Below, piece after piece: positions 1-32,752 of a stretch of DNA of 32,752 bases. Numbering within the stretch: position 1 is the first letter of the stretch; each line of letters opens with the position of its first letter. Source of the DNA: Myxococcota bacterium (lineage in GTDB: Bacteria > Myxococcota_A > Polyangia > Polyangiales > Houyiibacteriaceae); assembly GCA_028284955.1 (NCBI GenBank), contig JANQQS010000207.1, positions 1-32,752 on the forward strand. The letters are read 5' to 3'. Below the pieces are notes generated by a model. The model had not been told where the DNA came from and did not search any database. It saw nothing but the letters and a program-made list of their open reading frames with translations. The position numbers and the translations under genes were made by a program.

Positions 1-97
1 CAGTGTGCATCACGTTTCCGTGCCGCGCGACCTTGGGTTAGAGGCTTCCTTGGACGCGGTCGAGTGTCCGCGGCGCCTGCTGGCACCCAGACCCTCT

Positions 98-120
98 CGT
101 TCGGGATACGATCCCGAACG
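98..120. repeat. Perfect 10-bp inverted repeat with ACG loop
   Basis: The left arm CGTTCGGGAT and right arm ATCCCGAACG are perfectly complementary around the trinucleotide ACG. The same ACG (or complementary CGT) loop sits in the GGAAT/ATTCC palindromes at 365-389 and 32638-32660. This suggests a common architecture with variable arm sequence. No T-tract follows on either strand, so it is not a classical intrinsic terminator. Confidence 0.75.
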
Positions 121-131
121 ATTCACCCAAA

Positions 132-187
132 CTCCCCCGCCAGGATGCACGTGACCCGGTTGCGTGAGGGTAATCTGCTGGGGCCCC
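132..187 (+). repeat. 56-bp intergenic direct repeat, copy A
   Basis: It matches the copy at 425-480 at about 48 of 56 positions without gaps. The first 25 bases are identical and contain the palindrome CACGTG. The last 12 (CTGCTGGGGCCCC end) are also identical, and the differences lie in the middle. The GGGGCCCC end overlaps the 28-bp module at 180-207. Conserved ends with a variable centre suggest a structured or protein-binding element rather than a chance duplication. Confidence 0.8.
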
Positions 188-207
188 GCCGCGACGCGGT
201 GGGGCGG
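180..207 (+). repeat. 28-bp GGGGCCCC-headed palindromic module
   Basis: It matches the reverse complement of 32692-32719 at 25 of 28 positions. The inner part folds into a hairpin at 183-205: arms GCCCCGCCGC and GCGGTGGGGC around GAC, with one G-T wobble. In the far copy the arms differ but pairing is almost kept (one A-C mismatch), which fits selection on structure. Confidence 0.7.
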
Positions 208-354
208 ACGCGAAGCGGCCAGACTTGGGACGCCGTCACGCCTTTCGATGCACAGAGCACAGATGGAAGAGCTCGACGCGCAGCAACTCACCGCGAGCAC
301 TGCACGAAGAGAGCAAGGGGGCGTAGGGGCCCCCGCGCAGCGCGAAGCGGCGTT

Positions 355-414
355 GGGTGGGGGGCCCCGCGGAATCGTATTCCGTGGGGGGAGGGGATGC
401 GGCCAGCCCCTCCG
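355..414 (+). repeat. 60-bp double-hairpin intergenic module, left copy
   Basis: It matches the reverse complement of 32612-32671 at 57 of 60 positions. It holds two adjacent hairpins. One (365-389) has 11-bp arms, CCCCGCGGAAT and ATTCCGTGGGG, around CGT, with one G-T wobble. The other (390-413) has the right arm AGCCCCTCC and a left arm GGAGGGGAT with a single mismatch. It lies about 190 bp past the stop of the minus-strand cold-shock gene. Confidence 0.85.
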
Positions 415-424
415 AACAACACAG

Positions 425-480
425 CTCCCCCGCCAGGATGCACGTGACCTGGATACGTGGAGTTGAACTGCTGGGGCCCC
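425..480 (+). repeat. 56-bp intergenic direct repeat, copy B
   Basis: This is the partner of 132-187, in the same orientation, 10 bp past the 60-bp module. It ends in GGGGCCCC like copy A. The sequence after it (481 onward) does not continue the 28-bp module seen after copy A, so modules are combined differently at each site. Confidence 0.8.
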
Positions 481-545
481 AACGACAGTCGGACCAGTTT
501 CGTCGATTATCAGCTCGTACCGCGAACACCGCACGAGAAACGGCG

Positions 546-574
546 CCGGGAGGGGCTGTGGCCCGCCCCTCCGG
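546..574. repeat. GGAGGGGC hairpin downstream of the cold-shock gene
   Basis: The arms GGAGGGGC (549-556) and GCCCCTCC (565-572) pair around an 8-nt loop; the flanking CCGG/CCGG adds possible pairing with one bulged G. It is a third relative of the hairpin in the 60-bp module. It lies 33 bp past the cold-shock stop, where a terminator or mRNA-stabilising structure would sit. The downstream sequence on the minus strand has no U-run, so a Rho-independent terminator is not supported. Confidence 0.55.
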
Positions 575-606
575 AAACGGAGCTTACCGTCGCGAACCGT
601 GAAGAG

Positions 607-876
607 CTATGCGCGGACGTTTTCGGCGAACTGGCCGCGCGGGCCTTGCTTGAGTTCGAATCGAACTTCTTGGCCCTGACGCAGGGTTCTATAGCCATCG
701 CCTCCGATTTGGGAGTAATGCACGAATACATCACTACCGTCGTGGCGACTAATGAACCCCCAGCCCTTTGCGTTGTTGAACCACTTAACCACGCCAATCT
801 CGACCACCGCCTCGACACGGCTACTCGATGATTTCGTTGATGTGGCTCCAGCTGATGTTGTGCTGCCTACTTCCAT
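607..876 (-). CDS. Cold-shock domain protein (CspA family)
   Basis: The 89-residue protein is a single-stranded nucleic-acid binding cold-shock domain, residues about 25-89. It begins with IGVVKWFNNAKGWGFI (RNP1-type, with Trp where KGFGFI is usual), followed by DVFVHYS (RNP2-type) and a C-terminal GQEVRFEL...GPRGQFAENV segment. Such proteins act as cytoplasmic RNA chaperones or antiterminators. The family usually has 65-70 residues; about 24 Ser/Thr/Ala-rich residues precede the fold here. The ATG at 876 has a GAGGGGG-like ribosome site just upstream, so I keep the long form. It is monocistronic, separated from pdxH by 165 bp, with palindromic repeats in its 3' region. Confidence 0.93.
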   Translation of the reverse strand: MEVGSTTSAGATSTKSSSSRVEAVVEIGVVKWFNNAKGWGFISRHDGSDVFVHYSQIGGDGYRTLRQGQEVRFELKQGPRGQFAENVRA

Positions 877-1041
877 TCCATCCCCCTCTGGAACGCGGCG
901 GTTCTCCGATTTGTTTACTTTGTTTTACAAATAGACATATCAGTTGGCTATTTGGCCGGCTGCACACACAATGTGGGAACAACTCGAAGCGCATCTAACG
1001 TACTCAACTAGCGCATCAAGTCAAGTCCAACAAAGCGTCTT
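877..1041 (-). promoter_or_regulatory. AT-rich upstream region of the cold-shock gene
   Basis: This 165-bp gap between the pdxH stop and the cold-shock start contains an AT-rich stretch (about 905-950) that stands out from its GC-rich surroundings. It is the only place for a promoter and leader of the cold-shock gene. Cold-shock genes often have long structured leaders; whether this one does is inference. I could not find a convincing -35/-10 pair. Confidence 0.35.
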
Positions 1042-1641
1042 TCATGGATAAAGTTCGGTCTTGTTCCATGCATCGCCAGCCCGCACGTAGAGTGTTCTTT
1101 GATGCAAACGGTCTGGCTGGTTGAACCAAAACTCGATCCTCTGAGGCTTCACATGAAACCCGCCCCAGTTTGGAGGTCGAGGCACCTCTTGTCCCTGAAA
1201 ACGAACTTCAAAATTTCGAACTCGAGTGCGCAATTCGTTTGGGCCCGTCAGTGGCTGGCTCTGCGTCGAAGCCCATGCACCAATCTGGCTTCCGCGAGGT
1301 CGAGTCGCGAAGTAGGTATCCGACGCTTGCTCCGACAGCTTGGAAACCGGCCCTTCAGCTCGCACCTGAACTCCGATGGTTGCCCAGTGCGCGCACAGCG
1401 CGGCGTGAGGATTTTGAGCCAGTTCTTCGGCTTTTCGGCTTTCGTAGTGGGTGAAGAACACGACGCCCTGGGTGTCCAGGTGCTTGATGAGTACGAACCG
1501 GACGGAGGGCACGCCGTCTGCGGTCGCAGTCGCGAGGGCGCAGCGTGACGCATCAAACGATTCTGTGGCCCTCGCTTTCTGGAGTGCCTCTCGGAATCGC
1601 TGGAGGGGATCGTCTAAGGATACTGTGTTTGTGTTCACCAT
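1042..1641 (-). CDS. pdxH: Pyridoxamine/pyridoxine 5'-phosphate oxidase
   Basis: The 199-residue protein is the FMN-dependent oxidase that converts pyridoxine or pyridoxamine 5'-phosphate to pyridoxal 5'-phosphate, the last step of vitamin B6 synthesis and salvage in the cytosol. It has the family blocks in order: SVRFVLIKHLDTQGVVFFTHYESRKAEEL in the FMN-binding half (residues about 49-77), RGSQIGAWASTQSQPL, the PRPPNWGGFHVKP signature (about 154-166), and RLHQR near the C terminus. Length is close to the usual 200-220. The ATG at 1641 follows GGAG with about 6-nt spacing. It diverges from the TPR gene, so 1642-1835 must hold promoters for both. Confidence 0.96.
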   Translation of the reverse strand: MVNTNTVSLDDPLQRFREALQKARATESFDASRCALATATADGVPSVRFVLIKHLDTQGVVFFTHYESRKAEELAQNPHAALCAHWATIGVQVRAEGPVSKLSEQASDTYFATRPRGSQIGAWASTQSQPLTGPNELRTRVRNFEVRFQGQEVPRPPNWGGFHVKPQRIEFWFNQPDRLHQRTLYVRAGDAWNKTELYP

Positions 1642-1835
1642 TCTACTCCGCCCCGGTTCGGAAGCTGGGCCAGGTTCAGGTAAATTGACGCTGTTCCCCG
1701 ATCCGTCGATCGTTTTCGCAGATTGGCGTAAACTTTGCTGAGAAGCAGGGGTTGTCGCCTAGACGGAGGACCTTTGGTACGTTAGGAGATGGAGTAGGGG
1801 GATTATTCCTTAATTGTGAAGGATCTGTAGGATTT

Positions 1836-4800
1836 ATGAACCCGACCGGGGACGCACTTGTCGCGCGCCTTCGCAGCAATCCAGACGATGTTGGCGCGTT
1901 TGCCGCGCTGAGAGCGCACTACGAGCAGCTCAGGGATTTCGCGTCGTTAGTCAATCTCCTGGAGGGATGGGCAGGGCGCAATGGCCAGGACGAGCTCGCT
2001 GCGCAGGCTCTGCAAGAGGCGGGGGAGATTGCGCTGCGTTATTTGGGTGACGCACGGCGTGCGGTGGGCCTATTCGACCGCGCGCTCGCGCGACAGCCGC
2101 AGCACGATGGCGCAGCAGAACGCTTACAGAAGCTTCTCGAGAAAGCAGGCGACTTTCGGCGCCTCATCGAAATCTTGGAGCGGCGCGCCGCGGCCCTCGA
2201 ATCGGCGCGCGCGAGGCCACAGAAGGTTACGCAGGTTCATCTGAAACTCGGGCAAATCTGGGAACATCATGGACGGCATGCGGACCGAGCGTTGTTCCAC
2301 TTCCGTAAGGCTATTGAGCTCGACAAGACATGCGTGGCGGCGATCTACGGAGCGCGAGAGATCTATCGCAAGGCAGGGGGGTACAAGGCTGCTGCATCGC
2401 TCTACGAGCTCGAGGTTGCCGCCGAGCCGCAGGCGAACCGAAAAGCCGCGCTGCTCTGCGAGCTGGCGCATTTGCGGATGGAGCATCTAGGGGATCACGA
2501 GGGTGCAGTGTCTGTTTTGGCCCGCGCGCAATCTCTTGCGCCCGGTGACTTGAGCCTATTGCACGATTTGGCGACCTATCGGCTCAAGAACGCTGAGCGC
2601 CTCAAAGAGGTTCCGAAGGCGAATCGAGAACGGCAACAGGCTGCAGATCTGCTCGCCCAACTTGCGGAACGAGTCGAGGGGGACAACGCCAAAGCGTACT
2701 GCGAGGCCGCGCTGGACGTAGTGCCTGGCCACGAGGGTGCGCTCGCTAAGCTAGAGGAACTTTACGAGGATTCGAGCGAAGCGGATTCGCTTGCTCCTCG
2801 GTGGGTCGCGTACTTGCGAGCTGAGCCTACGGGTTCGCGAGCCGACGAGCGAAGAAAGCGCCTTGGGCGCGCGTACTTGCGAGCGGGCCAACTCGATGAC
2901 GCAGCCCTGTGCTTTGAAACCCTGCTCCAGAAGGGAGACGTCGAGGCGGTGGAGGTGCTTGCCGACCTCTATCGAGGCTCGAACCGCAAGGACGATCTGG
3001 CACGGGTTTTGTCCTCGGGAGCCCAGCGTTACGCACCGCCGCAGCGCGTTCAAGCGCTGAGGGAGCTTGTCGCGGTGTTGTGCGACCTTGGGCGTCGCGA
3101 TGAAGCCATCGGCGAGGCACAAGCATTGCTTCAGCTCGACCCCACCGATGGTGAAGCCTGCGCGTTTCTCGAGGGCGAGTACGCCCGTCGTCGTGATTTT
3201 GCGAGCCTGCGACAGCTGATGCTCACCGCTTCGAGGATTCCTGGCCTTTCGGCAGACGCCCGCAAACAGAGGCTCCGCGAGGTAGCCCAGATCAGCCAAA
3301 CCCGCCTTCAAGATACCGAAGGGGCGCTCTCTGCGCTCCGCGCCATTATCGCGCTTGATCCGTCCGACCTAGAAGCCCGCTCGGCGCTGATTCAGATGCT
3401 TGAGGCTTCTGAGCTTTGGGACGAGCTCGCACGTTCGCTCGAACGGGAAGCGTCCACCGCCGATACGGCTGAGCGAGCACCGATTCTCCGGCGGCTCGGA
3501 GAGGTCGAGCGCGACCATCGTCACGATTACCCTGCCGCCGCGAACGTATTCGGCGAGCTATATGAGATCTGCCACGACGACGAGGAGATTCGTGACGCGC
3601 TATGTGATGCGCTACTCCTCGCCGATCGAGGGCGCGAAGCCATTCCGTTGCTTCGGGCTCGTATCGATGCGTCGTCGTCGGACGAAGAGCGCGTGCCGCT
3701 GTTTCGAACTTTGGGTTCCATTCTGGAGGATTGCGGCGACGATGAGTCTGCGTTTGAGGTTTCGGCTCGCTTGCTCGATGTGCGCCCAGGCGACACCGAC
3801 GCGCTTGATCGGATGCAAGGAATTGATGAGCGCAACGAAAACTATGCGCGCCTGATCGAAACGCTATCGTACCGAGTTGAGATCGCTCCGCCTCGCGAAT
3901 GCGCTTCAATATTGCGGCGCGCGGGAAAGCTCGCTGATGAAAAACTGTCTGATCTGAATCAGGCAGCCGAGTTTTACAGCCAAGCGCTTCGCTACGAACC
4001 GGACGACTCCCGTGCCCTAGACGCGCTGTGCGATGTGTATGTCCGGTCCGACCGCTACAAAGATCTTCTGGTCATCCTTCGTGAGCGCGCGAGCTCGGCG
4101 GAGGATCCAAATGCGCGAAGGGAACTGTATCGTCGGATCGCGAAAGTTCTGTCGGATCGAATCCGAAACGAGGAAGCGTCGATCGAGGCATGGCGTGAGG
4201 TTCTCAAGAGCGGCGAAGACGAAGAAGCGCTCGGCGCCCTTCGTGTGTATCTGGAGCGTCGAGAAGACTGGGACGAGCTGGTAGATGTTTTGCGGCGGCT
4301 CGGAGACGTTCTGGGCGGCGCAGGCGGCGCCGTCGACCGTCAGGCGCTTCGTGAGCTTCAGCTCGAACGCGCGACCATTCTCTCAGAGCGACTCGACCGC
4401 TACGAGGAAGCGATCGACGTCATCAAAATGGTTCTCGATCGCATTGACCCAAACTACGTTCCCGCGATCGTTCAGCTCGTTCGCTGGTGTGAGACCTTGC
4501 AGGATCAGTCTGGGTTGGCGGACGCCCTCGAACGACAACTTGCCTCCACGCCCGCTGCGGATCTTCGAGTTCCCGTGGCTCGTCGCCTCGCTGAAGTATA
4601 CGAAAGCCAGCTCGGTGATAACCGTCGCGCTATCTCCGCGCTGCTAGTATGGAGCGCCGCGGCGCCTACCGATCCGATTCCCAAGCGACGACTCGCGCCA
4701 CTACTCGAGGCGGAACAGCGTTGGCGTGAACTCGTCGCGGTGCTGGATGACTTGGTGAACACCACTTCGGATTCGGAAGAAGCCGATGAGCTGAAGCGCA

Positions 4801-6917
4801 CTGCCGCGCAGCTGGTTTGGAAGAAGCTCGGAGACCGGGAAGACGCGTGGAGTAGACTCAAAGGTCAGTTGGAGCAGGGAGACGAGCGCTCCAACCCCAT
4901 GCTTAAAGAGTTGGCGGCCGATTTTGGTGAGGAGCGCCTGCTCGCTGAATACTACGTCGAGCTGGCGCAGCGAGCCGAATCGGAAGACGGGCGTCGGTGG
5001 TGGGTCGAGGCCTCTGAGATCTACGAATCACACGTTCGCGACACCCATTCGGCGCTCGAAGCGATGTTGCGCGCGTACGCGATCGACACCTCTGACGAAC
5101 ACATGCTGTCCGAGGTCGAGCGTCTCGGAGCAGCCGCGGAGGCCTGGGATCGATTGGAGCAGGTTTACGACAGCGTGCTCCGTTCAGCGGAGGCTCAGGA
5201 AGACAAACTGATTCTTCTCGTGAGACAAGCGCGATTGCTGGAAGAGCGCGGTCGACGTTCGGAGGAAGCCCTGAACTACTTGCTTCGTGCTTGCGGGATT
5301 GCACCCGACCACGATGAAGTGCTCGAGTACGCGGAGCGGCTGGCCTACGAGACAGGCCGAGAAGAAGAGCTTCTGGTGGTGTATGACCGCCGCCGGGCCA
5401 CGGCGACCAGCGAGGCAGATCAGCTCGACGCATCGCTACGAGCGATTCGAGTGGGCGATGATGTGCTTGACGACGTTGACCGGATGCTTCGATATGTGCG
5501 GGAGGCAGTCGCATCGGTCGTTCGCGCGCCCGAGCTACGCGACGTTCTCGAAGATGACCTTCGGACCCTCGATGACCGGCACGTTCAGCAGGAAGGCAGA
5601 ACGGCTTTGCTGCACATGCTTTGCCAGGTCTATCAGGATGTTGCGGACCATCGCACGGAGCAGTCCGAGTTGGATGCGGCAGTCGACCTCTTGCTCCGCG
5701 CGGCCCGGGTGTATGAAAGCGACCTTGGCGACGAAGAATCCGCTTTTTTATCGCTGTTGCGCGGGATGACGATCCGAGATGGGGGCGATCTCTTGCTCGA
5801 CGAATGTGTGCGCCTCGCCGAGCGCACGGGACGGATTTTGGACTATGCGGAGCGGCTGCGGCGGGGAGTTGATGAAGCGCTCGACCCGGAAACGGCAGCG
5901 AGGTTGCTCGGGCGGCGAGCACTTCTTCTTGAGGAACAGCTCAATGACTATTCGGCAGCGGCGGACGCGTACCGTCAGCTCGCCACGATCGCTCCGGATG
6001 AAGCCGTCGCCCGCGATGGTCTGCGGAGAAACCTTCGCCTATCTGGGCGATATCAAGAGCTCGTCACCGAACTAGAACGAGAAGCGGACTCCGAGCCCGA
6101 TCCGGTCATTCGAGCAGCTGCGCTGAAAGAGGCTGCGCAGTGCTGGGAGGATGATCTGAACAATCACTGGGAGGCGATGGATTGCTGGAAACGGCTCCAA
6201 GAATTGGTTCCGGAGGATTCGGAGGTGCATGCCGCAGTGGACCGATTGGGCCATCACACACGTGTCTTGAGTAGCGAAGAGGCGATGGATAGAGATAGCT
6301 CTTTGGATGATTCGGTTGCTGCGACAGACGAGCATTTGCCGGACGAGATTCCTGAGGAAGTGTCTCGATTCCATGACGTAGCCTCAATGCCCGAGGCCGA
6401 GCCAGCACCGGAGTTCGAGTCGGTTTCGGAACCCGCGTCGATGTCCGAATTCGAACCAGACGTGGATGCAGACGCAACCGTAGCCCTGCCGCCGGATCAC
6501 GAGCCGGACTCGCACTCGACGGGAGAGGAAATGTTGAACGAGTTAGGAACCGGTGATTTCGAAATTGTGTTTCCCGAAGGATTGGCTGCGCTCTCGAGCG
6601 AGCAGAGTGACGTGGCATCCGCGTTGCCCTCCGATCATCTTGTTGACGAAGACGCAACGGAAGCCATTCCTCCGCTGAACTTTGAGAGCGACGCGGACGA
6701 CGATCGCTTCGAACACGGAGCGATCGCAGAAGATTGGATCGCGCAGGTCGAAGAAGACGAATTGGAAGAAGTCGAACTAAGCGGGCTTACGGAACTTGAC
6801 GAAGGGTCTTCCGAAGATGGCGAGTATGACGACTTTGGAGCCGATACCTCGGACGAGCTCGACGTCCGTCGCGCGGAAGAGGCGGACGACGAGCTCCCGA
6901 TAGACGACATCTCGTAG
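1836..6917 (+). CDS. Giant TPR-repeat protein with acidic C-terminal tail
   Basis: The protein has 1693 residues from the ATG at 1836, preceded by GAAGGA and TAGGA purine tracts. The frame is open to a TTG at 1752, but the ATG begins a better-looking protein. Residues about 1-1470 are a continuous array of helical TPR/HAT-like repeats with recurring blocks such as ALALFDRAL, YRQLATIAPDE and LIEILERRA. I see no signal peptide, transmembrane segment or catalytic motif. Residues about 1475-1693 switch abruptly to a low-complexity region very rich in Asp/Glu, probably disordered, with the similar blocks DATVALPP and DATEAIPP. TPR arrays are protein-binding scaffolds; the partner is unknown. The gene stands alone, and its stop faces the end of the minus-strand envelope operon 41 bp away. 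Confidence 0.9.
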   Translation: MNPTGDALVARLRSNPDDVGAFAALRAHYEQLRDFASLVNLLEGWAGRNGQDELAAQALQEAGEIALRYLGDARRAVGLFDRALARQPQHDGAAERLQKLLEKAGDFRRLIEILERRAAALESARARPQKVTQVHLKLGQIWEHHGRHADRALFHFRKAIELDKTCVAAIYGAREIYRKAGGYKAAASLYELEVAAEPQANRKAALLCELAHLRMEHLGDHEGAVSVLARAQSLAPGDLSLLHDLATYRLKNAERLKEVPKANRERQQAADLLAQLAERVEGDNAKAYCEAALDVVPGHEGALAKLEELYEDSSEADSLAPRWVAYLRAEPTGSRADERRKRLGRAYLRAGQLDDAALCFETLLQKGDVEAVEVLADLYRGSNRKDDLARVLSSGAQRYAPPQRVQALRELVAVLCDLGRRDEAIGEAQALLQLDPTDGEACAFLEGEYARRRDFASLRQLMLTASRIPGLSADARKQRLREVAQISQTRLQDTEGALSALRAIIALDPSDLEARSALIQMLEASELWDELARSLEREASTADTAERAPILRRLGEVERDHRHDYPAAANVFGELYEICHDDEEIRDALCDALLLADRGREAIPLLRARIDASSSDEERVPLFRTLGSILEDCGDDESAFEVSARLLDVRPGDTDALDRMQGIDERNENYARLIETLSYRVEIAPPRECASILRRAGKLADEKLSDLNQAAEFYSQALRYEPDDSRALDALCDVYVRSDRYKDLLVILRERASSAEDPNARRELYRRIAKVLSDRIRNEEASIEAWREVLKSGEDEEALGALRVYLERREDWDELVDVLRRLGDVLGGAGGAVDRQALRELQLERATILSERLDRYEEAIDVIKMVLDRIDPNYVPAIVQLVRWCETLQDQSGLADALERQLASTPAADLRVPVARRLAEVYESQLGDNRRAISALLVWSAAAPTDPIPKRRLAPLLEAEQRWRELVAVLDDLVNTTSDSEEADELKRTAAQLVWKKLGDREDAWSRLKGQLEQGDERSNPMLKELAADFGEERLLAEYYVELAQRAESEDGRRWWVEASEIYESHVRDTHSALEAMLRAYAIDTSDEHMLSEVERLGAAAEAWDRLEQVYDSVLRSAEAQEDKLILLVRQARLLEERGRRSEEALNYLLRACGIAPDHDEVLEYAERLAYETGREEELLVVYDRRRATATSEADQLDASLRAIRVGDDVLDDVDRMLRYVREAVASVVRAPELRDVLEDDLRTLDDRHVQQEGRTALLHMLCQVYQDVADHRTEQSELDAAVDLLLRAARVYESDLGDEESAFLSLLRGMTIRDGGDLLLDECVRLAERTGRILDYAERLRRGVDEALDPETAARLLGRRALLLEEQLNDYSAAADAYRQLATIAPDEAVARDGLRRNLRLSGRYQELVTELEREADSEPDPVIRAAALKEAAQCWEDDLNNHWEAMDCWKRLQELVPEDSEVHAAVDRLGHHTRVLSSEEAMDRDSSLDDSVAATDEHLPDEIPEEVSRFHDVASMPEAEPAPEFESVSEPASMSEFEPDVDADATVALPPDHEPDSHSTGEEMLNELGTGDFEIVFPEGLAALSSEQSDVASALPSDHLVDEDATEAIPPLNFESDADDDRFEHGAIAEDWIAQVEEDELEEVELSGLTELDEGSSEDGEYDDFGADTSDELDVRRAEEADDELPIDDIS

Positions 6918-6958
6918 GTCGATCCGAAAGCGCGACGCGTGTCTCCCGCAGGTCTTCG

Positions 6959-7918
6959 CTACGGGATCGCTGCGTGAACGAGGAGTTCGTCTTGCCATTG
7001 CGCCGGGCGCTCAAGCAAGAGTCTCTCCGGCGCGGCGGACTCGATCGCAGACAGAATACACCGATCGTAGGAAGTAGGTTCGGGAGACACAGTCGTCACG
7101 CTCAGTGTTCCGACAAAGAAAGTATCTTGCGCAGAGCTTCCGGGCGTGCTGAACGAGAGCCGGATCTTGGTTTGAGCTGACTTCGGCTGGCCCGTATTCC
7201 AGATCTGAGTGAAGCATTGGGCCATCGTTTTCTTCGTACTCGCTTTGCGGATCCGCTCGACCACGTTCTCATGACCCGCGACCTGCCGGGTGGGTACGGA
7301 AATGGAGATTTTTACCGCGTCGAAGCCTGGTGCGGCAGCGCGTCCGCGAAAAAATCTTCCGCCGGGGTTTCGTTCGTCGAATGCATCGAGTGCGAGGCCG
7401 AGGAACTGCATTCTTGAAGCGAGCTCAAGCACCATGCGTCGTGGTGGTGACCCTGGCAACGATCCTCGGAAGCATGCATCTGCGTGTTTGGCAGCCTCTT
7501 CGCGCTGCGCCGTGGTGGATGCGTGACGCAGAGACGCTTCAGCTCGCCCGCAGAGAATCTCGGGCGGCGGCCGAGCGGAGGCACCTCGAAACGATTCGAT
7601 GGATCGATTGTATGCCGTAAGCGCCTCGCGGTAGTCGTGCACGGCGACATGCTTTTGAGCCACCAAAGCGAGTGCATCCCCTCGGACGCTGGTCTTTCGA
7701 TACCGACATACATGGTCGACGCACACATGGTCGCGCGCGCAATCACCCCTGCCTCCGCAGGTTCCGCCTGCCGGAAGCCCGCTGGCGGGTGGGTTCGCCC
7801 GAGGCCTTTGAGCCGTCGAAGGGTCAGCTGATTCCGCCGCCGGCAAGCCTCTTCGGCACGCGGTTCCTGCGATGGCGCAGAGCAGCAGCAAGCACCAACC
7901 GGGAGCAAGATGCTTCAA
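6959..7918 (-). CDS. Envelope lipoprotein, AgmX/PglI-like C-terminal pattern
   Basis: This is the last gene of a five-gene operon. The predicted 319-residue protein starts at a TTG that overlaps the DUF3570 stop in TTGA, with a TCTGGAG purine tract upstream. The N terminus is a signal peptide ending AGTAC, a weak lipobox because Gly is at -3, followed by a Pro/Ala-rich linker. A short Cys cluster (GTCGGRGDC...VCVDHVC) comes next, then a TPR-like helical stretch (about 80-170). The C-terminal part has two cysteines, in MAQCFTQIW and YDRCILSAIE, spaced as in AgmX/PglI C-terminal domains of Myxococcota. That match is by pattern only. A periplasmic or outer-membrane location is likely; the function is unknown. 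Confidence 0.75.
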   Translation of the reverse strand: MKHLAPGWCLLLLCAIAGTACRRGLPAAESADPSTAQRPRANPPASGLPAGGTCGGRGDCARDHVCVDHVCRYRKTSVRGDALALVAQKHVAVHDYREALTAYNRSIESFRGASARPPPEILCGRAEASLRHASTTAQREEAAKHADACFRGSLPGSPPRRMVLELASRMQFLGLALDAFDERNPGGRFFRGRAAAPGFDAVKISISVPTRQVAGHENVVERIRKASTKKTMAQCFTQIWNTGQPKSAQTKIRLSFSTPGSSAQDTFFVGTLSVTTVSPEPTSYDRCILSAIESAAPERLLLERPAQWQDELLVHAAIP

Positions 7919-9162
7919 AAGGTAGACTCCAGAGAAAGCGTGGCCACAAACGCGCTGTCGTTGGGCACTGCGGCTTGACCGTAGTGAAAATCGTCGAAGG
8001 AGTAGATGAGGACATCAAACTTACCCACCAATCGCAGCCCCCGCAGAAAACCGATCTTGCCGTCGTCGCCCGGCGCCGGTGTCCACTCAGCTCGTCCGCC
8101 AAACGTCCAACTCGACATCGGCGAGAGCTCTCGGTCGCCGGTGAAAAATTGACCGCGAGGAAACCGTACGTAGTCGTCCGAAAAAAACGCGGCACCGGTT
8201 TGCGTGTAGTAACGGGCTCGCGCGCGGAGTCGCACGCTTCCCCCAAGGCGCTGCTCGTAGGCCAGCTCTGCGGTCAGCGATTGGATATCCCAAGTGTCAC
8301 GATAGAGGCGGCCGAACGTTTGCAGGGCCCCTGCCAGTGGCTTAATCCAGAGCCGAGTGCCGAGACCGGCGGCGTATCGCGCACGGTTGTTCGGATGGTT
8401 CTCCTGGGCTGCGCTCCGGCCTAGCCAGACTGCGCGATAGGGGTTTCCCTGGTATCCATCGAGAAGTTGGACGGTGACGGTCGTTTGGGTTGTGAACACT
8501 GGCGCCCACGCCTGAGTCCAGCCGCCTTGGAAGGTCTGAATACTTAGATCGAGCGATTCTCGTTCGTCGGAGTCGAAACAACCGCTGGACGTGGGCATGG
8601 CCTGTCGGTCCACGGCCTCTTGGGCGCGAGGTTGCGCTAAATTGCATACGCGATCGAAACCGCGTGCGTATGCCAAGTCGAGGCCGGTGTTTCGTTCAAA
8701 CAGCTCCGCGCGACCTCCAATGCGAAATGAATGAGACCGATAGTCGCTCTCGTGGCCGTAGCTATAGTCCAGATCTAGGCTGGCTAAGTCGCTTCGCAAG
8801 GTTACCCCGCCGGTGGCGGTGTTGCGGAGGTCATCGAGCTTGGTGGCGCTGGTGATAGCGTCCACTTCGCTAGATGGGTTGTCCACCACCCGGACACTGG
8901 CACCAGAAACGATGTCGGCCTCCCAGCCTGCGCGGATCGTCACAGCTTGCCCAGCGTCTCCGCTCAGGTTCACGGATGGGGTAATCACTGTCATGTCCAA
9001 GGGACCGCCAGCTTCACGAAACACCGTGGTGGTCGCCGAGGCCCTCGCGTCCGACCGCGCTGTGGCCGGAAAGACGACACAGAGCGCTAGCGCGCATCCG
9101 CCCGCGATAAGGGGACGGCGCGACAGTGGGACGTGCCATGTCGAGACTAGTTGCACCCGCAT
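7915..9162 (-). CDS. DUF3570 outer-membrane beta-barrel with flavinylation-like motifs
   Basis: The 415-residue protein has a signal peptide (cleavage near ATARS, about residue 37) and alternating amphipathic strands. It ends in Phe (SLESTF), as outer-membrane barrels do. I recognise DUF3570 from the conserved N-terminal region. That region contains DIVSGAS (83-89), an exact match to the D-x-x-[ST]-G-A-[ST] site modified by the FMN transferase ApbE. It also contains DAITSAT (101-107), the same pattern with Ser for Gly. DUF3570 is usually encoded next to DUF4266, as here; from memory this pair often co-occurs with apbE and thioredoxin-like genes. The ATG at 9162 overlaps the DUF4266 stop by 16 bp behind a GGGGGCGG tract. 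FMN attachment is inferred, not shown. Confidence 0.88.
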   Translation of the reverse strand: MRVQLVSTWHVPLSRRPLIAGGCALALCVVFPATARSDARASATTTVFREAGGPLDMTVITPSVNLSGDAGQAVTIRAGWEADIVSGASVRVVDNPSSEVDAITSATKLDDLRNTATGGVTLRSDLASLDLDYSYGHESDYRSHSFRIGGRAELFERNTGLDLAYARGFDRVCNLAQPRAQEAVDRQAMPTSSGCFDSDERESLDLSIQTFQGGWTQAWAPVFTTQTTVTVQLLDGYQGNPYRAVWLGRSAAQENHPNNRARYAAGLGTRLWIKPLAGALQTFGRLYRDTWDIQSLTAELAYEQRLGGSVRLRARARYYTQTGAAFFSDDYVRFPRGQFFTGDRELSPMSSWTFGGRAEWTPAPGDDGKIGFLRGLRLVGKFDVLIYSFDDFHYGQAAVPNDSAFVATLSLESTF

Positions 9163-9368
9163 CCGCCCCCGGTGACACCGCCTGCGCCGAAGGATCCTTC
9201 GCGATTGTTGAAGACGTGTTCGTCATGGGCCGCGGTTTTCCCGTCCGCGCCAAACGTCATGCTGGGGTCTGCGAGCAGTTCCTTGTCTTCCGGACGCACA
9301 GTGACGCACGCAGTGCCCCATACGCAGCAGACAATCAGGATGAACTTAGAAAAAAACTGTGAGACCAC
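9147..9368 (-). CDS. DUF4266 small lipoprotein
   Basis: The 73-residue lipoprotein has the signal sequence VVSQFFSKFILIVCCVWGTAC. The mature part carries the DUF4266 hallmarks: RPEDKELLADPSMTF, HVFNNREGSFGAGG and the C terminus GGGCGCN. The frame is open further upstream, but I choose the GTG at 9368. AGGAGGAG lies exactly 7 nt before it, and the signal peptide then begins at once. With that start the gene overlaps the end of the SH3/barrel gene by 23 bp and the start of the DUF3570 gene by 16 bp, so translation is probably coupled. The Cys pair in GCGC could bind metal or a cofactor or form a disulfide; the family's role is not established. Confidence 0.88.
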   Translation of the reverse strand: MVSQFFSKFILIVCCVWGTACVTVRPEDKELLADPSMTFGADGKTAAHDEHVFNNREGSFGAGGVTGGGCGCN

Positions 9369-10146
9369 CGCTAAACTCCTCCTGAGCCGAGTAGCGATTC
9401 GGCTCGAAGAATGCATAGGCGCGCGCTTCAATTCGCAGCGTGAGCCGGTAGCGAAAACCGAAACGCAGTCCGCCGCCGCCGTAGAGCATCGCCACCGATC
9501 CAGATTCGAGCAAGAATGTGTCGGCGTTGGGGTCGCTCACCGCCACGCCCCCGCCGACGACCACGTAGGGCACAACGGGCGAATCTGGAAAAATATTGAC
9601 CACGCCACCAGCTCCTCCGAGGAGCAACCGGCCGGCGCGAGACACCGACGCTCCCGCGGTCGCTTCGAAACCGAATTCGGGCCGAAGCATCACTGTGGGC
9701 CGTATCGCCATAAATCCTCCTCCGCCCAAAACTCCGAAGGTAATCGCGATCTCGACGGTGGCGTCGGGGATGGGCGGAGGAGCAAAAAGGCGTGGCCACA
9801 GACGACCCCCCGTCGCTTCTCCTTCGCCGACTTCGTGGTTGTACACGGCGTCGCCCATGATCCAGGCCACGGTGCCATCCTGACGACGAACTTGAAACCA
9901 GTAACCTTCGGTGGCTCTCTGGATGACCTCAAACACGTCGCCTCGCGACGCAAGCCCAATCTGCCGAAAGCCGGGTCCCGGGCCACTACGCATCGCGGCT
10001 GATTCGACGATGACGCGAGCGTAGAGCGTCGGGGAGGAGGACGGTGTTTCCGCGTGTGCTCCCGTACTGAGCGAGAGCGCCAGACTGCCGAAGAATCCGT
10101 ACTTTAGCACGCGGCAAATCATTGTTGTGGTGCGTGCGCGAGTCAC
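9346..10146 (-). CDS. SH3b-domain and outer-membrane barrel fusion protein
   Basis: The 266-residue protein starts at a GTG that overlaps the previous gene's stop (GTGA), 6 nt after AAGG. A GTG seven codons upstream is possible but less well placed. A signal peptide (ICRVLKYGFFGSLALSLSTGAHA) leads into a bacterial SH3 domain, residues about 40-105, with AAMRSGPGPGF, YWFQVRRQDGTVAWI and a closing Val-Tyr. After a short Pro-rich linker comes a Gly/aromatic-rich beta region (about 130-266) ending TVFF, typical of a small outer-membrane barrel. Bacterial SH3 domains often bind peptidoglycan, so it may tie the outer membrane to the cell wall. It sits between the cytochrome-like lipoprotein and DUF4266. 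Confidence 0.82.
   Translation of the reverse strand: MTRARTTTMICRVLKYGFFGSLALSLSTGAHAETPSSSPTLYARVIVESAAMRSGPGPGFRQIGLASRGDVFEVIQRATEGYWFQVRRQDGTVAWIMGDAVYNHEVGEGEATGGRLWPRLFAPPPIPDATVEIAITFGVLGGGGFMAIRPTVMLRPEFGFEATAGASVSRAGRLLLGGAGGVVNIFPDSPVVPYVVVGGGVAVSDPNADTFLLESGSVAMLYGGGGLRFGFRYRLTLRIEARAYAFFEPNRYSAQEEFSGGLTVFF
9376..9383 (-). promoter_or_regulatory. Ribosome-binding site of the DUF4266 gene
   Basis: AGGAGGAG on the minus strand lies 7 nt before the GTG at 9368 and inside the coding end of the SH3/barrel gene. It is the strongest Shine-Dalgarno sequence in the operon and decides the start of the DUF4266 gene. Confidence 0.8.
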
Positions 10147-10694
10147 TGTGCGCCTTGAGTAATCCACTGGATAATCAAATCCGCTTCCGCGTCGCTCGCC
10201 GCGAATATGGCGCGAGGATGCGAGTCGAGCGCGAGGGGGCGACGATAGATGGGGCTCGCAAGCGGATCACTTTGCACCGTAAAGCGTAGCGCCTCCAAGT
10301 TTCGCAAGTACGACTCAGGTGCTGGATCGAGCGTGGAGTCGTCTTCGCAGCGTGGTGGTGCGTCGCTTTCGGCTTCCGCATCGAGTCTCAGCGCCGATCG
10401 CGCGGTGTGGCAGCTTCCGGACTCGCCGGCGGCGCCGGATGCGCACGAGTTGGCGCTGATCACCTCGGGCTGGATACGGCAAAAGAAAAAGTCCTCGTTC
10501 AGGACGAGGTCCGGCGGCACAAAGTTGTCGCCGAGATCTACCGTTCCGCATCCCGAGATGCTCACCAGCATCGTGAAGCAGCATGCTCCCACCGCGCGCT
10601 CGAATGCTGCGATCGCTGGCCGACAAGCCGGCTGCCTGGTTGCGGCTTCATCCGCCGCACGTCGAGTCTCCCCTCCATCGTGTGTTGAGGTCAA
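10143..10694 (-). CDS. Lipoprotein resembling planctomycete-type cytochrome c, stretched haem motif
   Basis: This is the first gene of the operon; 183 residues from a TTG at 10694 with GAGGAA about 9 nt upstream. The hydrophobic segment ends in a good lipobox (ISGC, Cys49), although the N-terminal part before it is unusually long. The mature part follows the PSCyt1 (planctomycete cytochrome C) outline: FFFCRIQPEV (as in 'FF...VQPIL'), a Cys...CysHis unit, and a closing SDPLASPIYRRP...HP.AIF...DAEADLIIQWITQGA like the usual 'HGGG..F...D..Y..I..WI..GA'. Normally the unit is CxxCH; here it is Cys84-X10-Cys95-His96, flanked by extra cysteines at 72 and near 117. It may bind haem through a long-spaced motif or have replaced haem with disulfides. 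Confidence 0.7.
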   Translation of the reverse strand: MTSTHDGGETRRAADEAATRQPACRPAIAAFERAVGACCFTMLVSISGCGTVDLGDNFVPPDLVLNEDFFFCRIQPEVISANSCASGAAGESGSCHTARSALRLDAEAESDAPPRCEDDSTLDPAPESYLRNLEALRFTVQSDPLASPIYRRPLALDSHPRAIFAASDAEADLIIQWITQGAQ

Positions 10695-10853
10695 GCCGCA
10701 AGTTCCTCGCTTTCGTCGCTGACCGCAGCGCCTCCCCTAAGAGTGCCAAACCTCGCAGATTTCGGTCAACGAGTTCCATGATACATCACCGAGGCCGCTA
10801 CAGGAGAGCACGATCGACATCCCAATGCGGGCTGTTAGGATGCCCGCGACCGA
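10695..10853. promoter_or_regulatory. Divergent promoter region between envelope operon and MCE gene
   Basis: This 159-bp gap separates the start of the minus-strand envelope operon from the plus-strand MCE gene, so it must carry both promoters. I see the GAGGAA ribosome site of the minus-strand gene at its left edge and TTAGGA before the MCE gene at its right edge. I find no convincing -35/-10 pair or operator. Confidence 0.4.
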
Positions 10854-12308
10854 ATGCGCGATTCATGGAAGGCCGCTCGGGTGGGATTGATGGTTTTGCT
10901 AGGAATTGGCGGAATCATCGCGGTCTACTACTACGTGGACGAGCGATCTTCGGCCGGTGACGGGTACAGCGTATACGCGCTCTTCGAAGACGCACAAGGT
11001 GTGATTCCAAAATCGCGGGTCGTCATTGCGGGTATTCCAATCGGCCACATCAAGCGGGTACGCCTCAGTGGTGCGCGCGCGCGGGTCGACATTCAAGTCC
11101 GCTCAGACGTCAAGCTGCACCGCGATGCGACGGTGACTTTGCGGACCGTTTCCTTGCTGGGAGAGAAGGTGCTCGTGGTGAGTCCCGGTTCCTTGGGCGA
11201 GCCGCTTCTTCGCGACGGTGACCAAATTCGCGTCGCGGAGGGACAAGCATCCATTGAGGATGCCGTAGATACGATTGACGCGATCGCCACCAACGTGTTG
11301 GCCGTGACTGAACAGATGCGGCGCGCGTTCGGCAATGACGAGGCAGGCCAGCGTATGGAGGACTCGCTTCAAAATCTCAGTGAGGCGCTCGAGAGCGTCA
11401 ACCGGACGATCCAAATCAATGAGGATGTCATTAGTCGGGCGATTGCGAACGTCGAGTCCACGACGGAAGAGGCGGGCCCCAAACTCATCACCATTCTCAA
11501 CAATATTGAACAGGCCACCGAGCGCGTGGGTCGCGTGGTCGCGGAGGGCGAGCCCGACGTAGACGAAGCACTCGATTCAATCAATCGCTCAACCGCGCAA
11601 CTTGAGGAAGTCCTGTCCGACGTACGCCAGGTGACCGATCGGACGGCTCGAGGAGAAGGAACGATCGGTCGACTGACCCAGGACGAGGCGTTGATCGACG
11701 AAGTCGAGGGAGTCGCCGAGGGATTGAACAACCTCGTTGGTGGGATTAGCCGGCTTCAAACGGTGATCGAGCTGAGGAGCGAGTACAACTTAATCGCCAA
11801 CACCTTCAAGACCTACTTTTCGCTTCGAATTGTTCCACGAGAAGACCGCTATTTCTTGATTCAATTGGTGGACGATCCGCGTGGGTCGCTCAGCGTGAGC
11901 GAGACTCTTGTGCGACGGAGTCCGGCACTGCCTGATGAACCAGGGGAGTTTCAAGAAACCAGAATCACGCGTACGGATTCGCTGCGATTTTCGTTGCAGA
12001 TGGCGAAGCGAATTTCGTTCGCCACGTTTCGTTTCGGAATCATGGAGTCGTCAGGCGGCTTGGGAGTCGACCTGCATCTTTTCGAAGATCGTTTGGAACT
12101 GGCAAACGATGTCTTTGCGATCGGTGAGCAAGCGTTTCCCCGGCTGCGCGTTCGCGCCGCGTTCGAAGTGCTGACGCGGCTTTGGGTGGTGAGCGGTGTT
12201 GATGATGTACTCAACGATTCGAGCGACTTCTTTATGGGCTTGATGCTCCGCTTCAACGATGAAGATCTAAAGTCGATCCTGCCCTTTGTGGGTGGGCTGT
12301 CTCCGTAA
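10854..12308 (+). CDS. MCE/MlaD-family lipid-transport protein with C-terminal beta domain
   Basis: The 484-residue protein has one N-terminal transmembrane anchor (VGLMVLLGIGGIIAVYYYV, about 10-28). An MCE domain follows (about 38-125: GYSVYALFEDAQGVIPKSRVVIAGIPIGHIKRV ... LLGEKVLVVSPG), then a long helical region (about 135-305), probably a coiled coil. MCE proteins form periplasmic hexamers that carry phospholipids or other hydrophobic molecules between membranes. The C-terminal third (about 315-484) is beta-rich (YFSLRIVPREDRYFLIQLV, ATFRFGIMESSGGLGVDLHLF, LMLRFNDEDLK), resembling outer-membrane strands and absent from E. coli MlaD. Its stop overlaps the next ATG by one base (TAATG). No mlaE or mlaF lies in the window. 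Confidence 0.88.
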   Translation: MRDSWKAARVGLMVLLGIGGIIAVYYYVDERSSAGDGYSVYALFEDAQGVIPKSRVVIAGIPIGHIKRVRLSGARARVDIQVRSDVKLHRDATVTLRTVSLLGEKVLVVSPGSLGEPLLRDGDQIRVAEGQASIEDAVDTIDAIATNVLAVTEQMRRAFGNDEAGQRMEDSLQNLSEALESVNRTIQINEDVISRAIANVESTTEEAGPKLITILNNIEQATERVGRVVAEGEPDVDEALDSINRSTAQLEEVLSDVRQVTDRTARGEGTIGRLTQDEALIDEVEGVAEGLNNLVGGISRLQTVIELRSEYNLIANTFKTYFSLRIVPREDRYFLIQLVDDPRGSLSVSETLVRRSPALPDEPGEFQETRITRTDSLRFSLQMAKRISFATFRFGIMESSGGLGVDLHLFEDRLELANDVFAIGEQAFPRLRVRAAFEVLTRLWVVSGVDDVLNDSSDFFMGLMLRFNDEDLKSILPFVGGLSP

Positions 12309-13072
12309 TGGCCGCTCCCGTCGGATTTGGCCGCGGGGCCGGGTTTGTGATGGCTGGCGCCCGGTTTGTGTTCTTTCGACATCCTGGGTTGATTCGCTAT
12401 TGGATTTTCCCCTGGGTCATCAACACCGGGGTTTTTTTCCTGCTTTGCTTCGCGGTGTGGTTCTACTTCGACGATGTGGCCAATTGGATTTGGCTACCCT
12501 CGCAGTCGACGGGCGCGGTCGGCATATTGATGCGGGGGCTGCATTGGGTTCTTGCGGTGGTCGTCGCGATCCTGATGTTGGGTATAGCGGTCGTGCTCAT
12601 GGTCCTCGTAGGGGGTGTGCTGGCCGCGCCGTTCTATGACGCGCTGAGTGAGGAGGTGGAGCGCTTGGTTCAGCGGGGGGTCGATGCACCGTTGAGCGTT
12701 TCAGCCTTCCTTCGCGATGCCTTTCGTGCCGTGGGGCTCGAGCTTGTTAAGCTCGTGCTGTACCTCGCGGCGTTGGTTCCCGTGTGGCTCCTCGGGTTGT
12801 GGCTTCCCGTAGTGGGCCAGGTGATTGCTACACTTGCGGGTTTCGTATTTACGGTGACCTATTTGGCGCTCGAACATCTCGACCGCCCCGCCGCTCGCCG
12901 GGGTTACTCTATCAGCCGACGACTAGAGCTTCTAAGAACCCGATTTTTCGCTGCGTTTGGGTTCGGATGCGCAGTGTGGTGTCTCATGCTCGTTCCACTC
13001 GTGAACCTGTTGTTCATCCCCGTCGCGGTAACCGGCGGCACGTTGCTGTTCCTCGAACTGGACGAGACATAA
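12308..13072 (+). CDS. EI24/CysZ-family membrane protein
   Basis: The 254-residue inner-membrane protein has four to six hydrophobic segments (about 36-58, 78-104, 138-175, 208-248). It shows the EI24/CysZ outline: an N-terminal GFVMAGARFVFFRHPGLIRYWIFPWVINTGVFF block, the APFYDALSEEVERL loop and a C-terminal FIPVAVTGGTLLFLEL block. CysZ of E. coli is linked to sulfate uptake, but many EI24 proteins in other phyla have no known substrate. No sulfate-assimilation gene is nearby, so I do not assign one. Its ATG is fused to the MCE stop, implying translational coupling. A joint role in envelope lipid handling is inference from this pairing. Confidence 0.85.
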   Translation: MAAPVGFGRGAGFVMAGARFVFFRHPGLIRYWIFPWVINTGVFFLLCFAVWFYFDDVANWIWLPSQSTGAVGILMRGLHWVLAVVVAILMLGIAVVLMVLVGGVLAAPFYDALSEEVERLVQRGVDAPLSVSAFLRDAFRAVGLELVKLVLYLAALVPVWLLGLWLPVVGQVIATLAGFVFTVTYLALEHLDRPAARRGYSISRRLELLRTRFFAAFGFGCAVWCLMLVPLVNLLFIPVAVTGGTLLFLELDET

Positions 13073-13152
13073 CTCCTCTAGTGAATCGAATCAGACGCAC
13101 ATCGTCGAAGGCTGCGTGGCTTCCCTTCATCGGTGGTGTTGTAGGATGAATC

Positions 13153-13165
13153 AGTAGCTGCTACT
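13153..13165. promoter_or_regulatory. 13-bp palindrome upstream of secreted-protein gene
   Basis: AGTAGC-T-GCTACT is a perfect 6-bp inverted repeat, 16 bp before the ATG at 13182. It overlaps the spacer and -10 region of a weak candidate promoter (TTGTAG at 13139-13144, 17 bp, TACTTT at 13162-13167). It could be an operator or a small leader hairpin; the evidence is positional only. Confidence 0.3.
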
Positions 13166-13181
13166 TTGTTTTGGAGGAATC

Positions 13182-14021
13182 ATGGTTCGGCTGGTTGCAA
13201 CGGTACTACTCTCCGCGTTTTTTGTGATCGGGCATACCGTGAACGTGGACGCGCAACGCAGAAATCGGCGCGCCCGCCGCGTTCAAAACTCAGAGCTCGC
13301 CAAGAGTCTTGGCGAGATTCGGTGGGGTTGGACAAAGCGGCAGCTGCTCGCGCATTTTCGCCGCGAGATCAAGCGCGACTTCGAAAAACGCATCGCAAAC
13401 GCCCCTGGGGCTATCGAAGAAGATGAAGTCCGGCAGCAGCTCAGAGCGAAACTCAGTCGGCTTGAAGATGGCTACGTGGAGTTTCGTGGACGCACCACCG
13501 GGCATGATTCGGGTTTCCTTCGAGACGAGTTCACCCACAACAATGGTGAAGCACTGCTGAGGGTGCGGGGCGACGGCAGCGACGACTACTATTTCTTCAT
13601 CAACGATCGCCTATGGAAGTGGTATCGAGCGTTCGATGCCGCTGTGTTTCAAGGCGCGGATTTCAACCAGTTTCGGCAAGCCCTCGAGGGGCGCTACGGT
13701 CGCGGCAAGATTCAAACGGGAAAACTGCTCAAGAGAGCCGATGAGCGTCGCTGGATCGAATGGCAAGACCGGAAAACGCGCGCCCGAGCCATGGACAACA
13801 CAACCTTCTATGGGTTTTATTGCCTGGTATTTGAGGAGAGAAAAACACTTTCCAAGCTCTCGTCGCTGCGGGAACGGGAACCTGGCCCGCGCAATCGAAA
13901 GCACGCCTTGGTCGAAGCGGTGACCTCGGGCGATCCCGCCTCTACCCACGACGCGAATGCAGATATTGTCGACCGGGTGACCGGCCGAATTCGTAACCGC
14001 CAGCAAGCCCCGAAGGAGTAA
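13182..14021 (+). CDS. Secreted protein of unknown function
   Basis: The predicted 279-residue protein starts at an ATG 4 nt after a strong TTGGAGGA ribosome site. A classical signal peptide (MVRLVATVLLSAFFVIGHTVNVDAQ) is cleaved near Ala24, so it is probably periplasmic. The mature part is highly charged. It opens with an Arg-rich stretch, then EIRWGWTKRQLLAHF, a helical segment, and a mixed region with aromatic clusters (DDYYFFINDRLWKWY, FYGFYCLVFEER). The Arg/Pro-rich tail looks disordered. I do not recognise a family. It lies 109 bp after the EI24 gene with its own ribosome site and possible promoter, so it is likely a separate unit. Confidence 0.8.
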   Translation: MVRLVATVLLSAFFVIGHTVNVDAQRRNRRARRVQNSELAKSLGEIRWGWTKRQLLAHFRREIKRDFEKRIANAPGAIEEDEVRQQLRAKLSRLEDGYVEFRGRTTGHDSGFLRDEFTHNNGEALLRVRGDGSDDYYFFINDRLWKWYRAFDAAVFQGADFNQFRQALEGRYGRGKIQTGKLLKRADERRWIEWQDRKTRARAMDNTTFYGFYCLVFEERKTLSKLSSLREREPGPRNRKHALVEAVTSGDPASTHDANADIVDRVTGRIRNRQQAPKE

Positions 14022-14047
14022 GGGGTTCACCTCAGGTTTGCGTCGGT

Positions 14048-14065
14048 AGTTTAGCCAGTTTAGCC
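14048..14065 (+). repeat. Two tandem copies of a 9-bp sequence (AGTTTAGCC)
   Basis: AGTTTAGCC is repeated exactly twice in direct succession in the 151-bp gap before the first FHA gene, about 108 bp before its TTG start. A TAAAAT hexamer at 14145-14150 could be the -10 box of this gene. The repeat could be a binding site for an activator. Nothing else supports this. Confidence 0.3.
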
Positions 14066-14172
14066 CGGCAGCTCTCTCGCGTGTGGGTAGATGTGCTCTC
14101 GAACGAACAGTGCATACTCTCACGCGGCTCGACATCGGGTATGGTAAAATAAGTCTGAGGAGGACGGGCCCC

Positions 14173-15036
14173 TTGGCGCGATATCGCCTTCGGTTCTTGT
14201 TACAAGAGTTCGATTTGCTTGGACCAGAAGTGATTCTTGGCCGGAGCCCGGAATGCCACATTACGATCGAAGATCCGCTCGTTTCGAGACGACACGCGCG
14301 GATCAAGTTGGGGAACGACCATGCAGTTGTCGAAGATCTTGGAAGCCGCAATGGCGTCCGGGTGAATGGCAAGCGCATTGAGTCGCCCAACCCTCTCGAC
14401 AACGGCGATCGGATTCGCATTGGAACACAGGAGCTCGTGTTCTTTATCGCAGGGGCTCGGGAGAAATCGTCGCGCACCACTGGTTTCATGCGACTGTGCC
14501 GCGCTTGCGGGGTGCCGTATCCAGAGGGAATCAGTTGTTGTCCTCATTGCGGCGCTGATGATGCCGAGGAAGACACTACGATCTCAGGGCTGGTCGTTGA
14601 ACCGCAACGAAGTTGGACGTTTCGGTTGCTCGGTGAGGTGATCGATCGTGCTTTGGGAGCTGGTCGTCCCGACGAAGCCGAGCGGGTGTTGCGGCGCGCA
14701 GCCGAAGAAATGGACGAGCGAATGTCAGCCGGAGAGCGTCTTGACCCCGAACAAGTGGCAACGATTACCGGGTACGCTCTTAGACTGGCCGCCATTCGCA
14801 GAGATGCAGAGTGGCTTTCTTGGGCTCTCACTGTTCATCGGGGGCAGCAGATGGTTCCGTCGGAGCAGGTACTGACCCATCTCGAACAATTGGACTCCTC
14901 CACCGTGCCGAGTTTGGCATCACTGGTTGAGCAGTTTGCAGTCTGGATGCGTTCCGTTCCGGGGATGGATGGGCCCGACGATGTGGTGCTGGATCGGCTA
15001 GAGCGGCTCACCACCCGCGGTTCGGCGGGCGAGTAG
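14173..15036 (+). CDS. FHA-domain zinc-ribbon signalling protein (paralogue 1)
   Basis: The 287-residue protein starts at a TTG 9 nt after GAGGAGG (14157-14163). The start is confirmed by its paralogue at 15046-15939, since both begin MAR[YF]RLR. Residues about 1-95 are a forkhead-associated domain, which binds phosphothreonine, with the conserved residues in ILGRSPECHITIEDPLVSRRHARI and EDLGSRNGVRVNGKRI. A zinc ribbon follows (CRACGVPYPEGISCCPHC, about 106-123), then an EEDTT motif near 131 and a helical C-terminal domain (about 150-287). It is cytoplasmic with no membrane segment. It likely reads the output of Ser/Thr kinases, one of which is encoded at 22591-25614. Its stop lies 9 bp from that of the paralogue. 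Confidence 0.9.
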   Translation: MARYRLRFLLQEFDLLGPEVILGRSPECHITIEDPLVSRRHARIKLGNDHAVVEDLGSRNGVRVNGKRIESPNPLDNGDRIRIGTQELVFFIAGAREKSSRTTGFMRLCRACGVPYPEGISCCPHCGADDAEEDTTISGLVVEPQRSWTFRLLGEVIDRALGAGRPDEAERVLRRAAEEMDERMSAGERLDPEQVATITGYALRLAAIRRDAEWLSWALTVHRGQQMVPSEQVLTHLEQLDSSTVPSLASLVEQFAVWMRSVPGMDGPDDVVLDRLERLTTRGSAGE

Positions 15037-15045
15037 TTCCCCCAC

Positions 15046-15939
15046 TTACGCGGTGATAATTCGCTCGAGACCCTCGAGTCTTTTCAGCAGGAAGCGGTCG
15101 GAGGCAGAAAACGTTACGCGCGACTTGCGAACTTTTTCTAGATACGACCGAAGGGATTTCGCATCGGTGTGTTTCGCGGAACGAACCAGACGGTACAGGG
15201 TGTCGATGGTCGTTGCGTCGAGGAGCGCGCCGGTCATCTCGTTCGCACGAAAGATCCAATCGATCCACCGAGCGCTGTTCAACCCTTCCACAAGTCGGAG
15301 GGCGAATTGTGTGCCCTCGGCTACCAATTCGGCACGTCGGCTGGAAACCGGCTCGCCCGGGGCCTTGAGCAATGCCTCAAGTGGTCGTGCGAGAATTCGT
15401 TCGGCTTCTTCGAATCTCTTCATGACCAGCGCTTTTTCGGCAATCGACGCGATCAATTGAAAACCTGCCGCTTTCGTAGTGTCTTCCTCGGGGTCGGCGT
15501 GCGGCAAGGCCTTCATTTCCAACGTCGCGCTTGCGCGTTTTCGGCTGAATTGAAGAGGGCTTGAGCACTGGCTGCAGTGCGTTGCGGTAGGCTCATTGAC
15601 CGCGTAACACACGTCGCAGCGCAGCATTTCTGATGTGGGTCGTTGTCCTTCCGGTTCTTCGCCGCTCAGAAACACCAGTTCCTGAGAGCCGATGCGCAAA
15701 CGATCCATGTGCTCGAGCTGCCGCGATCCCTCAACGCGTGATCCGTTCAGGGATACCCCGTTGAGGCTTCCTAGGTCTTCCAGCATGACTCCCTGTTCAT
15801 CCACCCGCAAAATCGCGTGCCTGCGTGAGACGAGTACATCGTCCAGGGCCAAGGCGCATGAGGAGCTTCTCCCAATGACGAATTCCCCGACGGGCATCTC
15901 TAAGTCGGTGGACTGATAGCGCAGGCGAAATCGAGCCAC
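15046..15939 (-). CDS. FHA-domain zinc-ribbon signalling protein (paralogue 2)
   Basis: The 297-residue protein has the same layout as its convergent neighbour. An FHA domain covers residues 1-95 (GRSSSCALALDDVLVSRRHAIL, EDLGSLNGVSLNGSRV, RIGSQELVFL). A zinc ribbon follows (CDVCYAVNEPTATHCSQC, about 107-124), then a linker with EEDTT near residue 152 and a helical C-terminal domain with AEKALVMKRFEEAERIL. The protein is cytoplasmic and a probable phosphothreonine reader. It lies 61 bp downstream of the minus-strand gene for a single-pass membrane protein and may be co-transcribed with it. The two FHA genes appear to come from an inverted duplication that has since diverged. Confidence 0.9.
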   Translation of the reverse strand: MARFRLRYQSTDLEMPVGEFVIGRSSSCALALDDVLVSRRHAILRVDEQGVMLEDLGSLNGVSLNGSRVEGSRQLEHMDRLRIGSQELVFLSGEEPEGQRPTSEMLRCDVCYAVNEPTATHCSQCSSPLQFSRKRASATLEMKALPHADPEEDTTKAAGFQLIASIAEKALVMKRFEEAERILARPLEALLKAPGEPVSSRRAELVAEGTQFALRLVEGLNSARWIDWIFRANEMTGALLDATTIDTLYRLVRSAKHTDAKSLRSYLEKVRKSRVTFSASDRFLLKRLEGLERIITA

Positions 15940-16000
15940 AACGACCTATAAGGTATCACTCGAACTGTAGGGAGGTCGAGAATCGGGCCGCGGCCAGAGG

Positions 16001-17209
16001 CTAGAACGCGAAGATTTCTTCAAGCTTGGCGATCTCACCGAGCTCACGTTCGAGATTTCCCTGCATTTCGATCGCTTCGTCAACCAGCTTTTTGAGGCGC
16101 AGTACGTCGCGTTGGTAGACTGCGAACTCGGTCGCCTGCTCCCCAAGCACGCCTACCGATCGCGGTGTGTGTGTGAGAATTACAAAGTTTTCTGGGGATT
16201 CGCTGAGGTCCTGGCCGGTATACAGCGTTTTTTCTACCGCTCGACGTGACTTGCGGGTTGGTTTGACCATCACTTGGGTCACTGGCTTTCCACCCTGCGG
16301 TGGTGCGGCTTCTACGTACACCAACCCGCAAAGCAGTCGTCCCTCCACATTCATGGGAACACATCCAGTCGGGCTGGTGGCCATCGCAGTGGCCGCATTT
16401 GCCGAAGCGTTGAGAACCTTTCTCCTCTGCTCCGGCAATGTCCGCGCCGCGAACCCGTCGTAGCTGTCCCACAGCTGATTCACTTTGTTGTAGTACGCAA
16501 ACAACGTGTCCACGGTCGTCGCCTTGAAGCGCATGTATTGCTTGCGTGTGAACGCGCCCGCTACGAATGGTTTTTCGAGCGCTCGTAGCGACTCGATGGC
16601 TTCGTAATCCACCTTGGGCGCCTGTCCAGGGCCGCCTCGAGCAGCGGTGACAGCCCGATCGATCAGCTGTTGCGCATTTGTCACGGTGCCGGACGCATTG
16701 CGTACAGACTGGTACACATCCTTACCGTCTTGAACCGTATGGTTGTACACTTTTCTGTCTGACATCGTGCTGCCGAGTGCGCCACCCACGCCCATTCCCA
16801 CGATCAAGCCGCCAGCGATGAGCAGGTAGGTGCGCGCGCGCTGTTGTCTGCCGACTTCTGCGTCATCTACCGGCTTGTCGTCAATGACGAGGCGAACTTC
16901 GCGTTGCTCGGGCGCCTTGCTCGCAGCTGAGAACGGATCCCCGCTGCGCGCGGGCTTGGGTTTCAGGAACGGTGGCGGAGCGACGCTCATCGACGGCGGA
17001 GCCGCGCTTCCGAGTGAAGGAGGAGGCACCACACTCCCACCAGAGCCGGCGGGACTGCCCTGCGGCGAAACAAACCCTCCCGGACCGCCGAGTTGAGGCG
17101 GTCCACCCGGCTGGGGTGCGCCGCCTTGCCCCGTGTTGGGAACGATGGTGCGGCCGAGGCGAGCTTTTAGGTCCTTGAGTTTGCGAGGTTTCTTGGGCGA
17201 TTCAGCCAT
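16001..17209 (-). CDS. Single-pass membrane protein with Pro/Gly-rich cytoplasmic N-terminus
   Basis: The 402-residue protein opens with a basic stretch (KKPRKLKDLKARLGRTIVP), then a Pro/Gly-rich, probably disordered region (about 25-90). One transmembrane segment follows (TYLLIAGGLIVGMGVGGALGSTM, about 127-150). The remainder is a large helical region (about 150-402) that contains two Cys (about 284-300) and a C-terminal coiled-coil-like stretch (LRLKKLVDEAIEMQGNLERELGEIAKLEEIF). There is no N-terminal signal, so an N-in, C-out orientation is likely. I do not recognise a named family. It precedes the FHA gene on the same strand, and a Pro-rich cytoplasmic region could be a kinase or FHA target. 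That link is inference. Confidence 0.82.
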   Translation of the reverse strand: MAESPKKPRKLKDLKARLGRTIVPNTGQGGAPQPGGPPQLGGPGGFVSPQGSPAGSGGSVVPPPSLGSAAPPSMSVAPPPFLKPKPARSGDPFSAASKAPEQREVRLVIDDKPVDDAEVGRQQRARTYLLIAGGLIVGMGVGGALGSTMSDRKVYNHTVQDGKDVYQSVRNASGTVTNAQQLIDRAVTAARGGPGQAPKVDYEAIESLRALEKPFVAGAFTRKQYMRFKATTVDTLFAYYNKVNQLWDSYDGFAARTLPEQRRKVLNASANAATAMATSPTGCVPMNVEGRLLCGLVYVEAAPPQGGKPVTQVMVKPTRKSRRAVEKTLYTGQDLSESPENFVILTHTPRSVGVLGEQATEFAVYQRDVLRLKKLVDEAIEMQGNLERELGEIAKLEEIFAF

Positions 17210-17406
17210 GTTCAGGGCGGGACGCAGGACTTGAGTAAAGGACCGAAGATTCGTCTGTCGTCCAAGCTTTGATGCAAAAGGTACCTACCTCCGCGGAATC
17301 CTGTCAAGGAGCGCGCTTTGTCGAATTCATCATTTGCTGTGTTGTGCGTGTTTCGGTCGTCCATGAGCTAGCATGCAGCGGCCATGCGCAACTCACGGAG
17401 CAAGAT

Positions 17407-18285
17407 GTGAAATTTCCGGGGCTTGTTGAAGACTTCGTGCGTGCGGACGACGGTACTCGTCTGGCGACTCACAAGGTTGGGTCGGGGTTGCCGGTGCTCC
17501 TCTGCAACGGTCTGGGAGGAAGCTGGATGGCCTGGCACTACCAGCTGGAGTTCTTCGCCGATCGATATCGGTTTCTGTCATGGGACTATCGAGGCCTCTA
17601 TGGTTCAGAACCGCCCGCCAATCCGAACGCTTTGCGCGTGCAGGAGCATGCAGCTGATGCACTTCGTGTGATGGAGGCGCATGGGTTGAAACGGGTTGCA
17701 GTCTTTGGGTGGTCGATGGGCGTGCAGGTAGCTCTCGAGCTGTTTCGCGCAGCGCCGGAACGAGTCGCGGCGTTGGTGCTGGTCAACGGCGTGCCCGGTC
17801 GCCCCTGGGAGGCAATTCGCGGTGTGCCCTTTGCGCGATCGCTCGTGCCTCCGATGATTCGAGGCGCCCGCGCGCTACCGTGGATTGCCGAGACGATGAC
17901 GCGGCGGGTGTTGACGATGCCGGAGGCGGTCCATTGGGTGAAGCGACTTGGCCTCGCTTCGCGGACTTTGGACGACGATGTATTCGCGACGCTGGTGCAG
18001 TCGTTCGAAAACCTCGACATGCGGACCTACATGACGCTGCTGGGTTTGCTGGGCGAGCACGATGCGTCGGACATGCTCTCCGATGTCGACATTCCGGCGT
18101 TGGTCATCGCGGGAGCCAGAGATCGATTCACTCCGCGGCGTGCGGCAGAACATATGGTTCAACGAATACCAGGTGCCGAGTTTCTCGTTGTGCCCGGAGG
18201 AACGCACTACGTTGCGGTCGAGTATCCAGAGCTCGTCAATCTGAGAATCCAAAAGTTCTTTCGAGAGCGAGGATACGCCAGCTAG
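17407..18285 (+). CDS. Alpha/beta-hydrolase
   Basis: The 292-residue protein has the alpha/beta-hydrolase fold: oxyanion region LLCNGLGGSW (about 32-41), GWSMG with nucleophile Ser103, catalytic Asp239 in GARDRF and His267 in GGTHYV. The Gly-Leu-Gly-Gly and DYRGLYGS segments resemble esterases and C-C or epoxide hydrolases, but the substrate cannot be told. The frame is open to 17269. I choose the GTG at 17407 because CGGAGC lies just before it and the fold begins at once (KFPGLVEDFVRADDGTRLA). No signal peptide is evident, so it is cytoplasmic. Its TAG stop shares the palindrome CTAG with the stop of the opposite gene. Confidence 0.9.
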   Translation: MKFPGLVEDFVRADDGTRLATHKVGSGLPVLLCNGLGGSWMAWHYQLEFFADRYRFLSWDYRGLYGSEPPANPNALRVQEHAADALRVMEAHGLKRVAVFGWSMGVQVALELFRAAPERVAALVLVNGVPGRPWEAIRGVPFARSLVPPMIRGARALPWIAETMTRRVLTMPEAVHWVKRLGLASRTLDDDVFATLVQSFENLDMRTYMTLLGLLGEHDASDMLSDVDIPALVIAGARDRFTPRRAAEHMVQRIPGAEFLVVPGGTHYVAVEYPELVNLRIQKFFRERGYAS

Positions 18286-18758
18286 CTCGCGACTGCGTGT
18301 ACCCATTGCGCCACCGGCATGGGCGGAGTGACTCCGTGTTGGGAAAGGTATCGGTCAAGAGCAGGAGCCGCATGTCGAAGACTCGCCACGCATTGATAGT
18401 CGTGTGGAATCGGCGCGACGACGAAAATCGCGGTCATCATAAAACTCACGGCAGGGTTATCGAACACAAAGACCGATCCAAGCGCACGTTCGCGGACACG
18501 GTCTTGATTGGCCTTGAGCCAGTAACCCTGACGGCGCAACAGTGCAGGTGGTTGCATGCCGATACGTCGCGCGTCAAACAGCATCGCGACAGGGCCACGG
18601 GCGAACGTTTGGTCCAGGTGAGCCAGGTAGCGCTCAACGTCTTGGTCCGTCGCAAGACCTTCAAAACGGTAATAGACTAAAGGCGCAGCGCTGTCGTCCC
18701 AGCTGATCGCATGACGAGGCTCGGAGGCCTGCGAAATGTTCGCGCGATGCGGGATCAT
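18282..18758 (-). CDS. Small STAS/SpoIIAA-like protein
   Basis: The 158-residue cytoplasmic protein has the beta-alpha outline of SpoIIAA/STAS-like proteins. LVYYRFEGLATDQDVERYLAHLDQ is followed by a strand-helix unit, PVAMLFDARRIGMQPPALLRRQGYWLKANQDRVRERALG, and a strand SVFVFDNPAVSFMMTAIFVV. The assignment is from pattern only; STAS-type folds sense or relay signals and bind nucleotides or lipids. The ATG at 18758 lies 10 nt after a TATACT hexamer with no Shine-Dalgarno sequence, so the mRNA may be leaderless or nearly so. It converges on the hydrolase gene with overlapping stops and follows the lipoprotein gene on the same strand. Confidence 0.7.
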   Translation of the reverse strand: MIPHRANISQASEPRHAISWDDSAAPLVYYRFEGLATDQDVERYLAHLDQTFARGPVAMLFDARRIGMQPPALLRRQGYWLKANQDRVRERALGSVFVFDNPAVSFMMTAIFVVAPIPHDYQCVASLRHAAPALDRYLSQHGVTPPMPVAQWVHAVAS

Positions 18759-18768
18759 ATGATCTCAG

Positions 18769-18774
18769 AGTATA
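18769..18774 (-). promoter_or_regulatory. Candidate -10 element (TATACT) of the STAS-like gene
   Basis: TATACT matches the -10 consensus at five of six positions in a very AT-rich 64-bp gap and lies 10 nt before the ATG at 18758. No good -35 box is visible at the usual distance. Transcription starting 6-8 nt downstream would give almost no leader. Confidence 0.4.
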
Positions 18775-18822
18775 CTGGTTTTGTTTTGCTGCAAACTTCT
18801 ATTTATATTGTAATTGGGTTCG

Positions 18823-19443
18823 TCACCGTGATGCGGAATCACTACGTTGGGGAGCGCTGGGTTTAAACGCCGCCACAAAGGGCCCATAGCTTCGTTTTGC
18901 TTCTGCAAACTGCTGCCCTGGAGGTGCGACCAGCGAGAAATCATACACGCAGCCATTTTTCTTCAGAACATACAGCAGGAGCTCTCTGGGGACTCCGTCG
19001 AGCTTCGCTTGAACGTGGGTCTCGAGCGCCTCGCGGGATGACATGGGCACGGTCCGCTGACTCTTGATCACGCGTTCTGTAAACCCGAAGAGCAAATGGT
19101 TTGTAAGGGCGGTCAGCGGAATGTCCAGGGCGGGGTCGCAAGAAGCGTTGATCTGAATTATCGCCGCCAGGTCGTCGTGCACCCATGCCAAATCGTTGCG
19201 TCCTTCGACGCCCGAAAGCTCACGCCATTCGGGATCGAGCGTGCCTACCAAGTACGTTGCTTCCGGGTCCTGATATGTGTTGCCGCGAAGCGTTCGCGCA
19301 CCCCCGCACCCCATCAGGTAGCTTGCCAGCGCCAATCCCACGAAAAGCAGCACGCCTTCTGTGGAGTTCCACGTGCGACGGCACAAAGCTAAGGGACGGC
19401 CGATCGCTGCGCACGAGCGGGATGAACGCGGGCTCGAATTCAT
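18823..19443 (-). CDS. Predicted lipoprotein of unknown function
   Basis: The protein has 206 residues from the ATG at 19443, or 223 from the ATG at 19494; neither has a clear ribosome site. A long, basic N-terminal region leads into GVLLFVGLALASYLMGC, with a lipobox ending LMGC. The mature domain has two conserved-looking cysteines (INASCDPALDIPLTAL, KKNGCVYDFSLV), which may form a disulfide, and a segment GVPRELLLYVLKKNGCVYDF. I recall similar lipoproteins across deltaproteobacteria but know no function for them. It diverges from the signalling gene at 19519 and lies 64 bp upstream of the STAS-like gene on the same strand. Confidence 0.8.
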   Translation of the reverse strand: MNSSPRSSRSCAAIGRPLALCRRTWNSTEGVLLFVGLALASYLMGCGGARTLRGNTYQDPEATYLVGTLDPEWRELSGVEGRNDLAWVHDDLAAIIQINASCDPALDIPLTALTNHLLFGFTERVIKSQRTVPMSSREALETHVQAKLDGVPRELLLYVLKKNGCVYDFSLVAPPGQQFAEAKRSYGPFVAAFKPSAPQRSDSASR

Positions 19444-19518
19444 AGTGGCGTAGAAAAGGAAAGCTAGTTCGTTGCTAGAATAGCGAAGAACCATCGCCCC
19501 GCGCTACAATGGGACAGT

Positions 19519-21744
19519 TTGTCGGGAAACAAGCCACTTCCTAGGGGCGCTCACGTACTCGACCGTCTGGTTGCGGAGCGGCGGCTCTCGTCTGACGACC
19601 ACCGTCGCGTCGTTTCGCATGCGCAAGCTGCGAGCGAGCGAATCGAGGAAGCCTTGATTGCTACCGGAGTCATGAGCGAGGCCGAGGCGCTCAAATATGT
19701 GGCGGCGTTGTATCGAACCCGGTTTGTATCGAGTGAGCGTTTGGCACGCGCGGATGTTGAGCAGACCGTGATCGAACTGGTTCCTCGAAAGCTCGCCGAG
19801 CGTCTGCTCGTTTTTCCGATCAAGATGGACCGGAAAACCGGCACGCTTTCGGTGGTCGCGGCGGATCTGCAAGCGTTCGATGTCGCGAAGCAGGTTCAGG
19901 TCGTGAGCGGTGCGAAGAACGTAAGCGTATATGTTGCGCGGCCCGCCGCGATTCGAGCGGCGGTGCGCAAGTTCTACTATGGAGACGTACGCGCTTTTGC
20001 AACGCTTCAACAAGCAGAGCCGGGCTCTGCCCAATCCGGGACAAGGCGCCCCTCGCCGAAACGCGTGAATCCTGATCGTGGGTCTTCGAGCCTTCTTCGA
20101 GACGGCATCGACGTCGGCGTGGCGGATTTTCGTGGGCCTTCGCCGTCCCCAGAATCTTCGATGGCGACTTCATGGCAGGGATCCGCAGAATCGACTTGCG
20201 GGGTGGCAGACTACGGGAGTGGCGGCGATCTCTCTGTGCAGACAGTGGCCGATGTGGAGAATGCATCCAGTCAGACAGCACCGCGCCATGCGCCAAAAGA
20301 AGTGACCATCCGTGCACCGGAGCTTGCCGCAAAGCTCGCGGCTACGGGCGCTGCGGCGGTGGATGGACCGATTGCGCGTGACCGTTTGACGCGTCGTTCG
20401 ATCAAGCTTTCAACTACTGGACCCATCGGGATCCCTGCCAAGCAAGGAACTGTCGAATCTGACGCTTTTCTCGAGACATTGAACGTCATGGTGACACTAC
20501 TCGAGCACGGCAGAGGCCACCTCCGCGGGCACTCAGCACTTGTCGCAAGGCTTTGTCGCAAAATTTGCGAACGGGTGCGACTAAGTCCCGAGGACCAACA
20601 CGGCGTCCTTGTCGCGGCGTATCTACACGACATCGGCAAAGCATCGACTTTTCATCTGACGCCTCTCAATGTGGCGCACGATGACAAGCATCGGGCGCAG
20701 GCGAAAAAGAATCATCTCGCTCCCATTCGCCTGTTCGATTCCGCTAAGCTTGCGGAAGCGACCACGGGCGCCCTTAGGCACCTCTACGAGCGCTTCGACG
20801 GAGGCGGGTTTCCTGACCGACTCGCCAACAAGGATATTCCTCTTGGTGCGAGGATCTTGGCGGTGGTCGAGACCTACGCGGATATCACCACGCACGACAA
20901 GAACCCGTTTCGGGCGCGGCTGGATGCGCGACAGGCACTCGAAGTTTTGAATCGCTACCGTTCCAAAGTGTTTGACGGCGTCATCGTTGACGTACTCAAG
21001 CAGTTGGTGCTCGGCGATGATCTGCGCTCTCGGTTGCTCGAGGTCAAAAAGACCGTTCTTTTGGTCGATCCTGATCCCGAAGAGACGACCGTACTGGAGA
21101 TGCGATTGATCGAACAAGGCTACGACGTCTTGATCGCGCGCACGGCTGAGGAAGGTTTGGAGCAAGCACGAAATAGTGACGTGGACGTATTGATCTCGGA
21201 GGTCGAGCTGAGTCCGTTCGATGGATTTGAGTTGCTCGACAAGTTGCGTGGCCGCGGCAAAAGCTTGCCCGTTGTGTTGCTCACTCGCAAAGGAGATCGT
21301 GAGAGTGTGCACCGCGGGTTTGAACTGGGGGCGGCCGACTATTTGATCAAGCCTGCTTCGCCGGAAGTGGTGGTCGCAAAAACGAGTCAGATCGTTGAAA
21401 AGCAAGGGGCATCTCGTTCTCGGGGCGTAAGTGGTTCCATCGGTGAGATGTCGATTCCCGACGTCATTCAGATTTTGGCGAACGGCCACAAAAGCGGCCA
21501 GCTCAGCATTCGCTCGCCCGCGGGGGATGGTGAACTGTATTTCCACGAAGGCCGAATCGTCGACGCATCGTTCGGGAAAAAGATGGCGGAGGAGGCTGTG
21601 TACGCGATCCTTCTCATAGACGATGGTGAGTTTGCGCTGAACCCCGAAGGCCGACCGAAACAGCGGACCATTCAACACGCGGTGGAAACCTTGCTCCTTG
21701 AAGGAATGCGCCGTATGGACGAGCAACCGAACCAGAGTTCGTAG
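19519..21744 (+). CDS. Four-domain signalling protein: MshEN / HD-GYP-like / receiver / DUF4388
   Basis: The 741-residue cytoplasmic protein has an N-terminal MshEN/PilB-N-like domain (about 12-155), a family that in PilB and MshE can bind c-di-GMP. A linker (about 160-300) precedes an HD-GYP-like domain (about 325-505). That domain has His338, HDIGK (370-374) and the altered motif HLYERFDGGGFP (421-432) in place of HHERxDGxGYP. A receiver domain (about 510-630) keeps Thr589 and Lys611 but has Glu561 at the phospho-acceptor position and Pro518 in the acidic pair. A DUF4388/PATAN-like domain closes the protein (about 637-735). It starts at a TTG 19519 with only a GGGAC tract upstream; no ATG fits the frame. 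Likely a c-di-GMP-linked regulator or effector. Confidence 0.87.
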   Translation: MSGNKPLPRGAHVLDRLVAERRLSSDDHRRVVSHAQAASERIEEALIATGVMSEAEALKYVAALYRTRFVSSERLARADVEQTVIELVPRKLAERLLVFPIKMDRKTGTLSVVAADLQAFDVAKQVQVVSGAKNVSVYVARPAAIRAAVRKFYYGDVRAFATLQQAEPGSAQSGTRRPSPKRVNPDRGSSSLLRDGIDVGVADFRGPSPSPESSMATSWQGSAESTCGVADYGSGGDLSVQTVADVENASSQTAPRHAPKEVTIRAPELAAKLAATGAAAVDGPIARDRLTRRSIKLSTTGPIGIPAKQGTVESDAFLETLNVMVTLLEHGRGHLRGHSALVARLCRKICERVRLSPEDQHGVLVAAYLHDIGKASTFHLTPLNVAHDDKHRAQAKKNHLAPIRLFDSAKLAEATTGALRHLYERFDGGGFPDRLANKDIPLGARILAVVETYADITTHDKNPFRARLDARQALEVLNRYRSKVFDGVIVDVLKQLVLGDDLRSRLLEVKKTVLLVDPDPEETTVLEMRLIEQGYDVLIARTAEEGLEQARNSDVDVLISEVELSPFDGFELLDKLRGRGKSLPVVLLTRKGDRESVHRGFELGAADYLIKPASPEVVVAKTSQIVEKQGASRSRGVSGSIGEMSIPDVIQILANGHKSGQLSIRSPAGDGELYFHEGRIVDASFGKKMAEEAVYAILLIDDGEFALNPEGRPKQRTIQHAVETLLLEGMRRMDEQPNQSS

Positions 21745-21750
21745 TCGGCT

Positions 21751-22572
21751 CTATCGGGCGATCCACCACCAGGCTACGGCGCCCAAAGCCGCGGTGGACG
21801 CGAACACAACCAGGCGCAATACGGAGCTTGGTGTGGCGCGTGCTGCACCTCGGCGTTTGCGCATCATCGGACCGACGAATCCGATGAGAACAGTTACCCC
21901 AAGCACCGTGCCGGCGACTGAACACAAAAGCCTGGCCTCGGTGGCGGCTTCTCCCCAGTGCGCTCGCGCGTCTTTCGGGCTGAGCAACGGCGCAACAACG
22001 ACGAGGTACCATGCTCCGATGGCTCCCAGCATCAATAGGCTCCGCCGAAGCCAAAGTCGGCGTCGATCGATGCGAACCCACAGTGCGCTGCTTAGCGCTT
22101 CATGGCTTGATTGATGTTTTAGGTAGGGCCGATTTGTTGCAGCGGCCGAACCAAGAAAGAACACGAGCATCGCGATAGCGCCCGTCATCAAGCCAGCTTC
22201 GTCGTAGGTAGTCTCTGGGCTTGCGTGACCACGCAGCGCAACCGTGAGCGCGAGACTCGTAGGGAAACCCGCGAGAAGGGCCCATCTGGTTATGCGATAC
22301 GCGGCTATGGGCGGAGGGAGTGATTCTGCGGTCGGGTCAGTTTGTCCAAAAATCCAGTAGCTTCGCGGAGCGCTGAAGACTCCCAGGGCGAGCAAGACCA
22401 GTGATAACACGGCGGTGATTCCCACCGTCCAACCCGCAGAATCCGATAGTCCGATAGGCAAAACGGAAATGATCAACCAAGCATTCAGGCCAAGCAATAA
22501 GAGGCGAATGCGGTTTTGCCGAAACAGGGACCGGTCGGAGTCGCCGAGCTCGCTTCCCGCGCTCTTGGACAT
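21751..22572 (-). CDS. Multi-pass membrane protein of unknown function
   Basis: The predicted 273-residue protein has about seven transmembrane segments (starting near LLLLGLNAWLIISVLPIGL and ending VFASTAALGAVAWWWIAR). I see no catalytic or transport motif and recognise no family. The ATG at 22572 is chosen over an upstream start because AGGAGA lies 9 nt before it. It faces the kinase gene across 18 bp, so the two share one promoter region, and its stop lies 6 bp from the convergent stop of the signalling gene. Its tight divergence from the kinase gene hints at shared control. Confidence 0.78.
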   Translation of the reverse strand: MSKSAGSELGDSDRSLFRQNRIRLLLLGLNAWLIISVLPIGLSDSAGWTVGITAVLSLVLLALGVFSAPRSYWIFGQTDPTAESLPPPIAAYRITRWALLAGFPTSLALTVALRGHASPETTYDEAGLMTGAIAMLVFFLGSAAATNRPYLKHQSSHEALSSALWVRIDRRRLWLRRSLLMLGAIGAWYLVVVAPLLSPKDARAHWGEAATEARLLCSVAGTVLGVTVLIGFVGPMMRKRRGAARATPSSVLRLVVFASTAALGAVAWWWIAR

Positions 22573-22574
22573 CG

Positions 22575-22580
22575 TATAGA
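22575..22580 (+). promoter_or_regulatory. Candidate -10 element (TATAGA) of the kinase gene
   Basis: TATAGA lies in the 18-bp gap between the divergent membrane-protein and kinase genes, 10 nt before the kinase GTG at 22591. There is no Shine-Dalgarno sequence on the plus strand. If it is the -10 box, the kinase mRNA would begin at or next to the GTG. No good -35 box is visible. Confidence 0.3.
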
Positions 22581-22590
22581 CTCTCCTACT

Positions 22591-25500
22591 GTGCGAATCT
22601 GCCACCAGTGCGGAGCCGGCTGCAACCCCGGGGATCGCTTTTGCGCTTCGTGTGGTTGCGTGCTTGAGACTGAGGCCTCAGTGGGCAACGCCGATCCGCT
22701 CATCGGCAGAACAATAGGCGGGTCGTACGTCCTCCAAGAACTGGTGGGCGTAGGGGGCATGGGTCGAGTGTATCGCGCCGAGCAAAGCACACTTGGGCGT
22801 ACGGTTGCCGTGAAGGTCATACACCCGCATTTGTTGGGAGACGATCAGACGGTGGCGAGGTTCTATACGGAGGCGCGAGCTTCGAGCCGCCTCAACCATC
22901 CCAATAGCGTCAGCATCATCGACTTCGGGCGAACTGATGACGGCATTTTGTATTTGGTGATGGAACATCTTCGGGGAAGCGATTTGGCTACCGTGATGTA
23001 CGAAGAAGGCCCGCTACCTTTTTCGAGAATCGCAGACATCATCTCGTCCTCGTTGGATGCGCTCGGTGAGGCGCACGCGCTCGATATCGTGCACCGAGAT
23101 CTCAAGCCGGAAAATATTATTCTGCGTCGGCTTCGCTCCGGGCGCGATCTCGTCAAAGTGGTTGACTTTGGGCTCGCCACCATTGTCGATGCGGGAAAAA
23201 CATCGATTACCAAGCCGGGGTTGGTTTGTGGGACGCCCGACTATATGGCGCCGGAGCAAGGGCGTGGCGAGCAAGTCGATGGCCGGGTCGACCTCTACGC
23301 CGCGGGGGTGATGCTGTTCGAGTTGCTTACCGAGCGCTTGCCGTATGTGGATGAGACGCCCACCAAAGTCGTGATGCGTCACATTCACGACCCAGTTCCG
23401 GATCCGCGGCAAGTCGCGCCGAGCCGCCAGATTTCGGATGCGTGGGCGGAGCTTGCGATGCGCGCGCTGGCGAAATCGAGAGACGAGCGTTTTCAGAACG
23501 CACATGAAATGCGGAAAGCGGTTTTGCAGGTTTCCGATCCGCAGAGCACGTCTGCAGACAAGACTCAAAACTGCATGGCGTGTGGCGCCCGGAATCCGGT
23601 GAGAATGAGGTTTTGCGGGTCTTGTGGGGCGCGCTTGACGAGCCAAGTCGGAGGGTCTGCCGCGTCACGGGCCCGTGCGTCTTTTTTTCCTGCAGTGGCG
23701 GCCACGAGGCCCATCGTGGGCCGGAGCAGAGAGCTCGACTATCTCGATCGGGTTCGTGTGGACACAAAAGGAAAAACGGTTTGGGTTCGGGTCTTGGGGG
23801 AATCGGGAGTAGGGAAGACTCGTTTTCTCAAGGAAGCCGCGGATCGGTTTTCAGATACGGGCGATTTCGTGGTGTGGAGTGGGCCGAATCCCACGGGCGC
23901 GTTGGTGAGCTACGGCTCTGCTCGCGAGCTGATTTATGGTCTGCTCCAGATCAATCGCAGCGGCGTTCGCTCGTTATCGCTCGATACCCATTCGTCCCCA
24001 GATCCGTTGGTTCGAGCGGGGCTCGAAGAGCTAAACGATGCGGTTGGGTTGCCGGGGTCCGAGGGTGGCTCGAAAGCCGGCGCAGTTGCGGCTGCTTTAG
24101 CGTGGGCGGTGGACGATGCGCTCGCGCGCTCATCCGCCGAGCGAGTGGTGTTGATTGTTGACGATCTGGTGCGCTGTGATGGGCTGTCTCAGGAAGTTGT
24201 GCGTCGGCTTCCCAGTCTCGTGCGAGGGACCTCGATACTTCTGTTGACGGCGGGGGCTACTCCGGCAGGGGCGGGTATCGAGCCAATCGATCTGCGACTA
24301 TTGGGTCTCGAAGAAAAGGACGTTGTTCGTTTTTTGTCGGGTTGGGAGGCAGACGAATCGGGCCACGCGGGTGCCTCGCGGACCCTTGAGGCACTTGCTC
24401 CGCTCGAAGAACGTCGGATGCTCCCGCTTTACTTGGAGCAGCTGCAGGGGCTCGGGTGGACGCGAGGCAAAGACGAGACAGTTCCACCTCGCCTCGCCGA
24501 TGTCGTGGCGCAGCGTATCGAGAGGCTCGGGGTGTCCGCACGGCGGGTGCTGCAGGCAGCTTCGGTGCTGGGTGAACGGTGTCGTCTCGACGAGCTTCGA
24601 AAGGTGGCAGACTCGAATTCGCTTGATGGAATCGAGGAGCTTGAGAAGAGTCATTTTCTTCACGTTTCGGCGAATGAGGTCGAAATCGTGCATCCTTTCG
24701 TTCGCGAGTTGGTCGAAGCGTTTATTCCTGCCGAGGCGCGCAAAGAGCTCCACCAAAGAGCGTTGACGATGCGCACGGAATCGGGAGCACCTCTCGAAGT
24801 GTGCGCGGAACACTCCTATCGCGCTGGTGATGCGATGAGCACATTGGTGGTGCTCGAGCGAATGGGCGATTTGGCGACTCGTCGCGGAGACCATTTCGCG
24901 GCAGTTCTCTCGTTTCGCCGCGCCCTGGATCTCGCACGACGAGAAATGCTGGAAAGCGGCGATGCCGTGATGGATGCGGCCTTATTGACGTTTAGCCGTA
25001 AGCTGGGCTCGGTCCTTCGAAAGACTGGTGACCTTTCGGGCGCAGAAGGTGTGTTGCGGGAGGCCATGGACCTGACGCGACCGGCGAGCGTCGATCGAGC
25101 AAAAATGCATTTAGCATTGGGGCATGTGGCTTTTGACCGTGGTCGGGTGCGCGACGCGGTCCGTCAATATGGGAGCGCTCTGGAGTGGGTTGCGGGGGCT
25201 GATCTAGAAACCGAGTATCGTTTGCAGCGCGCGATGGCACGTGCGCGAAGCGAGGACGGTCATCCGGCGGACGCGCTTTCGGCATATCAGCGGGCGTCGG
25301 AGATTCTCGCGCGCGTGGATTTTCCCCCGGCAGAAAAAATCTCGCTCGATTTGGAACTCGCTCAAGTGTTTGTCCACAGCAACGATTTCAACGAAGCAGT
25401 TCGGCACGCGAGCGACGCCGAGCGTGCTGCCAAAGCTGCCGGCAGCAGTGGGCTGGTTGCCCAAGCGCTTGCGGCGCGCGCTGCGATCGAGGAAACCCAG

Positions 25501-25614
25501 GGCTATTTGGTGCGCGCCGGAGATCGCTATGGGGAAGCTGCCGCGGAAGCGGCGCAAGCAGGGGATGCGGATGCGTTCTTCAAGTGGCGCTCGGCAGCGG
25601 AAGTCGTACACTAA
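22591..25614 (+). CDS. Ser/Thr protein kinase with zinc ribbons, AAA ATPase and TPR domains
   Basis: The 1007-residue protein starts at a GTG directly before a zinc ribbon (CHQC at 4-7, CASC at 18-21). A Hanks-type kinase domain (about 45-310) follows with GVGGMGRVY, Lys75 in VAVK, HRDLKPEN (Asp170), DFG (192-194) and GTPDYMAPEQ, so it should be active. A second zinc ribbon (from Cys328) leads to an AAA/STAND-like ATPase with P-loop GESGVGKT (403-410) and Walker-B-like VVLIVDDL. TPR-like helical repeats fill the C-terminal 300 residues. The layout resembles PknK-type kinases. It has no transmembrane segment. The frame is open to 22516, but that overlaps the divergent gene. The protease gene follows after 3 bp. 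Confidence 0.93.
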   Translation: MRICHQCGAGCNPGDRFCASCGCVLETEASVGNADPLIGRTIGGSYVLQELVGVGGMGRVYRAEQSTLGRTVAVKVIHPHLLGDDQTVARFYTEARASSRLNHPNSVSIIDFGRTDDGILYLVMEHLRGSDLATVMYEEGPLPFSRIADIISSSLDALGEAHALDIVHRDLKPENIILRRLRSGRDLVKVVDFGLATIVDAGKTSITKPGLVCGTPDYMAPEQGRGEQVDGRVDLYAAGVMLFELLTERLPYVDETPTKVVMRHIHDPVPDPRQVAPSRQISDAWAELAMRALAKSRDERFQNAHEMRKAVLQVSDPQSTSADKTQNCMACGARNPVRMRFCGSCGARLTSQVGGSAASRARASFFPAVAATRPIVGRSRELDYLDRVRVDTKGKTVWVRVLGESGVGKTRFLKEAADRFSDTGDFVVWSGPNPTGALVSYGSARELIYGLLQINRSGVRSLSLDTHSSPDPLVRAGLEELNDAVGLPGSEGGSKAGAVAAALAWAVDDALARSSAERVVLIVDDLVRCDGLSQEVVRRLPSLVRGTSILLLTAGATPAGAGIEPIDLRLLGLEEKDVVRFLSGWEADESGHAGASRTLEALAPLEERRMLPLYLEQLQGLGWTRGKDETVPPRLADVVAQRIERLGVSARRVLQAASVLGERCRLDELRKVADSNSLDGIEELEKSHFLHVSANEVEIVHPFVRELVEAFIPAEARKELHQRALTMRTESGAPLEVCAEHSYRAGDAMSTLVVLERMGDLATRRGDHFAAVLSFRRALDLARREMLESGDAVMDAALLTFSRKLGSVLRKTGDLSGAEGVLREAMDLTRPASVDRAKMHLALGHVAFDRGRVRDAVRQYGSALEWVAGADLETEYRLQRAMARARSEDGHPADALSAYQRASEILARVDFPPAEKISLDLELAQVFVHSNDFNEAVRHASDAERAAKAAGSSGLVAQALAARAAIEETQGYLVRAGDRYGEAAAEAAQAGDADAFFKWRSAAEVVH

Positions 25615-25617
25615 ATC

Positions 25618-27492
25618 GTGGTCATAGGCGTGCTTGAGCGAGCGCGGTGTTGGCAAGTCATCGCCTTCACGCTCGCGATGTTGGGTTGCCAAATCGATTC
25701 GAAGCTGGGCGCCGGGCGGGCGTCGGTGGTGAGCGGCCAATCGGCAGGTGAGCTCGATCCCGCGGTGGTGGTAATTCGCGACCAGCTCAGAGGTCTGTGT
25801 ACGGGTACGTTGATTAGCCCTCGTGTTGTGCTTAGCGCGAAACATTGTGTTCAAGAGCCGCTGCGCTCAGAACCATCGGATCCTGGTCAGTTTTCGGTTG
25901 GGTTTGGAACCGACGTCGATGAACTGAATGCTGAGATTTCTGTGACCACCATCCGAACCACACCGGGGATGTATGACGTGATCGCCGGGAGGATCGACGG
26001 ATCTTTGGTCGGCGAAGATCTTTCCTTGCTGGTGCTTGCCGAACCGGCTCCGGTACGTTCGATTCCTTTGCGGCGATCCTCGGTCGATGAACGGATTCGA
26101 GATCGGACCCCGTTTTGGATCGCGGGATTTGGTGAGCGTCCAGGTTTTGATGCCGGGGAGCGCTTTCGAACGAGTACCGTGATTTCTTCATCCGAAGGGG
26201 CGGTGTTGTTTGGTCCGCCGGCGGTGTGTCGGGGAGATTCAGGTGGCTCTTTGATCTCATCCGAACGCGAAGTGGTAGCGGTATCGTCGTTCAGTAACAA
26301 CGCGTGCGGATTCGGTCGCAACGCATACACCGCCGTTTTCGATTTTGTCGATATGATCGAAGAAGTCGTCGCAGACGCCGATCGATGCGTGCCTGGATCG
26401 CTGGAGCGTTGCGATGGCATCGACAACGACTGCGATGGCGAGGTGGACGAAGGATGTCGGGCTATCGGGGAGGATTGTCAACATGACGAGGAGTGCTCCT
26501 CCCTGCAGTGCGTGGGGCAGCCTTCGGTCTGTAGGCAGTCCTGTGATCCGTTGAGCCCCCGTTTGGGTTGTCCGGCCGGGTACTATTGCGATCGTGTGGA
26601 TTCGGGTGTGGGGCAATGCGCACGAGGATCTGCAGGCGGTCGGTCGTACGGAGTAGCCTGCGCGGACGACGTGGATTGCGAATCGCTACATTGCGCTCCA
26701 GACCGAGAAGGAATCACGAGATGTTACGATCCGTGTATCCCCGGTCGAGGATCGTGCCTCGGCGGCGAGGTATGCAGCGGTAGCGCAGGCGCCGAGAGCT
26801 GCGTCGCCGCGGCCCAGGACATGCGCGCGTTTGGAGAGCCGTGTGACCATTCATCGATGTGTGCTTCCGGTCGATGCTTTATCGAACTGGGGAGCATGTA
26901 TTGCACGCGTGATTGTGTCGGTGATGGTGCTTGTCCTTCCGGTTATCATTGCCGAACGACGGATGGCGAAGGGCAATGCGTTCGTGGCTATCGAAGTGGT
27001 CTCGGAGCACCGTGCGTGCGTAGCGGCGATTGTGTCGAAGGTCTGCTGTGTATCTCCGAGGGCGATGTTGCCTGGTGCGCTCCTCCATGTGAAGAAGGCT
27101 CGGGACGCGCGGATGGTGCGCAGACCTGTCCTTCGGACTACATATGCGAGGACGCGAACGGGCGACAGGTCTGTATTCCGGAGCGCCTTCCGCTATGGGG
27201 ACGCTGCCGAGACGATAACGATTGCGCTTCGCGCACCTGCCGTTCGATTGGTCCGGTGGGCGACCGTCGATGCACCCGCTCCTGTCGTACGACGAACCCC
27301 TGCGACACTGGTTTCGTTTGTTTGCGAGATGCAGGCGATGGTGTGGCGGCTTGTGTTTCCACGCGCCATCTGAACGGTCAGCTCGAGGGAGGCGGATGCG
27401 CGGTCTCGGCGCGTCCGGCATACGGCGGGTGGGGGATATTGATAGTGTTCGGGTGGTTGCTGTTGCGGCGCCGGCGCGGCGGGTCGTCGTAG
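25618..27492 (+). CDS. Secreted trypsin-like protease with Cys-rich repeats and MYXO-CTERM-like tail
   Basis: The 624-residue protein has an N-terminal signal ending LAMLGC, a possible lipobox with Met at -3. A trypsin-like domain (about 38-255) carries the triad His76 (SAKHC), Asp134 (GEDLSLLVL) and Ser208 (GDSGGS). A MopE-type Asp/Cys motif, CDGIDNDCDGEVDEGC (about 265-280), is followed by five Cys-rich repeats of about 60 residues. The repeats begin near GEDCQHDEEC, GVACADDVDC, GEPCDHSSMC, GAPCVRSGDC and GRCRDDNDC. The C terminus (GGGC, a hydrophobic segment, RRRRGGSS) fits a MYXO-CTERM sorting tag. It is probably a cell-surface protease. The GTG start is 3 bp after the kinase stop, so the two are co-transcribed. 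Confidence 0.9.
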   Translation: MVIGVLERARCWQVIAFTLAMLGCQIDSKLGAGRASVVSGQSAGELDPAVVVIRDQLRGLCTGTLISPRVVLSAKHCVQEPLRSEPSDPGQFSVGFGTDVDELNAEISVTTIRTTPGMYDVIAGRIDGSLVGEDLSLLVLAEPAPVRSIPLRRSSVDERIRDRTPFWIAGFGERPGFDAGERFRTSTVISSSEGAVLFGPPAVCRGDSGGSLISSEREVVAVSSFSNNACGFGRNAYTAVFDFVDMIEEVVADADRCVPGSLERCDGIDNDCDGEVDEGCRAIGEDCQHDEECSSLQCVGQPSVCRQSCDPLSPRLGCPAGYYCDRVDSGVGQCARGSAGGRSYGVACADDVDCESLHCAPDREGITRCYDPCIPGRGSCLGGEVCSGSAGAESCVAAAQDMRAFGEPCDHSSMCASGRCFIELGSMYCTRDCVGDGACPSGYHCRTTDGEGQCVRGYRSGLGAPCVRSGDCVEGLLCISEGDVAWCAPPCEEGSGRADGAQTCPSDYICEDANGRQVCIPERLPLWGRCRDDNDCASRTCRSIGPVGDRRCTRSCRTTNPCDTGFVCLRDAGDGVAACVSTRHLNGQLEGGGCAVSARPAYGGWGILIVFGWLLLRRRRGGSS

Positions 27493-27547
27493 CCATGTGC
27501 TTTCCCCGCGGGTGCGCGATTGGTGATGCTGCTATGGTTCCCTGGCT

Positions 27548-28102
27548 GTGGATCAATACGTCGCTCTTCTTTTCTCTCTCGTGCTGGGCTCCGCCTGCAG
27601 TGATCTGAGCGAGTTCCGTACGCAGTCCGACGAAGTCTATCGCGGCGTCGTGTTCGGGACTGAGCGTGACTGTGAGACACAACCTTGCTCGTTTATTCGT
27701 CGAGGATTTCCGAACGAAGCAGTGTTGGAGATGGATTTTGATCCCTCAGAGGCAACCGGAAGCCCCGGAAGCGTGACGGTGTCGGGGGAGCTCTGCGATC
27801 CAGCATTGTCTCAGACCCCGCTGCTTCCTATTCCTCCTCTCTTTCACGATCAGCTGAGCCAATATGATTTTCCAGGAAACGGCCGACTTCGAAACTATCT
27901 GTTTTTAGCTCGGCCATCTGATGGGCCGCTCTCGGGTCGTGACGCGATGGTGTTCGTTTCGCTGATTCGAGGCGGACGCGCGGAAGTCCGAGTGATCGCA
28001 GGAACGGGACAAAGCGCTTGCGATCCAAGCGACTGTGATCGCCGCGCAACTGGGGATTGCGACTTCTTCGGCGTGTTTGCCCTCGAGAAAACACAGCGAT
28101 GA
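27548..28102 (+). CDS. Predicted lipoprotein of unknown function
   Basis: The 184-residue protein starts at a GTG with a short signal, ALLFSLVLGSAC, a weak lipobox with Gly at -3. The mature part is mostly beta-like with scattered cysteines (RDCETQPCSF, GELCDPAL, a C-terminal CDPSDCDRRATGDCDFFGVF). I recognise no family. It follows the protease gene by 55 bp and its stop overlaps the tsaD start in ATGA. It is therefore probably part of the same transcript as tsaD. Confidence 0.78.
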   Translation: MDQYVALLFSLVLGSACSDLSEFRTQSDEVYRGVVFGTERDCETQPCSFIRRGFPNEAVLEMDFDPSEATGSPGSVTVSGELCDPALSQTPLLPIPPLFHDQLSQYDFPGNGRLRNYLFLARPSDGPLSGRDAMVFVSLIRGGRAEVRVIAGTGQSACDPSDCDRRATGDCDFFGVFALEKTQR

Positions 28103-29157
28103 TCGTTTTGGGTATCGAAAGCTCCTGCGATGAAACCGCTGCAGCGCTCGTAAACGAGCACGGCGATGTCTTGTCCGATGTGGTGGCGAGTCAAATCGAC
28201 GTGCACGCAGAGTTTGGCGGGATTGTTCCGGAGCTCGCGTCGCGCGCGCATATTCGGAATATCGTTCCGGTGATTCGGAACGCTGTGTCGGTCTTACCGG
28301 GTGGCTTTTCGGACGTGGACGCTTTCGCAGTGACGCAGGGCCCGGGATTGGTTGGTGCCCTCTTGGTCGGACTGCAGACCGCTAAGAGTCTGGCGTGGAG
28401 CGTCGGCCGTCCGCTGGTTGGGGTCAATCACCTAGATGGTCATCTTTTGGCGGTCCACCTTCGTAAGGAGGGTGAATCTCGGAGAGCGCCCGAGTATCCA
28501 TACATCGCGCTCTTGGCAAGTGGGGGTCACACCGCCATCTACCGTGTTCAGTCGTGGTCTGACATCAGATTGCTGGGTCAAACGCGCGACGACGCCGCAG
28601 GCGAGGCTTTTGATAAAGCCGCGAAGATGCTGTCGCTGGGCTATCCTGGCGGCCCGGTGGTCGATCGATTGGCGGGAGAGGGATGTCTGGAGCAGAAATT
28701 GTTTTCCGTGCCCATGCCCTCGCTAGAGAATCTCGATTTCAGTTTTTCAGGGCTCAAATCGGCGCTCGCCCGACACATTGAGCTACGAGGTATTCCAGGA
28801 GGTCGCGGGCTCGCCGATCTTTGCGCGTCTTTTCAGTTTGCCGTGGTGGAGGCATTGGTGAGGAAGAGCGTAGCCGCATGCAAGACCCAGGGCGTTCCTC
28901 GATTGGTGTTGACCGGTGGCGTCGCCGCGAATCGAGGTTTGCGAGAGCGCGCGAAGCAATCGTGCTTGGCTGAGGGGATTGAGCTCTACGTACCTCCGGC
29001 GGCCAGCTGCACAGACAACGCGGCGATGATTGCGTACGCGGGAGCCCTGCGACTTGCGGCAGGAGAGCAGGACGAAGCTCCAACGGTGTACTCGCGAGAC
29101 CCGCACCGCCGACGTGGTAAGTTTCGTCGTGATGGAACCTTGGCACCGAGGACCTAG
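28099..29157 (+). CDS. tsaD: tRNA N6-threonylcarbamoyladenosine transferase subunit
   Basis: The 352-residue protein is TsaD, the catalytic subunit that moves the threonylcarbamoyl group onto A37 of tRNAs reading ANN codons, working with TsaB and TsaE in the cytoplasm. It starts VLGIESSCDETAAALV, has the metal-binding GVNHLDGHLLAVH segment (about 108-120), ALLASGGHTAI, QTRDDAAGEAFDKAAKMLSLGYPGGP, the GGVAANRGLR block and CTDNAAMIAYAG near the end. Length is typical. The start is the ATG at 28099, which overlaps the upstream lipoprotein stop in ATGA; longer forms lack the family N terminus. Confidence 0.97.
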   Translation: MIVLGIESSCDETAAALVNEHGDVLSDVVASQIDVHAEFGGIVPELASRAHIRNIVPVIRNAVSVLPGGFSDVDAFAVTQGPGLVGALLVGLQTAKSLAWSVGRPLVGVNHLDGHLLAVHLRKEGESRRAPEYPYIALLASGGHTAIYRVQSWSDIRLLGQTRDDAAGEAFDKAAKMLSLGYPGGPVVDRLAGEGCLEQKLFSVPMPSLENLDFSFSGLKSALARHIELRGIPGGRGLADLCASFQFAVVEALVRKSVAACKTQGVPRLVLTGGVAANRGLRERAKQSCLAEGIELYVPPAASCTDNAAMIAYAGALRLAAGEQDEAPTVYSRDPHRRRGKFRRDGTLAPRT

Positions 29158-29244
29158 TGTTGCGTCTAAAAAGTTTTGAGCGCAACACGAGTATTGTGTT
29201 CCGGGCGGCTACCGGAGCCGCTCATCGGTCGCTAAACTCGGCGC

Positions 29245-30291
29245 GTGGGAGAGCCGAAGACCGAAGAACCAACCCCTCGGAAGCTTCGCGAAGCTCGACG
29301 CCGCGGTGAAGTTGCTCAAAGCCGAGAACTAACATCTGCTGCCGTGGCGATTGTCGCGCTTATTGCGCTCTCATTTTGGTGGGAGCAGCGTGCCTGGTTT
29401 GCTCTTGAAAGCTGTTTTTCGACTATGGCGGCATTCGCTCTGCGCCCGAGCTCAGCTTCCGCGGTGCATTTTCTACACGCTGCATCTACTCAAGGCTTGA
29501 ACATCGCAGGTCCGGTTTTGGGTTTTATTTTCTTTTCGGCATTTGTGGCGAGCTTTCTTCAGGTGGGACCGATGTTCAGCGCCTATGCGTTTTCTTTTCG
29601 TGCCGAGCGAATCAGCTTGGGAAAGGGCCTGAGCAGAGTTCGTGAACGGATCGGGATCGACCAAGTTCTCGTCGGGCTCAAGTTCATCGGGTGCGCGACC
29701 CTGGTGGCCGCTGCGCTCTTGAACGACACCGCGGACATTGCCAACTTGGTTCGCGCCCCCGGCGAGAAAATCTTGAATGCCGCGGTACCGTTCATTCGCA
29801 ATGTTCTGTTTCGCGTGGTGTGCCTGCTGCTCGTATGGTCGGTCGTCGATTTTGCGTACAGGCGTTTGCGTTATCGTAAACAGCAACGGATGACTCCAGT
29901 GGAAGTTCGTCGAGAGCGCCGAGAAGAAGAAGGGGACCCGCTGGTTCGGCGACAGCGTGGCGAAGAGCATCGGCGCGTTGTCCACCAGGCGGCCTCCCAA
30001 TCCGTGGAATCGGCCCAGCTTGTGATTTGGGACGCACCGGTGGCCATCGCTGTCGATTTCCAGCTGCAGTGGGGAGATGCGCCGCCGGTGGTGGTGTCGA
30101 AGGCGGGGGGGACCGACGCCGCAACGCTACTCGCCCGGGCTCGAACGGCCGGCGTTCCGATCTTCTCTCCGAACTCTCCGCTACCTGAGCATGCGCGCGT
30201 GCGGCCAGGGCAACCGATACCTGTGAGCTGGTTTTCTCCAGTTGCGGAGCTCCTGCATCGCGCATGGAGGGAGCGCGATGCTCGAAGTTAG
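29245..30291 (+). CDS. Orphan FlhB/SctU-like export-apparatus protein lacking NPTH
   Basis: The 348-residue protein is a full-length relative of FlhB/YscU, the inner-membrane switch protein of flagellar and type III secretion. It has the N-terminal signature EEPTPRKLREARRRGEVAQSREL, four transmembrane segments (about 30-215), and the linker MTPVEVRRERREEEGDPLVRRQR. Its C-terminal domain has the usual PPVVVSKAGGTDA and GQPIPVSWFSPVAELL blocks. At the self-cleavage site, NPTH is replaced by APVA (264-267); only Pro remains, so cleavage should not occur. It starts at a GTG without a ribosome site; TAAACT lies 6 nt upstream. No other secretion gene is in the window. It overlaps priA by 14 bp. Confidence 0.88.
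   Translation: MGEPKTEEPTPRKLREARRRGEVAQSRELTSAAVAIVALIALSFWWEQRAWFALESCFSTMAAFALRPSSASAVHFLHAASTQGLNIAGPVLGFIFFSAFVASFLQVGPMFSAYAFSFRAERISLGKGLSRVRERIGIDQVLVGLKFIGCATLVAAALLNDTADIANLVRAPGEKILNAAVPFIRNVLFRVVCLLLVWSVVDFAYRRLRYRKQQRMTPVEVRRERREEEGDPLVRRQRGEEHRRVVHQAASQSVESAQLVIWDAPVAIAVDFQLQWGDAPPVVVSKAGGTDAATLLARARTAGVPIFSPNSPLPEHARVRPGQPIPVSWFSPVAELLHRAWRERDARS
30266..30273 (+). promoter_or_regulatory. Ribosome-binding site of priA
   Basis: GGAGGGAG lies 4 nt (7 nt from the GGAGG core) before the ATG at 30278, inside the coding end of the FlhB-like gene. It decides the priA start over the in-frame upstream codon at 30242. Confidence 0.75.
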
Positions 30292-32575
30292 CTCGCGAGA
30301 ATCAGCGCAGAAGAAAGTGTTGGAGTACGCGGAAGTCGCACTGCCAATTCCGTTGCGGAACGTGTTTACTTATCGTGTCCCTCCAGAGCTTGTCGCTTCT
30401 CTGAACACCGGTATGCGTATCGCGGTGTCTTTTCATGGGCGAAAACTCGCGGGCATCGTCGTCGGTCTTCGCGCTGACCCTCCACCTGGCATCAAGCGTG
30501 TCGTGACCATTGCGGGGCTTCTCGATTCCGAGCCAGTGTTTCCGGATGAGCTCTTTTCGTTCATGTGTGACGCTGCTCGGTACTACTATCATCCTCTTGG
30601 CGAAGTGTTGCGCGCCGGTTGCCCCGCGCTTCCGAGAGATGCGTTGAATCGTCTGCAGGCGAGCGGCTTTCTGTCGAAAGCGGAAACGATTCCTGGTCGT
30701 CGGGTGTCGAAGCGGACGGTGCGGTGGGTTCGTCGAACGACTCAACCGATCGAAAAACTCAAACTTGGGAATCGGCAGCGTGGCGTACTGGAAGCGCTTG
30801 CGCTCGATCGCGAAGTGCGAGAATCCACGTTGCGTACCGTGGTGCCCGATCCTCGATCCGTAGTGCGCCGACTCGCTAAGCTCGGCCTTGTCCAAGTGTT
30901 TGAACGCGATCCGTGGTTCGTGCCAGTGGATCAGTTACAGGGCGACGTCGTTTCTGCGCCGGCGCTCAACCCCGCGCAATCGCACGCGCTCGAAAGGCTC
31001 ATGAGCGCCGAAGGGCCTAAATCTTTCTTGCTGCATGGGGTTACCGGTTCCGGCAAAACGGAAGTCTACCTCCGATTCATCCACACAATCGTCGAACAGG
31101 GTCGCGGTGCATTGGTGTTGGTGCCCGAGATTGCGCTTACTCCACAACTCGTATCCCGGTTTCGTCATCGTTTTGGTGATCGCATTGCGGTAGTGCATAG
31201 CGCGCTCACAGAAAGCGAACGCGATCAGGCTTGGCGAAGTTTGCGGAGCGGGAGTGTGCGCATTGCGATCGGCGTTCGCTCTGCACTGTTTGCACCCATT
31301 CACAATCTTGGCGTCATTATCGTGGATGAGGAACACGACCCTTCGTTCAAACAAGACGACGGGTTTCGATACCACGCGCGCGATATGGCGCTCTTGCGCG
31401 CAAAACGGGCGCAAGCGGTATGCATTCTTGGCAGTGCGACGCCTTCCATCGAAACCTATGAACTCGCTCGCTCGGGACGAATCGAGTTGTTGGAAATGCC
31501 TGATCGCGCGACGGACCATGCGCTCCCTTCGGTCGAAATCGTTGACCTTCGGCGCCATCGAGCTGGTCCGACGGGGCATCGTCTCCTATCAGGTCGCCTT
31601 CATCAACGGTTGTCCGAATGCCTTGCTGCGAAGGAACAGGCGATCCTGTTCCTCAATCGCCGAGGGTTTGCGCCGAGCGTACTCTGCGAAGAATGTGGCC
31701 ATGTTCCTGGTTGCCCGGCGTGCAGTGTCGCGCTTACCGCGCACCAGGGCGGTTCGAGACTGGTATGCCACTACTGCGATCACACCACGCGCCTTCCGCG
31801 CCGATGCTCGCAATGCGGAGCTGCGCCCTTGAATCCATTGGGGCTCGGAACCGAACAACTGGCCGAAGGGTTGGCTCGCGCGTTTCCCGATGCGCGCGTG
31901 GGCCGACTCGATCGAGATACAGCGGTATCGGAGGGTGTGGAGCAGGTTCTTCAACGCATGCGGTCGCGAGAACTCGACATTCTGGTGGGTACTCAGATGG
32001 TGACGAAAGGGCACGACCTTCCCGGGGTGACTCTCGTGGGCGTTGTTCAGGCTGACCAGGGAATCCATTTCCCTGACTTTCGTGCGAGCGAGCGAACGTT
32101 TCAGCAGCTTGCGCAGGTGGCGGGACGCGCGGGGCGAGGAACCTTGTCGGGGCGAGTGGTATTTCAAACGTTCCAACCTGAACATTTTGCGGTTCGCGCT
32201 GCGGCGTTGCACGACTACCTTGGGTTTTTTCAGCGAGAAGTTGAGATGCGACGCGAGCTCGGATACCCGCCGAGCTCGCGTCTCGCTGCGGTTTGGGTCG
32301 ACGCAGGCGCGGAGGACGTGGCGCGCCGAGTGATCGAAAAACTAGCTCGTGTGGCGAGGCGCCACACGCAAACTTCGGGTGCCGGAGTCCAGCTTCTGGG
32401 CCCCGCGGCGGCTCCCATTGCGCGAGTTCGAGGGCGTTATCGGTTTCGTATGCTCTTACGTTCTCCCAGTCGCCAGGAGTTGCGCGCGGTCGTCCATTCG
32501 ATCGTTCACGCGATCGATGGAGGAATCAGCCCTGCGCGCGCCGTGGTGGACATAGACCCAGTCTCCATGCTCTGA
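30278..32575 (+). CDS. priA: Primosomal replication-restart helicase PriA
   Basis: The 765-residue protein is PriA, the helicase that reloads the replisome at collapsed forks. An N-terminal 3'-DNA-binding domain (about 1-100, starting AEVALPIPLRNVFTYRVP) and a winged-helix region come first. The helicase core has Walker A GVTGSGKT (254-261), DEEH (350-353) and the C-terminal GTQMVTKGHDLPGVTLVGVVQAD and QVAGRAGRG motifs. Eight zinc-binding cysteines sit in four CxxC pairs (CEEC, CPAC, CHYC, CSQC, about 470-515), as in the family. The ATG at 30278 follows GGAGGGAG and begins inside the end of the FlhB-like gene. Length is normal. Confidence 0.97.
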   Translation: MLEVSSRESAQKKVLEYAEVALPIPLRNVFTYRVPPELVASLNTGMRIAVSFHGRKLAGIVVGLRADPPPGIKRVVTIAGLLDSEPVFPDELFSFMCDAARYYYHPLGEVLRAGCPALPRDALNRLQASGFLSKAETIPGRRVSKRTVRWVRRTTQPIEKLKLGNRQRGVLEALALDREVRESTLRTVVPDPRSVVRRLAKLGLVQVFERDPWFVPVDQLQGDVVSAPALNPAQSHALERLMSAEGPKSFLLHGVTGSGKTEVYLRFIHTIVEQGRGALVLVPEIALTPQLVSRFRHRFGDRIAVVHSALTESERDQAWRSLRSGSVRIAIGVRSALFAPIHNLGVIIVDEEHDPSFKQDDGFRYHARDMALLRAKRAQAVCILGSATPSIETYELARSGRIELLEMPDRATDHALPSVEIVDLRRHRAGPTGHRLLSGRLHQRLSECLAAKEQAILFLNRRGFAPSVLCEECGHVPGCPACSVALTAHQGGSRLVCHYCDHTTRLPRRCSQCGAAPLNPLGLGTEQLAEGLARAFPDARVGRLDRDTAVSEGVEQVLQRMRSRELDILVGTQMVTKGHDLPGVTLVGVVQADQGIHFPDFRASERTFQQLAQVAGRAGRGTLSGRVVFQTFQPEHFAVRAAALHDYLGFFQREVEMRRELGYPPSSRLAAVWVDAGAEDVARRVIEKLARVARRHTQTSGAGVQLLGPAAAPIARVRGRYRFRMLLRSPSRQELRAVVHSIVHAIDGGISPARAVVDIDPVSML

Positions 32576-32611
32576 GTTTCTGGAGGGTCTGGCCGCAGCC
32601 GCAGTGCTCTC

Positions 32612-32671
32612 CGGAGGGGCTGGCCGCAGCCCCTCCCCCCGCGGAATACGATTCCGCGGGTCCCCCCACCC
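32612..32671 (-). repeat. 60-bp double-hairpin intergenic module, right copy
   Basis: It is the inverted copy of 355-414, with 57 of 60 positions identical. One hairpin (32613-32636) has perfect 9-bp arms GGAGGGGCT and AGCCCCTCC with a 6-nt loop. The other (32638-32660) has perfect 10-bp arms CCCGCGGAAT and ATTCCGCGGG around ACG. It starts 37 bp past the priA stop. Relative to the incoming gene it has the same orientation as the left copy has relative to the cold-shock gene. Confidence 0.85.
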
Positions 32672-32691
32672 GCCGCCGGCCGCTGAGGCGG

Positions 32692-32719
32692 CCGCCCCAT
32701 CGCTTCGCGACGGGGCCCC
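32692..32719 (-). repeat. 28-bp GGGGCCCC-headed palindromic module, right copy
   Basis: This is the inverted partner of 180-207, with 25 of 28 positions the same. The inner hairpin (32694-32716) has 10-nt arms GCCCCATCGC and GCGACGGGGC around TTC with one A-C mismatch. On the minus strand the order 28-bp module then 60-bp module is the same as on the plus strand at the left end, but the spacing is 20 bp here and 147 bp there. Confidence 0.7.
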
Positions 32720-32752
32720 GGTTACGTAGGGCTTCAGCGGTGGGACAAGACT

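Follow-up and report, generated by a model that had tools for sequence, protein, structure and literature searches.

A candidate flavin and c-haem electron-transfer cassette of the outer membrane, centred on a DUF3570 barrel, in Myxococcota

A gene cassette found in many Myxococcota probably builds an outer-membrane module that transfers electrons between covalently bound flavin and c-type haem. The cassette was recognised in the window, the whole stretch of 32,752 nucleotides analysed here, which comes from a draft myxococcotal genome. Its partner set differs from those of described DUF3570 systems and points to an undescribed outer-membrane electron route. The flavin half of this finding is already known. 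The variable-length haem motif and the outward-facing flavins are its new parts, and both are putative; all electron flow in the cassette is our inference.

The original prediction described five overlapping genes for exported proteins. All five (G1 to G5, Table 1) are real and lie on the minus strand between positions 6959 and 10694, but overlap at only three of the four junctions; with the likeliest starts, G1 and G2 are separated by about 20 nt. The start codon of G1 is uncertain. Pfam models assigned G2 to SH3_3 (36.5 bits, cut-off 27), G3 to DUF4266 (65.4 bits, cut-off 27) and G4 to DUF3570 (PF12094; 98.4 bits, cut-off 25). The C-terminus of G2 has a weak similarity to TIGR04565 OMP_myx_plus (22.7 bits, below cut-off). 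Neither G1 nor G5 matched any Pfam or NCBIfam model, and an Rfam search of the window returned no match.

Table 1. Genes and predicted sites of the cassette, in window coordinates
Feature	Coordinates	Strand	Basis
G1: predicted lipoprotein (lipobox ISGC), cytochrome c-like, C-x10-C-H	10143..10694	-	hhalign homology, conservation, AF2
Candidate haem c attachment motif CX10CH of G1, CASGAAGESGSCH	10407..10445	-	alignment conservation
Candidate distal haem ligand, His111 of mature G1	10218..10220	-	conservation; aligned to invariant His of CX3CH family
G2: exported, SH3_3 domain and C-terminal small barrel domain; likeliest start ATG 10122	9346..10122	-	Pfam; weak TIGR04565
G3: DUF4266 lipoprotein; likeliest start GTG 9368	9147..9368	-	Pfam; Shine-Dalgarno AGGAGGAG before the GTG
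C-terminal CGC (CXC) motif of G3	9153..9161	-	conserved in cassette DUF4266 proteins
G4: DUF3570, predicted 16-strand outer-membrane barrel, C-terminal Phe; likeliest start ATG 9162	7915..9162	-	Pfam; AF2; VIA-align
Flavinylation site 1 of G4 (predicted), DIVSGAS	8896..8916	-	invariant in 23 orthologues
Flavinylation site 2 of G4 (predicted), DAITSAT	8842..8862	-	invariant in 23 orthologues
G5: lineage-restricted lipoprotein; likeliest start TTG 7918	6959..7918	-	no family match; 14/80 loci

The DUF3570 protein is very likely a substrate of ApbE. DIVSGAS was correctly recognised as an exact ApbE-type flavinylation motif. A second site, DAITSAT, had been missed; it lies 11 residues beyond the first and has Ser in place of the consensus Gly (TSAT). 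The D-x-V-[ST]-G-A-[ST] pattern of site 1 and the D-x-x-[ST]-x-A-[ST] pattern of site 2 hold without exception in 23 DUF3570 orthologues, namely the protein of the window and others encoded beside an SH3 gene; their pairwise identity averages 41% and falls to 28% at the lowest. The SGAS residues on which the prediction turned are conserved. In other DUF3570 lineages of the class, the Gly position is mostly occupied by Ser or Ala. Replacing Gly with Ala in a different ApbE target reduced flavinylation to about half (PMC12052999), so these proteins may still be modified. The genome (6.07 Mb in 223 contigs, 96.6% complete) encodes one ApbE, as the prediction required, unlinked to the cassette on contig C183 (E 1.9e-78); its lipoprotein-type N-terminus predicts a lipoprotein. 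No match to the FMN_bind and DUF2271 substrates was found in the genome, which leaves DUF3570 proteins as the main candidate substrates of its ApbE. Across a sample of the class, ApbE occurred in 40/40 DUF3570-positive and 9/19 DUF3570-negative genomes (Fisher p 1.5e-6), and across a sample of the phylum in 88/89 and 145/195, respectively (p 2e-8), kinship being ignored in both tests. Among the DUF3570 loci fetched from the class, none had ApbE beside DUF3570; it adjoins the outgroup gene L121.

Precedent for this modification exists. In Chlorobium luteolum, ApbE was shown to flavinylate a DUF3570 protein at two [ST]GA[ST] sites. The same study described DUF4266 as a small secreted DUF3570 partner with a conserved CXC and assigned both to gene clusters that also encode ApbE, DsbD and thioredoxin-like proteins (Meheust et al. 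2021, PMC8238504). The claim that the gene set has no described function was therefore too strong. The same authors termed the function of DUF3570-based transfer uncertain. No further paper naming DUF3570 or DUF4266 was found in the literature searched.

The proposed haem partner is G1, which likely carries haem. The description of this lipoprotein as cytochrome-c-like is upheld in part: homology and motif support a haem-type protein, whereas CXXCH is absent and no family model matches. The motif is instead C-x10-C-H. A C-xn-C-H motif with n of 4 to 13 occurs in 71 of 72 cassette G1 proteins, most often with n=13 (24 cases) or n=10 (22 cases). The distal His is present in 99% of these 72 proteins and at least 90% of a 67-sequence alignment, in which C47, H48, P28, P105 and W129 are invariant and C36 (>90%), H111, G7, L56 and N84 nearly so. 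A G1 profile aligned with CX3CH lipoproteins encoded near other DUF3570 genes (the A4 set; hhalign probability 98.1, E 7e-14), placing CH on CH and the distal His of G1 on the invariant His of that family. The CX3CH lipoproteins, found beside other Polyangia DUF3570 genes, share with G1 a lipobox, the C..CH followed by a conserved distal His, and DUF4266/DUF3570 neighbours; they differ in a spacing fixed at 3, mostly as CHG, whereas that of the G1 family varies. They have no Pfam or NCBIfam name, and with no family model to identify it, haem in these lipoproteins is likewise putative. No cytochrome family model scored above its cut-off for G1 or these relatives. Iterated searches from G1 also led to proteins with CXXCH, which scored weakly against cytochrome families. 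An AF2 model of G1 (pLDDT 90.6) has the order helix, C..CH, helices, His and C-terminal helix, which we take to be that of class I cytochrome c. Comparison of the model with solved structures by Foldseek and VIA-align matched no cytochrome or other structure. Matches of the G1 profile in the PDB to poxvirus A16/OPG143 chains (E 0.003) were rejected as chance similarity among cysteine-rich proteins, and a match of the CX3CH set to a bacteriocin (E 0.8) was rejected as noise.

It is possible, but rather unlikely, that the haem of G1 has been lost, that its two cysteines form a disulphide or a metal site, and that the DUF4266 thiols feed the FMN as proposed for DsbD-type clusters. The spacing from C to CH is unlike ordinary CXXCH, G1 has no cytochrome fold match, and the genome encodes a DsbD with a thioredoxin domain. 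Unusual haem c spacings in the literature searched were limited to CX3CH, CX4CH and CX15CH, for the last of which dedicated lyases are reported (PMC10663686). However, both the distal His and the His that follows the second Cys are near invariant while the loop between the cysteines varies, and the homologues of G1 have CX3CH with the same His, which speaks against this reading. The genome encodes three Cytochrom_C_asm proteins.

The cassette is conserved well beyond the genome studied. A scan of genome contigs gave 79 loci, 80 with the window, from Sandaracinaceae, Polyangiaceae, Labilithrix, Nannocystaceae, Kofleriaceae and other Myxococcota. Neighbourhoods were read from HMM matches, as the simple gene caller often took antisense ORFs in this high-GC DNA. 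Genes were ordered by the start of their stop-to-stop ORFs, and a few loci appear shuffled only through overlap of long ORFs. G1, the SH3 and barrel protein, DUF4266 and DUF3570 are all present in 70/80 loci, and five of the remaining ten are cut by contig ends. Orthologues of G2 were found in 23 loci of one scan and 72 of another. All 23 cassette DUF4266 proteins have a C-terminal GGGCGCN. Since gene order and both motifs are kept in distant relatives, the line-up is not due to chance. The five-gene operon originally proposed is thus reduced to a widespread four-gene unit; G5 lies beside it in 14 of the 80 loci, those of the closest relatives (Sandaracinaceae-type), and is not part of the conserved unit.

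The 23 cassette DUF3570 proteins are monophyletic (support 1.00), and their sister clade (0.87) consists of DUF3570 proteins encoded mostly beside CX3CH lipoproteins; the cytochrome-associated DUF3570 lineages cluster in the tree (support 0.87). Flanks of up to 6 kb around the 79 loci contained neither ApbE nor any relative of the thioredoxin and DsbD encoded by this genome; for other thioredoxin types, the search of these flanks was by motif only. The flanks instead hold MlaD, sigma-54/FHA, YicC, OmpA and others. In the sister clade, thioredoxin/DsbD-like ORFs lie close to DUF3570 at loci such as L099, and other loci encode CX3CH and diheme proteins. The cassette thus resembles an offshoot that kept the cytochrome-type partner, with the DsbD-type genes elsewhere.

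Alternatively, the cassette may sense or buffer redox stress in the envelope or aid the maturation of other proteins, with no external acceptor involved. A repair role would also be compatible with an SH3 domain, a CXC thiol protein and redox proteins present in single copy, and no respiratory enzyme is encoded among the flanking genes scanned. The several cytochrome genes in sister DUF3570 loci are a better fit to electron transfer, and we regard this alternative as unlikely.

Both flavin sites are probably on the outer face of the cell, on the long-loop side of the modelled DUF3570 barrel. The AF2 model has 16 strands (pLDDT 92.1, pTM 0.88) and aligned over its full length to outer-membrane barrels, with VIA-align Z scores of up to 21.3 (BamA) and of 18-19 for PgaA, BcsC and CymA. 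The modelled chain begins near the predicted end of the signal peptide, and its last residue is Phe, a typical signature of outer-membrane strands. The loops after odd strands span 2-27 residues and the turns after even strands mostly 2-4 (one of 14), from which the odd-to-even loops are predicted to point out of the cell. Strand 3 terminates in site 1 (model residues 49-55), and strand 4 starts with site 2 (67-73). Both sites flank loop 2, which by this topology rule would put both FMNs at the outer mouth. The possibility that the motifs are buried in barrel strands is not borne out by the model, in which site 1 closes a strand, site 2 lies in the next loop and neither is mid-barrel. Residues 62-71, in the loop bearing site 2, are the sole low-confidence part of the barrel (pLDDT <50). 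An outer-membrane porin or structural cassette whose SGAS site is unmodified in vivo would account for the alignment of DUF3570 with ordinary porins and export barrels, but is very improbable, because both flavinylation sites are strictly conserved, DUF3570 is linked to ApbE and flavinylation of a family member has been demonstrated (PMC8238504).

If the cassette is an electron-transfer module, the single lipoprotein ApbE of the genome would attach FMN to DUF3570 at the Ser or Thr of its two D-x-x-[ST]-x-A-[ST] sites, probably before the exported chain folds into the outer membrane. DUF3570 would then insert as a 16-strand barrel whose two FMNs lie near each other at a single mouth, most probably the outer. 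The G1 lipoprotein would hold one c-type haem on C-xn-C-H with the distal His, and this haem could exchange electrons with the FMNs in either direction. DUF4266, a CXC lipoprotein, may connect thioredoxin-type carriers to the barrel, either as a thiol relay or as a chaperone. The SH3 and barrel protein may be another subunit in the envelope that perhaps links the complex to peptidoglycan. The module would most likely serve to reduce an external or surface acceptor, for which ferric iron is a candidate. Against the module, one haem cannot span the outer membrane. Also weighing against it are the searches with G1, which matched no solved cytochrome and no cytochrome family model above cut-off, the flanks free of ApbE and own-type thioredoxin or DsbD within 6 kb, which point to no electron source, and the low confidence of the loop bearing site 2.

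Porin-cytochrome conduits of the MtrCAB type combine an outer-membrane barrel with a c-type haem protein, a combination shared with the cassette as a working idea. They differ in that the cassette has no multihaem protein and its barrel would itself bear a redox cofactor. A long insert between two haem-binding cysteines, as in G1, is also found in the CX15CH haem site, which we take to be that of Wolinella MccA and Shewanella SirA. However, those proteins are multihaem sulphite reductases with a dedicated lyase, whereas G1 is a small single-motif lipoprotein with variable spacing and a putative haem. The DsbD-type DUF3570/DUF4266/ApbE clusters share with the cassette a two-site DUF3570 beside a CXC-ended DUF4266, with ApbE in the genome (PMC8238504). 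In contrast to those clusters, the cassette has no ApbE or own-type thioredoxin or DsbD within 6 kb and has the C-xn-C-H lipoprotein and the SH3 and barrel protein instead; its site 2 also lacks the consensus Gly of the published systems.

In the literature found, the role of DUF3570 is uncertain and the location of its flavins is unstated. The cassette links DUF3570 to a cytochrome-like partner, and the barrel model gives a testable location for the flavins on the outer face. If the CXnCH family bears haem, haem c attachment tolerates a range of spacings, and such proteins would escape genome scans limited to CXXCH. We advance only tentatively the further proposal that a surface-facing pair of covalent FMNs on a barrel, with a cytochrome lipoprotein whose C-xn-C-H site is length-tolerant (n=4-13), constitutes both a new type of outer-membrane conduit and a new class of haem c site, spread through Polyangia.

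Several neighbouring genes deserve mention. The DsbD with a C-terminal thioredoxin domain (L201:335-589) is at the start of contig C150 of genome G000, which also has a CX3CH-family match at 9946-10254; it may belong to the second DUF3570 cluster of that genome, split by assembly. An exported protein of 645-665 aa adjoins another DUF3570/DUF4266 lineage (L043:3488-5485 and L056:1910-3847). It contains a flavinylation-like DAVTMAT stretch and resembles, below threshold, DUF2271, which is likewise a known substrate of ApbE. A large protein beside a DUF3570 locus (L070:2027-4912; relatives in L089 and L120) has cytochrome c-type matches and weak matches to HZS_alpha (hydrazine synthase alpha-like) and PD40. 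In many Polyangiaceae loci an FHA and sigma-54 activator gene is convergent with the cassette (L151:7201-8583). In the window, the region next to the cassette (10854-13072) holds a divergent MlaD gene, whose MlaD/MCE-type product scores 54.7 bits, and a gene for a membrane protein resembling EI24/CysZ. The MlaD gene also lies upstream of the cassette in the near relatives L124 and L125; as it is retained in near relatives only, it was dropped as a member of the module. Convergent with G5, a gene at 1752-6917 encodes a TPR-rich protein of 1721 aa with an acidic C-terminus.
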